Below are positions 1 to 64,000 of a DNA stretch of 64,000 bases, one piece after another. Numbering within the stretch: position 1 is the first letter of the stretch; each line of letters starts with the position of its first letter. Both the position numbers and the translations under genes were made by a program. The DNA is taken from NCBI GenBank assembly GCA_024680815.1, contig JAILBQ010000077.1, forward strand, positions 1-64,000. Reading direction: 5' to 3'. The notes under the pieces are model-generated. The model ran no database searches, was not told the DNA's origin, and saw only the letters and a list, made by a program, of their open reading frames with translations. The DNA is from Lachnospiraceae bacterium. Its GTDB lineage: Bacteria > Bacillota > Clostridia > Lachnospirales > Lachnospiraceae.

Positions 1-168
1 CTACCGGCCTCAGCTCTCTGCTCCTGCTATTATATTTGTTTGGAAAATAGCATGAGCGTATCCGGGAATGGATGACAGGCTTTTCATGCTTTCGGGCGAT
101 TTGCCCCTGACTTGTTTATTATAAATCCGGATGGTTGATTATTGCAAGGATTTCCTGCCCTGTTCCGG
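1..168 (+). repeat. Direct repeat copy 1 (168 bp, may extend left of the window)
   Basis: Nearly identical to 2104-2271 at a constant offset of 2103 with about 3 mismatches near 132-137. Confidence 0.95.
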
Positions 169-224
169 GCACAAATTCCAACCGGGATGTAGCGTGTGGT
201 TCGTGAAGTGGAGGGGCGGGGAGG

Positions 225-413
225 CCGGGCGGCAGGAGTTTCGTCACACCAAGCCGGACACACTTAATGAATCGGAGTGTTGTGGCGCGACTGAGCGAAC
301 CACGCCTTTGGAAGCTTTCGCATGTTGAAACCAGGTGAGCGACAAGAGCGCCGCTTCAACACGAACGATGAATTTAGTGTGCTCCGTGCCGTGACGAAAC
401 TCCTCGCCGCAGG
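225..413. repeat. Long imperfect inverted-repeat element (MITE-like or structured RNA)
   Basis: Left arm ccgggcggcaggagtttcgtcac (225-247) is the reverse complement of gtgacgaaactcctcgccgc (391-410); weaker complementarity continues inward to about 290/345. Confidence 0.6.
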
Positions 414-471
414 TCTCCACGCCCCGAACTCCAGTGACGAACCCCCTCGCCGCAGGTCTCCCTTGACACAA

Positions 472-511
472 AACTCCCCGTAAGGCACTATATCCTCACG
501 GGGAGTTCTTT
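472..511. terminator. Hairpin / repeat family copy 1, 3' of relE-like gene
   Basis: aactccccgtaaggcactatatcctcacggggagtt inverted repeat. Confidence 0.65.
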
Positions 512-525
512 CAAACCAAAGATAA

Positions 526-858
526 TTACATCAGATGCATTTCACCAATGAAAGCTGACTCATAATCCTGCAGTTCATGATACATCCCATCGACTATCGC
601 TTTTTCCCCGTCGATCCTGTATAACATCACAAAATCATGCTTTCTGAACTTAATTTTTCGATATTCGTGTTTTGCTAAAATCGGATTGTCGCATAATTTG
701 AACATATTTGCTGATTCTGATAAACGCTCTTTCGTATCTTTTGCATCATCACGAATGCTTTTAGCAGCTTGTAAATTATTGAGTTGAACAGCAGTATATC
801 CGATGTACATATCCAGCCTGCGCTTTGCAGGAGGCATAATAATAACTCTATAAACCAT
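526..858 (-). CDS. Type II toxin-antitoxin system RelE/ParE family toxin
   Basis: 110-aa small basic protein with RelE/ParE-like pattern (PAKRRLDMYI...; HDFVMLYRIDGEKAIVDGMYHELQDYES); overlaps upstream small acidic ORF. Confidence 0.7.
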   Translation of the reverse strand: MVYRVIIMPPAKRRLDMYIGYTAVQLNNLQAAKSIRDDAKDTKERLSESANMFKLCDNPILAKHEYRKIKFRKHDFVMLYRIDGEKAIVDGMYHELQDYESAFIGEMHLM

Positions 859-1078
859 ATTTTGTACTTATTTCGTCCAACGCATTATCGAAATCTTCCC
901 CTTCTCCCCGCAAATAACACTCACGAGACTCTGCTAATTCTGCATATATCTCATTCGAAGATAACGGCTTATATGGATTTTTTTCGCAGAAATTATCAGA
1001 GAGATACATATAAATCTGCTGTTGCTTGTTATCGGGTATTACCGATAACAAAGCAATGTTTGCTTCTTTTATACTCAT
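848..1078 (-). CDS. Putative antitoxin of the RelE/ParE pair
   Basis: 76-aa acidic ORF overlapping the toxin start by 11 bp; ...YLRGEGEDFDNALDEISTKYG tail typical of such antitoxins. Confidence 0.65.
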   Translation of the reverse strand: MSIKEANIALLSVIPDNKQQQIYMYLSDNFCEKNPYKPLSSNEIYAELAESRECYLRGEGEDFDNALDEISTKYGL

Positions 1079-1164
1079 AACATTTTCTCCTCGTCAATTA
1101 TTCCTGAAAAAATAATAGCATGTTTTAAAACAAAATACTACACCGCTTCTTCTCTCACCATTAA

Positions 1165-1197
1165 AACTCCCGCTGGACCAAGCCTCACGGGGAGCTT
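1165..1197. terminator. Hairpin / repeat family copy 2, 3' of the Rpn-family gene
   Basis: aactcccgctggaccaagcctcacggggagctt; reverse complement aagctccccgtgaggc... matches copy 3. Confidence 0.55.
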
Positions 1198-1226
1198 CAA
1201 TTTCAATTCTTAAAAATACAGAATTA

Positions 1227-2057
1227 TCAACCCTGCACTGCCTTGATGATGGCCTCGCGCTCCTTCTTTTCGTTAATTTTCAAAGCATCAAGAGCCTGCT
1301 CCACATTCCATTTCATTGTTTCCATGAGGCTCCTTACATTCTTCACGACAGCTCTCTTCTCGCCTTTCTTTTCACCTCTCTTTTCACCTCTTTTTTCTCT
1401 TTCTTCAGCATATCTTTCTACAATATCAGACATTTCCTCTCTTCCCTCCTCCGTTTCTTTAAAATGCTTCACACCTTTCGCCAACTGTGAGCTGTACATC
1501 TCCTCTGATCTCTGACAGTGAAAATCGTGGATCAGGCGCCCTATCGCACCGCTTCCCTTATACTTTCCGTTCACATAGATGATATGCGACCCGTCGCCGA
1601 ATTCTTTCCCGGCTTCTTTTACAAATCTTTCAATATGATACACCGGTAATCCCAGACGGAATTTATCGTGCCTGTATATAAAGATCACATATGAATCTTT
1701 AATCTCTCTTAGTTCCTGATTCTCTCTCAGCATCCTGGAATCCATCATGCTGCTGTGAAATCTTGCCCTTCTTACATGGGCTCCCGGGGCATCATTCTGT
1801 ACCTCTACATCAAATTCCCGGCCACCGGTACCCACTGCCAGAATATCCAGTGTTATGCTCCGGCCACCCACACGGGGGCTGTTTATTCTGTATTCCCCCT
1901 TTACCTGTTTTACCTCTAATTTTTTCTTACCAAGAATGGTTTTAATAAGATATTCCGTTGCCTCAATGTTCTCATCGAACACCTTACTCATAAGTTCATC
2001 ATCGAACAAAGTGAGCTTACCTATGAGCTCTTCACGTCTTTCTTTTTCTTTTGCCAT
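1227..2057 (-). CDS. Rpn family / PD-(D/E)XK nuclease family transposase
   Basis: 276 aa; SITLDILAVGTGGREFDVEVQ (D...ExQ nuclease motif), HSSMMDSRMLRENQEL, YVIFIYRHDKF, charged EKRGEKRGEKKGEKR tail. Confidence 0.85.
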   Translation of the reverse strand: MAKEKERREELIGKLTLFDDELMSKVFDENIEATEYLIKTILGKKKLEVKQVKGEYRINSPRVGGRSITLDILAVGTGGREFDVEVQNDAPGAHVRRARFHSSMMDSRMLRENQELREIKDSYVIFIYRHDKFRLGLPVYHIERFVKEAGKEFGDGSHIIYVNGKYKGSGAIGRLIHDFHCQRSEEMYSSQLAKGVKHFKETEEGREEMSDIVERYAEEREKRGEKRGEKKGEKRAVVKNVRSLMETMKWNVEQALDALKINEKKEREAIIKAVQG

Positions 2058-2103
2058 CCGCTGTCCTCCTTTGACATTTTTGCAGGAGAAAGACGGCTTT
2101 CCA

Positions 2104-2271
2104 CTACCGGCCTCAGCTCTCTGCTCCTGCTATTATATTTGTTTGGAAAATAGCATGAGCGTATCCGGGAATGGATGACAGGCTTTTCATGCTTTCGGGC
2201 GATTTGCCCCTGACTTGTTTATTATAAATCCGGAGAGTTTATTATTGCAAGGATTTCCTGCCCTGTTCCGG
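2104..2271 (+). repeat. Direct repeat copy 2, directly upstream of the minus-strand Rpn-family ORF
   Basis: Near-identical to 1-168; the similarity ends at ...tgttccgg. Confidence 0.95.
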
Positions 2272-2401
2272 ATCCCCCGCGAAGAACTCCACACTGCATG
2301 TCTGCACACCCCGGGTTTATTGATAAAAGAAATGTCAAATATCCTTATTCGGTGGTATAATTCAGACAGAACCAATGTAATTACAGAAAGGAGTAGCCCA
2401 C

Positions 2402-2668
2402 ATGCTGTATCCTCTTTTCTCCTATGACGACGGGACTGAAGTAACTGCTTCAAAGCCTGACGAAAACGGTAAAATTTTCATTTATGTCGAAAAATTTGAT
2501 AATGAACTTGATGGTTTTATCAATGCTACTATCGCTATTCCAAACGCTTCAGTAGTATCTTCAACCGGATATTCTCAGAAAGAGCTTGATGAAATGGTCA
2601 GCGAATATTCAAAAATTCAGGAAGATATTATCTCTTACATTATGGACAAGGTGAAGAAAAGTGCCTGA
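2402..2668 (+). CDS. Hypothetical small protein, first gene of a two-gene module
   Basis: 88 aa; RBS-like aaaggag upstream, TATAAT at 2356-2361; overlaps the next ORF by 8 bp. Confidence 0.7.
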   Translation: MLYPLFSYDDGTEVTASKPDENGKIFIYVEKFDNELDGFINATIAIPNASVVSSTGYSQKELDEMVSEYSKIQEDIISYIMDKVKKSA

Positions 2669-2945
2669 TATAGTAAAGAAAGCTTTCGGTTATCATATCT
2701 TTTTCTGGAGCAACGAAGGTGAGCCTCTGGAACCCTTACATTTTCATATCTCTGAAAAACCTCATAAAAATTCCACAAAAGTCTGGATATTACGTGATGG
2801 TTCTTTAAAAACAGCTAACAACAACGATAATATTCCGGCTAACGATTTGAAAAGAATTATTCGATTTATGTCTTTAGAAGGAAACGTTGAAAATACAAGA
2901 AAGAAATGGTTAGAACATTTCGGAGAAATAAAATATTATGCTTAA
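2661..2945 (+). CDS. DUF4160-like domain protein
   Basis: 94 aa, GTG start; GYHIFFWSNEGEPLEPLHFHISEKPHKNSTKVWI resembles the DUF4160 PPHFHV...A..KIWL pattern. Confidence 0.7.
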   Translation: MPDIVKKAFGYHIFFWSNEGEPLEPLHFHISEKPHKNSTKVWILRDGSLKTANNNDNIPANDLKRIIRFMSLEGNVENTRKKWLEHFGEIKYYA

Positions 2946-2950
2946 TCTAA

Positions 2951-2988
2951 AGCTCCCCGCGAGGCACTATGTCCTCACGGGGAGTTTT
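2951..2988. terminator. Hairpin / repeat family copy 3, 3' of DUF4160 gene
   Basis: aagctccccgcgaggcactatgtcctcacggggagtttta. Confidence 0.65.
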
Positions 2989-3096
2989 ACATCCTGCTTT
3001 TTACTGCGGGGCGGGCGGGTTTTGGCAGATCTTCCCATCACCTTCCGGAGGATGCCTGTTTTTCCGCCTCGTAACGTTTTTTAAAGCGCTGAATCC

Positions 3097-4149
3097 TCAG
3101 TTCGCCTTGGCGGCGCGGGCAGCGCGGATCTTTTCGGTCAGATCCGGCAGGATCTTGTTGAGGTCGCCGACAACGCCGTAGTCCGCCACGTCAAAGATCG
3201 GAGCATCCTCATCCTTGTTGATGGCAACGATAATATCGCTCTCCTCCATGCCGGCCACGTGCTGGATCGCGCCGGAAATACCGATGGCGAAATAGACCTG
3301 GGGACGGACCGTCTTTCCGGTCTGGCCGACCTGCATGTCCTTGGGCTTCCATCCCGCGTCAACAACGGCACGGGAGCAGCTCACGGTACCGCCGATGGCG
3401 TCCGCAAGATCCTCAAGAAGCTTGAAATTTTCGGGGGAGCCGACTCCGCGGCCGCCGGAAACAAGGATCTTCGCGTCCATGATATCCGCAACTCCGGAAA
3501 CCTCTTTAACGATCTCCTGAATCTCGACATATTTGTTGTCCGGTTTGAAGCCGGGGTTGTACTCTACTATCTCGGCCTTCGCGCCCTTAACCGGGTCGGC
3601 CTTCTGCATAACGCCGGGACGAACCGTGGCCATCTGCGGACGGTGGTTCGGGCAGGCGATGGTAGCGATGGTGTTGCCGCCGAAAGCGGGACGGGTCATA
3701 AGGAGCTGCTTATGCTTTGTCTCCTTGCCCTCCACAGGCTCAAGCGGGAAATCGCCGATATCGAGCTGCGTGCAGTCCGCGGTAAGTCCGGTGTGGATAC
3801 GGGCGGAAACACGGGGGCCCAGGTCACGGCCGATGGCGGTTGCGCCCACCAGCATGATCTCCGGCTTGTACTCGTTGATAACGGAAGCAAGAGCGTGCGC
3901 ATAGGGCTCGGTGCGGTATTCCTTGAGCTCGGGGTCGTCAACGAGGATAACCCTGTCAGCGCCGTATTCCGCCAGCTCGTCCGCGAGGCCCTTTACACCG
4001 GAGCCGATAAGGACGGCCGTAACTTCCTTTGTGTCAAGATCTTTTGCCAGGTCTTTGCCCTTTCCCAGAAGCTCCAGCGCGATGGAGCTGAGCTTACCGT
4101 CCACCTGCTGCGCAAAGACCGCTACGCCTTTATATTCTTCTAATCCCAT
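3097..4149 (-). CDS. etfA: Electron transfer flavoprotein subunit alpha
   Basis: 350 aa; C-terminal [51 protein letters not shown]-binding motifs. Confidence 0.97.
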
Positions 4150-4163
4150 GGTATTCTCCTTTA

Positions 4164-4949
4164 TTAAATAACATGCTTTTCGGACAGCTTGTTGATGATG
4201 TACTCCACTCCCTCCTGGGGTGAGTCAGGGGTCACCTTTTCTCCGGCGCCCTTACGCACCTTGTCGGAGGCCTTTGCGATCTGGGTCGGAGAACCGGCCA
4301 GACCCATGTTTTCATCCGCAAGCTCCTTAAGATCCGCTCTTCCCCAGACCGTGGTTTCTTTATCGAAAGCATCGAAAATGCCGCCGGGAGTCATGTAACG
4401 GGGTTCGTTGAGCTCCTGCAGGGCAGTGATCAGGCAGGGCATCTTTACCTTCAGCACGTGATACCGGTCATCATACTGCCTGCGTACGATAACATAGTCC
4501 CCGTCGATCTTTATATCCGCCGCGTAGGAAATAACCGGGATATCAAGATGCTCGGAAATCTGGGGGCCGACCTGGGCCGTGTCGCCGTCGATGGCCTGGC
4601 GGCCGGTGATGATGAGGTCGTAATCCAGATTCTTAATGGCTGCCGCCAGGGTGGAGGAGGTGGCCCAGGTGTCCGCACCGCCAAGCACGCGGTCCGTTAC
4701 CAGGATTCCTCTGTCCGCTCCCATGGCCATGGCCTCGCGGAGCACCGCGTCAGCCTTGGGAAGACCCATGGTAAGCACCGTGACCTCGGCGCCGTACTGA
4801 TCCTTAAGTCTCAGCGCCGCTTCCAGGCCCGATTTGTCATCAGGATTCATAATCGTGAGCATAGCCGCTCTGTCAAGGGTTCCGTCGGGCTTGAACTTGA
4901 CGCCGCCTTTTGTGTCCGGAACCTGTTTTACACATACTACGATTTTCAT
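4164..4949 (-). CDS. etfB: Electron transfer flavoprotein subunit beta
   Basis: 261 aa; MKIVVCVKQVPDT, ALRLKDQYGAEVTVLTMG, GRQAIDGDTAQVGPQ. Confidence 0.97.
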   Translation of the reverse strand: MKIVVCVKQVPDTKGGVKFKPDGTLDRAAMLTIMNPDDKSGLEAALRLKDQYGAEVTVLTMGLPKADAVLREAMAMGADRGILVTDRVLGGADTWATSSTLAAAIKNLDYDLIITGRQAIDGDTAQVGPQISEHLDIPVISYAADIKIDGDYVIVRRQYDDRYHVLKVKMPCLITALQELNEPRYMTPGGIFDAFDKETTVWGRADLKELADENMGLAGSPTQIAKASDKVRKGAGEKVTPDSPQEGVEYIINKLSEKHVI

Positions 4950-4995
4950 ATGTTAACTCCTTTTTAAGCTTCTTAATCTGTTGTTCCGAACGGAC

Positions 4996-6150
4996 TCAGC
5001 GCAGAAGCGCCCCGGAAATGACCATTCTCTGAACTTCGCTGGTTCCCTCATAGATTTCGGTGATCTTCGCGTCACGCATCATACGCTCCACCTCGTACTC
5101 ACGGATGTAGCCGTAGCCGCCGAAGAGCTGTACGCATTTTGTAGTGACTTCCATGGCGGTCTCCGCCGCGAAAAGCTTGGCCTGGGCGGCTTCGAAGCCG
5201 TAATCCTTCTGGGTGGCCTTGGCCATGGCGGCCTTGTAGACCAAAAGCTTCGCCGCCTCTACCTGGGTGGCCATGTTCGCCAGCTGGAACTGGGTGTTCT
5301 GCTGCTGGGCAATGCTTCTGCCGAACTGCTTTCTTTCCTTTGTATATTCAATCGTGCGCTCCAGCGCTCCCTCGGCGATACCGAGAGCCTGGGCCGCGAT
5401 ACCGATTCTGCCGCCGTCCAGGGTGTGCATGGCGATCGGGAAGCCCTTGCCTTCCGCACCCAGGAGGTTGTCCTTCGGGATCCTGCAGTCCTGGAAAATA
5501 AGCTCATAGGTTGAGGAGCCGCGGATACCCATCTTGTTTTCCTTTGTACCGAAGGTGAAGCCCGGAGTATCCTTTTCAACGATGAAAGCGGAGAATTTCT
5601 TCTTTTTTCTGCCCTTGGGATCGATGTCCACCTGGGTTACGGCGATGACGATATAGACATCGGCTTCCTTACCGTTGGTAATGAAGCACTTGGAGCCGTT
5701 AAGCACCCATTCGTCCCCGTCGAGCACGGCCTTGGTCTGGGCACCCTGGGCGTCTGTTCCGGCGCCGGGCTCGGTCAAAGCGAAAGCGCCGAGCTTCTCA
5801 CCCTTTGCCAAGGGAACAAGATATTTCTGCTTCTGCTCCTCCGTGCCGAACTGGAGAATGGGATCGCAGCAGAGAGAAGAGTGGGCGGAAACGATAACCC
5901 CGGTGGTGCCGCAGACCTTGGAGAGCTCCTCCACACAGGTCACATAGGTTAAGGGATCGCACCCCTGTCCGCCGTACTCCTTGGGCACCGCGATGCCCAT
6001 GAAGCCGTATTTCTGCATTTTTTCAACTGTATCCCGCGGGAAGACCTCGGTCTCGTCCACCTCGATCGCCTTGGGCTTAACTTCCTTTTCGGCGAAATCC
6101 TTAAAAAGATCCACCGCCATCTGGTGTTTTGCGTCTAATTGAAAGTCCAT
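4996..6150 (-). CDS. bcd: Butyryl-CoA / short-chain acyl-CoA dehydrogenase
   Basis: 384 aa; FALTEPGAGTDAQG, YTKERKQFG, QLFGGYGYIREYEVERMMRDAKITEIYEGTSEVQRMVI. Confidence 0.96.
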   Translation of the reverse strand: MDFQLDAKHQMAVDLFKDFAEKEVKPKAIEVDETEVFPRDTVEKMQKYGFMGIAVPKEYGGQGCDPLTYVTCVEELSKVCGTTGVIVSAHSSLCCDPILQFGTEEQKQKYLVPLAKGEKLGAFALTEPGAGTDAQGAQTKAVLDGDEWVLNGSKCFITNGKEADVYIVIAVTQVDIDPKGRKKKKFSAFIVEKDTPGFTFGTKENKMGIRGSSTYELIFQDCRIPKDNLLGAEGKGFPIAMHTLDGGRIGIAAQALGIAEGALERTIEYTKERKQFGRSIAQQQNTQFQLANMATQVEAAKLLVYKAAMAKATQKDYGFEAAQAKLFAAETAMEVTTKCVQLFGGYGYIREYEVERMMRDAKITEIYEGTSEVQRMVISGALLR

Positions 6151-6172
6151 GTTATTCCTCCTAAATCTTCGT

Positions 6173-7048
6173 TTACTTCGCGTCCACAGGAACCTTGCCG
6201 CCGTCCGCGTAATTATAGAAGCCGATTCCCGTCTTCACGCCGAGATGCTTTCCGCGAACCATCTTCTTAAGAAGGGGTGCGGGACGATATTTGGAATCGC
6301 CGGTCTCCTTGTATATGACCTCCATGATGGCCAGGCAGATGTCCAGTCCGATGAAATCTCCCAGCTCCAGGGGACCCATGGGATGGTTGCAGCCAAGCTT
6401 CATGGCGTCGTCCACGCCCTTGATGTCCGCGATGCCCTCGGAATATACGAAAATACCTTCGTTGATCATCGGAACAAGAATCCTGTTCGCCACAAAGCCC
6501 GGAGCCTCGTTGACCTGAACGGGGGTCTTGCCGAGCTTGACGGAAATTTCCTTAACCCTGTCCACGACCTCGGCGGGGGTGTTGATTCCGGCGATGACCT
6601 CCACCAGCTTCATTACAGGAGCCGGGTTAAAGAAGTGCATGCCTACCACAGGCTTGGAAAGCCCCGAGCCGATCTCGGTGATGGAAAGAGAGGAGGTGTT
6701 GGAGGCGTAGATGCAGTTCTCGTTTTTCACGATGTTGTCCTGCAGATCCTTGAAGCACTCCTTCTTTATATCCATAACCTCGAGGGCCGCTTCCACAACC
6801 AGATCCACGTCCGTACACTGGGAATTAAGTCCCGGCTGGATCTTGGCAGTGATGGCGTCGGCGTCAGCCTGCTCCATTTTGCCCTTTGCCACCCTCTTGT
6901 CAAGGCCCTTGGCGATCTTCTGGAAGCCGCCGTCTGCGAACTCCTGCTTGATGTCGCAAAGATAAACCTTTTCCACCTCAGCGTTCTGTGCGAACGCCTG
7001 CGCGATTCCCGAACCCATGGTTCCCGCGCCGATTACTGCTACCTTCAT
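6173..7048 (-). CDS. hbd: 3-hydroxybutyryl-CoA dehydrogenase
   Basis: 291 aa; [37 protein letters not shown]. Confidence 0.97.
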
Positions 7049-7086
7049 ATCTTCATGCTTCCTTTCCGCGGTTTATACCGCAATTG

Positions 7087-7881
7087 TTATTCATTCTTAA
7101 AATCAACAATCTTAACCTTCGCGGGATCGTCCTTCTTGCGGAGGAAGTTTGCCATTCCCTCCTTCTGATCCCAGCTTTCGAAGCACCCTCCGAAGAGCTT
7201 CTCTTCTATAACAAGAGCGTCGTCCATGCCGGCCTCCAGCCCGTCGTTGATGGCCTTCTTGCAGGCGCGTACGGCAATCGGAGCGTTCTTTGCGATGGTT
7301 CCCGCCAGCTTTTCGGCCTCGGCCATAAGGTCTGAAAGAGGATAGACCGCGTTTACGAGACCGATGCGGAGAGCCTCGTCAGCCTTGATATTCCTGGCCG
7401 TATAGATCATCTGCTTTGCCATGCCGGGTCCGACTATACGGGCAAGCCTCTGGGTTCCGCCGAAGCCGGGGGTTATGCCGAGGCCCACCTCGGGCTGACC
7501 GAAGATGGCGCTGTCCGCGGCGATACGAATGTCGCAGCTCATGGAAAGCTCGCAGCCGCCGCCCAGAGCAAAGCCGTTAATCGCGGCGATGACCGGAACC
7601 GGCAGGGTCTCGATCTTGCGGAAGATATCGTTCCCCTTCTTTCCGAAGGCCTCGCCCTCCGCCTTTGAAAGAGAGCTCATCTCGCCGATGTCCGCCCCGG
7701 CCACAAAGGATTTCTCACCGGCGCCGGTAATTACAAGGGCTCTTGTTTCGTTAACATCGATGGAATCGATGGCCGCCTCCAGCTCGTCCAGCACGGCGGA
7801 ATTAAGGGCATTAAGCGCCTCCGGCCGGTTGATGGTGATAACGGCGATTTTTTCTTTTTTCTCCAGATTGATAAATGCCAT
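7087..7881 (-). CDS. crt: Enoyl-CoA hydratase / crotonase
   Basis: 264 aa; [37 protein letters not shown]. Confidence 0.96.
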
Positions 7882-7922
7882 GTTCCCTCCTTATATTTTT
7901 CGACCTTCCGGTCTCCTTTTTC

Positions 7923-9104
7923 TTATCCCTCTCTCTTTATCACGGTGGCGCAGCCCATGCCGCCGCCGATGCAGAGGGTCGCAAGCCCCGTCTTTTTATC
8001 AAGCCTCTCCATGTTGTGGATCAGGGTTACGAGAATCCTGCAGCCAGAAGCTCCCACCGGGTGTCCCAGAGCTATGGCGCCGCCGGCCACGTTAAGCTTC
8101 TCCGGATCAAAGCCCAGCTCCTTGCCCACGGCCACCGACTGGGCCGCGAAAGCCTCGTTGGCTTCATAGAGGTCGAAGTCTTCGATCTTCATATTGAGCT
8201 TCGCCATGACCTTCTTCGTGGCCGCCACGGGTCCGATTCCCATAATCGAGGGATCGACGCCTGCCAGGGCGCCGCCGCAGAAGACCGCCTGTACGTTCGC
8301 TCCCAGCTCTTTCGCCTTTTCCTCTGTCATAACGACGATGGCCGCCGCTCCGTCGTTGATGCCCGAGGCGTTGCCCGCGGTCACAAAGCCGCCCTCGTTG
8401 ATCGGACGGAGCTTTGCGAGAGCTTCCATGGAGGAATTGGGCCTGGGGCCCTCGTCCTTGTCAAAGGATATTGTCTCCTTCTTTTTCTTAACCTCAACAG
8501 GAAGGATTTCCTTGTCGAACCAGCCGTTTTCCTGGGCCTTCTGGGCCTTCTGCTGGCTCTTTAAGGAAAACTCGTCCAGCTCCTCGCGGGTAAGCTTCCA
8601 CTGCTCGGCGATATTGTCGGCCGTTTTAATCATATGATAATCATTGAAGGCATCCCACAGAGCGTCCTTTATCATCGTATCGATGAGGGTGTTGTTACCC
8701 ATGCGGTATCCGAAACGGGCCTTCTCCAGAGCAAAGGGCGCCATGGACATGTTTTCCATACCGCCGGCCACAACTATTTCCGCGTCTCCCGCCTCGATCA
8801 TCTGAGCCGCCATATTGACGGCGTTAAGGCCGGAACCGCAGACCACGTTCACTGTCACGGCCGGAGTCTCGATCGGAATCCCCGCACCGATTGACGCCTG
8901 TCTGGCCACATTCTGTCCCTGTCCCGCCTGGATTACGCAGCCCATATACACATGCTCAACCTTGTCCGCCGGAACATTCGCACGCTTAAGAGCCTCCTTT
9001 ATCACAAGGGAGCCAAGCGTGGCTGCAGGGGTGGTGGAAAGTCCGCCGCCCATGGTGCCGATAGCGGTGCGGCAGGCACCTGCAAGAACAATTTTCTTTG
9101 TCAT
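7923..9104 (-). CDS. thl: Acetyl-CoA C-acetyltransferase (thiolase)
   Basis: 393 aa; [46 protein letters not shown]. Confidence 0.97.
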
Positions 9105-9153
9105 TGAAATCCTCCTTTATATATGATATTTCTTTAAATTTATATGAAAGTGA

Positions 9154-9303
9154 GGATTGCTCCGTTGCTGCGCAACTCTCGCAATCCCGGATGTAAATTC
9201 GCAAATCGCCCCGCTCCGCGTGGCTTTTTTGCTCATTTACATCAGGTTTTCAAATGTCTGCGCAAAAATTCGAGCAAGCTCGATTTTTGGCAGCCATTGA
9301 AAA
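9154..9303. repeat. Three consecutive long hairpins between hpf and thl
   Basis: ggattgc/gcaatcc (9154-9187, inner gttgc/gcaac); gatgtaaat/atttacatc (9190-9243); ttttcaa/ttgaaaa (9247-9303) containing ctgc..aaaaat.cgag/ctcg.attttt..gcag. Confidence 0.8.
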
Positions 9304-9314
9304 CACTTTCAATG

Positions 9315-9842
9315 CTAAAGCTCCGGCTCTATGAGGCCGTAGGTGTTGCCCTTACGCTTGTACACCACGTTGACCTCATCGGTCTCGGCATTGCGGAACA
9401 CATAGAAATTGTGGCCCAGAAGCTCCATCTGGACGCAGGCATCCTCAGGATACATGGGCTTGAAGCCGAAGCGCTTGGTGCGGACGATCTCGATATCGTC
9501 CCCGTCGGAGAAGTCCCGCTCGATATATTCCCGTTTCAGCTCTCCCGAGCCCTGGGCCTTGTCCACAATCTTCGTCTTATACTTCTTAAGCTGCCGCTCG
9601 ATAATCTCCTCCACCAGATCGATGGAAACATACATGTCGTTACTGACCTGCTCCGAGCGGATTATGCTGCCCTTCACGGGGATGGTGACCTCGATCTTCT
9701 GACGGTCCTTTTCCACGCTCAACGTGACGCGGACCTCGGTATCCGGAGTGAAGTACCTCTCCAGCTTTCCGATTTTTTCTTCCACGGCCGCGCGCAGGCC
9801 CCCGGTAACGTCCATATTCTTTCCAGTAATGATAAATTTCAT
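9315..9842 (-). CDS. hpf: Ribosome hibernation-promoting factor, long form (HPF/RaiA family)
   Basis: 175 aa; N-terminal MKFIITGKNMDVT...KLERYF and C-terminal IVRTKRFGFKPMYPEDACVQMELLGHNFYVFRNAETDEVNVVYKRKGNTYGLIEP. Confidence 0.96.
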   Translation of the reverse strand: MKFIITGKNMDVTGGLRAAVEEKIGKLERYFTPDTEVRVTLSVEKDRQKIEVTIPVKGSIIRSEQVSNDMYVSIDLVEEIIERQLKKYKTKIVDKAQGSGELKREYIERDFSDGDDIEIVRTKRFGFKPMYPEDACVQMELLGHNFYVFRNAETDEVNVVYKRKGNTYGLIEPEL

Positions 9843-10054
9843 GAGGAATACCCCCTTAAACGTATGATGAGAGGATTATAACATATTTCATTTCATGATT
9901 AAAGCGGGAAAAGTGATTACCGGATTGTTCTTTATTTCCTTGTCAAGGGACTATTTTTTCTTTTTTCCGGTTGCAAGTGTTATTTATGAGAGTTGAACAA
10001 AACCTCTGTTCCCGAAAGTTTCCATAAAACGTAAGGGTATCATACGCTATTTTT

Positions 10055-10125
10055 TGTGGATAAAGTGGATAACTTAGTGCATAACTCGATTTTATCCCGC
10101 TTTTTTCCCCCGTTTTTGTGGATAA
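10055..10125 (+). promoter_or_regulatory. Cluster of DnaA-box-like 9-mers
   Basis: Perfect TGTGGATAA at 10055-10063 and 10117-10125; AGTGGATAA at 10064-10072; AGTGCATAA at 10076-10084, all same orientation. Confidence 0.65.
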
Positions 10126-10152
10126 CTCCCCGACTGTGATGTTAAGAAAAGA

Positions 10153-12378
10153 TTACGGATTATTTTTCACGGCACCGGATTTTTGTGCAAGTTTTTTTCG
10201 CCCCCGAACAATTACGGTAAGAGTCAAAAAGGCGGCGGTAAGAAGTGAAAGCGCCAGAGACGCGTAATTAAACCAGGGCTGGGTAAAGGAAAGGTGAACC
10301 CGGGCATTCATGGCCGGAGGAAGGAAAAGCCGGAGTGTGCCTGCGGGGCTTTCGGAAAGGAAAAGCCCGTTTCCGTTTCCGTCCGAGGCGCGATACCCGT
10401 AATAATAAAGAAGGGGAAGATCCACAAAGCAGTCTTCGGGAGAGGCGGAATAAATCAGGTCAACCGTCGTACCCTTCTTTTTGTATTCCGTAAGCTCCAC
10501 TCCGGGAGAAGGGAGGGGAGCCTGCTTACCTTTATAGTCCTCCATAGCCGTAAAGTTCGAAGGCATATAATCCACGTTGTGTGACCAGGCCGTGTTTCCG
10601 GTGAGGGGTTCGATGGTGCTCCTCCGGTTTTCAAAGAGATCGAGCTGGAGGGAGGCCGTAATCAAACTGATTATCACAACGACGGCCGCCGCGGCAAAGC
10701 GATAGCCTTTAAGAGCGCCCAGCCGGCAGAGAGAAACCGGAAGGGTTATGCAAAGAAGGCTCACCGCTATCTCAAAGACCCTCCAGGGATGTTCAAGCAG
10801 GTAGAGGTGGTAGTAGAGCCCGGTCAGCTTTTCCAGAGTTGCCCAGGGAAAGAGTTCGGTGGAGAAATATACGCAGAAGAGCTCGAGGGCAAAGGAAAGA
10901 GACACAAATTTCCTTAAAGCCTCCTTCTTTTTTTCTCCGAGAAGGTATGCCCCGGTAAAAAGCAGGCCAAGAAGGCCGGATAGTCCGAGAACCGGCACCA
11001 TGGTTCGCGGAAGCAGCGTGTATTCGTTGTCGGAATATAAATAAGGAAGAATCCTGAACACCTCCGAAAGGGAAAGCGCGAGCTCCTTCGGATTGAAGCG
11101 GCGGATAGTCGCGTCCAGCTGCAGGTTCTGGCTCCGGTAATAGAAGAAAGGCACGAAGAAAGCCAGATTAAGAAGAAGGGTCGCAAAAGCCGCCTTAAGG
11201 AGGGAAAGGATCCTTGTTTTTTTAACGAGCTCCGGCAGGAAGGCAAGGCAGAAAACAAGGCAGATCGCGCCGCCGTAAAGGGCGGACAGTATGTGGGATT
11301 CAACCATGCCGCTCATACCAATCACAAGGGGAAGATACGCCTCTTCGTCCCCGATAAGGATATTATAGAGACCCGCAAGCAGCAGGGGGAAGAATAAAAA
11401 GGCCAGGCATTCTCCCAGTGTGGAGCGGTAATACACGTCGATCAGGCGGAAAGGGGAGAGACAGAAAAGAATCCCGGCGAAAAGAGCGAAGGAGGAATTT
11501 TTAAGTACGGTTTTTACCGCGAAATAAGCCGCCGCAAAGGACGCGGCGTTTATTACAACATAGAAAAAGCGGTATGCCCCGGAGGCGGAGACGTTAATAA
11601 GTCTCAGAAACGCGGGGATGTAGAGAAAAAGGTTCGGGTAGAGCGCACCCAGATATCCGTGTCCGTAGACGGCCTCAGGGTAGATCACCGCGGGAAACTG
11701 GCCGTCCAGAACGGCGTCCGCTATGCCCTCTATCCGCATCATGTGAAATACGGTGTCATGCCCGGCAATCAGAGCTTCCGAAAAGAGCGGGTAAGAAGCG
11801 AAAATAATGCAGCCCGCGGCGCAAAGTGTCCTTAAGGTAAATATTCCCCGGCGGGAGAGGGCGGGAACAAGAAAGACCGCAAGGATCAGAAGAAGGCCCA
11901 GGAAAAGGTGATCCCGGAACAAAAGCCTGTCGGCCTTAAGGGATATATTCTTGAAGATTATTTCCCCGGAGGAGGGACAGGAAAGGCTTATCCGGAAATC
12001 ATTTGCCCGGCGGGACAGGGAAAAGGTGAATTCGTCTTTAATCCGAGCGGCCTTAAGAGGTATTTCCCCGAGAATCGTTTCCCCGTCCATGAGACGCAGA
12101 CTTCCGTCCTCCGGAAATTCGTATTCGACAGAAGCGCTGTAATTCCCCCTGGGCAGGTCAAAGCTTTTTGAGAGCGCAAAAATTCCGTCAGGGGTTTTAT
12201 CAGCCCCTGACGGAATCGTTATTACACCTTCACCGGTATCGTATTTTTCAGCCTTTACGCTGAAAGCATCGAAAGGAAGATAAAGCTCGTCATCCGCCTT
12301 CAGGCAAAGCAGCGTAAACGCCGCAATCACCAGAGCGAGCAGGAAGGAAAGCCAATAATTTTTAACGAGCTCCTTCAA
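10153..12378 (-). CDS. YfhO-like multi-pass membrane protein (putative GT-C glycosyltransferase), paralogue of 17654-19846
   Basis: 741 aa polytopic; AGHDTVFHMMRIEGIADAVLDGQFPAVIYPEAVYGHGYLGALYPNLFLYIPAFLRL. Confidence 0.75.
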   Translation of the reverse strand: MKELVKNYWLSFLLALVIAAFTLLCLKADDELYLPFDAFSVKAEKYDTGEGVITIPSGADKTPDGIFALSKSFDLPRGNYSASVEYEFPEDGSLRLMDGETILGEIPLKAARIKDEFTFSLSRRANDFRISLSCPSSGEIIFKNISLKADRLLFRDHLFLGLLLILAVFLVPALSRRGIFTLRTLCAAGCIIFASYPLFSEALIAGHDTVFHMMRIEGIADAVLDGQFPAVIYPEAVYGHGYLGALYPNLFLYIPAFLRLINVSASGAYRFFYVVINAASFAAAYFAVKTVLKNSSFALFAGILFCLSPFRLIDVYYRSTLGECLAFLFFPLLLAGLYNILIGDEEAYLPLVIGMSGMVESHILSALYGGAICLVFCLAFLPELVKKTRILSLLKAAFATLLLNLAFFVPFFYYRSQNLQLDATIRRFNPKELALSLSEVFRILPYLYSDNEYTLLPRTMVPVLGLSGLLGLLFTGAYLLGEKKKEALRKFVSLSFALELFCVYFSTELFPWATLEKLTGLYYHLYLLEHPWRVFEIAVSLLCITLPVSLCRLGALKGYRFAAAAVVVIISLITASLQLDLFENRRSTIEPLTGNTAWSHNVDYMPSNFTAMEDYKGKQAPLPSPGVELTEYKKKGTTVDLIYSASPEDCFVDLPLLYYYGYRASDGNGNGLFLSESPAGTLRLFLPPAMNARVHLSFTQPWFNYASLALSLLTAAFLTLTVIVRGRKKLAQKSGAVKNNP

Positions 12379-12386
12379 CGCAGTAC

Positions 12387-13952
12387 TCAGAATATCCTTC
12401 GCACAGCCAGGACGTTACGGTAATTCGCGTTGGAAACCTTAATACCGGTACGGGCAGTTGAAGCGTGAACAATATTTCCGTTTCCGATATAGATTCCCAC
12501 GTGACCGGAGTAGCAGACGATGTCGCCGGCCTGTGCATTTGCAAGTCCGCCCGGAACCGCGCTTCCCACGGCCCTGTCACCGCCGGAGCTGTGAGGCAGG
12601 GAGATTCCGAAGTTTCTGTATACACTCATAACAAAGCCGGAGCAGTCCGCGCCGTTTGTGAGGCTCGTGCCGCCGTATACATACGGATTACCCACAAACT
12701 GAAGAGCATAGTTGGCAACCGATGCGCCTGTGCCGCTGCCGGAAGCGGAATATCCGCCGCCACCGCCGCCTGAAGAGCCGCCGTTCTTCTTTCCGGAAGA
12801 ATTCTTCTTCTGGTTCTTCTTCTGGGCAGCCTCCGCAGCGCGTCTTGCAGCCTCGCGCTCCTCGGCCTCTTTCTTAAGTCTGGCCTCTTCCTCCTGACGG
12901 GACTCGGCTCTTACAAAGTCGGTATAAATCCTGACAAACTCACCGCTGACATAGCCGTCACCTTCTTCGATGGAGACCTTTACCCAGCCGTCGCTTGTTT
13001 CCTCGGAAACCGTCAGCTCGTCGTCCATCGGAACCATACCGATGACCTCGGCCTCAAGAGAAGGCTCATGGCGAACATAAAGGGTGGTTGTGATGACCCT
13101 GGCCATCCTGGTACCCACCTCGGGCGCCAGTGCCACCGCCTCATCCCCGCGGACCACATATTCCTTTTTCACATAACCCACTGTGTTGCCGGACTTGATC
13201 TTTACCCAGTCTCCCGCGTCCTCCAGCTCATCGCCGACGGACTTGTTGTAGAGCTTACCGACTATCTCGGACTCCTCGGTGGGGAGCTCCCGGACATTCA
13301 CGTAGTCGTTGACCCGGGCAATAACCAGATTTGTGAAATCCTCCACGTCATAGTGCTCTTTGGCTGTCACGGCGTCCACAAGATTCATGCTTCCGTCGCT
13401 GTCGCCCGTATCGATAGTGGATTCCGCCCCGGCATTTATGGAGGCAATATCATCAACGGAAACCGTGGATGAGGGCTTTTCCTCTTCCTCCCCGTCGGTT
13501 ATGGAAGACCCTGCGCCGGCGGAGATTACATCCATCTCCATATCCGTTCTCTCCTGGGGATCCACAACAATGGCATCGTCAAAATCCGCCTGGGGAGCCT
13601 CAGGTTCAGGCTCCTGCCCTTCCTCCTCGGAAGCATATACTACAGTTGAAAATACGGACTGGTGGCCCTCACCGGGCGCATCCTTTTCTTTGGACTCCTC
13701 AGCGGAGGAGGAAGCAGCCGCGGCAACCTCCATGATATATTTAACCCCGGCGGTTCCGGTCTTTTTCACCTTGTCCGCCCGGATGGCGGTAACCGACCGG
13801 CCTTCATTAAGCGCACGGGCTATACCCGCCACAGGGAGCTGGAAGGAGTCGGGATCCGACGCCGCGCTCAGCTCATTGGCGGGAATAAGATTGATAAAAA
13901 CGGCCCAGACAAGAACAATGGCCGTAAATTTCGCGATAGAGATCTTCTTCAT
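12387..13952 (-). CDS. Secreted SH3b-domain NlpC/P60 peptidoglycan hydrolase
   Basis: 521 aa; signal sequence, SH3b-type YVNVRELPTEESEIVGKLY and LYVRHEPSLEAEVIG, C-terminal GNPYVYGGTSLTNGADCSGFVMSVYRNFGISLPHSS...GDIVCYSGHVGIYIGNGNIVHAS. Confidence 0.95.
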   Translation of the reverse strand: MKKISIAKFTAIVLVWAVFINLIPANELSAASDPDSFQLPVAGIARALNEGRSVTAIRADKVKKTGTAGVKYIMEVAAAASSSAEESKEKDAPGEGHQSVFSTVVYASEEEGQEPEPEAPQADFDDAIVVDPQERTDMEMDVISAGAGSSITDGEEEEKPSSTVSVDDIASINAGAESTIDTGDSDGSMNLVDAVTAKEHYDVEDFTNLVIARVNDYVNVRELPTEESEIVGKLYNKSVGDELEDAGDWVKIKSGNTVGYVKKEYVVRGDEAVALAPEVGTRMARVITTTLYVRHEPSLEAEVIGMVPMDDELTVSEETSDGWVKVSIEEGDGYVSGEFVRIYTDFVRAESRQEEEARLKKEAEEREAARRAAEAAQKKNQKKNSSGKKNGGSSGGGGGGYSASGSGTGASVANYALQFVGNPYVYGGTSLTNGADCSGFVMSVYRNFGISLPHSSGGDRAVGSAVPGGLANAQAGDIVCYSGHVGIYIGNGNIVHASTARTGIKVSNANYRNVLAVRRIF

Positions 13953-13968
13953 AAAACCTCGTTGTATT

Positions 13969-13985
13969 TGTTACAATAATGTTAC
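13969..13985 (+). promoter_or_regulatory. Putative WalR (YycF) box
   Basis: TGTTAC-AATAA-TGTTAC fits TGTWAH-N5-TGTWAH; just upstream of the NlpC/P60 gene. Confidence 0.6.
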
Positions 13986-13996
13986 ACCGGAAATAA

Positions 13997-14025
13997 ATAT
14001 TAACACCCCACGGTGCGTTTGTCAA
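13997..14025 (-). promoter_or_regulatory. Sigma-A-type promoter for the NlpC/P60 gene
   Basis: On minus strand TTGACA-N17-TAATAT. Confidence 0.7.
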
Positions 14026-14160
14026 CAATGAAAAGCGCCTGTTTTTCTGAGTTTTTTGTGAATTTTTTGTTTATAATTAATTGTAACATTTCGCGCATTG
14101 GATTTACATAACAGTTTTTTATGTATTTCTCTCCGACAGGCCGCGTCAATCGGCGGATTG

Positions 14161-14847
14161 TTAATACCATCCCCCGTTTATTCCTATTATTTCCCCGGTT
14201 AAATATTCCGGAGCGGAGGCAAGCATCGCCACGGCTTCTGCTATTTCTTCCGGCACGGCAAAGCGCCCGAAGGGAATCTCTTCCTTAAGACTTTCAAGCT
14301 CCTGCGCGGTCAGATTGCGGTTCATATCGGTATCCACCGCGCCGGGAGAAACGGCGTTTACCGCGATGCGGCTTGGAGCCAGCTCCTTGGCCAGAGCCCG
14401 GGTAAAGGCTTCCAGCGCCCCCTTTGAGGCGGAATAGGCCACCTCCATGGACGCCCCTCTCCTTCCCCAGACGGAAGAAATATTGATTATCCTCCCGCCC
14501 TTTCCCAGCATAAGCGGTATCGCCTCTCTGCAGGTATAAAAAACGGCGTCCAGATTTGTGGCAAACAGCCTTCTCCACTCGTCATCCGTCATATCCTGAA
14601 GAAGGCCCGCATGGGAAATTCCGGCGTTGTTCACCAGGAGCTCAAGACGCCCAAGGCCTCCGAAAAGCTCCCGCACAAAGGCCGGATCTCCGATGTCTCC
14701 GGAGAAATGCCGGCCCGGAAGGCCTTTCAAACCGTCAGGGTTTTTATAACAGGTTAAAACAAGGTCATAACCCAGGGTGTCGAGCTTTTCCGCGACGGAG
14801 CGTCCTATCCCTCCCGAGGCCCCGGTCACAAGCGCCAGCTTCCTCAC
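14161..14847 (-). CDS. SDR family oxidoreductase (FabG-like; resembles EF-P 5-aminopentanone reductase YmfI)
   Basis: 228 aa; VTGASGGIG, NNAGISHAGLLQDMTDDEW, YSASKGALEAF. Confidence 0.85.
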   Translation of the reverse strand: MRKLALVTGASGGIGRSVAEKLDTLGYDLVLTCYKNPDGLKGLPGRHFSGDIGDPAFVRELFGGLGRLELLVNNAGISHAGLLQDMTDDEWRRLFATNLDAVFYTCREAIPLMLGKGGRIINISSVWGRRGASMEVAYSASKGALEAFTRALAKELAPSRIAVNAVSPGAVDTDMNRNLTAQELESLKEEIPFGRFAVPEEIAEAVAMLASAPEYLTGEIIGINGGWY

Positions 14848-15821
14848 AGGTTCTCCTTATACCAGGCTATCGCCTCGCCGATCCCTTTCGCAAAATCATA
14901 ATCCGGGTCGTAGCCAAGGAGCTCCCTGGCCTTTGAAATATCGGCGTTGCTGTGCTTTATGTCTCCCGGGCGCTCCGGGCCGAAGACGGGCTCAAGCTCC
15001 CCCTTTCCCAGAGCCTCCGCAAGGGAGCGGTACAGGTCGAGAAGGTACTCTCTTCCGCCGTAGGCTATGTTAAATACCTGTCCCGCCGCCTCAGGGGGAG
15101 CGACGCAGGCTTTGATATTGGCCTCCACCACATTTTCCACGTAAGTGAAATCCCGGCTCTGCTTTCCGTCGCCATAGATCGTGGGACGCTCACCCTTCAT
15201 GAGCTGGCGTATAAATTTCGGGATAACCGCGGCGTAGGCCCCATCGGGATCCTGCCGCCTTCCGAAAACATTGAAGTAGCGGAGCCCCACGGTTTCCAGG
15301 CCGTAGAGAGTGTGGTAGAGCCTCGCGTATTCCTCGTCCGCCCGCTTCGTCAGGGCATAAGGGGAAAGCAGCTTCCCTTCCTGTCCCTCTTTTTTGGGAA
15401 GCACGGGATGATCTCCGTAGACCGAAGAGCTGGAGGCATAGACGAACCTTTTCACTCCGGCCTCCCTTGCGGCCTCAAGCATATTCAGAGTGCCGCGTAT
15501 ATTGACCTCTTCGTAAAACAGGGGCAGCTCGATGCTTCGGGGAACGCTTCCCCAGGCCGCCTCGTGCATACAGAAGGTCACTCCCGCGAGAGCCTTCCGG
15601 CAGGTTTCGAGATCGGTAATGTCCCCCTCCATAAAGGTATACCGGGGGTTATCCTTAAACAGCTCCGCGTTTTTACGTTTTCCGTTGGAAAGGTTGTCAA
15701 GGCTTACAACCTCACAGTCCTTCTTTAAAAGAGCCTCCACCAGATTGGAGCCTATAAAGCCCGCTCCGCCTGTCACAAGAATCTTCGTACCCGGTTCAAA
15801 ATGTATCTCGGAATATCCCAC
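14844..15821 (-). CDS. NAD-dependent epimerase, WbpP/TviC-like UDP-HexNAc(A) 4-epimerase
   Basis: 325 aa; VTGGAGFIGSNLVEALL, HEAAWGSVPRSIELP, SPYALTKRADE, LRYFNVFGRRQDPDGAYAAVIPKFI. Confidence 0.85.
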   Translation of the reverse strand: MGYSEIHFEPGTKILVTGGAGFIGSNLVEALLKKDCEVVSLDNLSNGKRKNAELFKDNPRYTFMEGDITDLETCRKALAGVTFCMHEAAWGSVPRSIELPLFYEEVNIRGTLNMLEAAREAGVKRFVYASSSSVYGDHPVLPKKEGQEGKLLSPYALTKRADEEYARLYHTLYGLETVGLRYFNVFGRRQDPDGAYAAVIPKFIRQLMKGERPTIYGDGKQSRDFTYVENVVEANIKACVAPPEAAGQVFNIAYGGREYLLDLYRSLAEALGKGELEPVFGPERPGDIKHSNADISKARELLGYDPDYDFAKGIGEAIAWYKENL

Positions 15822-15846
15822 TTTTTTATTTCCTCTTCTTACTTAT

Positions 15847-16542
15847 TTATTCGTTTGATTCCATTAAAAAACTTACCAGCTTAAAGTCGAAGGGCGTGTC
15901 GATGTCCACGCTTCTTTCCTCCGGCATAAGGTATTTTATACACCGCTTCCCGTAAAAGCTCCCGGTTTCGAGAAAGCTTTTTACCTTAAAGGCCAGAATT
16001 GCCGGACCGTTACGGGCATAGAGGGTGGGAAGAGCCTGTCTTGTCGTATATTTTTCCCCGTCCCTTTCCAGGAAAACAAGGGCTCCTTCCTCTTCCTTCA
16101 TTATTTTCACGGGCAGGCAGGAATGGGGCACTTCCCGGACGCTTACAACCGAATCCGCCTTTTCGTCCTTAAGCAGAAGGGTCAGGCTTTCGTCTATGTC
16201 CCCCGCCGTTCTTAAGGGAGAGGTGGGCTGGAGCAGCACGAAAACATCCGGCTCATACCCCTCCTTTTTAAACTCCTCAAGGTGGTAGCGCACCACCTCC
16301 TTCATCGGCGTATCGTCTCCGGAAAGCTCTGCCGGCCTCATCGAAACCTCCACTCCCTCGCTTTCCCCGAAGGAGGCGTAGGAGGGCTCGTCCGTCGAAA
16401 GCAGAAGCCTGTCGATATACCGGCTCTGCTTCGCCGCTTCAAAGGTGTACTGCATAAGGGGCTTGCCGAGAAGGGGCTTCATGTTTTTTCCGGGAATCCC
16501 CTTTGAACCGCCTCTGGCCGGAACAAACCCGAGTATTTCCAT
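15847..16542 (-). CDS. CMP-acylneuraminate-type cytidylyltransferase (NeuA-like)
   Basis: 231 aa; FVPARGGSKGIPGKNMKPLLGKPL, LLQPTSPLRTAGDID. Confidence 0.88.
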   Translation of the reverse strand: MEILGFVPARGGSKGIPGKNMKPLLGKPLMQYTFEAAKQSRYIDRLLLSTDEPSYASFGESEGVEVSMRPAELSGDDTPMKEVVRYHLEEFKKEGYEPDVFVLLQPTSPLRTAGDIDESLTLLLKDEKADSVVSVREVPHSCLPVKIMKEEEGALVFLERDGEKYTTRQALPTLYARNGPAILAFKVKSFLETGSFYGKRCIKYLMPEERSVDIDTPFDFKLVSFLMESNE

Positions 16543-16607
16543 ACTTTTCCTCTTTCTGCCGCTTTTTTAGCGGCTCGCGATTCAGGAACCTCTGTAAATA
16601 ACAGCCG

Positions 16608-17657
16608 CTACCCAAACCGCTGTATCAGCCTGTTAAAGACCGCGTTTCTTATACGAATCAGCCGGAACAGAGAGCCTATCCTTCCTTTTTCCACGCAGGA
16701 AAGCAGTAACCGCTCCCACAGGCCCCCTGCCTCCTCCGCCTCCGAGGCAACGGCCGAGCGGTAAGGCTCCCGGAGAGTGAGCTTAAGATACTCTTTTTCC
16801 CGCTCCTCTTCCGGCAGCGGGTTCTTCGGATGCACGAAATAGAGCGAGCAGTATTCTCCGGTAAGTATTTTCCAGTACTTTCTCTTTAACGAGCGGCGGA
16901 AGATCTCTCCCTTGCCGTACTTATCGACAAATTCCCGGTACGCCCCGCAGGTTTTTTCCATTATATCCACGATTTCCGGGTTATAGCGGTGGCTTACCGA
17001 GACCTCGGATATCCTGTAGTGGTAGAGGGGCAGGGGAAGATAGGCAAAGCTTTCGCAGTGCTCCAGGAGATTTAAGTTAAAAACCGTATCCTGACCCTTT
17101 TTAAGCCCGGGAGTGTAGCGCACGGAATTCTCTTCGATGCAGGAGCGGCGTATCAGCTTCCCCCAGGGAGCCCCCACCTCGACGCCGCCGAGCCGCCTGT
17201 CCCCTCCGAGAATCGACAGCTCCAGGGCTTCCCTTTCAAAGAGACCCGGGTCGGGGTTTTTTAATACCCTCTTAAGCTCCCGGTTCGTATAGTTCGTGGA
17301 ATAACCGAAAAAAAGCATGTCCACCGCCTTTTCCTCCATGGCGGACAAGGCCTTCTCACAGCAGTCCCTTTCAAGGTAGTCGTCGGCGTCCAGAAAGAGG
17401 ATATAATTGCCCTCCGCCGCATTTAACCCAGCGTTTCTCGCAACGGAGGTGCCGCCGTTCTTCTGGTGGATCACCTTAAGACGGGCATCCCCGGCCGCGT
17501 ACCTGTCAAGGATCGCCGGGACGGGATCGGAGGAGCCGTCGTCCACGGCTATTATCCGGAGCCTGCGCTCTGTCTGGTTTATCACGCTCTCAAGACAGGC
17601 GGAGAGGTATTCCGGCTTTGTATTATATACCGGAATTATGACGGAAATATGACTCAT
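16608..17657 (-). CDS. Glycosyltransferase family 2
   Basis: 349 aa; ISVIIPVYNTKPEYLSACLESVINQT, GTSVARNAGLNAAEGNYILFLDADDYL. Confidence 0.93.
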   Translation of the reverse strand: MSHISVIIPVYNTKPEYLSACLESVINQTERRLRIIAVDDGSSDPVPAILDRYAAGDARLKVIHQKNGGTSVARNAGLNAAEGNYILFLDADDYLERDCCEKALSAMEEKAVDMLFFGYSTNYTNRELKRVLKNPDPGLFEREALELSILGGDRRLGGVEVGAPWGKLIRRSCIEENSVRYTPGLKKGQDTVFNLNLLEHCESFAYLPLPLYHYRISEVSVSHRYNPEIVDIMEKTCGAYREFVDKYGKGEIFRRSLKRKYWKILTGEYCSLYFVHPKNPLPEEEREKEYLKLTLREPYRSAVASEAEEAGGLWERLLLSCVEKGRIGSLFRLIRIRNAVFNRLIQRFG

Positions 17658-19846
17658 CCCTTTTCTCCTCTTTTCCCCAATAAAAGGTAAAGAAGAAAGG
17701 CCGCGGAAGAAAGGAGCGAGATTATAAATGAAACAGGAAAAGAAACAGGCGGGGAATATAAAAGCTCCGCTTCGTATGAGCCCGCCGGCAGGGAAAGACG
17801 GAGCATGCCGCCTTCTCCCTTTGTGCCTGTGAGCGCCCCGCCGTTCTCCCCCTTAACCCGGGCAGAATAAACGGGATAAAAGGTTTTGGGCAAAACCACA
17901 TAGCCCTCTTTCGTACTGTCCACCTTAAAGGAGGCATAAAGGCCCAGGTCCAGGTAGTCCTCAACCTTCACGTCGCTTTCCGGCCCGTCCGGCAGGGCAT
18001 CCTTATCAAAGCCCACCGGAGTATAGTCGGTAAAATAGTGATTATCGACACCGGGATAAAAGGCATAGGCGATATGTTCCGTACCGGTTAAAAACGAATC
18101 CATAAGGAAGATCCCGGTGCACAGGGAAACTATCCCAAGAGCAAGAGAGAGCTTTCTGGCGTATGCCGGAAAGCCTTCTCCGGAGAAAAGGGCGCTTATG
18201 CCGGCAAAAAGGAGGCAGACCTCTCCGGGCTGGAGAAAGCGCAGCGGAAACTGGAATACCCTGATCACCCGCTCCGCCCGGGCAAATTTCAGAAGTGTTC
18301 CCCAGGGGAAGAGAGAGATTGACATAACAACAAGAACCACCCCTGTCCCGGTCAGAAATGCCAGGAATTTCCAGGCTTCGTCCCGCTTTTTTTCCGTGAG
18401 AAGCCTGAAAAGCGCCAGTCCCAGGCAGATAAGCCCCGCCAGCGCCAGGGAAAGATTGTCCTCTCCCGCGATGCCTTTGGCAAGGACGTTTGAGGAATGG
18501 TCGCCGAGCCCCGCGAAGCTCATGAAAAGCTGGGCGGGGATGACCGCGTTTTCCGGGAAATTCGCCGCGGCAAACTTGCCCGTGATGTCTATATCCGCCC
18601 CGTGGTAGTAAAGGAAGGGCACGATAAACCAGAGATTGAGGAAAAGTGTCCAGAGTCCGGATATTATAAAAGGCACAAGGCGGGAGACGGAAAAGAAAAG
18701 GACGAGGGCCAGAAAAGCCAGTCCCGCTGCCATAACCGCGCTGAGCACGTGGGACTCGATAACCCCGGTAAGCCCCAGGGTAAGAAGCCACCAGCGTTTT
18801 CTGTCTCCCAGAAAAACCTCGTAAAGCCCCGCAATCACCAGGGGAAGAAAGACCATGGCCAGAGCCTCTCCCAGCGCGTCCCGGAAATACAGGGCGGAAA
18901 GCCGGTAGGGAAGACAGGCGTAGAGCACCATCGCAAGAGCCGCCCCCTTACGGTTCGCTCCGAGGGAGCGGGCACAGACATAAGCGCTTCCCATGCTTCC
19001 GAGATTGATTAGGAAAAGGAGGGCATGGTACGAAAAGGGAACCGAGGCCCCGAGGAGCCTCAGAAACGCCGGGATATAGAGAAAGAGATCCGGATAGAGG
19101 CAGTCTGTTAAACCCCTGCCGTTAAAAGCTCCGGTAAAAAGGCGCACCGGCACCTGGAGATTGATAAGCTCGTTTTTTATACCTTCAATCCTGGAGATAT
19201 GGTAGGTTATGTCTCCGCCGTAATGGATATAGCCCGTAAACAGGGGATAGTTTATCAGAACCGCAAAACCGGCAAGGGCGAAGCAGAAGAACTTCTCCTC
19301 CGGTCTCTTTTCCCGGAAGGAAGCCCCTGTAAAGGCCCGGGTAAATATGAGCACCAGGAGAATAAGGAACAGGGCAAGCAGAAGGGTATCTGTATAAAAA
19401 AAGCCGCGGGAGGCGTAGAGAACGGCGTGTTTTAAGCTGACCGTGCCGCCCCCGGGACAAAGAAACTCCACGGAAAGACTGTAGAGCTCGGTTTCACCGG
19501 AAAAATCAAGGCGGCTTTCCGTTTCGCCGGCGGGAAGAGTAAACTCGTAAAGTAGCTTTCCTCCGTTAAGAATCCGCACAAGGCTGTCCGTATCCTGTTC
19601 ATGGTCGATCAAAAGCCGGTATGACCCGGCCGGAACATGGAGAAGGGGAATACGGGCTAAAATCTCCCCTTCGGCAAAATCCGAAGAGGTCGTGAGGGTT
19701 ATGACCCCGTCCGAAAGGTCGGCGCCCTCCGGAATATCCGTAAAGTCATAGAGGCCGTAATAGAGCTCGTCGTCAGTCTGAAATTTCAGGAAGGCCGTCA
19801 GGGCGATAAGGAAAATCAGCACTGAAGGCAGGATATATTTCTTCAT
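17654..19846 (-). CDS. YfhO-like multi-pass membrane protein (putative GT-C)
   Basis: 730 aa; YGGDITYHISRIEGIKNELINLQVPVRLFTGAFNGRGLTDCLYPDLFLYIPAFLRLLG, same architecture as 10153-12378. Confidence 0.75.
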   Translation of the reverse strand: MKKYILPSVLIFLIALTAFLKFQTDDELYYGLYDFTDIPEGADLSDGVITLTTSSDFAEGEILARIPLLHVPAGSYRLLIDHEQDTDSLVRILNGGKLLYEFTLPAGETESRLDFSGETELYSLSVEFLCPGGGTVSLKHAVLYASRGFFYTDTLLLALFLILLVLIFTRAFTGASFREKRPEEKFFCFALAGFAVLINYPLFTGYIHYGGDITYHISRIEGIKNELINLQVPVRLFTGAFNGRGLTDCLYPDLFLYIPAFLRLLGASVPFSYHALLFLINLGSMGSAYVCARSLGANRKGAALAMVLYACLPYRLSALYFRDALGEALAMVFLPLVIAGLYEVFLGDRKRWWLLTLGLTGVIESHVLSAVMAAGLAFLALVLFFSVSRLVPFIISGLWTLFLNLWFIVPFLYYHGADIDITGKFAAANFPENAVIPAQLFMSFAGLGDHSSNVLAKGIAGEDNLSLALAGLICLGLALFRLLTEKKRDEAWKFLAFLTGTGVVLVVMSISLFPWGTLLKFARAERVIRVFQFPLRFLQPGEVCLLFAGISALFSGEGFPAYARKLSLALGIVSLCTGIFLMDSFLTGTEHIAYAFYPGVDNHYFTDYTPVGFDKDALPDGPESDVKVEDYLDLGLYASFKVDSTKEGYVVLPKTFYPVYSARVKGENGGALTGTKGEGGMLRLSLPAGSYEAELLYSPPVSFPVSFIISLLSSAAFLLYLLLGKRGEKG

Positions 19847-19852
19847 GGCATT

Positions 19853-20869
19853 TTACATGTTCCGATTTGTCTTAAACTTAAGCGAGTCGGAATTGGCCTT
19901 GCGGATAAAGCGCTCGTAGGCAATGCGGAATATCCGGATAAAAACCGCCCCCGGAAGCAGACGGTACATCCCCTTTTCCAGCCGGAAGATCAGGCTCTTT
20001 TTCGGCGCCTGCTTCATATAGTCGTTCCAGGGGGAGATCGCAAGGTACTTGTCAAAAATCTCGTTGTCGGGATGAACGTTGTTTTTATCCCAGGGGAATT
20101 CTCCCATAAACCGGAAGAAATGGTAGATCACCGGAAAATTCAGGGCATGCTTTAACTCCGCCGCGGTATAAAACCCCCGGGCCCCGAAGGTGGAAAAATA
20201 GTCTTTTATCGAAAAGGCCAGATACATCGGTTCTATATTAAAGGCCGGGGAGAGCTTCAGAATTTCCCCTTTAAGCACCACGTTTAAAAGATCCTGATCC
20301 GGAGAAGGATACCAGGCCCTGACGTTTCTTACATGGTTGGCGATTCGCTCGGAACACCGCTCCGAGCGCCACTCCGGCAGGGAAAAAAGGATGACGCCGG
20401 AATTATAATAAAAATCATCCCGGGAAAAGCCCAGCCGTTTTTTGTGCCGCCGCACCAATGAATCCAGGGACATGGCCAGAGGGTGCCCCTCCATTGACAT
20501 CTCCGCAAGCTCGTCCAGCTTTCCGTCCACTATCGTATCCGCGTCGAGGTACAGAAGCCTGTCCACGTCATCATCCAGAATATAGGTTAAAAACAGGCGC
20601 ATATTAGCGGCATACGACCCCCGGTAGGCCGGCATTTTAAGCTTCTTCATCATGGAGATAAGAGAGCGGGTGTCGATAAAGGCCAGCTTCCTGTTATAGC
20701 GCGCCGCAAGGATCCTGAATCGCTGCATGGAGCGGTCCGAAAGCTCTTCCCCCAGGATGAAGATCCTGATCTCGTCAAAATGCAGGTTGTTCTCCAGCAG
20801 CGAGGTCAGGGATACTCCCGCGTAGGGCGCATACTTTTCGTTAAACTGATACAGAACGTCAAGCTTCAT
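19853..20869 (-). CDS. Glycosyltransferase family 8
   Basis: 338 aa; DVDRLLYLDADTIVDGKLDEL (DxD), YYNSGVILFSL. Confidence 0.9.
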   Translation of the reverse strand: MKLDVLYQFNEKYAPYAGVSLTSLLENNLHFDEIRIFILGEELSDRSMQRFRILAARYNRKLAFIDTRSLISMMKKLKMPAYRGSYAANMRLFLTYILDDDVDRLLYLDADTIVDGKLDELAEMSMEGHPLAMSLDSLVRRHKKRLGFSRDDFYYNSGVILFSLPEWRSERCSERIANHVRNVRAWYPSPDQDLLNVVLKGEILKLSPAFNIEPMYLAFSIKDYFSTFGARGFYTAAELKHALNFPVIYHFFRFMGEFPWDKNNVHPDNEIFDKYLAISPWNDYMKQAPKKSLIFRLEKGMYRLLPGAVFIRIFRIAYERFIRKANSDSLKFKTNRNM

Positions 20870-21851
20870 CTTCGCCTTTGTCTTTGTCCTTATCTTTGTC
20901 GTCTTCGTCGAAATTTATCCGCTTCTCCTCCACCACCAGCGGACGATGAATAATTCTTGTGTTTATATTCAGGATATATTCCCCCATAAGGCCTATAAAG
21001 AAGAGCTGGAGCGAGCCGATAAGGAATACGCCGATAACCATAGGGGCGTAGCCCGCGGTAAACTCGTGCCAGTGTATCAGCTTCATTATAAGGTATACCA
21101 CGGCCACGATGAAGCTTAAGGCCGCGGAGGAAAAGCCTATCCAGGTGGCCAGGCGCAGCCCGACCTTCGTGTAGGAGGTGATGGAAAGCATGGCGGCGTC
21201 GTAGAGGGAGATAAAGTTGTTATGGGTCTTCCCCGCCCTGCGTTTCGCCTGCTCGAAGGGGATTTCCTTTCTTTTGAAGTTATATTCCGCAACTATTCCG
21301 CGAAGGAAAGGGATGGGATCGTCCAGCTCTTTAAGGAGATTAATAAATGAGCGGTCATAGAGCCCGGTGCCGGTAAAATTTTCGATCATTTTCACCGAAG
21401 ACATGTTGCGGATAAGCTTGTAATAACACTTCCGGAGAAAATAAATCAGACCGTTTTCCCGGCTGGAGGTCTTGATGGCGCTGACTATCATGTAGCCCGC
21501 TTCCCATTCCTTCACGAAGCGCGGTATGAGCTCCGGAGGATCCTGAAAATCGCAGCTCATGGAAATCGTGCAGTCCCCGCTTGTCTGGCACATGCCGTAA
21601 AAAGGGGAATTAAACTGCCCGAAATTCGTCACGTTCAGGATGGCCTTGATCTTTTTATTGCGGCCGCAGATTTCCATAAGCTTTTCGCGGGTGCCGTCCT
21701 CGGAATGGTTGTCGATGAAAAGAAGCTCGTAATCATACGCCGGCAGCTCGTTTTCCATTATCGACACCACGGCTTCGCTCATGGGCACCACATTTTCCAC
21801 CTCGTTATAGCAGGGGATCATGATGCTGATTTTTTTTCGCCCGTCCTTCAA
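20859..21851 (-). CDS. Glycosyltransferase family 2 with C-terminal TM helices (GtrB/CsbB-like polyprenyl-phosphate transferase)
   Basis: 330 aa; IMIPCYNEVENVVPM, CDFQDPPELIPRF, two TM helices, FFIGLMGEYILNINTRIIHRPLVV. Confidence 0.88.
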   Translation of the reverse strand: MKDGRKKISIMIPCYNEVENVVPMSEAVVSIMENELPAYDYELLFIDNHSEDGTREKLMEICGRNKKIKAILNVTNFGQFNSPFYGMCQTSGDCTISMSCDFQDPPELIPRFVKEWEAGYMIVSAIKTSSRENGLIYFLRKCYYKLIRNMSSVKMIENFTGTGLYDRSFINLLKELDDPIPFLRGIVAEYNFKRKEIPFEQAKRRAGKTHNNFISLYDAAMLSITSYTKVGLRLATWIGFSSAALSFIVAVVYLIMKLIHWHEFTAGYAPMVIGVFLIGSLQLFFIGLMGEYILNINTRIIHRPLVVEEKRINFDEDDKDKDKDKGEDEA

Positions 21852-23656
21852 AACGAGAAGGCCTCCTTCTTCACTGCTTCATATTCCTCTCTGGGGAGGA
21901 AGGGATACATGTCGTCGAGAGTAGGGGATTCAAGGCTTCCGTCCTCTAAGAGCCTCGACTTAAGCTTCGGTTCAAAATCCTGGGTATCGTCCACGATGAC
22001 CTCGGTAAGCACCGGTCCTTCAATGGAATAAGCCTCGGCTATTTTTTCCTCCAGCTTCGTCAGGGAATCGATCTTTAAATATTTAAAGGAAAAGGCCTCC
22101 GCAAGCTTTTTAAAGTCGGGGAAGCTCACTCCCGTATCCGGGGAAACCCCGACGAGGGGAGGCTTGAAAAGGTTCTGCTGGGTCTGGCGGATGGAGTGGT
22201 AGCCGTTGTTGTTTATCAGGAACGTCTTTATATTCATATGGTGATGGGCAGCCACCTGAAGCTCCTGGAGATTCATCATAAGGCTCCCGTCCCCGTCGAT
22301 ACAGGTTATTCTCCGTTCATTGCCCAGGGCGACGGAGGCGCCTATGGCTGCCGGAAAAGCGTAGCCCATCGGGCAGGAGCCGGAATTTGTATACATCCTT
22401 TCGCCCTTTTTCCCTTCAAAGGCCTGGAAGGTCACAACGCAGGCCGCGCCGTTGCCGCAGACTATAACGTCCTTGTCCCCGAGGAAGTCCGAAAGCTTTT
22501 TCGTGAATACGTACTGGCTTAAGGGTTTCTTCTTTTTTTCGTACTCGTCAAGGCAGGCCGGATAGCGTTTATGAATATCCCGGCACCATTTCAGCCATTC
22601 CGAATGGTCGCCCACCTCCTCCTTCACGCAGTGGGAAAGGGAACGGCAGACATCCTTTACATCCGCGTGTATTGCTATATCAGGCCGGACGGTGGGTTTG
22701 CGCATTTCGTTTTCGTCTATATCCACCACGATTTTGAAGGCGTTTTTCGCAAAATCGAGGGGGGCGTAGCCCACCATGCGTATATTCATCCTGCACCCTA
22801 AGGAAATCAGAAGATCCGCGCTCTGGAGGATAAAATTGGCACCCCTCGTTCCCACGGTACCGGGCATTCCCGCATAGTAGGGGTTGCTCTCCCAGAGAAG
22901 GTCGGTGGCGTTCCAGGCGCAGAGCACCGGGAGCTTAAGGGCATCCGTGCAGTCCAGAAAATCCTTATAGGCCTCTCCGGAACGGATTCCGCTTCCCGCA
23001 AGGATCACGGGACGGCGGGCATGGGAAATCCTCTCCAGAAGAATGTCCGTGTAGGATCTGTCATAAACCGGATTTTCCCTTCTGCCCGAGTTTTCACTTT
23101 TAAAGCCCGTCAGATCCTCCGTATAAATGAAGGAAGCCTGAATGTCCAGAGGAACGTCGATCCACACCGGACCCTTCCTGCCGTTAAGCGCCATGAACCA
23201 GGCATATTCGAGCTGGTAGCGGATTTCGTTGGGATTGTTTATACGTACCGCGAGCTTCGTCATCGGGGCAGCGCTCTCGACTATGTCATATTCCTGATCC
23301 CCGAGCTGGCGGAGAGGGGCGGGGCAGGCGTGAATGCTGGTCTCCCTCTTAACCTGGCCGGAAAGGACAAACATGGGAATGGAATCCACGTAGGCACCGT
23401 AAACTCCGGTCAGGGCGTTGATGCCTCCGGGGCCGGTGGTCACGCAGACCGCCGCGACCCGGCCCGTAAGCCTGGCATAGCTTTCCGCCGCCATGCTCGA
23501 GCCCTGCTCGTGGTGATTATAGATGCATTTAAGCTGTCTGTGGTGGCCGAAGGAGTCGTTGAAATGCATGGCGCCGCCTCCGGTCACGGTGAAGATGTGC
23601 TCCACCCCGTGCTCCACAAGAAACTCCGCTATATAATCCGTAACCTTGATGCGCAT
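21848..23656 (-). CDS. Thiamine-pyrophosphate-dependent enzyme, acetolactate synthase/YerE-like
   Basis: 602 aa; HIFTVTGGGAMHFNDSFG, HEQGSSMAAESYARLTGRVAAVCVTTGPGGINALTGVYGAYVDSIPMFVLSG, DGDGSLMMNLQELQVAAHHHMNIKTFLINNNGY. Confidence 0.88.
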   Translation of the reverse strand: MRIKVTDYIAEFLVEHGVEHIFTVTGGGAMHFNDSFGHHRQLKCIYNHHEQGSSMAAESYARLTGRVAAVCVTTGPGGINALTGVYGAYVDSIPMFVLSGQVKRETSIHACPAPLRQLGDQEYDIVESAAPMTKLAVRINNPNEIRYQLEYAWFMALNGRKGPVWIDVPLDIQASFIYTEDLTGFKSENSGRRENPVYDRSYTDILLERISHARRPVILAGSGIRSGEAYKDFLDCTDALKLPVLCAWNATDLLWESNPYYAGMPGTVGTRGANFILQSADLLISLGCRMNIRMVGYAPLDFAKNAFKIVVDIDENEMRKPTVRPDIAIHADVKDVCRSLSHCVKEEVGDHSEWLKWCRDIHKRYPACLDEYEKKKKPLSQYVFTKKLSDFLGDKDVIVCGNGAACVVTFQAFEGKKGERMYTNSGSCPMGYAFPAAIGASVALGNERRITCIDGDGSLMMNLQELQVAAHHHMNIKTFLINNNGYHSIRQTQQNLFKPPLVGVSPDTGVSFPDFKKLAEAFSFKYLKIDSLTKLEEKIAEAYSIEGPVLTEVIVDDTQDFEPKLKSRLLEDGSLESPTLDDMYPFLPREEYEAVKKEAFSF

Positions 23657-23675
23657 ATTTCCTCCTTCTTTATTC

Positions 23676-24338
23676 TTAAAAGAATCTCAGGATTTCCTCC
23701 GGACTCCTGGCCATTCCTATGGCTCCGGCGTAGTTCATGACCTCTGTCTCTTCCCGGAAGCCGAAGCCGTAGGACACTCCCAGGAAGGATGTGCCGATGC
23801 CTACCGCCCCTTCCGCGTCGAAGGCCGTGTCTCCGATCATCACCGCCCTTCTTTTGTCGGTGCAGCCGAAATCCTCCAGGCACATGTTTATGATTTCAGG
23901 CTTTTTTATGGCGGAGGCGCTGTCCGTCCCGTGGATGGAATCCGCCAGAGCGTCCACACCGAAGGCGGAGCAGATTTTCTTTGCCATGGATTCCAGCTTG
24001 TAGGTCGCCACTCCGATTTTTACTCCCTTATCCTTCAGCTCCGACAGGGTTTCCAGCATCCCTTCATAAGGATAAGCGTCGCAGAGATATTTTTCCTTTT
24101 CGTAACGGCTCCTGAATTTCCGGGCTAGCTCCATACCCTGTTCATTCGTCAGGGAATAGACTCTGGCGAAGGTCTGGTTTATCGGAGGGCCGATGAACTG
24201 ATCGTACTCCTCCTCCTTAAGCTCCCTCATGCCCAGTTCCGAAACCGTGTCCTTAATGGCGGCCACAATCCCCGGCTTCGTGTAAAAAAGGGTGCCGTCC
24301 ACATCAAATATTGCAATGTCGTATTCTCTTTCACTCAT
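23676..24338 (-). CDS. HAD family hydrolase
   Basis: 220 aa; IAIFDVDGTLFYT, IGVATYK, KPEIINMCLE, VMIGDTAFDAEGA. Confidence 0.9.
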   Translation of the reverse strand: MSEREYDIAIFDVDGTLFYTKPGIVAAIKDTVSELGMRELKEEEYDQFIGPPINQTFARVYSLTNEQGMELARKFRSRYEKEKYLCDAYPYEGMLETLSELKDKGVKIGVATYKLESMAKKICSAFGVDALADSIHGTDSASAIKKPEIINMCLEDFGCTDKRRAVMIGDTAFDAEGAVGIGTSFLGVSYGFGFREETEVMNYAGAIGMARSPEEILRFF

Positions 24339-25929
24339 AGGCAGACTCCGTAAGAAATACTATCTCCATCTCCTTTTTCATTTCTCCGATCACGCCCTTT
24401 GTATAGTCGTTGAGCCTTACGGCGTAGTCCTTTATAAATTCATATTCCATGCCCGAGAAGGCGTAGTTTTTTCCTCTCTCGGAGGTATAACCGTCAAAGC
24501 CCGCGAGCACCGTCTTTTTCACCTCAAGAGACTTAAGAAGGCGCAGAAGCATGGGCAGTGAATTATCGGGGATTTCAAAGGAGGGGTCAATCAGAGATGC
24601 ATAGTCCAGGCAGAAATCAAAATCTCCGTGGGCGCTTGTGACATTGGAGGTGGCAATAACCCTGAAGGAACCCTCATCCTCCGGAAGGGAACCGGAGAGC
24701 TGCATATATCTCTTTGAATTGCTTAAAAAGAGAAAATCAAGAGGGAAGCCCTCCGGCACAAAATTAATGGCTATGGTAAGGGGTGCGGTTTCCTTTATAT
24801 ATGCGGCGATCTTTTTATAAGAGCCGGCAATGGATTTTCCGGGGCCCAGAAGCAGAAGCTCTCTTCCGGAAAAGGCCTCCTTAAGCTCCCGTCTTGCCGC
24901 GGTATCGTTTATGTCATTTTTCTGATACTCAAGATAGAGCTCCTCAATATACTCCTCGTGGTAGGTAAGACGCTTGTCTTCGTCAATCAGCTTTAAAATC
25001 TCGTTTACACCCCTGACCGACAGGGTCTTTTTCTTCAGGAGATATTGGGGATATTTGGGATGGCAGTCATTGGAGGCGCAGAGGAAATACTGCATCTGGT
25101 AGCCCCAGGGGGACTGTTCGTAGATTTTAAGGATTCCGGTGTCGATCATTTCAAGAATCTGGCTTGTATCATATTTTTTCCCGAGATTCTCATCGGCGTA
25201 CATCGTCAAAAGCTCCAGGGGACAGTTCCCGGCGCTCTTCCCCATTCCGTAGGCCGAGCCGTCTATAAGGAGATGCCTTTTTGTGTCATATTCCACCAGG
25301 GCAATGGAATTGGAATAGGCCAGCTGGAAATTGTTGTGGGCGTGGTACCCCAGAAGGATTTCAGGATTTAAGCGCTCGTCTATCAGAGTAAAATAGTGCA
25401 TGAGGTTGCTCCGGTCCAGAAGCCCGTAAGTGTCCACGATGGACATGGCAAAGGGGTTAAGGGCATTGACCCGCTCCACAAGATCCAGAAGCTCCTCATC
25501 GGAATAGCCCGTAATCGAGACCGGCTGAACAAATACCATATAGCCCTTTTTCTTAAGCTCAGCGCAGAATTCAAGGGCTTCAAAGCGGGTCTTCTTTTTC
25601 ACCATGACCCGTATGCCGTCCAGAACGGAAGCTTCCGCTTCCGAAAGGGCCTCAAGCGGACAGGTGCCGTAGTCTATCATCCCGAAAATCTTTGAGCTTC
25701 CGTGGGAAAGCCCCGCGAATATCCGGTCCATCCCCGCCGAATCAGGGGTTATGGTGCGGTCAATATCAAAAGGCTCCCGTTCGTCCAGAAACCCCACCTC
25801 GATATAGTCGATCCCGGCGGAAACCGCTCTCTCAAAGAGATTGACGATCGTGCCGTGACCGAAATTCCATTCGTTGACAAAGCCGCCGTCCCGCAGCGTA
25901 CAGTCTAAAAGAGATACCTCTTTCATCAA
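24331..25929 (-). CDS. DRE-TIM (HMGL-like) aldolase-domain protein with extra C-terminal domain
   Basis: 532 aa; SLLDCTLRDGGFVNEWNFG, DYIEVGFLDEREPF, GYHAHNNFQLAYSNSIALVE; C-terminal LLLGPGKSIAGSYKKIAAYI. Confidence 0.83.
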   Translation of the reverse strand: MMKEVSLLDCTLRDGGFVNEWNFGHGTIVNLFERAVSAGIDYIEVGFLDEREPFDIDRTITPDSAGMDRIFAGLSHGSSKIFGMIDYGTCPLEALSEAEASVLDGIRVMVKKKTRFEALEFCAELKKKGYMVFVQPVSITGYSDEELLDLVERVNALNPFAMSIVDTYGLLDRSNLMHYFTLIDERLNPEILLGYHAHNNFQLAYSNSIALVEYDTKRHLLIDGSAYGMGKSAGNCPLELLTMYADENLGKKYDTSQILEMIDTGILKIYEQSPWGYQMQYFLCASNDCHPKYPQYLLKKKTLSVRGVNEILKLIDEDKRLTYHEEYIEELYLEYQKNDINDTAARRELKEAFSGRELLLLGPGKSIAGSYKKIAAYIKETAPLTIAINFVPEGFPLDFLFLSNSKRYMQLSGSLPEDEGSFRVIATSNVTSAHGDFDFCLDYASLIDPSFEIPDNSLPMLLRLLKSLEVKKTVLAGFDGYTSERGKNYAFSGMEYEFIKDYAVRLNDYTKGVIGEMKKEMEIVFLTESAYE

Positions 25930-27278
25930 GCCTCCCCGGCGGAGCTTTTCACCGCTTCCCTGATTACCCGGAGCATACGATCAAGTCTCGCTTCATCCAT
26001 CACAGGCCCCAGACCCACCCAGAAGGAGGAGCGCATTATACGGTCCGTTTCCTTTAATTCCCCCGCAACGCGGTAGCGGTCCGTCACCTTAAATTCATCA
26101 AAACAGGGCTGTCTTAAAAGGTTCCCGCCGAAGAGGAGCCTGGTCTGCACCCCGTTACCCTCAATGCGTTCAACAACCTCCCTTCGGGACAGATCATCCC
26201 TGAGGGTTAAGAGAAAGCCGAACCAGGAGGGGTCGGAATGCTCTGCGGCCTCCGGCAGCGCCACAAGGTCACCGAGCTCCTTAAAGCCTTCCTTCAGGAT
26301 TTTAAAGTTTTCCCGCCGTTTTTTTGTAAACAGAGGCAGCTTCTTTAACTGGGCGCAGCCCACGGCCGCCTGAAGATCCGTGGCCTTTAAATTATAACCG
26401 AAATGGGAATAGACATATTTATGGTCGTAGCCTGCAGGAAGTGTGCCGTAGCTTCCCTCGTAGCGCTTTCCGCAGGTGTTGTCCTTCCCGGAGGGGCAGG
26501 AGCAGTCCCGGCCCCAGTCCCGCATGGAACGGACTATCTTATGAAGCAGGGCGTTATTCGTATAAACCGCACCTCCTTCTCCCATGGTCATATGATGGGG
26601 CGGATAGAAGGAGCTGGTGCCGATGTCGCCGAAGGTGCCGGTATAGCCCTTCTTTCCGTCAAGGGTATATTCGCTTCCCAGGGCGTCGCAGTTATCCTCT
26701 ACAAGCCACAGGGAATGAGCCTCGCAGAAGGCCTTAACCGCCGCGATATCAAAGGGGTTTCCCAGGGTATGTGCCAGCATCACGGCCTTTGTTTTTTCGC
26801 TCAGAGCCTCCTCAAGGACGGAAACATCAATATTGTACTGAGGAATTGTCACATCCGCAAAAACCGGCACCGCCCCATAGCGGATTATCGGGGATACCGT
26901 GGTGGGAAAGCCCGCCGCCACCGTAATCACCTCATCCCCGGGGAGAATCCGGCGTTCCTTTAAAAGAGGACTGGTCAGGGCGGCAAAAGCCAGGAGGTTG
27001 GCCGAAGAACCGGAATTAACCACCGAGACGTATTTCACTCCGAGAAAACCGGCAAACTCCTTCTCAAACCGGTCCGTATAGCGCCCGGAGGTGAGCCAGA
27101 ATTCCAGAGAGGCGTCCACAAGATTCGTAACCTCTTCAGCATCGTAATAACGGCCCGCGTAGGGTATCCGGTCTCCCTCCCTGTAGGGAGTCCCCTGGGA
27201 GTGATACTTATCCGTATAGGCGCGCACCGCCTTGAGTATCTCCTCCCTGGCCGCTTCTTCCGTCATATTTTCAAACAT
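25926..27278 (-). CDS. rfbH: CDP-4-dehydro-6-deoxyglucose 3-dehydratase (E1-type, PLP/[2Fe-2S])
   Basis: 450 aa; SSFYPPHHMTMGEGGAVYTNN (His in place of PLP-Lys), RDWGRDCSCPSGKDNTCGKR (C-x-C-x7-C). Confidence 0.93.
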   Translation of the reverse strand: MFENMTEEAAREEILKAVRAYTDKYHSQGTPYREGDRIPYAGRYYDAEEVTNLVDASLEFWLTSGRYTDRFEKEFAGFLGVKYVSVVNSGSSANLLAFAALTSPLLKERRILPGDEVITVAAGFPTTVSPIIRYGAVPVFADVTIPQYNIDVSVLEEALSEKTKAVMLAHTLGNPFDIAAVKAFCEAHSLWLVEDNCDALGSEYTLDGKKGYTGTFGDIGTSSFYPPHHMTMGEGGAVYTNNALLHKIVRSMRDWGRDCSCPSGKDNTCGKRYEGSYGTLPAGYDHKYVYSHFGYNLKATDLQAAVGCAQLKKLPLFTKKRRENFKILKEGFKELGDLVALPEAAEHSDPSWFGFLLTLRDDLSRREVVERIEGNGVQTRLLFGGNLLRQPCFDEFKVTDRYRVAGELKETDRIMRSSFWVGLGPVMDEARLDRMLRVIREAVKSSAGEA

Positions 27279-28350
27279 CCGCCTGTCCCTCTTCCGCTTC
27301 TTTCAAATATTCCTTTATCTGCTCCTCAACGCAGCCCCTGAGATCTCCTCCCCCGAGCCAGCGTTTTGAAAACTCCACAATTTTTTCCATCGCCCGGTCA
27401 ATTCCCCAGACGCTCCTCCAGCCGAAGACCCGTTTTATTTTCCCGCAGTCCAGCCTTAAAAAGGCCGCCTCATGGGGGCCGCCGTCGGGACGGGCAGCCC
27501 ACGCAGCTCCCTCTCCCCAGGCGCGGCAGAACCTTTCCGCAAGCTCTCCCGCCGTCAGACAGTCCTCCAAATCCGGCCCGATGTTATAATAATCCGCCTT
27601 AACTTTATCCTCCGCGGCTTCAGAGGCGATAACGGCGTAGAGCCGGACCGGCTCCAGCACATGCTGATAGGGCCGGATTGATTCCGGGTTCCTTATTATG
27701 ATCGTTTCTCCGGAGGAAACCGCGCGGACGCAGTCGGGAATCAGCCGGTCTTCGGCAAAATCCCCGCCGCCTATAACATTTCCGGCTCTCGCTGTGGAAA
27801 CGGCCGGTGCCCCTTCCCCGGAAAAAAAGGATTTTTTATAAGAGTGGGTCACCAGCTCCGAGCAGGACTTGGAGTTGGAATAGGGGTCATACCCGTCCAG
27901 GGGCATATCCTCCGTAAAGGGCGTATCCAGATCATCGTTTTCATAGACCTTGTCGGTGGTAACGTTAATAACCGAACGCACCGAAGAAGTCTGTCTCACG
28001 CATTCCAGCAGGTTTACTGTACCCATGACATTTGTTTCGTAGGTTAATACGGGTTCCCGGTAGGAAAGACGTACAATGGGCTGGGCCGCCAGGTGAAAGA
28101 CATATTCGGGTTCCGTTTCCCGGAAAACCTTTAAGAGAGCCTCAAAGTCCCTTACGTCCCCCGTTACGGAGCGGATATCCTTTTCAAGCCCCGTCAGGGC
28201 GAAAAGAGACGGATCGGTGGGGGGAGAAAGGGCGTAGCCCGTCACCTCCGCTCCCAGCATCTTAAGCATAAGAGAAAGGTAAGAGCCCTTAAAACCGGTG
28301 TGGCCCGTTATTAATACTCTTTTTCCTCTGTAACGCTCCAGGGCTTTCAT
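27271..28350 (-). CDS. rfbG: CDP-glucose 4,6-dehydratase
   Basis: MKALERYRGKRVLITGHTGFKGSYLSLMLKMLGAEVTGYALSPPTDPSLF; YSNSKSCSELVTHSYKKSFF. Start placed at the internal ATG overlapping the rfbF stop (ATGA). Confidence 0.93.
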   Translation of the reverse strand: MKALERYRGKRVLITGHTGFKGSYLSLMLKMLGAEVTGYALSPPTDPSLFALTGLEKDIRSVTGDVRDFEALLKVFRETEPEYVFHLAAQPIVRLSYREPVLTYETNVMGTVNLLECVRQTSSVRSVINVTTDKVYENDDLDTPFTEDMPLDGYDPYSNSKSCSELVTHSYKKSFFSGEGAPAVSTARAGNVIGGGDFAEDRLIPDCVRAVSSGETIIIRNPESIRPYQHVLEPVRLYAVIASEAAEDKVKADYYNIGPDLEDCLTAGELAERFCRAWGEGAAWAARPDGGPHEAAFLRLDCGKIKRVFGWRSVWGIDRAMEKIVEFSKRWLGGGDLRGCVEEQIKEYLKEAEEGQADV

Positions 28351-29120
28351 TTCCATACCTTCCAGGGGGCGTTTCCCGAGGCCCAGAGCTCCTCCAGCTT
28401 TTTCTTTTCCCTCTGGGTATCCATGCACTGCCAGAAGCCGTGGTGCTGATAGGCCATCAGCTGACCCTCGGCGGCAAGCTTCGGCAGGGAATCCTTTTCA
28501 AACACCGTACCGTCCCCCTCGATATAATCGAAAATGGCTGGCTCGAACACCATATAGCCCCCGTTCACCACGCTGGAATCCTTTCCCTCCTTTTCGGCCA
28601 GCTCATGAACCCTGCCGCCGTCGGCAATATCCAGGACACCGAAGCGCTGATCCACGGAAATGGCGGTTATTGTACCTGTTTTGCCGTGGGATCGGTGGAA
28701 GGAAAGGAGAGCGCGCATATCCACGTCCGATACGCCGTCACCATAGGTTAACATAAATGTTTCGTTTCCGATATATTTCTTTATCCTCCGAATCCTGCCG
28801 CCGGTCATCGTGTCTATGCCGGTGTCCACCAGTGTCACCTTCCAGGGCTCGGAATGGTTGTCATGAACCTCAACGCTGTTGTCGGAAAGGTCATAGGTCA
28901 CATCGGAGGAATAGAGGTAGTAATCCGCGAAATACTCCTTCACCATGTGCTGCTTGTAGCCCAGGCAGATCACAAACTCCTGAAATCCGAAGTGGGAATA
29001 CTCCTTCATTATATGCCATAAAATCGGACGCTCTCCGATCTCGATCATGGGCTTGGGCTTTAAATGGGACTCTTCGGAAATCCGGGTTCCGAAGCCGCCC
29101 GCAAGGATGACAACCTTCAT
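28347..29120 (-). CDS. rfbF: Glucose-1-phosphate cytidylyltransferase
   Basis: MKVVILAGGFGTRISEESHLKPKPMIEIGERPILWHIMKEYSHFGFQEFVICLGYKQHMVKEYF. Confidence 0.96.
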   Translation of the reverse strand: MKVVILAGGFGTRISEESHLKPKPMIEIGERPILWHIMKEYSHFGFQEFVICLGYKQHMVKEYFADYYLYSSDVTYDLSDNSVEVHDNHSEPWKVTLVDTGIDTMTGGRIRRIKKYIGNETFMLTYGDGVSDVDMRALLSFHRSHGKTGTITAISVDQRFGVLDIADGGRVHELAEKEGKDSSVVNGGYMVFEPAIFDYIEGDGTVFEKDSLPKLAAEGQLMAYQHHGFWQCMDTQREKKKLEELWASGNAPWKVWK

Positions 29121-29172
29121 CTGGTTCTCCAATTCCTGTGGAACTTTTGACGTTTGTATCAATATATCAAAT

Positions 29173-31809
29173 CTAAACTCTTTTTACAACTTGACGAACC
29201 ATAAACCAGCACAGGGGGAGGGCGTAAAGCGCCAGCATTTCCGCGCCCCAGCAGATTGTGACAAGCCACAGGAAAAGGCGGGAGAGGCTTTCGGGAACGC
29301 GCGCTTCCACCCTCTTTTTTGAACGGAGGGCAAAAAGCAGCACAACAGCCAGTATGAGCAGGCTCACCGCCGCCCCGCTCTTTAAGCCCGCAGGGCAAAA
29401 GCGCAGGGAAACCCTGTTTTCACCTTCTTCAAGCGAAAGTGCCGAAAAGAGCTCCGCCACGTTTTTTATTTCCGTCTTCTTTCCGTTGACGCGCCCGCTC
29501 CAGCCGGGATCGGCGTACAGGGGCAGCAGGGCGGCTTCGCCCTCTTTTGCCGCGGCAACCGTGAAATCAAGCCCTGCCTTCCCCGCCACGGGCTCTGTTC
29601 CGGTTTCCGTAAGAGCCCCGCCAAGGGACAGGAGCTTATCGCAGTCCAGTGAAAACACCTCCGATTTTTCGGGGATGTCGAGCTTAACCTCTTCGTCCTC
29701 ATAGGTTCCCAGATACAAAAGATTGGACTGGAACCACCCGGGATAGGCTGTGTTTTCCATGTCGCCTATGGAGGGCACGGGAACAGCAGCGCCGTTAACT
29801 ATGATTTCCTCCGCCTCGCCCCCTCTTAAGTACAGCGCTTTTCTGCCCTGTACCCTGAAATTTCGTTCATGTATTTCCTCCATGATTTCGCCCCCCGAAC
29901 CGGAGAGAGCCTGATAAAAGCGGTTATGGAGGGATACAAGCCCGTCCTCCGAAAAATCCTCTTTCGTGAAGGATGAGGGCACCGTCATCACGAAAGGAAG
30001 CGGAGCTTTTGAATTGTACAGAATCCAGCCCTCTGCCTCAGAATCTTTTTCATAAACCGGGGCTTCGCCTTCGAAGGGCACCTTCGTTAAAAGACTCCTC
30101 ACTCCCAGAAGGGCATCGGAAAAAAGAGTTCCGCCGGAATCCAGGATACGCATAAAATGCGTGCCGTATCCGAATTCATTGGCCGCGCTCTGCTGGGGTT
30201 TTGTGAGGGTATTGGCCCAGCCGGTAACCGTGGCGCGCCGGAGAATCATTCCGTAATTGGTATTAAGCTCCGTATCCGGGTTTTTTATCCTGAAAAGCCT
30301 GCTTTCCTCCAGCGGCAGGTTTTTCCGGCAGAAAAGTGCTTCGTCAACGTAGGTTCCCGACTGTTCCGGGTCGGAAAAAAACCGGTCCTTGAATTTCGGC
30401 GGCCCGTAGCCCGCAAAAGCTCCGAGCATCAGCTCCGAAAGCACAAGACACGAGATGAGGGCCATGGCCGGAGCGGGAAAACGCAGGGAAAGAGCGGTTA
30501 AGAGGCAGTAAATCAAAAACAGTAAAAAAGCGGAAAGGGCCCAGACGCGAAAGACCTCCCTTATATCCGGGCCGTTTTCAAGAAAGGCTCCCAGAAAGAA
30601 TTTCACAAAAAGGAAGGAAAGAAAGGCCGCGACAGGGACAATCACCGCTCCCATCCAGCCCGGTCCCTCCTTCCGGTCCACGAAAAGCGCCGCTGAATAA
30701 TGTGCCGCAAGAGCCGTCAGGGCAAAGGGAATTATATAGCCGCAGCGGATGGGATAGTGGTAATAGGTTCCCATGTGCCAGAGAAGGTTTATTGACTCAA
30801 AGGGAATGAGACAGAGAGGAACGGCGGCAAAGAGGATCGAAAAAAGCTTCTCCTTCTTCGTTTCCCGGGCCTTGAAAAAGCCGAAAACAACAAGGGCAAG
30901 GAGGGCTTCGCAGGCAAAGAGCTGCAGGTATTTAACGTAATATTCATCCGCGCCCACGGAGTTTAAAACCGCCACCGCAGCTTCCCTGAAATTCGTATCC
31001 ACGTTGGAATGGAAACGGGAAGAACGCAGCATCTGCGCGGCCGCGGGAAAAAGCATCACGGCGGAAAGGCCGATGCCCGCTGCCGTCCCGGCCGTAAAAA
31101 GAAAGGCCCGGCGGGGTCTGAATTCCTTTCCGGTAATGAGCAGCAGATACCCTCCCCCCACGGCAAGGAGGAAGATAAGGTGCATGAAGCCCAGATAGTA
31201 GCTTAAGGCCGTGGTGAAGCCCAGCATGAAAATGTAGAAATACGCCTTTCCGTCATGAAGGAGGCGGTAGAGGGAAAGCACAAGCAGCGGAAGAAAAACG
31301 GCGGAGTCCAGATAGGTGGGTATCGTATAGTGGGTAAGGGTGAACCCCGAGAGGCCGTAGAGCACGGAAAGGAGGGCTCTGAGAAGCGCCGGGGAATACC
31401 GGGTATGCTCCGTGTTTTTCAGGAAAAGACCCAGATTCACGGTCATAAAAAAAAGGCGTAAGCCCATGAACACCGAAAGGGAGCGCATGACATTTTCCCT
31501 TTTTACCAGAAGGAAAAACAGGTTGAAGGGAGAAATGTTCCACTGGATCGCACTGCCCATGGAAAGGTTCTGGCCCTCGTTTATATACCAGTCGAAAAAG
31601 AGGGCCGATTTCCCGTGGAGGAAATCCCAGAGATGATAGTACAGGGGGACGTTGGTCTGTCCCATGTCGTAATAGTCGATGCCCCCGTTTCCGAAAGGAA
31701 ATATCCCCTTTACAAACAGCACCGCGAAAAAAATGAGGAGAGTAAGCCCTCCCGGAAGCAGCACCTCCGGGACGCCCCTGATTCTTTTGTTTTTATCACC
31801 GGTTGTCAA
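29173..31809 (-). CDS. YfhO family membrane protein
   Basis: 878 aa; GGIDYYDMGQTNVPLYYHLWDFLHGKSALFFDWYINEGQNLSMGSAIQWNISPFNLFFLLVKREN; C-terminal PLYADPGWSGRVNGKKTEI...LSLEEGENRVSLRFCPAGLKSGAAVSL. Confidence 0.9.
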   Translation of the reverse strand: MTTGDKNKRIRGVPEVLLPGGLTLLIFFAVLFVKGIFPFGNGGIDYYDMGQTNVPLYYHLWDFLHGKSALFFDWYINEGQNLSMGSAIQWNISPFNLFFLLVKRENVMRSLSVFMGLRLFFMTVNLGLFLKNTEHTRYSPALLRALLSVLYGLSGFTLTHYTIPTYLDSAVFLPLLVLSLYRLLHDGKAYFYIFMLGFTTALSYYLGFMHLIFLLAVGGGYLLLITGKEFRPRRAFLFTAGTAAGIGLSAVMLFPAAAQMLRSSRFHSNVDTNFREAAVAVLNSVGADEYYVKYLQLFACEALLALVVFGFFKARETKKEKLFSILFAAVPLCLIPFESINLLWHMGTYYHYPIRCGYIIPFALTALAAHYSAALFVDRKEGPGWMGAVIVPVAAFLSFLFVKFFLGAFLENGPDIREVFRVWALSAFLLFLIYCLLTALSLRFPAPAMALISCLVLSELMLGAFAGYGPPKFKDRFFSDPEQSGTYVDEALFCRKNLPLEESRLFRIKNPDTELNTNYGMILRRATVTGWANTLTKPQQSAANEFGYGTHFMRILDSGGTLFSDALLGVRSLLTKVPFEGEAPVYEKDSEAEGWILYNSKAPLPFVMTVPSSFTKEDFSEDGLVSLHNRFYQALSGSGGEIMEEIHERNFRVQGRKALYLRGGEAEEIIVNGAAVPVPSIGDMENTAYPGWFQSNLLYLGTYEDEEVKLDIPEKSEVFSLDCDKLLSLGGALTETGTEPVAGKAGLDFTVAAAKEGEAALLPLYADPGWSGRVNGKKTEIKNVAELFSALSLEEGENRVSLRFCPAGLKSGAAVSLLILAVVLLFALRSKKRVEARVPESLSRLFLWLVTICWGAEMLALYALPLCWFMVRQVVKRV

Positions 31810-33103
31810 TTACTGCCCTTCCGATGCTGTCGTACACCAGGCCTGAAACTCCCCTGATCTCTTCGGTTTCAAAGCAGTTCCGCCCGTCGATCACTATGGG
31901 ATTTTTCATCAGCTGCACGAAGGTTTCGGGTTTTATGGCCTTAACCTCCGGCCATTCGGTAAAGATCAGACAGAGCTCCGCATCTTTTAAGGTTTCTTCG
32001 ATGGTATCGCAGTATTCCACCTCCCCCTCCAGACGCTTTTTGAAATTTTCCACTCCAACCGGATCCCAGGCCCTGACCTTCGCTCCGTCGTCCAAAAGAA
32101 CCGGAACCGTTACCAGAGAGGGCGCCTCGCGAAGATCGTCGGTGCCTGGCTTAAAGGTGAGTCCCAGGACGGCCACCTTTACTCCCTTCAGGTCTTTATA
32201 ATATCTGGCGGCCTTTTTTACCGGCAGGAATTTCTGGTTCTCGTTCACCTCGATGGCAGCTTTTACGGTCTTTATCTCGTGATCGTTAAACCGGGCCAGC
32301 CAGTTTAAAGCCTTTGTATCCTTAGGGAAACAGGAGCCGCCGTAGCCGATACCGGCCCGGAGGAACTGGCTTCCTATACGGGAGTCGTAACTCATGCCCT
32401 TTGAAACATCCTCGATATCCGCGCCGATTACCTCGCAGAGGTTGGCGATCTCGTTGATATAGGAAATTTTAAGCGCCAGAAAATCATTGGAGGCGTATTT
32501 TATCATTTCCGCGCTGCGGCGGTTGGTCACTATAAGGGGCGCGTCAAACCCCTCATACACCTCCCTGAGCACCTTTTCGGAAAAAGGATCCTCCACCCCG
32601 ATAACTATACGGGAGGCATGGAGAGTATCCCGCACCGCCGTTCCCTGGGCCAGAAACTCGGGGTTTGAAGCCACATGAATATTCACCCTTCCTTTTAAAG
32701 CATCTTTAAGGTAATCCTCCACCCTGTCGTTGGTGCCGATGGGTACGGTGGATTTTATGACGATCACGCATTCTTCGCTTACGCTTTCCGCAATCTGGTC
32801 CGCCACGGCGTATATGTAGCTTAAATTGGCGGAGCCGTCCCTTTTTTCGGGAGTGCCGACCCCCACAAAGATGACCTTCGCCCCGGCGTAGGCAGAGCGG
32901 TAATCCGTTGTGTAGGTGAGCCGCTCCATGTTCTTAAGCATAAGCTCGTCAAGGCCCGGCTCGAAAATCGGAGGCTTTCCGCTCTGCATAACGGCGATCT
33001 TTTCCTCATCCACATCCACGCAGGTGACTTCATGCCCGTGCTCCGCAAGGCAGATCCCCGTAACCAGCCCCACATATCCCGTTCCCGCAACTGCTATTTT
33101 CAT
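31796..33103 (-). CDS. ugd: UDP-glucose 6-dehydrogenase
   Basis: 435 aa; MKIAVAGTGYVGLVTGICLAEHGHEVTCVDVDEEKI, SNPEFLAQGTAV, GYGGSCFPKDTKAL, LGLTFKPGTDDLREAPS. Confidence 0.96.
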   Translation of the reverse strand: MKIAVAGTGYVGLVTGICLAEHGHEVTCVDVDEEKIAVMQSGKPPIFEPGLDELMLKNMERLTYTTDYRSAYAGAKVIFVGVGTPEKRDGSANLSYIYAVADQIAESVSEECVIVIKSTVPIGTNDRVEDYLKDALKGRVNIHVASNPEFLAQGTAVRDTLHASRIVIGVEDPFSEKVLREVYEGFDAPLIVTNRRSAEMIKYASNDFLALKISYINEIANLCEVIGADIEDVSKGMSYDSRIGSQFLRAGIGYGGSCFPKDTKALNWLARFNDHEIKTVKAAIEVNENQKFLPVKKAARYYKDLKGVKVAVLGLTFKPGTDDLREAPSLVTVPVLLDDGAKVRAWDPVGVENFKKRLEGEVEYCDTIEETLKDAELCLIFTEWPEVKAIKPETFVQLMKNPIVIDGRNCFETEEIRGVSGLVYDSIGRAVIDNR

Positions 33104-33199
33104 ATATGTATTCTCTCCTTTTCACAAGGATTATACACTATATCTTGTTGTAATTCCAGCGTATACCCTTAAAATCCATCTATATTTTGTACCGCTTTG

Positions 33200-34732
33200 T
33201 CAGATGTCCCCGGGAGCGCGGCTCCGCCGCCCCGCCTTCCTCACAAGGATCAGCACCACAAAGGGCACGGTCTGCATCAGCACCCGGTTGCCGGAATCTC
33301 CGACCCCCACCCTTAAAAGCCCTCCTCTGGCCCAGCAGGCCGCAGCGATTGTCAAAAGCAGGGCGGGAAAGAAAAAATCGAAGAAATCCGGGGAGCGGAA
33401 ACCGGCACGGACGAGATCAAAGAGACTCCAAAGCACACAGAGCACAAAGAAAAGCCCGAAAATTCCCCAGCCGTTTCCGAGGCGGATATTGGTGTAAAAG
33501 GTTTTGAGGTTGGAAATGTACCGTTCTTTATTTATGAGGGCAAGTCCCAGATTGCCCGCAATAAGCAGCAGGAGAAGGGCCGCGGGCAGAAAGGAAAAGA
33601 GGCGTTCCGACTCCGAAAGTCTTTTCCGGAGGGTAAGAATCCAGAGGGCAAGCAGAATGAAAAGCCCCAGCGTAAGAACGGCTTTTTTTAAATCCAGGAA
33701 GCTGTAGAGCGGATCCACTCCCAGCCGGATATAGAGCATCAGATAGAAAAGCAGCGGAGTCAGGGCCGCGGCCAGGGTTTCGGCCATAAGCTTCCTCCCG
33801 GAATTTTCCGGCACAAGGGAAAAGGAGGCCACGGCCAGCACCGTCATGACGCTTCCCTCCACACGAAGGAGGGAGCACATTGCAAGAAAGAGGAGAAGGG
33901 CCGCAAAAAGGCCAGTGTTTTCCCGGTCTTCAACCCCAAAGGAGCGATATCCCAGCAAAACGCATATAAAAAACAATTCCATGAAATAAGCGTTGGACAT
34001 GATCCAGGAGGAAATAAACCGGAAGGGCATACTCCCCAGCAGGAAAAACAGGGCAAGGACCGAAAACAGCCGGGCCTCCTTTTTTTCCGTACCGGAGGAA
34101 CTTAACTCCCGAAACATAAAGGCGGCAAAAGCCCCCAGGAAGGAGAGATTCATCAGGGTCTGCACCCCGATGGTGTTGTCAAAACCGAAAAAGAAGGGCA
34201 GACAGTTCAGCACCGCGGAGAGAGGCCCCACGTCGGTTAAAAAGGTGTCGAAGGAAGCCAGAAAGCGGCCTTCCCGCACCAGGGTTTCGGGATAGACCGA
34301 ATAGTAATAAACCGAATCGTTGTCTATGGTCACGGGAAGCAGACGGCAGACGGAAAAGCAGACCGCGGCGGCTCCCAGGGCCAGAAAAATCAACAGATAT
34401 TTTTTATTAAGGAGCAAAGACCTTACCGCCCCGGTTTCTTTTTTGCCAGGTCCGAAAAACAGGGCTGCGCAGAGGGCGAGGAAAATCAGGAGCGAAACGG
34501 AAAGCCCGGTAAAGGGCAGGCCCGAAACAAGGCATAAAAAACCCGTCAGGGTAAAGAGGGAGAGCCCCGCGGGAAAGGCCAGGCTTAAAAGAAAGCCCGG
34601 CAGGCGGCGAAGTCCCAGAGAAAAAAGGAAAACACCTCCGGAAAGGTACAGCAGGAACATAACCGCCGCTTCTCTTAAAGGCGCAAGGGCTGTGAGAAAG
34701 CGCAGTACCTCTGTCAGGGCCGGGGCGTTCAT
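33200..34732 (-). CDS. Polytopic membrane protein of polysaccharide locus (GT-C-like or polymerase candidate)
   Basis: 510 aa with many TM segments; ...LLPVTIDNDSVYYYSVYPETLVREGRFLASFDTFLTDVGPLSAVLNCLPFFFG. Confidence 0.6.
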   Translation of the reverse strand: MNAPALTEVLRFLTALAPLREAAVMFLLYLSGGVFLFSLGLRRLPGFLLSLAFPAGLSLFTLTGFLCLVSGLPFTGLSVSLLIFLALCAALFFGPGKKETGAVRSLLLNKKYLLIFLALGAAAVCFSVCRLLPVTIDNDSVYYYSVYPETLVREGRFLASFDTFLTDVGPLSAVLNCLPFFFGFDNTIGVQTLMNLSFLGAFAAFMFRELSSSGTEKKEARLFSVLALFFLLGSMPFRFISSWIMSNAYFMELFFICVLLGYRSFGVEDRENTGLFAALLLFLAMCSLLRVEGSVMTVLAVASFSLVPENSGRKLMAETLAAALTPLLFYLMLYIRLGVDPLYSFLDLKKAVLTLGLFILLALWILTLRKRLSESERLFSFLPAALLLLLIAGNLGLALINKERYISNLKTFYTNIRLGNGWGIFGLFFVLCVLWSLFDLVRAGFRSPDFFDFFFPALLLTIAAACWARGGLLRVGVGDSGNRVLMQTVPFVVLILVRKAGRRSRAPGDI

Positions 34733-35421
34733 GAATCACCTCCGGGGGATAAAAGCCCCAGCTCTTCCGCCACCGGCTCTGCCATAAGATACAGGTTTTC
34801 GTTTTCGTCCCACAGGGCCACAAGACGTTCCGCTTCCGTTAACCCCTCAAGAGCTATCCTGATCTTCGGAAAGCTCCCCGGTTCCCCAGGATTTTCCTCC
34901 GCAAAGGAATGGTAGTACCAGTAATACCAGAAAGCCGTTGCCTGCTGGATTTTCTCCTGATTTAAGGGGAAGGAATAGCGCAGCATGTCATTGGCGATGC
35001 CGAAATCGGAAAAGCGCCCCAGGGCCGGCTTAAGAGCGGCTTCCACTTCTTCGCCGAAAGGCAGGTTTTTGTCCACCGTCACCGAAGAAGCGTATTCCTC
35101 AAAATATCTCACATAATTGTTTTCCTTAAAATACCGGGCATCAAAGGGGTTCCCGTCCTCCTCATCCCGGCCGAAGCTGGGATAGGAAGCATAGGTACGG
35201 CTTTCCCTCGGAAGCATAACCTCCTTTTCCCGGATAGCAAGGCGCAGGAAAAGATCGGGATAGCGCCCCTCGTCAAAAAAGGCCTCGTTATAGAAGGCAG
35301 GGGTATCATACCGGTAAAACTTCTGCACCGAAGGGGCCTTAAGAGCCGTATGTATGAAATTTGCAAGTGCGGCAACGGATAAACACACCAGCACCGCGTT
35401 CCTTTTAAGCTTCGGATTCAT
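34729..35421 (-). CDS. Hypothetical membrane-anchored extracytoplasmic protein paired with 33200-34732
   Basis: 230 aa; one N-terminal TM (AVLVCLSVAALANFIHTAL); 4-bp overlap with downstream membrane protein. Confidence 0.6.
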   Translation of the reverse strand: MNPKLKRNAVLVCLSVAALANFIHTALKAPSVQKFYRYDTPAFYNEAFFDEGRYPDLFLRLAIREKEVMLPRESRTYASYPSFGRDEEDGNPFDARYFKENNYVRYFEEYASSVTVDKNLPFGEEVEAALKPALGRFSDFGIANDMLRYSFPLNQEKIQQATAFWYYWYYHSFAEENPGEPGSFPKIRIALEGLTEAERLVALWDENENLYLMAEPVAEELGLLSPGGDS

Positions 35422-35424
35422 TGC

Positions 35425-36897
35425 TCAGCCCTTTTTCATAAGTTTACATAACTTCTCGCGGACATAGGCTGCCGCCATAAGCAGGCTCTTTTTTTCCAGC
35501 AGGCATATTAAGAGAATTGCAGGAATTCCCGCTGCCGCCGTCATACCCTTCCGCTCCGTCAGCACTGCGGCGGAGGCATAGAGGATAACCACCGCTCCCA
35601 TCAGAAGGGTTCTTAAATAATCGTAGCCCACGGGGTAGAAGTGTTCCGACAGGAGGGTGCCGATCCAGAAATACACCAGGTAGGAAAGACCGGTCGCGAC
35701 GGCCGCTCCCATCCCCCCAAAACGGGGCACCAGCAGGGCGTTCCCGGAAATGTTTATTATTATCGCCACTGCGGAGGCAAGGTTCAGCCAGACATTTTTC
35801 TTTACAAATTTTATGCCCTGGCAGGTGATTTCAAAAAGGATGGCGAAGACGGGCATCAGGGTGAGAAAGGGGATGAGGCGCGCCGCCCTGCGGTAGTCCT
35901 CTCCCAAAAGCAGCACAATGAGGTCGCGGCATAGAATCAGACCGATTGCGGTCAGGGCGCATAAAAACCGGGTCATATCGAAGGCCTGTCTGAAAAACGC
36001 CTTCGATTCCGCCTCTTTGCCGCTCTCGTAGCGCTCCATCGCCACCGGGGACCAGAAGGCCACAAAGGTGTTTTTAAAGGTGATAAGGAGAACCATTATT
36101 TTCATGGCCGCCGTATACACCCCGAGGGCATCGAAATCGGAATAGCGGCGGATAGCCACCCGGTCGCAGGAGGCCATGAGCCACTCCATCAAGAGCACCG
36201 GTATAAAGGGCATTCCGTATTTCAGAAGCTCTCCTGAGGAAAAGTCCCCCTGCGCGGTTCCGGAATTTTCCGCTTCCGCCGTACCAGCGGCGCCTCTCCT
36301 TAAGATAAAATATCTTATAATCAGGAAAGCCGTGGTCATCCCCCAGGAAAGGGTCATGGCATAAAGCACCACCCTGAAATCATTTCCCAGAACAGACCAG
36401 GCAAGGGCGATCAGAACGATGTTCAGAACCTTCTGGGCGATATTGACGTTGGAATAGAGCTTTCCGTTCTGCTGCAGCCTTACGTCCAGGAAAAAATAGC
36501 GCTCCAGCACCGAAATCACCGTATAGGACACCACCAGCAGCCGTATGTCCGTGCCGTCCTTTCCGAAAAGCCAGAGATTCACCCTGCCCGCCGAAAGAAA
36601 ATATAAAACCACCAGAAGGAGCACCACCGCCCCGGAAAGCCCCAGACAGCAGCGCAGCAGTCTTTCCCGCTTTATACCCTTTACATAATAATAACGAATA
36701 TAGGCCTGGTCGAGGCCCAGGATCGCGAATATGTATATTATGCTCACCGCGGTCTCAAACATGCCGGTACGGCCGTATTCGTCGGTGGTCATAAGGCGGG
36801 TCACCAGCGGTGTCTGGACGAAACCTAAGAGCAGAACGATAAAATTACCGTAGAAGTAGCTTAAAAACCCTCCTACCGCCGTCTTTTTCCCTTCCAT
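35425..36897 (-). CDS. Oligosaccharide flippase (Wzx / MATE-like polysaccharide exporter)
   Basis: 490 aa; FLSYFYGNFIVLLLGFVQTPLVTRLMTTDEYGRTGMFETAVSIIYIFAILGLDQAYIRYYY. Confidence 0.92.
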   Translation of the reverse strand: MEGKKTAVGGFLSYFYGNFIVLLLGFVQTPLVTRLMTTDEYGRTGMFETAVSIIYIFAILGLDQAYIRYYYVKGIKRERLLRCCLGLSGAVVLLLVVLYFLSAGRVNLWLFGKDGTDIRLLVVSYTVISVLERYFFLDVRLQQNGKLYSNVNIAQKVLNIVLIALAWSVLGNDFRVVLYAMTLSWGMTTAFLIIRYFILRRGAAGTAEAENSGTAQGDFSSGELLKYGMPFIPVLLMEWLMASCDRVAIRRYSDFDALGVYTAAMKIMVLLITFKNTFVAFWSPVAMERYESGKEAESKAFFRQAFDMTRFLCALTAIGLILCRDLIVLLLGEDYRRAARLIPFLTLMPVFAILFEITCQGIKFVKKNVWLNLASAVAIIINISGNALLVPRFGGMGAAVATGLSYLVYFWIGTLLSEHFYPVGYDYLRTLLMGAVVILYASAAVLTERKGMTAAAGIPAILLICLLEKKSLLMAAAYVREKLCKLMKKG

Positions 36898-38009
36898 CAG
36901 GCGCCACCCAGAATTCTTTTATACAGCTCTTTATGGCGTGAAACATATCTGTCGCTCTTATAGAGGGAACGGTAGCGCTCCAGGAAAAAGCTCTGCTCCT
37001 TCATAAGCGCCTCTCTGTCCCCGGCGAAACGCCGGACAGCTTCCACAAAGCCGGAGGGCTCCTCTTTATCGTAGAGCGCCTCCTCTTTTCCCACCACCTC
37101 CGGCAGCCCTCCCACGGCCGTGGCCAGAACAGCACATTTCCGGCTCATGGCCTCAACCGCGGCCTTGCCGAAGGATTCAAATCTGGAGGTCATGACAAAA
37201 AGATCCACCCCGTAATAATAGTCGCTCATTTCCTCCTGGGAAAGATCCTGACGGTAGCGGAAGTTTTCCGCCCCCATTATTTCCCTGAGCCCGCCGCAAA
37301 GCTTTTCTACCACCTCCGCATCTCCCGGCTCAAAGACAGAAAGCACCAGATCCACAAAAAAATCAATTCCCGCCTTCTTTAACTCCCGCACAAGCTCTGG
37401 CACCGCGTCCCAGTCCTTTTCTTCACAGACCCTGCCCGCAAAACCGATAACAAGCTTCCCGGAGGTTTTCTTTTTTTCGGGCTCAAAGGTCTCAAAAAGC
37501 GGGCTTATGGTGTTGGGTATGGTTTCCACGGGCCGTATCGCAGTGTGCTCCCGCCAGAGCGTGGCGTTTTTCTCCGTGGTTGTCACAAGAGCCGCCGCTC
37601 TTTTCAGCACCGGCATCATAAAAAGCCTGGAGCGGAGCCGGTAGCCGAAATACATCCCCCTGTCCGTATAAATATAGGGAAGGAGCGGAAAATGCCGGCG
37701 GATAAAACCGTAGGTTATCAGTGACTCCGACATCTCGATATGTATAAGCGACGGCTTTTCAGCGGCAATTATTTCCCTGAAGGCCTTAATCCGAAGCCTC
37801 AGGTTGGGAAGCCTCTTCTCTCCCATGGGATAGGTTTCGACCCTGAAGGCATAGTCGCTTTTCTTACTTTTCAAAAGCTCCGGGCAGACTACCACAATTT
37901 CATATTCCCCCTCTTTTGAGAGGGGGTCGCAGATCGCCCGGGTAGAAAGCTGGGCTCCTCCCGGCAGGTCTATGGGATATTCCATTAAATACAGGATCTT
38001 AGGCTTCAT
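36897..38009 (-). CDS. Glycosyltransferase family 4
   Basis: 370 aa; IGFAGRVCEEKDWDAVPELV, FVMTSRFESFGKAAVEAMSRKCAVLATAVGGLPEVV. Confidence 0.92.
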   Translation of the reverse strand: MKPKILYLMEYPIDLPGGAQLSTRAICDPLSKEGEYEIVVVCPELLKSKKSDYAFRVETYPMGEKRLPNLRLRIKAFREIIAAEKPSLIHIEMSESLITYGFIRRHFPLLPYIYTDRGMYFGYRLRSRLFMMPVLKRAAALVTTTEKNATLWREHTAIRPVETIPNTISPLFETFEPEKKKTSGKLVIGFAGRVCEEKDWDAVPELVRELKKAGIDFFVDLVLSVFEPGDAEVVEKLCGGLREIMGAENFRYRQDLSQEEMSDYYYGVDLFVMTSRFESFGKAAVEAMSRKCAVLATAVGGLPEVVGKEEALYDKEEPSGFVEAVRRFAGDREALMKEQSFFLERYRSLYKSDRYVSRHKELYKRILGGA

Positions 38010-39172
38010 TCCCGGTACCAGTTGTTTTTAAGCAGCTCACAGGGACTTAAGGGTCCCTCTTCATAGCGGGGAGGTTCAAGCGCGATCAGTCCTTCGGCAA
38101 ACTCCAGCACCCTCTGTGCCGCCACGGCCGGGTTCCAGAGCTCCTTCATATATTCAAAGGCTCCCCGGCCGAGGTGACGGACCTCCTCCGGGTTTTTTAA
38201 AAGCCGTTCCAGCTTTTCCGTAAGACTCATAAGCTTTCCGCTTTGGAAAAGATACCCGGTCTTTCCCGGCAAAACAAGGAAAGGGGCGGCCCCCGCGGCG
38301 TGAGAGGCTATAACGGCGCAGCCCGCGGAAAGAGCCTCGTAGATCACCGACCCCCAGCCCTCCAGGAAGTTGCTGGTCATTACGAAAATATCGGCTTTTT
38401 CCATCTCCTCACGGGTTTTTTCCGGGCTTAAATACCCGAGAAATTCCGTGCGCTCCTTCAGCCCTTCTTTTTCAACAAGGAGCTTTAACCTTTCCTCCTC
38501 CTCCCCTCCCCCGACAAAGCGGACGGAAAAGGGCAGCCCTTTGGCGGCACAAAGCCCTGCCGCGCGGATAAAAAGGTCGGCGCGCTTTAATTTTAAAAAC
38601 CGCCCCGCCCAGAGCACAACCGGCGGATTGTTTTTCTCCTTCAGAGAAAAAAGCTCCTCTTCGGAAAGTCTCTCTCCCTCCGGAAAATAGCCGAATTTAT
38701 AGCATTTCCCGGGATAGCTTCTTAAAAAAGCATAGTCGGAGGCGCAGTAGGCACTGGCTGCAAGCAGATAAATGTTTTTTTCACGGTTTCTGTAATGGTT
38801 TACATAAAACTTTTTTGCCAGTCTCGGGATCAGGACCTTGACCCGCCCCTCCTTTAAAGGCCGCTCCGAATAGCGGAAGGTCAGCTTATTTTTCTGAAGG
38901 CGGGCGAAAATCAGCTCCTCCGGAGCCGTTCCCATAATCACGAGACCGCTTTCCTCCGCCAGTTTAAATGCCTTATCACGGGCTTCCGAACTCAGATGGC
39001 TCTGAAGCACATAGGACGGAAGACTTCCTCCTCCCCAGCCCATTTCGGAACGGAATTTCTCCATGGGCTCGGTCTCCACAAAGGTGAAGTCCTCCCCCAG
39101 ACGCTCATAAAAGGCATCACAGAGGGAACGCTGATGATGATTGAAATAGTTTGAAAAAAAAGTTACCTTCAT
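38006..39172 (-). CDS. Glycosyltransferase family 4
   Basis: 388 aa; WAGRFLKLKRADLFIRAA, DIFVMTSNFLEGWGSVIYEALSAGCAVIASHAAGAAPFLV. Confidence 0.92.
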   Translation of the reverse strand: MKVTFFSNYFNHHQRSLCDAFYERLGEDFTFVETEPMEKFRSEMGWGGGSLPSYVLQSHLSSEARDKAFKLAEESGLVIMGTAPEELIFARLQKNKLTFRYSERPLKEGRVKVLIPRLAKKFYVNHYRNREKNIYLLAASAYCASDYAFLRSYPGKCYKFGYFPEGERLSEEELFSLKEKNNPPVVLWAGRFLKLKRADLFIRAAGLCAAKGLPFSVRFVGGGEEEERLKLLVEKEGLKERTEFLGYLSPEKTREEMEKADIFVMTSNFLEGWGSVIYEALSAGCAVIASHAAGAAPFLVLPGKTGYLFQSGKLMSLTEKLERLLKNPEEVRHLGRGAFEYMKELWNPAVAAQRVLEFAEGLIALEPPRYEEGPLSPCELLKNNWYRE

Positions 39173-39903
39173 GCCAGAATAAACTTGATTACCTCAAAGC
39201 CGATACACTCAAAGAGATAAAAACGGCTGTAGCCGTTGTTCCGGTAGATCCGGTAGCGCCGCTTAATCCGCTCCCCCACCTCACTTAAGGGTATCCTGCT
39301 GCTGACCCCTCCCATACGGAAGTTGGCCAGAACCCGGTTTACGATCCTTATTTTGTATCCCGCCGCACGGACCCTGAAATAGAAATCCATGTCGTCGCTG
39401 ATGTTTTCACAGCGGTAGCGGAAGCGGTCATATACCTCCCGGCGCACAAACTGGGTGGGATGGTTCCAGTCCCGGCTGGTAACGTATTTACGGAGCCTGG
39501 CGCGTTTGATAAAGGTTCTGCCGTTTGTCATGTGCATCCTTACGTCCGCAAAGGCCAGGTCGAAACCCCCGTCGGAGTAGAGGGCTTTCATGGTCTGAAC
39601 CGCATCGCTTTCGTACCAGTCGTCGCTGTTGATGATTCCGATGAGCTTTCCCTTTGCCCGGCAGATCCCCAGATTCATGGCGTCGTAGATCCCGTTATCC
39701 GGACCGGAATGAATTATATAATCATAGCCCTTTTCGGCAAAGGCCTCCCGGTAGCTTTCCGCTATTTCCAGGGTTCTATCTGTGGAAAGACCGTCCATAA
39801 TGATATATTCTATCTCGGGATCGGTCTGGTTAAGGACGGATTCTATGGTCCGGGCAATGGTTTTCTCCGCGTTCAGACAGACGGTAATAATGGAGCAGAG
39901 CAT
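39169..39903 (-). CDS. Glycosyltransferase family 2
   Basis: 244 aa; SIITVCLNAEKTIARTIESVLNQTDPEIEYIIMDGLSTDRT, GIINSDDWYESDAV. Confidence 0.93.
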   Translation of the reverse strand: MLCSIITVCLNAEKTIARTIESVLNQTDPEIEYIIMDGLSTDRTLEIAESYREAFAEKGYDYIIHSGPDNGIYDAMNLGICRAKGKLIGIINSDDWYESDAVQTMKALYSDGGFDLAFADVRMHMTNGRTFIKRARLRKYVTSRDWNHPTQFVRREVYDRFRYRCENISDDMDFYFRVRAAGYKIRIVNRVLANFRMGGVSSRIPLSEVGERIKRRYRIYRNNGYSRFYLFECIGFEVIKFILA

Positions 39904-41238
39904 CTAAAAGCCCTCCGTGGAATCCCCGGCCTTAAAGAGCACCGTCAGGGTCTGGAAAAGAAGTCTTATATCCATGATGATGCTGAAATTTTCTATGTAC
40001 ATCAGGTCGAGAATCAGCTTGTCCTTCGGGGTTGTATTATATCGCCCCATAACCTGGGCAAGGCCCGTAAGTCCGGCCTTCATGCGAAGGCGGTACTTGA
40101 ACTCCGGCATCTCCTTTTCATATTCATCCACGTTTTCCAGCATCTCCGGCCGGGGTCCCACAAGGGACATCTCCCCTTTCAGAATATTAAAAAGCTGGGG
40201 CAGCTCATCGATCCGGTAGCGGCGAAGGGTCTTTCCGACCCGGGTTATCCTGCCGTCATCCCGGGTGGAGGAATAGTTTTCCACATTTTCCTTCATTGTG
40301 CGGAATTTGTATATCTCGAAGGTTCTGCCGTGAATAGTGGCCCGCTTCTGCCGGAAAAACACCTTTCCGGCGTCTTCTTTTTTTATGGCCAGGGCGGCAA
40401 TGAGCATGACCGGACTGGTTAAAACAATACCCAGGAGAGAAAGAACTATATCCATGGCCCGTTTTATAAGACGCTGTTCAAAGGTCATGCTGCCTATGGT
40501 TTTTCTGAGGAACAATATATCCCCGAACATCATCTGCCTGGCTGTCATATCCACCAGGTCGGAAATGTCGGGGCTCACATAGACGTTTTTCAGGTGCTTG
40601 TAGCAATAGCTCACAAGCTCCGACTTTTCCCCGCCGGAGACATCGTAAAAAAAGACGGAGTCCACAGCCTTTATCCGCTGATGCAGCCCCTCCTCGCCTG
40701 CCCCTGCCACGCCCTCCACCGTGAAACGCTTACCGTAAACGCCGATGGCCCGGCGCAGAAGCTCTTCCTCCCCAGGACCGGAGGTGATAACAAGCACGCG
40801 CTCACCGGGACGCAGGGCTGTATACAGGGAATCGCCGGCCCGTATTAAAAGAGCGGTAAACAGGGTCTGAATCGCCACGGCGAGCAGGAAAAATCCGAAG
40901 GAGCTCAAACGGAAGGCTCTGCCGTTGGCGTCGTTGGTGTTCATGATAATGAGCATCAGATAAGTGCCGAGGTACGTTAAAACCATCGTCAGCTCCAGAG
41001 ACAGGAAGATCGAGCGTCCCTCCCGGAGTCCGAAGTCGCAGCCCCCGTAAATATGCGTCAGAAAATACGTCAGCATCAGATAGGTTATGACCATGACGAC
41101 TGACGTTCTGGAAAGCTTGTATACCTGGAAATTTTCGATCCCCATGAAATAAAAGAAGACGCAGAACCCCGATACGTAAAGCAGGATTCGCAGTATGTTT
41201 AAAATCGTGGCGGAAAATCTGGAGGCGATTGTCTTCAT
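39904..41238 (-). CDS. Initiating undecaprenyl-phosphate sugar phosphotransferase
   Basis: 444 aa; KRAMDIVLSLLGIVLTSPVMLIAALAIK, GRTFEIYKFRTMKENVEN, LRRYRIDELPQLFNILKGEMSLVGPRPEM. Confidence 0.95.
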   Translation of the reverse strand: MKTIASRFSATILNILRILLYVSGFCVFFYFMGIENFQVYKLSRTSVVMVITYLMLTYFLTHIYGGCDFGLREGRSIFLSLELTMVLTYLGTYLMLIIMNTNDANGRAFRLSSFGFFLLAVAIQTLFTALLIRAGDSLYTALRPGERVLVITSGPGEEELLRRAIGVYGKRFTVEGVAGAGEEGLHQRIKAVDSVFFYDVSGGEKSELVSYCYKHLKNVYVSPDISDLVDMTARQMMFGDILFLRKTIGSMTFEQRLIKRAMDIVLSLLGIVLTSPVMLIAALAIKKEDAGKVFFRQKRATIHGRTFEIYKFRTMKENVENYSSTRDDGRITRVGKTLRRYRIDELPQLFNILKGEMSLVGPRPEMLENVDEYEKEMPEFKYRLRMKAGLTGLAQVMGRYNTTPKDKLILDLMYIENFSIIMDIRLLFQTLTVLFKAGDSTEGF

Positions 41239-41243
41239 ATCCC

Positions 41244-42020
41244 CTATTCTACCGATTCTTTCAGGTCCGTCAAGTCGGCGGAGGCTTTATACATGATAAG
41301 AGCCGCGGCTACGGCGGCGTTAAGGGATTCAAGCTGGCCCTTCATCGGAATATGCACCCGTACATCCGCTTTTTCCAGGGTCTCCTTTTTCAGCCCCTTC
41401 GCTTCGTTTCCTATGAAGACCGCGCTTTTTTCCGTAAAGGGAAGCTTCTCAAAAGAAACGCTTTTCTCTGAGCGCGCGTCCGCGGCGTAAAGCGTATATC
41501 CGGCGCTTTTAAGCCGTTCCGCAAGAGAGAGAGTTTCCTTAAGGCGGCAGAAAGGTACACGGAATATTGAACCCATGGAAGAACGCACAGTTTTCGGGGA
41601 AAAGGGATCGGCCGTTTCGGCGTCCATGATAATTCCGCCTACTCCCGCTCCCTCCCCGGTGCGGAGAATAGTGCCGAGATTTCCCGGATCCTGGATACCC
41701 TCCAGCACAATGAGAAGACGGCTTTTCATAAGCTCTGCCGGATCTGCAAAGCTCCGCTTCGCCACGGCCAGGATTCCCTGGGGGGTTTTTACGTCGGAAA
41801 GCCTTTCAAAAACAGGGTCACTCACCACCTCCGCCTCAATCTCAGGGTATGAGGCGTGGAAGGAGGCGGAAACGTAGACCTCAAGAAGCCGTTCCTTTGG
41901 CGCCTCTCCATACAATTTGATGCCTTCGATAACGAAGGCATCAAGCTTTTCTCTTGCGCTGCCGCGTTCCAGCAGCGAACGCACGGTTTTTAATCTCTGA
42001 TTATTTCGCGACCCGATCAT
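41244..42020 (-). CDS. TrmH/SpoU family RNA 2'-O-methyltransferase
   Basis: 258 aa; LIVLEGIQDPGNLGTILRTGEGAGVGGIIM, IGNEAKGLKKETLEKADVRVHIPMKGQLESLNAAVAAALIMY. Confidence 0.95.
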   Translation of the reverse strand: MIGSRNNQRLKTVRSLLERGSAREKLDAFVIEGIKLYGEAPKERLLEVYVSASFHASYPEIEAEVVSDPVFERLSDVKTPQGILAVAKRSFADPAELMKSRLLIVLEGIQDPGNLGTILRTGEGAGVGGIIMDAETADPFSPKTVRSSMGSIFRVPFCRLKETLSLAERLKSAGYTLYAADARSEKSVSFEKLPFTEKSAVFIGNEAKGLKKETLEKADVRVHIPMKGQLESLNAAVAAALIMYKASADLTDLKESVE

Positions 42021-43002
42021 TGGCTATTGACCTGGAAAGTGCTTTGGAAACATCGTAGTAATATTCGGGAATCTCTTTTTTCATATTGAGGGCCTCTTCG
42101 ATGTCGAAGTCCCTGAACTCCCCGCCCAGATACCCGATACAGCGGTTACAGTTGCCCTCCTCAAGGAGATCGGCCGCATAGGCTCCCATTATGGCAGCGT
42201 AGAATCTGTCCTTGCAGGAAGGAGAGCCGCCGCGCTGCATGTAGCCTAAGATCGTGGCCCTGGTTTCCATGCCTGTGGCCGCCTCTATCCGCCTGGACAT
42301 TGAGGTGGAATGCCCGATACCCTCGGCGTTTATGATCAGGTGGTGGGTTTTCCCGAGCTTCCGGCTTTCGATAATGTGGTTGATAATGTTCTGCTCGTTA
42401 AAGTCATATTTTTCCGGAAGCAGAATATCCTCCGCCCCGGTGGCGACGCCGCACCACAAGGCAATATAGCCCGCGTTCCTGCCCATGACTTCGATTATCG
42501 AGCAGCGCTCATGGGAGCTGGAGGTGTCGCGCACCTTGTCTATGGCCTCCATGGCCGTATTCACGGCTGTGTCAAAGCCTATGGTATAGTCGGTGCAGGC
42601 AATATCCAGATCTATGGTGCCGGGTATGCATACCACCGGTATACCTTCCCGGGAAAGCCCCAGCGCTCCCCGGTAGGAGCCGTCGCCCCCGATTATGGCC
42701 ACGCCCTCAATACCTCTTTTTCTCAATATGTCCGCGGCCTTCTTCTTTCCCTCATCAGTAGCAAACTCGCTGCTGCGGGCCGTTCCCAGTATCGTGCCGC
42801 CCTTCTGGATCGCATCCGCCACACTGCGGGCGTTCATGTCGAACATTTCCTCGGCAAGAAGGCCCTTATAGCCCTTTTCAATTCCCACAACCTTAAGGCC
42901 CTTACCCAGAGCCCGGCGCACCACCGCGCGAATGGCGGCGTTCATTCCCGGAGCGTCTCCTCCGCTTGTCAGAACCGCAATCTTTTTACATCCCTTTGGC
43001 AT
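42001..43002 (-). CDS. pfkA: 6-phosphofructokinase
   Basis: 333 aa; KIAVLTSGGDAPGMNAAIRAVVRRAL, IGGDGSYRGALGL, PGTIDLDIACTDYTIGFDTAVNTAMEAIDKVRDTSSSHERCSIIEVMGR. Confidence 0.96.
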   Translation of the reverse strand: MPKGCKKIAVLTSGGDAPGMNAAIRAVVRRALGKGLKVVGIEKGYKGLLAEEMFDMNARSVADAIQKGGTILGTARSSEFATDEGKKKAADILRKRGIEGVAIIGGDGSYRGALGLSREGIPVVCIPGTIDLDIACTDYTIGFDTAVNTAMEAIDKVRDTSSSHERCSIIEVMGRNAGYIALWCGVATGAEDILLPEKYDFNEQNIINHIIESRKLGKTHHLIINAEGIGHSTSMSRRIEAATGMETRATILGYMQRGGSPSCKDRFYAAIMGAYAADLLEEGNCNRCIGYLGGEFRDFDIEEALNMKKEIPEYYYDVSKALSRSIANDRVAK

Positions 43003-43044
43003 GTGTTTCCTCCGTCATGTTGGACTGTTGACACCTGTAGCTTC

Positions 43045-43073
43045 ATTATAACTATAGTACTATCCATTTTCAA
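43045..43073 (-). promoter_or_regulatory. Sigma-A-type promoter for pfkA
   Basis: Minus strand TTGAAA-N17-TATAAT. Confidence 0.75.
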
Positions 43074-43124
43074 TAACGATCGGCATGATGATCCGCCGGC
43101 CTGCCGGGCGCGAAATCCGGTATA

Positions 43125-46100
43125 CTACACCAGCTTCACATTTTCCTCTCCGTAGGCCGCAATCAGCACCTCCAGCAGAGCCTTGTCGGTGTATACCTTA
43201 TACTGAAGCACCTTTTTCTGGCGTTCTTTTTTAAGGTAGATCACTACCTCATCCCGCTCACGTCCCCCCCGGGAGGAAAGAAGCCCCGTAAGGTTTTCCT
43301 CCGTGCGCTCAAAGGCCGTTCTGTCCTCGAACTGGAGGAAGAGACGCCTGGGCATATCCTCAAAGGGCTTCAGGCTGTCAATTACGATCTGACCGTCCCG
43401 CTCAGAGTCAAGCTTCACCCGTCCTCTGGCAAAAACCTTGGCGTCAGCAGTAATAATTCCGGCATAGGCGCTGTACCGGTCCGGCCAGACAAGGCATTCC
43501 ACCGTCCCGTACAGATCCTCGATTTCCAGTATAGCCATGGTATCGCCTTTTTTCGTGTATTTCAGAGTCACTCCCGAAATAAGGCCTCCGATGGCAACCT
43601 CCCTGCCCTCTCTCAGGGAAACCCGGCCGGTTTCAGGGTTAATCATAAATTCCGTGGATCTGACGGTGCTGTATTTTTCCATCAGGGCAGTATATTCCTC
43701 CAGGGGATGACCGCTGACGTAGACCCCCAGCACCTCCTTTTCCATGGCAAGGCGGATTTCCGGAGGAAATTCACCCACATCCGGGAGAGTCACCTCTTCC
43801 GCCTCCCCGGCCAGCGGAGAGCCCTCATCAAACAGGGACAGCTGTCCCTCCAGGTTGTCCTTCCGCTCTCCGTTCACTTCGTCGATAAGCATTTCATATA
43901 CCGACAGAAGCTGCTTCCTCGTGCCTCCCAGACAGTCCATGGCCCCTGCCTTTATTAAGGCCTCCACGGTGCGCTTGTTCATGACCTTCTGGTCTATCCG
44001 CTTTATAATATCAAGAAGATCCTTAAATTTCCCGCCTGTTTCCCTCTCCTCCTCGATCCTGCGGATGGTGGGCCCGCCCACTGATTTGATGGCGTTAAGC
44101 CCGTAAAGAATGCTCTTATCCTCTCCCGGGGCAAAGCCGCCGGAGCTCTCGTTTATATTCGGAGGAAGAATCTTAAGACCCATTGCCCGGGCAGAGAGTA
44201 TATAGCCGGACACCTTTCCCGGGGCGTCAATCACGCTGGTTAAAAGAGCGGCCATATATTCCACGGGATAATAGTATTTAAGCCAGGCTGTCTGCATCGT
44301 AACATAGGCATAGCAGGCGGCGTGGGATTTGTTAAAGGCGTATTTCGCGAAATCCAGCATGTCGGAGTAGATTTTCCGGGCCGTCTCCTCCCGAATACCG
44401 CGCTCACTGCAGCCCTTAACAAAGTTGCCCTGTTCCTCCTCCATGACGTGCTGCTTCTTCTTGCTCATGGCACGGCGCAGAATATCCGCCCCGCCCAGAG
44501 AATAACCCCCCAGGCTCTGAACGATCTGCATAACCTGTTCCTGGTAGACGATACAGCCGTAGGTGGCCTTCAGTATGGGCTCCAGCTCCGGGCAGTCATA
44601 CTTCACATTCGCCGCATCCTTTTTTCCGGCTATATATCTCGGAATAAAGTCCATGGGACCGGGACGGTACAGAGCGATTCCCGCTATTATGTCCTCCAGA
44701 GAGGAGGGCTTTAAATCCTTCATGAAACGCTGCATCCCCGGAGATTCCAGCTGGAATATGCCGTCAGTGTTTCCACTGCTTATATATGCCAGAACTTTAG
44801 GGTCGTCGTAATCCACCTTTGAGAGGTCCACCTCTGCCTCAGGGTGTCTCGCCGCGGCAAACTCAAAGGCGTTTTCAATAACAGTGAGGGTTCTCAGACC
44901 CAGGAAGTCCATCTTTAAAAGTCCCAGCTCCTCCAGGGTCGTCATTCCGAACTGGGTTGTAATTTCTCCTCCCGCACCCCGGGAAAGAGGCACATAGAGA
45001 TCGGCTTCTTCGGGTGTGATTAAAATTCCGGCGGCATGGATTGAGGAATGGCGCGGCAGTCCCTCGAGGCGCATGGACATTTCAATCAGCTCCTTAACCT
45101 CTTCGTCTCCCTCATAGAGGCCTTTAAGCTCCTTCGAGGCTTCCAGCGCGCCTTTAAGAGTTATTCCAAGCTCGTTGGGAATAAGCCTTACGATGGAATC
45201 CGCCCTGCTGTAGGGCCAGTCCATAACCCTGGCCACATCCCGGATCACAGCGCGGGCTCCCAGGGTCCCGAAGGTTATGATCTGGACGCAGCGCTCCCTG
45301 CCGTACTTTTCCACCACATAATCTATAACCTCCTGCCTGCGCTCAAATCCGAAATCAATATCGATATCCGGCATGGACACACGTTCGGGGTTTAAAAAGC
45401 GCTCAAAGAGCAGATCGTATTTTATAGGATCTATGTCGGTAATATGGAGACAGTAGGTTACAACCGCTCCGGCCGCGGAGCCTCTGCCCGGTCCCACGGG
45501 AATGCCATGCTCCCTGGCAAAATTGATATAGTCCCAGACAATAAGAAAGTAGTCCACATAGCCCATATCCCGGATAACGGAAAGTTCGTATTCCATACGC
45601 TTTTTAAGCGTCCCGTCGTCATCGGGATAGCGTTCCTTAAGGCCCTTTTCAGCAAGATAATTAAGATAACTCCAAGAATCGTAGCCCTCAGGAACATCGT
45701 AGCGGGGAAGCTTCAGATTGTGAAATTCTATGTTTACACTGCAGCGCAGGGCAATTTTCTGTGTGTTTTCAATCGCCTCGGGGGCATAGGGAAACAGAGC
45801 GCGCATCTCCTCCTCGCTCTTAACGTAAAACTGCCCGCCGGGATAACGCATCCGGTTCTCGTCGGAAAGCCGTTTTCCGGTCTGGAGGCACAGCAGCACC
45901 TCATGAGGCTTTTCGTCCTCTCTCCTGGTGTAGTGGATATCATTGGTGGCCACCAGAGGGATATCCAGCTTCTCCGACATACCCACGAGAGTCTGGTTAA
46001 CCAGATCCTCATCGGCATAGCCGTGGCTCTGGAGCTCCAGAAAGAAATTATTCTTTCCGAAGCATTCCTTATACTTAAGCGCCGCTTTCTCCGCGTCGGC

Positions 46101-46553
46101 CCTCCTCCCCTGGACTATGGCCCGGGGTATCTCTCCCGCAAGGCATGCAGACAAGGCTATGAGTCCCTCATGATATTTTTCAAGGGTTTCCATGTCCACC
46201 CGGGGCTTATAGTAATAGCCTTCGGTATGCCCTATGGAAACAATCTTCATAAGGTTCGCATAGCCTTTATCATTTTCCGCCAGAAGCACAAGGTGGTAGT
46301 AGCGGTCCTCTTTCTCGCTTCCCCGGTCAAACCGGGAGCCCGGAGACACATAGATCTCGCAGCCTATCACAGGCTTGATCCCGGCCTCAAGAGCCTCCCG
46401 GTAAAAATCGATGACGCCGTACATTACGCCGTGATCCGTGATGGCCGCGGCGCTCATTCCCAGCTCCTTTACCCTGGCGACGTATTCCTTTATTTTGTTC
46501 GCCCCATCCAGAAGAGAGTATTCCGTATGAGTATGGAGATGAACAAATGCCAT
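43125..46553 (-). CDS. dnaE: DNA polymerase III subunit alpha
   Basis: 1142 aa; FVHLHTHTEYSLLDGANKI, GPGRGSAAGAVVTYCLHITDIDPIKYDLLFERFLNPERVSMPDIDIDF, YQEQVMQI, FNKSHAACYAYVTMQTAWLKYYYP. Confidence 0.97.
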   Translation of the reverse strand: MAFVHLHTHTEYSLLDGANKIKEYVARVKELGMSAAAITDHGVMYGVIDFYREALEAGIKPVIGCEIYVSPGSRFDRGSEKEDRYYHLVLLAENDKGYANLMKIVSIGHTEGYYYKPRVDMETLEKYHEGLIALSACLAGEIPRAIVQGRRADAEKAALKYKECFGKNNFFLELQSHGYADEDLVNQTLVGMSEKLDIPLVATNDIHYTRREDEKPHEVLLCLQTGKRLSDENRMRYPGGQFYVKSEEEMRALFPYAPEAIENTQKIALRCSVNIEFHNLKLPRYDVPEGYDSWSYLNYLAEKGLKERYPDDDGTLKKRMEYELSVIRDMGYVDYFLIVWDYINFAREHGIPVGPGRGSAAGAVVTYCLHITDIDPIKYDLLFERFLNPERVSMPDIDIDFGFERRQEVIDYVVEKYGRERCVQIITFGTLGARAVIRDVARVMDWPYSRADSIVRLIPNELGITLKGALEASKELKGLYEGDEEVKELIEMSMRLEGLPRHSSIHAAGILITPEEADLYVPLSRGAGGEITTQFGMTTLEELGLLKMDFLGLRTLTVIENAFEFAAARHPEAEVDLSKVDYDDPKVLAYISSGNTDGIFQLESPGMQRFMKDLKPSSLEDIIAGIALYRPGPMDFIPRYIAGKKDAANVKYDCPELEPILKATYGCIVYQEQVMQIVQSLGGYSLGGADILRRAMSKKKQHVMEEEQGNFVKGCSERGIREETARKIYSDMLDFAKYAFNKSHAACYAYVTMQTAWLKYYYPVEYMAALLTSVIDAPGKVSGYILSARAMGLKILPPNINESSGGFAPGEDKSILYGLNAIKSVGGPTIRRIEEERETGGKFKDLLDIIKRIDQKVMNKRTVEALIKAGAMDCLGGTRKQLLSVYEMLIDEVNGERKDNLEGQLSLFDEGSPLAGEAEEVTLPDVGEFPPEIRLAMEKEVLGVYVSGHPLEEYTALMEKYSTVRSTEFMINPETGRVSLREGREVAIGGLISGVTLKYTKKGDTMAILEIEDLYGTVECLVWPDRYSAYAGIITADAKVFARGRVKLDSERDGQIVIDSLKPFEDMPRRLFLQFEDRTAFERTEENLTGLLSSRGGRERDEVVIYLKKERQKKVLQYKVYTDKALLEVLIAAYGEENVKLV

Positions 46554-46560
46554 TGCTTTA

Positions 46561-47769
46561 TCAGTTCAGATATTTTTTCAGCTCTTCCGCCTTATCTGTC
46601 CTCTCCCAGGGCAGATCGACATCATCTCTCCCGAAGTGGCCGTAGGAGGAGGTCTGCTCATAGATGGGACGGCGGAGATCCAGCATCTTTATGATTCCGG
46701 CAGGACGCAGGTCAAAGTTTTCACGGACGATCTCCGTGAGCCTTTCATCGGAAAGCTTTCCGGTTCCGGCGGTGTCAACCATGACAGAAGTGGGATTCGC
46801 CACGCCGATGGCGTAGGAAAGCTGAATTTCCACCTGATCCGCCAGCCCGGCCGCCACCAGGTTTTTCGCCACGTATCTTGCCGCGTATGCCGCCGAGCGG
46901 TCAACCTTCGTGCAGTCCTTGCCGGAGAAGGCTCCGCCGCCGTGACGGGCGTATCCGCCGTAGGTATCCACAATGATCTTTCTGCCGGTCAGACCCGCGT
47001 CTCCGTGAGGGCCGCCGATAACGAAGCGCCCGGTGGGATTGATGAAGATCTTGGTCTTGTCGTCCACAAGCTCCTTCGGAAGCACGGGATCCATAACATA
47101 TTTTCTGATATCCTCGTGAATCTGCTCCTGGGTCACATCGGGATCGTGCTGGGTGGAGATAACCACCGCTTCAAGCCGCACCGGCTTCCCGTTTTCGTCA
47201 TATTCCACGGAAACCTGGCTCTTGCCGTCCGGCCGGAGATAGGTTAAGGTTCCGTCCTTCCTGACATCGGTCAGCTTCTTCGCCAGCTTATGAGCCAGGG
47301 AAATGGGATAGGGCATAAGCTCCGGGGTTTCCCTGGTGGCAAAGCCAAACATCATGCCCTGGTCTCCGGCGCCTATGGCACCGATTTCCTCATCCGTCAT
47401 GTTCTTTTCAAGGGCTCTCAGATCCGCCTTGGTTTCAAGAGCATTGTCCACGCCCATGGCTATGTCGGGGGACTGCTCGTCGATGGCGGTTAAAACGGCG
47501 CAGGTATTGGCGTCAAACCCGTAGTCGGACTTGGTGTAGCCGATTCTGGCTATTGTATCTCTGGCCACCTTCTGGATATCCACATAAGCTTTTGTGGAAA
47601 TTTCTCCGGTAATTAAAACAAAGCCGGTGCAGGCCGCCGTCTCGCAGGCCACACGGCTCATGGGATCCTGACGCATGCATTCGTCCAGAATGGCATCGGA
47701 AATGGCGTCACAGACCTTGTCGGGATGTCCCTCCGTTACGGATTCCGAGGTAAATAAACGTTTCTCCAT
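46561..47769 (-). CDS. metK: S-adenosylmethionine synthetase
   Basis: [46 protein letters not shown]-type and [27 protein letters not shown] motifs. Start set at the internal ATG because the longer ORF runs into the riboswitch. Confidence 0.97.
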
Positions 47770-47811
47770 TGATTCTTCCTTTCCGCCGCGTTTTGCGGCA
47801 AATGCAAAAAT

Positions 47812-47834
47812 ATAGTCCTCTCTTTCGAGGGGAC
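47812..47834 (-). terminator. Intrinsic terminator of the SAM riboswitch expression platform
   Basis: Minus strand gtcccctc-gaaa-gagaggac followed by tatattttt. Confidence 0.8.
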
Positions 47835-47853
47835 CGACGAAAATAGTCAAATC

Positions 47854-47960
47854 CTCTCATTGTTCGATTACTCGCTCAAGGTTGGCACCTTCCGGAACCA
47901 TAGTCCGGGGGTTGTCGTGGCTTCACAGATCCTTTGCATCTCCACCACTCGTAATAAGAG
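47854..47960 (-). promoter_or_regulatory. SAM-I riboswitch (S-box) aptamer
   Basis: Minus strand CUCUUAUUACGAGUGGUGGAGAUGCAAAGGAUCUGUGAAGCCACGACAACC...GGUUCCGGAAGGUGCCAACCUUGAGCGAGUAAUCGAACAAUGAGAG; canonical S-box core and P1 pairing. Confidence 0.95.
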
Positions 47961-48047
47961 ATTGTACTGAGTATGACATATGGAGTTTTAACATCTGACT
48001 ATGAAATTACAATACTCTCAACTCACCTCTTAGTCAAGGGGGAAATG

Positions 48048-48076
48048 TTGACAGAACGGGCAAAACTTCCTATACT
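48048..48076 (+). promoter_or_regulatory. Sigma-A-type promoter for the HD-GYP gene
   Basis: TTGACA-N17-TATACT. Confidence 0.75.
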
Positions 48077-48122
48077 TTTCTTACAGAAACAGGCAGATTT
48101 TTACAGGAAAGAGGAGCCTCTC

Positions 48123-49208
48123 ATGCCCAGAATGCTCACTCAGGATCTGGTTCCCGGAATGGTCCTGGCGGAAGATGTTTTTACCTACAATAATCAGTTG
48201 ATCCTGCCAAAGGGCATGGAGCTTAACGACAAGGCCATTACCAAGCTTGAGTTCTATTCGATCCTGTCCGTAAAAATCAGGGACGAAACCGCAGACATAT
48301 CTCCTGACGACATCCCCCGTGCCGAGCCCTCGATGTCGGAAAAAATCAAGGCCAGCGCCGAGTTTAAGCAGTTCAAGGCAACCTTTGACTCAACTCTTGA
48401 CAATGTCGGAAATTCCCTGAATGACATCGTGGCACGAAAGACAGAAGGGCATATTGATGCCGACACCCTTCTGCTGGAACCCCAGAAGCTCCTTGCCAAC
48501 AATATTTCCGGCCTCATGCTCTTTGACATGCTGCACAACCTGCGGGATTATGATGATCCCACCTATGCGCACTGCCTGAACGTGTCCCTTATCTGCTTTG
48601 TCTTCGGAAGGTGGCTGGGTATGCCGAAAGAGGATCTGGACACCCTGACCCTGGCCGGATTGCTGCACGACATAGGAAAAATCCGGATTCCGCCCAATAT
48701 CATCTCAAAGCCCTCGAGCCTCACCGAAGAAGAATACAAAGTAATCAAGACCCATGCCTATGAGGGATTTACCGTTCTGAAAAATACCGATGTGAATGAG
48801 CATGTGAAGAATTCGGCGCTGATGCACCATGAACGCTGCGACGGCTCGGGCTATCCTTTGGGGCTTACCACAGAACGTATTGACCGCTTTGCCCGGATAG
48901 TATCCATCGCGGATGTGTATGATGCCATGACCAGCGCCCGCTGCTACCGGGGGCCTCTCTGCCCTTTCAAGGTCATAAGCATCTTTGAAACAGAAGGGCT
49001 TCAGAAATATGATCCGCAGTATATTCTGGTTTTTCTGGAATATATCGTCAACACCTATCTTAACAACCGGGTCCGCCTTTCCAACGGTCTCGAAGGAGAA
49101 ATCGTGCTGATCAACAAGCTGGATCTTTCCAGACCCATGGTCAGATGCGGTGACCATTATATCGACCTTTCCCACGAACGCGGACTGTCTATAGAAGCGC
49201 TTATCTGA
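48123..49208 (+). CDS. HD-GYP domain protein (putative c-di-GMP phosphodiesterase)
   Basis: LLHDIGKIRIPPNIISKPSSLTEEEY, HHERCDGSGYPLGL, IADVYDAMTSARCYRG; start placed after the promoter and gaggag RBS. Confidence 0.92.
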   Translation: MPRMLTQDLVPGMVLAEDVFTYNNQLILPKGMELNDKAITKLEFYSILSVKIRDETADISPDDIPRAEPSMSEKIKASAEFKQFKATFDSTLDNVGNSLNDIVARKTEGHIDADTLLLEPQKLLANNISGLMLFDMLHNLRDYDDPTYAHCLNVSLICFVFGRWLGMPKEDLDTLTLAGLLHDIGKIRIPPNIISKPSSLTEEEYKVIKTHAYEGFTVLKNTDVNEHVKNSALMHHERCDGSGYPLGLTTERIDRFARIVSIADVYDAMTSARCYRGPLCPFKVISIFETEGLQKYDPQYILVFLEYIVNTYLNNRVRLSNGLEGEIVLINKLDLSRPMVRCGDHYIDLSHERGLSIEALI

Positions 49209-49209
49209 G

Positions 49210-49231
49210 AAACCGGTACAGACCGGTTTTT
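49210..49231. terminator. Convergent terminator between HD-GYP gene and murA
   Basis: aaaccggt-acag-accggtttttt-like perfect 8-bp stem with T tail. Confidence 0.75.
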
Positions 49232-49234
49232 ACG

Positions 49235-50533
49235 TCAGGCGGAGAGGAGCTTCAGCTTCTGCTTTCTTATCTCCGTTTCTCCGTCAGCCTTTTCAATCCT
49301 GGCACCCAGATGCTTTAATTTCAACTCGAAATCCTCATAGCCCCGCTCTATATAATGAATGGCGTCCACCACGGAACAGCCCTCGGCCGCCAGGGCGGCT
49401 ATAACCAGAGCCGCACCGGCTCTCAAATCCGGCGCCGTTATATTGGCTCCCGTCAGCTTCGGCACGCCACGGATTATCGAGGTGTTTCCCTCCACCTTTA
49501 TATCGGCTCCCATGCGGACAACTTCATCCACGTATTTAAAACGGTTCTCAAATATGCTTTCGGTAATTGTGCTGACTCCGCCGGAGGTGGCAAGAGTCAC
49601 GCCTGCCTGGGGCTGCATGTCCGTAGGAAAGCCCGGATAGGGCAGGGTCTTTATCTGGGTCGGCCGAAGTCCCCTGGCGCACACCACCCTCACCGCATCG
49701 TCAAACTCATCCACCTCGCAGCCCATTTCCATAAGCTTTGAGGAAATGGATTCCAGATGCTTGGGGATAACGTTTCGGATCATGATGTCGCCTCTGGTGA
49801 TGGCCGAGGCAAACATAAAGGTTCCGGCCTCGATCTGGTCGGGAATAATGGAATATTCGGCAGCGTGGAGGGAGCGGACACCGCTGATGCGGATGACGTC
49901 GGTTCCGGCGCCCCGGATTTTGGCCCCCATGCTGTTTAAAAAGTTGGCCACATCTACGACGTGGGGTTCCTTGGCCGCGTTTTCAATCGTGGTCTTCCCC
50001 TCCGCCATGCAGGAAGCCATCATTATATTGATGGTGGCGCCCACCGTCACAACGTCCATATATATATGGGCTCCGGTGAGCTTTTCCGCCCTTGCGCGGA
50101 TCACGCCGCCCTCCACATCAACCTCCGCGCCAAGGGCACGAAAGCCCTTGATATGCTGGTCGATGGGACGGCTCCCGATATTGCAGCCTCCGGGAAGCGG
50201 CACCTCCGCCTCCCTGTATTTCCCCAAAAGCGCTCCCACGAGATAATAGGAGGCGCGGATTTTCTTAATCAGTTCATATTCAATGTTGACATTGCGGACA
50301 CGGGAACCGTTGATATTGACAACATGACGGGAAGGACGGTGAATCTCCACACCTATCCCCTCCATGGCATCCAGAAGGACATTGGTATCCCGCACGTCGG
50401 GCATATTTTCAACCGTCACGGTTTCATCCGTCATGATGGACGCCGCCAGGATTCCCAGCGCGGCATTTTTTGCCCCGCCGATCTCCACCTCTCCCACCAG
50501 CGGCGTTCCGCCTGCGACAACATACTGCGACAT
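49235..50533 (-). CDS. murA: UDP-N-acetylglucosamine 1-carboxyvinyltransferase
   Basis: MSQYVVAGGTPLVGEVEIGGAKNAALGILAASIM; PLPGGCNIGSRPIDQHIKGF; FPTDMQPQ. Confidence 0.96.
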   Translation of the reverse strand: MSQYVVAGGTPLVGEVEIGGAKNAALGILAASIMTDETVTVENMPDVRDTNVLLDAMEGIGVEIHRPSRHVVNINGSRVRNVNIEYELIKKIRASYYLVGALLGKYREAEVPLPGGCNIGSRPIDQHIKGFRALGAEVDVEGGVIRARAEKLTGAHIYMDVVTVGATINIMMASCMAEGKTTIENAAKEPHVVDVANFLNSMGAKIRGAGTDVIRISGVRSLHAAEYSIIPDQIEAGTFMFASAITRGDIMIRNVIPKHLESISSKLMEMGCEVDEFDDAVRVVCARGLRPTQIKTLPYPGFPTDMQPQAGVTLATSGGVSTITESIFENRFKYVDEVVRMGADIKVEGNTSIIRGVPKLTGANITAPDLRAGAALVIAALAAEGCSVVDAIHYIERGYEDFELKLKHLGARIEKADGETEIRKQKLKLLSA

Positions 50534-50624
50534 AAAACAGCTCTCTCCCAAATCTTGTATATAAATGTGTATCCTGCCCGAGCAGAAACACTATATCTTG
50601 TACTTCCTTCGAGACATCTGTAGT

Positions 50625-50653
50625 ATAATATCACATTTTGAATTGCCCGTCAA
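50625..50653 (-). promoter_or_regulatory. Sigma-A-type promoter for murA
   Basis: Minus strand TTGACG-N17-TATTAT. Confidence 0.65.
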
Positions 50654-50684
50654 AAAAATTTCAAATTTCAAAACATCTGTATGC

Positions 50685-51377
50685 CTAACGAAACAGCAGA
50701 ACCGCCGATATCACGAAATTAAGGATCAGGAGGATCAGCAGAAGGAAAAGCCACTGTCTGTTGCCCTTCTGAAGCTCCTCGGAAGCTTTCTGCCGCTCCT
50801 CAAGCGCCTCGAGCTTCTCTCCCGTGGAAGAGGCACTCTCCTTCAGCTTTTCGTCCGTCTCCTCCGCAAAAGCCTCCAGCCTCTGCCTTGAAGCTTCCGC
50901 GCTCTCACGCACCGCCTCTTCCATGGACTTCGAAAGGGCTTCGCTGCTTTCCCTGATGGCGGATTCCGTATTCTGATAGCTTTTTACAACCTCGGCATGT
51001 ATTTCGCTGTGGATGGCGTTTTTCAGGGCCCGGTTCGGATCCTCATCCCTTTTGATGCGCACCCGCTTTGTGGGGGTATCCCCGGGTTCTTCCGGCTCCT
51101 TTGGGATTTCCTCCTGCACTTCCGGCTCCTTCGGAGTTTCCTCCGGCTGTTCCGGTTCTTTCGTATCTTTCGCCGAAGCCTCCTGTGCGACTGCCTCCTG
51201 CTCCTCCGGCTCCTTCATATCTTCCGGCTCTGCTTCTTCCGTTATTTTCACCGGCGACGCCGCTGTCTCAGCCGTTTTCAATTCTCCGGCCCGCTCCGCC
51301 TGTTCTATAAGCCGGTCAATCAATTCATCCTTTGTTTCCATCCCAACCATTTCCAATTCTCCGGGTTCTTTGTACAT
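50685..51377 (-). CDS. Hypothetical Glu/Pro-rich coiled-coil protein with C-terminal TM anchor
   Basis: 230 aa; repeated PEEPEE/KEPE acidic stretches, long coiled coil, C-terminal WLFLLLILLILNFVISAVLLF. Confidence 0.7.
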   Translation of the reverse strand: MYKEPGELEMVGMETKDELIDRLIEQAERAGELKTAETAASPVKITEEAEPEDMKEPEEQEAVAQEASAKDTKEPEQPEETPKEPEVQEEIPKEPEEPGDTPTKRVRIKRDEDPNRALKNAIHSEIHAEVVKSYQNTESAIRESSEALSKSMEEAVRESAEASRQRLEAFAEETDEKLKESASSTGEKLEALEERQKASEELQKGNRQWLFLLLILLILNFVISAVLLFR

Positions 51378-51534
51378 TGTGTATGTTTTTTTCTGTATTA
51401 TCGTCCCGTTTTTATGAATATTTACTATATGTTCATTTTATGTTCATAGTTTATTCATAAAATTTTACTAAGATGAAGATGTCTTCGGAAGGTGTTTTTT
51501 GTACTCGTACCCGAAAGATAATTTTTTCATAATA

Positions 51535-51573
51535 GGCAGTGGATTTAAGCACTCTGAACTTAAATCCACTGCC
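51535..51573. repeat. Perfect 15-bp-stem hairpin 3' of the alarmone synthetase gene
   Basis: ggcagtggatttaag-N9-cttaaatccactgcc. Confidence 0.85.
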
Positions 51574-51594
51574 ACTCCTCTTTTATGGGGCTTT

Positions 51595-52290
51595 TTACTG
51601 CTCCTCCGGTTCCGCGTATTCCTTGATTTCCTCATTTAAGGACATCATCCGGGCATCCAGGTCGGAGACCATTTCCGCGCATTCAAAGAGCTCCCGCTTT
51701 ATATGCTCCGGCGCTTCCCCTTCAAATTTATAATTTATCTTATGCTCCAGACTCGCCCAGAAGTCCATGGCCACAGTCCGTATCTGGATTTCCACCTTTG
51801 TGGCAACCACACTGTCCGACAGAAAAATGGGCACGGTGATAATCATGTGATAGCTTTTATAGCCGCTTTCCTTCGGGCTTTTAATATAGTCCTTTATGGA
51901 CAGCACCTTAATGTCGGTCTGGCTCGCAAGCATCCCGGCTATCCGGTATATATCCGAAGAAAAAGAGCAGATTACCCTGACCCCCGCAATATCGTTGACA
52001 TACTTCACCATGTTTTCGATGGTGGATTCATGCCCCCGGCTTTTCAGCTTCTTCACGATGCTTTCCGCGGTTTTGATCCGGGATTTGATGTGCTCAATGG
52101 GGTTGTACTGGTGCACATGCTGAAATTCCTCATTCAGGATTTCCAGCTTTGTTCCTATTTCCTTAAGGGCGGAATTATACAGCAGGATAATGGTTTTCCA
52201 GCTGTCGACGCCTTCATATTGTCCGATCGCTTCCTCCATGGAATTGATCGTATAAGCTCCCTTTGCCATATCAGGTTCCGATCCTATCAA
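51595..52290 (-). CDS. Small alarmone synthetase (RelQ/YjbM-like GTP pyrophosphokinase family)
   Basis: 231 aa; [73 protein letters not shown]. Confidence 0.93.
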
Positions 52291-54560
52291 TCGTCCGTAC
52301 GATTATAATTTATCAGACAGCCGTCCAGAATAATCTGCCTCTCATCCTGTGTCAGCGCATCCATTTTAAGCTTCATTTCCCTTAAGGCCCCCTGACGGAC
52401 GACAAAGGCCTCAAAGCTGCCGCTTCCGCTTAACAGAGCCCGGCGCACTCCCGGCAGATAAATATAATCCAGCCTCTCAAATGGCAGCTCGGATTCATCT
52501 GTCAGAAAGGGAAGCATCCCCCAGTTGATAAGATTGCTGCGATACCGTTTGGTCGCATATTCATTGGCAATATTAGCCCATCCTCCCAGCACCTTCTGGC
52601 AGGAGGCCGCCTGTTCCCTGGCGGAGCCGTCCCCGGGCTTAACGGCAAAAATCGTTGAGCCGATGCCGGTATCGGAAAAGTCAATGGAACCGAATTTCTC
52701 CTCGAGGACACGCAGAGCGGACATAAAGCCCGTATTATCTTCCGCCTTTTTCCTGAGGCTGTCCGGGGCTTCCTCCCTGATCTTTTCCAGAGCCTGTATT
52801 TCCTTCGCCCGTCCCACATATTCCGGATCCCGTCTTGAAAGGGCAAACTCCGCCAGCCTTAAGGGATTGGAACGATAGGAAGAGGTTTCTCCCGAGGGAA
52901 TAAGCTCATCCGTGGTGGTGACCGGATCATGAAGCTCCGACACCACCTGAAGCAGAAGGTTCTCCGGCAGAGCAGTCATGACGGGCCAGTCTCTGATATT
53001 CGGGCCCATAACAAGCTCCGCCTCAGGCTGCGCCTCTCCCCCGGAGTCAAAGACCCTCTTTTCATATATGGTTTTATCAAAGAAATACCGGTATTTTCCC
53101 TGTACCGTTCCAAGCCCGGTCGCAGGAGTCAGAGCTCCTTTGTTAGCCGCCGTTGCCGCAATCGAACGGGCATCCATCAGCGCCACCGCGGAAATCTGGC
53201 CTTCCTGAACCCTGGAGCCTTCCCGGTTCGGGAAATTTCTTGTGGAGTGGCGAATGGAAAAAGCGTTATTGGACGGAGTGTCCCCTGCTCCGAAGCAGGG
53301 TCCGCAGAACGCCGGTTTTATAAGAGCACCGGCGCCGATCAGCTTCTCCGCCGCTCCGTTTTTGATAAGCTCCATATAAACCGGCATGGAGGCCGGATAT
53401 ACACTCAGGGAAAAGGCTCCGTTTCCGGTATCGGCCCCCGATAATATATCCGCGGCGGCGCAGAGGTTTTCAAAACCGCCTCCCGCGCAGCCTGCGATCA
53501 CGCCCTGATCCACATAAAATTTTCCGTTTTTTACTTTACTGCGAAGCTCCAGCTCCACCCTGCCTCCGAAGGCCTCCTTCGCGCGTTCCCCGGTTTCGGC
53601 AAGGATATCGTCCGGATCGGCGCAAAAGGTTTCGATTTCATAGGCAAGCGAAGGGTGAAAGGGCATGGCTATCATGGGGCGCACGGCAGATAAATCCACC
53701 GTGACCACATTATCATACCAGGCGTTTTCTCCCGGCTTCAGCTCTTTATAAGCCTCCGGTCTTCCGTGAAGCGCAAGAAACTCCTCCGTTTTCCCGTCTG
53801 TTTCCCAGACAGAGGAAAGGCAGGTGCTTTCCGTTGTCATGACGTCGATTCCGATCCTGAAGTCCTCGCTTAAGGCGCGGACTCCGGGCCCGAAAAACTC
53901 CATGACCCTGTTTTTTACCGTTCCCGCCCCAAATACCTCTCGAATAACAGAGAGGGCCACATCCTGAGGTCCCACTCCGGGAACGGGTTCTCCTGTGAGA
54001 TATATAGCCACTACCTCAGGATAATCAATATCATAGGTCTGTTTTAAAAGCTGCTTAACCAGCTCCGGCCCGCCTTCTCCCATGGCCAGCGTCCCGAGAG
54101 CCCCGTAACGGGTGTGGGAATCCGACCCCAGAATCATCGCGCCGCACCCCGCAAGCATTTCCCGGGCATACTGATGAATCACCGCAAGATTCGGCGGCAC
54201 GTAAGTTCCCCCGTATTTCTTCGCGGCGCTGAGGCCGAAAACATGGTCGTCCTCATTTATGGTTCCCCCCACGGCGCAGAGGGAGTTATGACAGTTGGTC
54301 AGTACATAGGGCAGGGGAAAGCGCTTCAGCCCCGAAGCCCTGGCTGTCTGAATTATACCGACATAGGTTATATCATGGGAGATTATGCAGTCGAAGCTAA
54401 GCTTCAGCTTATCCATACTCCCGGAGGTATTATGCTTTTCAAGAATACCGTAAGTGATGGTTTTCTTCCGGCCCTCAGACTTCGGAGCCCCGGTGGAGGC
54501 CCTGAAGTCTCCGTCCGAATAAAACGCGCCGTGTCCGAGGATCTTAACTGCCTGGGTCAT
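52287..54560 (-). CDS. Aconitase-superfamily hydratase (YbhJ-like)
   Basis: 757 aa; [72 protein letters not shown]. Confidence 0.85.
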
Positions 54561-57049
54561 CCCTGCCTCCTGACTCCGGATTTTTTCCGAAGCTTCACCT
54601 TGTCCAGATGCCAGATTTCATCCACATATTCTTTAATTGTCCTGTCAGAAGAAAACTTACCGGAATGGGCAACGTTAAGAATAGCTTTTCTCGCCCAGCC
54701 CTTCTGGTCGCGGTAGGCAGCCTCCACGCTTTCCTGCGCCAGGGCATAGGCCCGGAAATCCTTAAGGATAAAGTAGCGGTCCGCCTTTGAGGTGCTCTGG
54801 GTATTAAGCAGGGAATTGTAGAGATCCCGGAAAAGCTCCGGATCGTTTTTGGCGTAGAACCCGTTTATAAGCTGCATAAGGACGTTACGGATATCCTGAT
54901 CGTTGTTGAAAATATCCATGGGCGTATAGCCGCCGTTATTTTCATAATCTATGACCTCCTGGGCGGAAAGACCGAAGATGAACATATTCTCCTCGCCCAC
55001 CTCTTCGGCTATTTCCACATTCGCTCCGTCCATGGTGCCGATGGTAAGGGCGCCGTTAAGCATGAACTTCATGTTTCCGGTTCCGGAAGCTTCCTTGGAG
55101 GCCGTGGAAATCTGCTCGGAAACATCGGCTGCGGCAAAAATAATCTCGGCGTTGGAAACCTTGTAATCCTCTATAAAGACCACCTTGAGCTTCCCTTCGA
55201 TGGAAGCGTCATTATTAACCACGTCCGCCACGGAGTTGATGAGCTTTATGGTCAGCTTCGCTGTTTTGTAGCCCGCTGCCGCCTTGGCGCCGAAAATAAA
55301 GGTTCTGGGGAAGAAATCCAGCTCGGGATGCTCTTTTATTTTGTTATAGAGATACATCACGTGAAGGATATTAAGGAGCTGGCGCTTATATTCATGAAGC
55401 CTCTTAACCTGAACATCGAAAATCGAACGCGGATCCACTTCTATTCCGTTATGCTCCAGAATGTATTTCGCAAGGCGGACCTTGTTCTTGTATTTGATGT
55501 TCATAAACTCGCTCTGGGCCTTCTTGTCATCGGCGTAGACCTCGATCCCCTTTATCATCGAAAGATCCGTGATCCAGTCCGCCCCCACATGGTTTGTGAC
55601 CCAGTCCGCCAGCAAAGGATTGGCATGAAGGAGGAAACGCCTCTGGGTGATGCCGTTGGTCTTGTTGTTGAATTTCTTCGGCATCATTTCATAAAAGTCC
55701 TTGAGCTCCTGCTGCTTAAGGATATCCGTGTGGAGCTTTGCCACGCCGTTTACCGAGAAGCCTGCGCAGATAGCGAGATAGGCCATGCGAACCTGGCCGT
55801 CATAGATAATGGCCATACGGCGGATCTTGTCCTGATCCCCCGGATATTCCTTGGAGATATCCAGACAGAAGCGCCGGTTTATCTCCTCAACAATCTGGTA
55901 GACCCTGGGCAGGAGCCTTGAAAAGAGCTCAATGGGCCATTTTTCCAGAGCCTCGGACATAATCGTGTGGTTTGTATAGGCGCAGGTATGGGTAGTCACC
56001 TCCCAGGCCTCGTCCCAGGTCAGATAATAATCGTCCATCAGGATACGCATAAGCTCGGGAATGGCCACGGTGGGATGGGTGTCGTTAAGCTGGAACACGT
56101 TCTTTTCCGCAAAATTGCGGATATCGCTGTGCTTGCGCATATACTTCGCCACAGCCTCCTGAACCGAGGCGGAGATGAAGAAATACTGCTGCTTTAAGCG
56201 AAGCTCCTTGCCGGCATAGTGGTTATCGTTGGGATAAAGCACCTCCACAATGTTGCGGGCCAGATTATCCTGCTCCACTGCCTTTTTATAATCTCCCTTG
56301 TCAAAGGAATCCAGATGGAAGCACTCCACCGGCTCGGCGTCCCAGATCCTCAAGGTGTTGACGATGCCGTTGCCGTAGCCCACAATCGGCATATCGTAGG
56401 GCACGGCCATAACCGACTGGTAGCCGTCCTGAACAAAGTGGTTCCGGCCCTTTTCATCATTTTCCACCCGGACGTAGCCGCCGAATTTCACCTCTTTTTT
56501 GTATTCCCTGCGGCGAAGTTCAAAGGGGTTTCCGTCTCTCAACCAGTCATCCGGAGCCTCAATCTGATAGCCGTCCCGGATTTTCTGCTTGAACATGCCG
56601 TATTTATAACGGATCCCGCAGCCATAGGCACTGTAGCCCAGGGTCGCCAGGGAATCCAGGAAGCAGGCCGCAAGTCTCCCAAGACCGCCGTTTCCCAAAG
56701 CGGCATCGGGCTCCTCGTCCTCCAGGTAGTCAAGATTGATATCCAGCTCCTTTAAGGCCTTTTTCACCTCCTTGTATTCGCAGAGGTTAATCAGGTTGTT
56801 GCCCAGGGCCCTGCCCATCAGGAATTCCATGGACAGATAATAGACCGTCTTGGGATCCTCCTTTTCATAGACCCGCTGGGTCTCCATCCAGTTTTCAACA
56901 ATTGTGTCCTTCACCGTGACGCAGAGCGCCTGGAAGACCTGATCCTTGTCGGCCTCCCGGATCGTCTTTCTAAACAGCACCTTACAGTTGTCGCCCAGTG
57001 CCTTTTTAAAGCTCTCCTTATCGAACTGTTTGTTTTCCACCGCTGGCAT
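54557..57049 (-). CDS. glgP: Glycogen/starch phosphorylase
   Basis: 830 aa; [69 protein letters not shown]. Confidence 0.97.
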
Positions 57050-57081
57050 GCTTTCTGTTCTCCTTTTTTGTTATGACGTGG

Positions 57082-60000
57082 TTATGACCTTTTCTTAACG
57101 GCAAGGGTCACCCCTTCGCCGTTGATATCCCATTCCTTTGTATAACCCTCCGTACTCCCCACAACAATTTCGTCCGCCATGTTTTCCTTTTTAACGACCT
57201 CTGCGTGTCTGGTTAAATACTCTCCCAGGCGGTCATTCCCGGTAAGGTAGATCGTTATCTTGTCCATGACCTCAAAGCCGGCTTCCTTGCGCATGGTCTG
57301 AATCTTGGAGATCAGCTCCCTGACAAACCCCTCCTCAATGAGCTCCTCATTAAGATTGGTGTCAAGCACCACCGTTACCTCTCCCCAGGACTGTTCCACA
57401 AAGCCTTCCCTGTTGCTCATCTCTATGAGCAGGTCTTCCTTTTCCAGCACGACCCCGGTTCCGTCTATGGTGAAATTCAGGGTTTCGCCCGCGTTAAGGG
57501 CATCCATGGCCGCGTTTCCGTCAATATTTCCGAGCTCTTCCTTAATCTTCCCGATAAGCTTTCCGTACTTCGGTCCCAGGGTTTTAAGCTGCGGCTTGAA
57601 AGAATAGGAAGTGAAGGCGCGGACGTCATCGGTAAAGCGCACTTCCTTTACGTTAAGCTCGGAAGCGATGATATCCCTGTAGTATTCTCCCAGCTCGGAC
57701 GCGCGTACATAGAGGGTCTTTAAGGGCTGGCGGTTCTTTATGTTGCAGGCGTTTCTGGCCGCCCTGGCAAGCTGCACGATATCCAGCACCTCCTGCATAT
57801 CCTGCTCCAGCTTCCCGTCATGGAAGCGCTCATCCGGTACAGGGTAGTCCGTCAGGTGTACGGATTCCGGAGCGGAGGGATCAACGGAGCCCACAAGATT
57901 TAAGTATATCGCCTCCGTCATAAACGGAATCATCGGAGCGGCGGCCTTTGCTATTGTCACAAGGGCCGTATAAAGGGTCATGTAGGCATTGATCTTGTCC
58001 TGCTCCATCCCCTTTGCCCAGAACCGGCTCCGGCAGATACGCACGTACCAGTTGCTCATTTCGTCCACAAACTGCTGAAGCGTCCTGGCCGCCTCAGTAA
58101 TCCTGTAGTTTTCCAGATTGTTGTCCGTCTCCTTCACGCAGGATCCCAGGCGGGATAAGAGCCAGCGGTCCATAACCGAAAGAGATGCCTCGTCCATCGA
58201 ATATTTCGAGGCGTCAAACCCGTCGATATTCGCGTAAAGAACGAAGAACGCATAGGTGTTCCAGAGGGTACCCATGAATTTGCGCTGCCCTTCAATAACC
58301 GCCTTGTCGTGGAAGCGGTTGGGCAGCCACGGGGCGGAATTGATGTAGAAATACCAGCGGATCGCATCCGCGCCGAAGGTTTCCAGCGCCTCGAAGGGAT
58401 CCACCGCGTTCCCCTTGGACTTGCTCATCTTCTGCCCGTTCTCATCCTGAACCAGTCCCAACACTATAACGTTTTCATAGCAGGGAGAATCAAAGAGAAG
58501 GGTGGATTCCGCCAGCAGGGAATAAAACCAGCCCCGGGTCTGATCCACCGCCTCGGAAATAAAGGAGGCCGGATACTGCTTTTTGAAAAGCTCTTCGTTT
58601 TCAAAAGGATAATGATGCTGAGCAAAGGGCATGGCCCCCGAATCAAACCAGCAGTCAATGACCTCCGGCACCCGGACCATGGTTCCCCCGCATTTTTTAC
58701 AGGGGATGGTCAGAGCGTCGATATAGGGCCTGTGCAGCTCCACAGTTTTCGCCTCTTCCTTTCCGGAAAGGCGGAAAAGCTCCTCTCTCGAACCCACACA
58801 AAGACGCTCCCTGCACTCCGGGCATTCCCAGATATTAAGAGGGGTGCCCCAATAGCGGTTTCTGGAAATCGCCCAATCCTGAATGTTTTTAAGCCATTCG
58901 CCAAACCGTCCGCTGCCGATGGTGGGCGGAATCCAGTTTATTTTTTCATTGTTTTTAACAAGCTCCTCCTGCACCGCCGTCATCTTTATAAACCAGGATT
59001 CCCTGGCGTAATAAATGAGGGGAGTATCGCACCTCCAGCAGAAAGGATAATCGTGCTCAAATTTCGGCGCGGAAAACAGAAGTCCCCGCCTGTCCAGATC
59101 CTTAAGGATTTCCGGATCGGCGTCTTTAACGAACATTCCCGCGAAAGGAGTCTCGGCGGTCATGTTTCCCGCCTCGTCCACAAACTGCACCAGAGGCATG
59201 TCATATTTTCTGCCTACTCTCGCGTCGTCTTCACCGAAGGCAGGCGCCTGATGCACAACTCCGGTACCGTCTTCCATCGTGACGTAGTCATCGGACACCA
59301 CATAATGGGCCTTTTTATTCTGCTTTTCGGCCTCCAACGCAGCGCATTCAAAGAGGGCCTCATATTCCTTTCCCTCAAGCTCAGTTCCCTTATAGCGCTC
59401 CAGAATCTCATAGGGAGCCGTCGGGGAATCTCCTCCCAGAACCTTCTCCGCCAGGGCTTCCGCCATATAGTAGGTATAGCCGTCCGCCGTTTTTATTTTC
59501 GCGTAGGTTTCCTCCGGATTTACGCACAGACCCACATTCGACGGCAGAGTCCAGGGAGTCGTGGTCCAGGCCAGGATATAGGCGTCCTCGCCCTTTACCT
59601 TAAAACGGGCAATAGCGGAGCGCTCTTTAACCAGTCTGTAGCCCTGGGCCACCTCATGGGAAGAAAGAGGCGTACCGCAGCGCGGGCAGTAGGGCACGAT
59701 CTTAAAGCCCTTGTAAAGCAGGCCCTTGTCCCAGATCTTCTTTAAGGCCCACCACTCGGACTCGATATAATCGTCCTCGTAGGTAACGTAGGGATGTTCC
59801 ATATCCGCCCAGAAACCCACGGTGTCGGAGAAATCCTCCCACATACCCTTATATTTCCAGACGGATTCCCGGCACTGCTTCATAAAGGGTTCCAGACCGT
59901 ATTCCTCTATCTGATCCTTTCCGTCGAGCCCCAGGAGCTTTTCCACCTCCAGCTCCACAGGCAGGCCGTGGGTGTCCCAGCCGGCCTTACGGGGCACATA

Positions 60001-60231
60001 GTAACCCTTCATTGTCCGGTATCTGGGAATCATATCCTTTATAACCCTGGTGAGAACATGGCCGATATGGGGTTTCCCGTTGGCCGTGGGCGGGCCGTCA
60101 TAGAAGGTATAGGTTTCCCCGCCCTCGCGATTTTTCATGGATTTGTTGAAGATGTCGTTGTCCTTCCAGAACTGAAGGACTTCCTTTTCACGCCCGACAA
60201 AATTCATGTCGGTATTGACTTTACTGTACAT
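57082..60231 (-). CDS. ileS: Isoleucine--tRNA ligase
   Basis: MYSKVNTDMNFVGREKEVLQFWKDNDIFNKS; YDGPPTANGKPHIGHVLTRVIKD (HIGH); GQKMSKSKGNAVDPF (KMSKS). Confidence 0.97.
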   Translation of the reverse strand: MYSKVNTDMNFVGREKEVLQFWKDNDIFNKSMKNREGGETYTFYDGPPTANGKPHIGHVLTRVIKDMIPRYRTMKGYYVPRKAGWDTHGLPVELEVEKLLGLDGKDQIEEYGLEPFMKQCRESVWKYKGMWEDFSDTVGFWADMEHPYVTYEDDYIESEWWALKKIWDKGLLYKGFKIVPYCPRCGTPLSSHEVAQGYRLVKERSAIARFKVKGEDAYILAWTTTPWTLPSNVGLCVNPEETYAKIKTADGYTYYMAEALAEKVLGGDSPTAPYEILERYKGTELEGKEYEALFECAALEAEKQNKKAHYVVSDDYVTMEDGTGVVHQAPAFGEDDARVGRKYDMPLVQFVDEAGNMTAETPFAGMFVKDADPEILKDLDRRGLLFSAPKFEHDYPFCWRCDTPLIYYARESWFIKMTAVQEELVKNNEKINWIPPTIGSGRFGEWLKNIQDWAISRNRYWGTPLNIWECPECRERLCVGSREELFRLSGKEEAKTVELHRPYIDALTIPCKKCGGTMVRVPEVIDCWFDSGAMPFAQHHYPFENEELFKKQYPASFISEAVDQTRGWFYSLLAESTLLFDSPCYENVIVLGLVQDENGQKMSKSKGNAVDPFEALETFGADAIRWYFYINSAPWLPNRFHDKAVIEGQRKFMGTLWNTYAFFVLYANIDGFDASKYSMDEASLSVMDRWLLSRLGSCVKETDNNLENYRITEAARTLQQFVDEMSNWYVRICRSRFWAKGMEQDKINAYMTLYTALVTIAKAAAPMIPFMTEAIYLNLVGSVDPSAPESVHLTDYPVPDERFHDGKLEQDMQEVLDIVQLARAARNACNIKNRQPLKTLYVRASELGEYYRDIIASELNVKEVRFTDDVRAFTSYSFKPQLKTLGPKYGKLIGKIKEELGNIDGNAAMDALNAGETLNFTIDGTGVVLEKEDLLIEMSNREGFVEQSWGEVTVVLDTNLNEELIEEGFVRELISKIQTMRKEAGFEVMDKITIYLTGNDRLGEYLTRHAEVVKKENMADEIVVGSTEGYTKEWDINGEGVTLAVKKRS

Positions 60232-60301
60232 TTGGGTTTTCTCCTCCCGGTATGTCAATCGGGCATACCACATAGATTTTACCCAAAATGTACAGGTGTT
60301 G

Positions 60302-62227
60302 TCAACGATTCAAAGCGTTGTTTATAAGCCCTCTGATCTTGGTGGAATTTGTGCTTTTCGTATAGGGGAAGACAAAGGCGGTGGCTCCGTAGGGCTCCAG
60401 CTGCTTTTTGAGCACCTCGGCATACTCCGTATGGTCGCTTCCCATGAAGGCCACGTCAAAATGCAGAACCTTAACCGCGTCCACCTTGTCGAATATCTCA
60501 TCCGTGACCTTTACAACCCGGTCTACGCCCTTTACCGCGGCCGCCACCTCGGCCCTCTCCTCGTACGGGATAAAGGGCTTCGCCCCCTTGGTCTTCTCCT
60601 GAATTTCGTCCGATACGATCCCGACGATCAGATAGTCGCAATACTGCTTTGCCCGGCGGATCATGTTAAGATGCCCGATATGGAAAAGATCGAAGGAGCC
60701 CTGCAGATAACCCACGTGCCAGGGCTTATCCGAGGAGGGAGCTTCCGCTTCTTCTTCCTTAATGGCCCTGGAGGAAATATAAGAAGCCGATTCCCCCATA
60801 AGGATATATTCATTCTGCAGTACCCTCTGACGGGAAACGATCAGCCGGTCAAACAGGTCACTGTAGACCTCTTTATTGTGAATCTCTCTCTGGAACCTCC
60901 CCTCCTCAATGAAGAAGGCCTCCCAGAGCCGGTCGGAAATTCCGTATTTTTCCTTAAAATGCTCAAGGGGCAGAACCTCAGGTCTCGGATTTGAGTAATA
61001 AAGATAAAACAGCAGCCGGTATAAGGCATATTTAAAGGGATAATTCTTCCGGACAAATTCCTGGTCAAAAAACTCAAGTCCCTCCTCCCCGTAAAAGCTG
61101 TTCATGCCGATAAGCTCCATATAGCAGGTTTCGGCAATGGGCCCGAAATCCAGCCCCTCAGTATCGAAATCCGGGCGCTCCCTTTTCAGCGCTTCAATAA
61201 GGGCATTCTGCCCCGCAGGAACTTCATCGGAAGAGGCTTTAATAATATCCCAAAAACGGTCAATAAGCTTCTCTATCTCCTCCGTATTCCCTTCCATATA
61301 GAGCTTCCTTAAGTGCTCCGAGGTTAAAGAGGCGTTAACGCGGGGCATGATGATCCTTCCCCGTCCGTCGCTTCCTTCCTCAAATTGATGCTCCACCACC
61401 GGAATGCCTCTTTGCTTAAGCTCCCGCACCGCCTCCGACGAGCGCCTCAGGCCCTCAGTTGCCTCCGGGGAAAATGCGGTCTTCTCCACCGTTCCGCCTT
61501 CAAGTATACAGACCTGGGAGGCATATTCCTTCCCCCTCTCGATGGAGGCGGTGGAATAAAGCACCGGGCAGAGGGGCACCTCAGGATTCTTTACGCACTC
61601 CACCAGAAACGAGTTTGCGTGAAACGTAAAGGCCCCGTTATCTATAACCTTCTTCCAGAGTTTCTCTTCTGTTCCCACCAGCACATCGTTCCTTAAGCTG
61701 TAGGAATACACCCTCTCCACGATATCGGTTTCGGGCAGGCATTCATCCGTGAATATTATCTGGGGAAGCCGCCAGTCCGAGGCAGGGTAGTAGAATTTAT
61801 GCTTCGCAAATACCGCCGAAAGCCTCATTGAAAGAGAGGCCCGATCCACGGGTTCCCCGTTCGGCAGTCCCTTCGCGTGGAGATTTATCCCCGCAAAAGG
61901 CTTCGTCACCGACTCATCCACAGCCCCGCACATATATTTAAGCCCGAAGCGGTTATCCGAGACCAGGAGAAAGCGGCCGTCATCCTTTAACAACGCCGCA
62001 AGCTCCTCAATGGAGGCGGGAGCGCCTGGAACGGCAAAGATATAATCGTATTTTTCTCCCTCTGCCGGCTCTTCGAAAACATGCAGCTTCCGTTCGGCAA
62101 AAAGCTCCTTAAGAGCCGCCGAAACCCGGCCGGAAAGCAGAATGGACGACCCTGAAGCGAAATCATACCAGGATAAAAGGGCTTTCGGCAGCTCGGATTT
62201 TTCCAAAATATCGTTTATTGTCATCAT
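60302..62227 (-). CDS. Multidomain protein: degenerate methyltransferase-like N-terminus plus C-terminal TagD-type cytidylyltransferase
   Basis: 641 aa; N-terminal YDYIFAVPGAPASIEELAALLKDDGRFLLVSDN; C-terminal GYLQGSFDLFHIGHLNMIRRAKQYCDYLIVGIVSDE...TNSTKIRGLI. Confidence 0.8.
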   Translation of the reverse strand: MMTINDILEKSELPKALLSWYDFASGSSILLSGRVSAALKELFAERKLHVFEEPAEGEKYDYIFAVPGAPASIEELAALLKDDGRFLLVSDNRFGLKYMCGAVDESVTKPFAGINLHAKGLPNGEPVDRASLSMRLSAVFAKHKFYYPASDWRLPQIIFTDECLPETDIVERVYSYSLRNDVLVGTEEKLWKKVIDNGAFTFHANSFLVECVKNPEVPLCPVLYSTASIERGKEYASQVCILEGGTVEKTAFSPEATEGLRRSSEAVRELKQRGIPVVEHQFEEGSDGRGRIIMPRVNASLTSEHLRKLYMEGNTEEIEKLIDRFWDIIKASSDEVPAGQNALIEALKRERPDFDTEGLDFGPIAETCYMELIGMNSFYGEEGLEFFDQEFVRKNYPFKYALYRLLFYLYYSNPRPEVLPLEHFKEKYGISDRLWEAFFIEEGRFQREIHNKEVYSDLFDRLIVSRQRVLQNEYILMGESASYISSRAIKEEEAEAPSSDKPWHVGYLQGSFDLFHIGHLNMIRRAKQYCDYLIVGIVSDEIQEKTKGAKPFIPYEERAEVAAAVKGVDRVVKVTDEIFDKVDAVKVLHFDVAFMGSDHTEYAEVLKKQLEPYGATAFVFPYTKSTNSTKIRGLINNALNR

Positions 62228-62240
62228 AAGATTCTCCTCC

Positions 62241-63992
62241 TCAGTCAGGCAGGGGAAAATAAGTCACAATCCTGCTTTCATCTATCCCCATGCCGGAAAG
62301 CTTTTCCCGAACCTCCCGTACAAGCTCCGCATTTGCAATGGCGATCACAACCTGCTCGAAATCCGCCGCGGCGAGCTCTTCCGCCGGGTGAACCTCAAAC
62401 CCCAGCCTGCGTGCTTTCTCCGGATTTTTATCAACCCACAGCACGACCTCCCGCTCAGGGTCAATATGCAGGGCCCGGACAAGCCGTTTTCCGTACTTTC
62501 CGGCGCCGTAAACCGCGATCCTTTTCTTAAGGCGTCCCGGGTCAAAGCCTCTTAATGACAGGGCCGGGTCGATTCCGCCGTGGGCGGTCCAATAGGCCTC
62601 GCGCCCGGCCTCGACTGCCGCGTCCCCGACGGAAGCAAGATACAGGTAATGCTCCCGAAGTCTTTTTTCCTCCGGCCGCAGTCTGTTTAAGGAAAGCTCC
62701 AGTCTCCTCTTCGGATAAAAGCAGGAAACCGGCTCCAGATCCCGGATGAGATAGAGGTTTTTAATATCCTCTGCCGTAAGACGCGGGGCATACTTTGCCA
62801 CATCTCCCCCCAGCGCTGCTTCCCCGTAGGGCATATCGCCGATAAAATCCGCCAGATCCGGATCCACGGGGCCGGAAAGATATTTCATGTAAAAAAACGA
62901 CAGGGCGAGGGCCTCTCCGGAACCCCACCGCTCCTGAGGTGCATCACAGGCACACGCATATTCCTTCGCGCCCGCATGTATCTGACTCAATCCGTACTCC
63001 ACCGCCTCCAGAGACTCTTCATTAAGAACGGGACAGATCCTGCCGTCGTCGCCCTTTCTGTATCCGATAGTCCTCCCGTGAGGCGCCGAAAAGAAAAGCT
63101 CTATCACCCACTGCCAGGGAAAATCGCAGGGCAGACAGGTATAAAAGCGGCAGGAGGGAGTGGAAAAATCCGCATCCAGATGATAGAAGAAATTAGTAAC
63201 GGATACGTCGGCAAGCTCCTTAAGAAGAGCGGAGAGACAGAGCTGGGAATACCCGCTGCCTATAAGCTCCACAAAGGCAAAATTTGAATCCGACACATCG
63301 ATGTTTTCCCGCAGATACTGAAGAAGAAGTTCCCGTTTCTCCCTGTTTTTCCGCGATACCGTTTCACACAGCTTTGTACTTTTCTGAAACAGGGGCACCA
63401 TTTCAAGAACCTCTTCCCGGGAAACCTTCTGCGACGGCTCCGAAAACCGCTCCGGAAAGACCTGCATAAGCTCCTCCGCCTCAAGCCCGAAAATCCGGGC
63501 CAATCCCGAGACGGTCAGACCGTCCAGATAAGACCAGTGAAAAAGCTGCTCCATATTCCAGAAACGTTCTGAAAATGCGGGAGCTCTCCAGGCCTGTCTG
63601 GAGCCATAAATATATTCCGTCCGGACGGAAAGCTTATATCTCTCAATCAGGCTGTCGGCAATCTCCTTCATCAGATACCCGTCCCGGGCGATAAAATAGA
63701 GCCTCTTTATTCCCTTTTTAAGAGCCTGGATGAGCACCCATTCCATGTAGGGCAGGATCAGGGGGCCGCAGAAAGAGACTCCGTACCTCCACGCCGCACT
63801 CTCCGGCTTAACCGGTCCGCCACCGGCTGAAACGGTATTCTCCACAGCCCTGAACATCCTCAGATTTGCCGCGGTTCCGATCCTCAGCTCCCTCTCCGCA
63901 TCAGAGGGATTTTGCTTCAGAGCTTCCAGCTCCACCGGAAGAAGAGCCTTCATCGGACAGGGTTCGGTTTGAATCCCCATGCTTTTCGGCAC
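62241..63992 (-). CDS. COG5610-like HAD-type protein with C-terminal Rossmann domain (5' end may lie beyond the window)
   Basis: 583 aa; ALKKGIKRLYFIARDGYLMKEIADSLI...YIYGSRQAWRAPAF; C-terminal RIAVYGAGKYGKRLVRALHIDPEREVVLWVDKNPEKARRLGFEVHPAEEL; reading frame stays open to near the window edge. Confidence 0.7.
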   Translation of the reverse strand: MPKSMGIQTEPCPMKALLPVELEALKQNPSDAERELRIGTAANLRMFRAVENTVSAGGGPVKPESAAWRYGVSFCGPLILPYMEWVLIQALKKGIKRLYFIARDGYLMKEIADSLIERYKLSVRTEYIYGSRQAWRAPAFSERFWNMEQLFHWSYLDGLTVSGLARIFGLEAEELMQVFPERFSEPSQKVSREEVLEMVPLFQKSTKLCETVSRKNREKRELLLQYLRENIDVSDSNFAFVELIGSGYSQLCLSALLKELADVSVTNFFYHLDADFSTPSCRFYTCLPCDFPWQWVIELFFSAPHGRTIGYRKGDDGRICPVLNEESLEAVEYGLSQIHAGAKEYACACDAPQERWGSGEALALSFFYMKYLSGPVDPDLADFIGDMPYGEAALGGDVAKYAPRLTAEDIKNLYLIRDLEPVSCFYPKRRLELSLNRLRPEEKRLREHYLYLASVGDAAVEAGREAYWTAHGGIDPALSLRGFDPGRLKKRIAVYGAGKYGKRLVRALHIDPEREVVLWVDKNPEKARRLGFEVHPAEELAAADFEQVVIAIANAELVREVREKLSGMGIDESRIVTYFPLPD

Positions 63993-64000
63993 CCTGTCAT

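Follow-up and report, generated by a model that had tools for sequence, protein, structure and literature searches.

A cluster of four DnaA boxes upstream of the ribosome hibernation gene hpf in a Lachnospiraceae genome belongs, as the sequence comparisons described here strongly support, to a conserved, low-copy DnaA-box element located outside oriC. The window (the whole stretch of DNA that was analysed, 64,000 nucleotides of contig JAILBQ010000077.1) carries one copy of this array. The sequence, geometry, conservation, neighbourhood and position of the element were observed directly. On balance, the array is probably a clostridial counterpart of the B. subtilis DnaA-box clusters (DBCs), one that would restrain DnaA and may have had an ancestral role in hpf control.

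The DnaA boxes in the window

Four DnaA boxes lie within 71 bp (10055-10125), all on the minus strand, which is the sense strand of hpf. The forward-strand letters are TGTGGATAA at 10055-10063, AGTGGATAA at 10064-10072, AGTGCATAA at 10076-10084 and TGTGGATAA at 10117-10125, corresponding to TTATCCACA-type boxes on the minus strand. Read in the hpf sense, the order is TTATCCACA, TTATGCACT, TTATCCACT and TTATCCACA, with start-to-start steps of 41, 12 and 9 bp; two of the boxes have a final T in place of A. They occupy a 310-bp non-coding gap (9843-10152) between hpf, which starts at 9842, and the stop of an open reading frame for a 741-residue membrane protein. The gap had no Rfam match, so no RNA element was recognised there. 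The original prediction, two perfect and two further boxes in one orientation within this gap, was accurate at every position. The features of the region, all on the minus strand, are:

9315-9842, minus: hpf, long-form ribosome hibernation promoting factor, 175 aa (TIGR00741, 2e-26; PF02482, PF16321)
9875-9880, minus: probable hpf promoter -10, a TG-extended TATAAT, read directly from the sequence
9996-10011, minus: conserved half-palindrome GAACAGAGGTTTTGTT, of the GAACNNNNGTTTTGTG type, 74 bp from the triplet start; recurs in relatives
10055-10063, minus: triplet box 3, TTATCCACA, perfect, with no gap to box 2
10064-10072, minus: triplet box 2, TTATCCACT
10076-10084, minus: triplet box 1, TTATGCACT; relatives retain its 12-bp step to box 2
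10117-10125, minus: distal DnaA box, TTATCCACA, perfect; a counterpart recurs in the window's own family
10153-12378, minus: 741-aa membrane protein, family unassigned, an insertion that separates the cluster from its ancestral NlpC neighbour
12387-13952, minus: SH3/NlpC-P60 peptidoglycan hydrolase, the usual upstream neighbour of the array in the window's own family

The pattern TTATSCACW occurred 100 times in the 2.86-Mb genome, compared with 44 occurrences of the reversed-pattern control, and elsewhere in the genome this search never found more than two boxes close together. Away from dnaA, two further perfect TTATCCACA boxes lie close together in opposite orientations (G000, contig C11:704-738). 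The chance expectation for same-strand four-box clusters within 71 bp, a Poisson estimate for the whole genome, was ~2e-8. This value and the uniqueness of the window cluster in 2.86 Mb, established by the genome-wide count that accompanied the original prediction as a proposed check, rule out a chance cluster.

Conservation of the array

Boxes were absent upstream of hpf in all 23 sampled relatives from the genus, whose hpf proteins are 74-83% identical to that of the window. Four-box rows did occur upstream of hpf in L028 (41/12/9 bp) and L029 (42/12/9 bp), which represent two other families of the order and whose gaps are unrelated to the window gap apart from the box row. Because the geometry was the same in these families, the search by geometry was widened to the order. 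The triplet was defined as box, 3 bp, box, box (pattern TTATNNACWNNNTTATNCACWTTATCCACA, at most two mismatches) and the pattern read backwards served as the control. Of the 392 order genomes, 195 carried the triplet (control, 4). A class-wide sample gave 53 carriers among 118 genomes, representing 45 of the 94 genera (control, 1), and in both sets most carriers had one copy. A scan of named genomes also located it in Paenibacillus, Listeria, Selenomonas and others. The dnaA-dnaN gap of two other Clostridia (L101 and L114) contains this triplet as well, indicating that it is a true origin-type DnaA motif.

Within the window's genus, the triplet matched 13 of 48 genomes, the match in G021 being probably due to chance, and the lack of the pattern in the other 35 indicates that the array is dispensable in those members. 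Absence from close relatives, which the original prediction had named, together with a lack of DnaA binding, as counting against it, was thus the case for the nearest genus members sampled first and not in the wider view of the order and class. The reading that the boxes are unconserved, and so trivial, was overturned by the geometry of L028 and L029 and by the wider search. Since the search pattern itself fixes the triplet geometry, independent support comes only from features outside the pattern.

Chromosomal position was measured in 12 closed genomes from the order. The distance between dnaA and the array was 2.0-20.5% of chromosome length, against a maximum of 50%, with five of the lengths rounded, and in 11 of the 12 the array was co-directional with the replication fork. 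Arrays not linked to hpf (G293, G353, G374 and G403) were in the same distance range. These distances were measured in relatives, the window's own genome being a fragmented assembly, and origin-proximal placement in 12 mutually related genomes is suggestive.

The fourth box and a conserved half-palindrome

The fourth box, which is outside the search pattern, recurs upstream of the triplet, at 40-42 bp in the window's own family and at 31 bp in another. Downstream, and likewise outside the search pattern, 44 of the 197 loci carry AAC-N4-GTTTTGT. Counted from the triplet start, its position is in every case +45/46 or between +72 and +75, and the upstream stretch of the 197 loci, which served as a control, had none. 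Several other families have the full palindrome CACAAAACNNNNGTTTTGTG at this place, and the half-palindrome motif accompanies arrays both with and without hpf. The window copy has zero mismatches to the triplet pattern, its fourth box at 41 bp and its half-palindrome at +74. Inspection by eye of loci L258-L271, from the window's own genus, showed that another block is conserved between the boxes and the half-palindrome, reading TTATGGAAACT or TTATGGTAACT, with TCATAAATAAC following.

The half-palindrome is probably occupied by a sequence-specific partner protein. An ordinary regulon operator was considered and rejected: when 13 genomes were searched with at most two mismatches, perfect palindromes were confined to the array in five genomes, with scattered sites having one or two mismatches elsewhere. 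The lexA promoters of the family carry sites of the GAAC/GAAT-N4 type (for example GAACATTAGTTTTG in G062); in the motif at the array, by comparison, AAAC is frequent, as is an extended GTTTTGTG half. LexA is a candidate for the protein that binds the half-palindrome.

Relation of the array to hpf

Directly downstream of the array, and oriented like it, an hpf gene was found at 58 of 92 loci of the order, 14 of 28 of the class and 3 of 12 of the genus. In 9 further order loci and 6 further class loci the downstream gene was glnH, which in several families opens a transporter operon ahead of hpf, so that the array and hpf are 3-16 kb apart. In loci L064, L065, L066 and L067, what separates the array from hpf is an ABC transporter of the glutamine type, glnH-glnP-glnQ. 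These arrangements suggest that array-glnHPQ-hpf-secA was ancestral. None of the ~100 hpf-linked arrays in Clostridia was inverted; three inverted arrays, L108 (Chengkuizengella), L120 and L125 (both Paenibacillus), all came from the named-genome scan.

The genes upstream vary: trxB-NlpC in the window's own family, a macro-domain protein in another, a hydrogenase and a fucosidase. An NlpC gene preceded the array in 29 loci. The 741-aa membrane protein had no Pfam or NCBIfam match; a homologue with 43% identity also precedes the array in G014. Of the two large membrane proteins in this glycosylation-type gene region, the second (730 aa, 17654-19846, minus strand) likewise had no Pfam match.

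Linkage to hpf was found in most loci of the order and class and was never inverted in Clostridia, yet the two are separable in both directions. Half of the arrays in the window's own family (23 of 46) had no hpf within 1 kb and stood instead beside NlpC/trxB, galK or other genes, which argues that the array is not merely a part of the hpf promoter. Conversely, among the 392 genomes of the order hpf was found in 358 and the array in 195. As each occurs without the other, the linkage is better regarded as an ancient preference than as strict dependence, and the case for a strict hpf regulator is correspondingly weakened. A DnaA-controlled switch for ribosome hibernation, as suggested in the original prediction, is possible, in that linkage and orientation have been kept across the class, though not as an obligatory pairing.

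The strongest competitor, though a good deal less probable than a DnaA-restraining cluster, is that DnaA acts here mainly as a transcription factor that activates or represses hpf or a glnHPQ-type operon, coupling hibernation to the state of replication. The consistent placement of hpf or glnH downstream, without a clostridial inversion, and the persistence of hpf while the upstream genes change are what such a role would leave behind. Against it, most genus members and many genomes across the order have hpf and no array, and arrays have outlasted their separation from hpf. The boxes stand anywhere from 138 to 443 bp from the start of hpf, with no helical phasing, and the probable core promoter in the window is at a distance from them, its putative -10, which a simple promoter scan missed, being ~175 bp from the nearest box. 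A more elaborate proposal, that a clostridial complex of DnaA and a second, possibly LexA-like, protein on the fixed-phase palindrome senses the replication state, restrains initiation and sets hpf expression, is doubtful.

Comparison with known systems

The DBCs of B. subtilis, notably gcp-ydiF, resemble the array in being short intergenic clusters of TTATCCACA boxes that are outside oriC and few per genome, and are origin-proximal, as the array is in the 12 closed relatives; the array too has several boxes outside oriC (four in 71 bp, with oriC on another contig). According to a 2017 review, removal of six clusters resulted in early initiation, which was partly relieved by re-inserting one (PMC5295017). 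The ydiF place is strongly bound by DnaA in B. subtilis (PMC4447404). In Paenibacillaceae, the triplet is found downstream of a YdiF-type ABC-F gene, with tsaD (gcp) alongside in some cases, and so shares its location with this strong site; the comparison is one of location alone. The systems differ in that the B. subtilis DBCs are at gcp-ydiF, sda, ywlC and ywcI and the window array is upstream of hpf, and in that B. subtilis has six clusters whereas the array is usually a single copy with a conserved half-palindrome at a fixed offset.

The ydiF site in Paenibacillus, the origin-proximal position in closed relatives and the separation from hpf seen in part of the family make a titration-type role the best fit. 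Counting against it, the array is dispensable in the genus members that lack it, class-wide linkage and a fixed orientation to hpf are unexpected for a pure titration site, and four boxes are few for effective titration.

It is unlikely, to a slightly greater degree than the combined DnaA and LexA-like complex, that the array is a site like datA or DARS, which would switch the nucleotide state of DnaA, through ATP hydrolysis or ADP release, in concert with a partner on the half-palindrome. In E. coli, the three-box core of DARS promotes ADP release, the datA IHF site promotes DnaA-ATP hydrolysis, and the boxes of the DARS cores are not all in one direction. DARS1 and DARS2 are, like the array, small non-coding cores of DnaA boxes with accessory sites, from which the head-to-tail array boxes differ in orientation. 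The general design, boxes plus a second site, is similar and the parts are different: datA, an intergenic group of DnaA boxes, has five over a longer stretch with an IHF site between them, and the array has four in one direction within 71 bp with a different palindrome downstream; their positions are not homologous. In datA and in DARS, DARS2 included, IHF or Fis sites accompany the boxes at a conserved spacing (PMC4585315); this parallel and the confinement of the perfect palindrome to the array in five genomes speak for such a site. The one-directional boxes speak against it, as does the 2017 review, which knew of no regulator of DnaA nucleotide state in B. subtilis (PMC5295017). The original prediction of a datA/DARS-like titration or reactivation site survives as a probable titration-type site outside oriC, for which the B. 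subtilis clusters are the closer model.

A decaying relic, with an ancestral role that is being lost in the genus and no longer matters in this species, is very improbable: only 12-13 of 48 genus genomes keep the array and two window boxes end in T, but the window copy keeps the full geometry without a mismatch to the triplet pattern, and also the distal box and the half-palindrome. A second or alternative chromosomal origin, for which only the triplets between dnaA and dnaN in L101 and L114 could be cited, is scarcely credible and was rejected, since the organism has an ordinary oriC on another contig (C130: rpmH/rnpA upstream of dnaA, dnaN downstream, about seven boxes of its own), the adjacency to dnaA, dnaN or rpmH that marks an oriC is missing at the window cluster, and no replication genes or origin signs were found among its neighbouring genes. 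That the cluster is unlikely to be the main origin had been predicted from the absence of dnaA, dnaN and rpmH nearby.

Proposed mechanism

The DnaA of this organism has the usual DNA-binding signature, DHTTVIHG. For the clostridial counterpart of the B. subtilis clusters, we infer that DnaA would bind at the tight boxes and then extend along the head-to-tail row to give a compact nucleoprotein complex, probably with the second protein on the half-palindrome at its fixed spacing. The array, being rare in the genome and origin-proximal in closed relatives, would be duplicated early in each replication round and would hold DnaA off oriC, delaying the next initiation. This delay is modelled on the collective action of the B. 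subtilis clusters outside oriC. Given the usual place of the array upstream of hpf, DnaA occupancy may secondarily modulate hpf.

Other features

In L286 (G217), L273 (G361) and L279 (G069), and similarly in further relatives, a tandem DnaA-box doublet, TTATCCACATTATCCACA, occupies the gap that separates murC from a DnaD-like gene and precedes the helicase-loader region, with gene names assigned by eye from translation; DnaA control of the helicase-loading operon is possible. In the window, a Clostridiales-1 RNA (RF01699, 105.8 bits, 9145-9311, minus strand) lies directly downstream of hpf, before the thiolase gene; among 20 hpf loci tested, only the window and G013 had RF01699 at this place. 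A complete butyrate-type operon, thl-crt-hbd-bcd-etfB-etfA (3097-9104, minus strand), follows downstream of hpf, and thl follows hpf in several relatives too. The window also has a SAM riboswitch (RF00162, 56 bits, 47854-47960, minus strand) and a mobile-element gene for a PD-(D/E)XK nuclease family transposase (PF12784, 1227-2057, minus strand).

Significance

The control of replication initiation in Clostridia has been little studied, and none of the papers searched mentioned DnaA and DnaA boxes together with ribosome hibernation, or DnaA boxes together with Lachnospiraceae. The array, present in many gut Lachnospiraceae, is a concrete site for testing DnaA titration outside Bacillus and E. 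coli, and, given its lasting place upstream of hpf, experiments could directly address whether replication and ribosome hibernation are linked. An effect on hpf would be a more surprising outcome than the holding of DnaA; a complex that did both would, if real, represent a so far undescribed coupling between DNA replication and ribosome shutdown.
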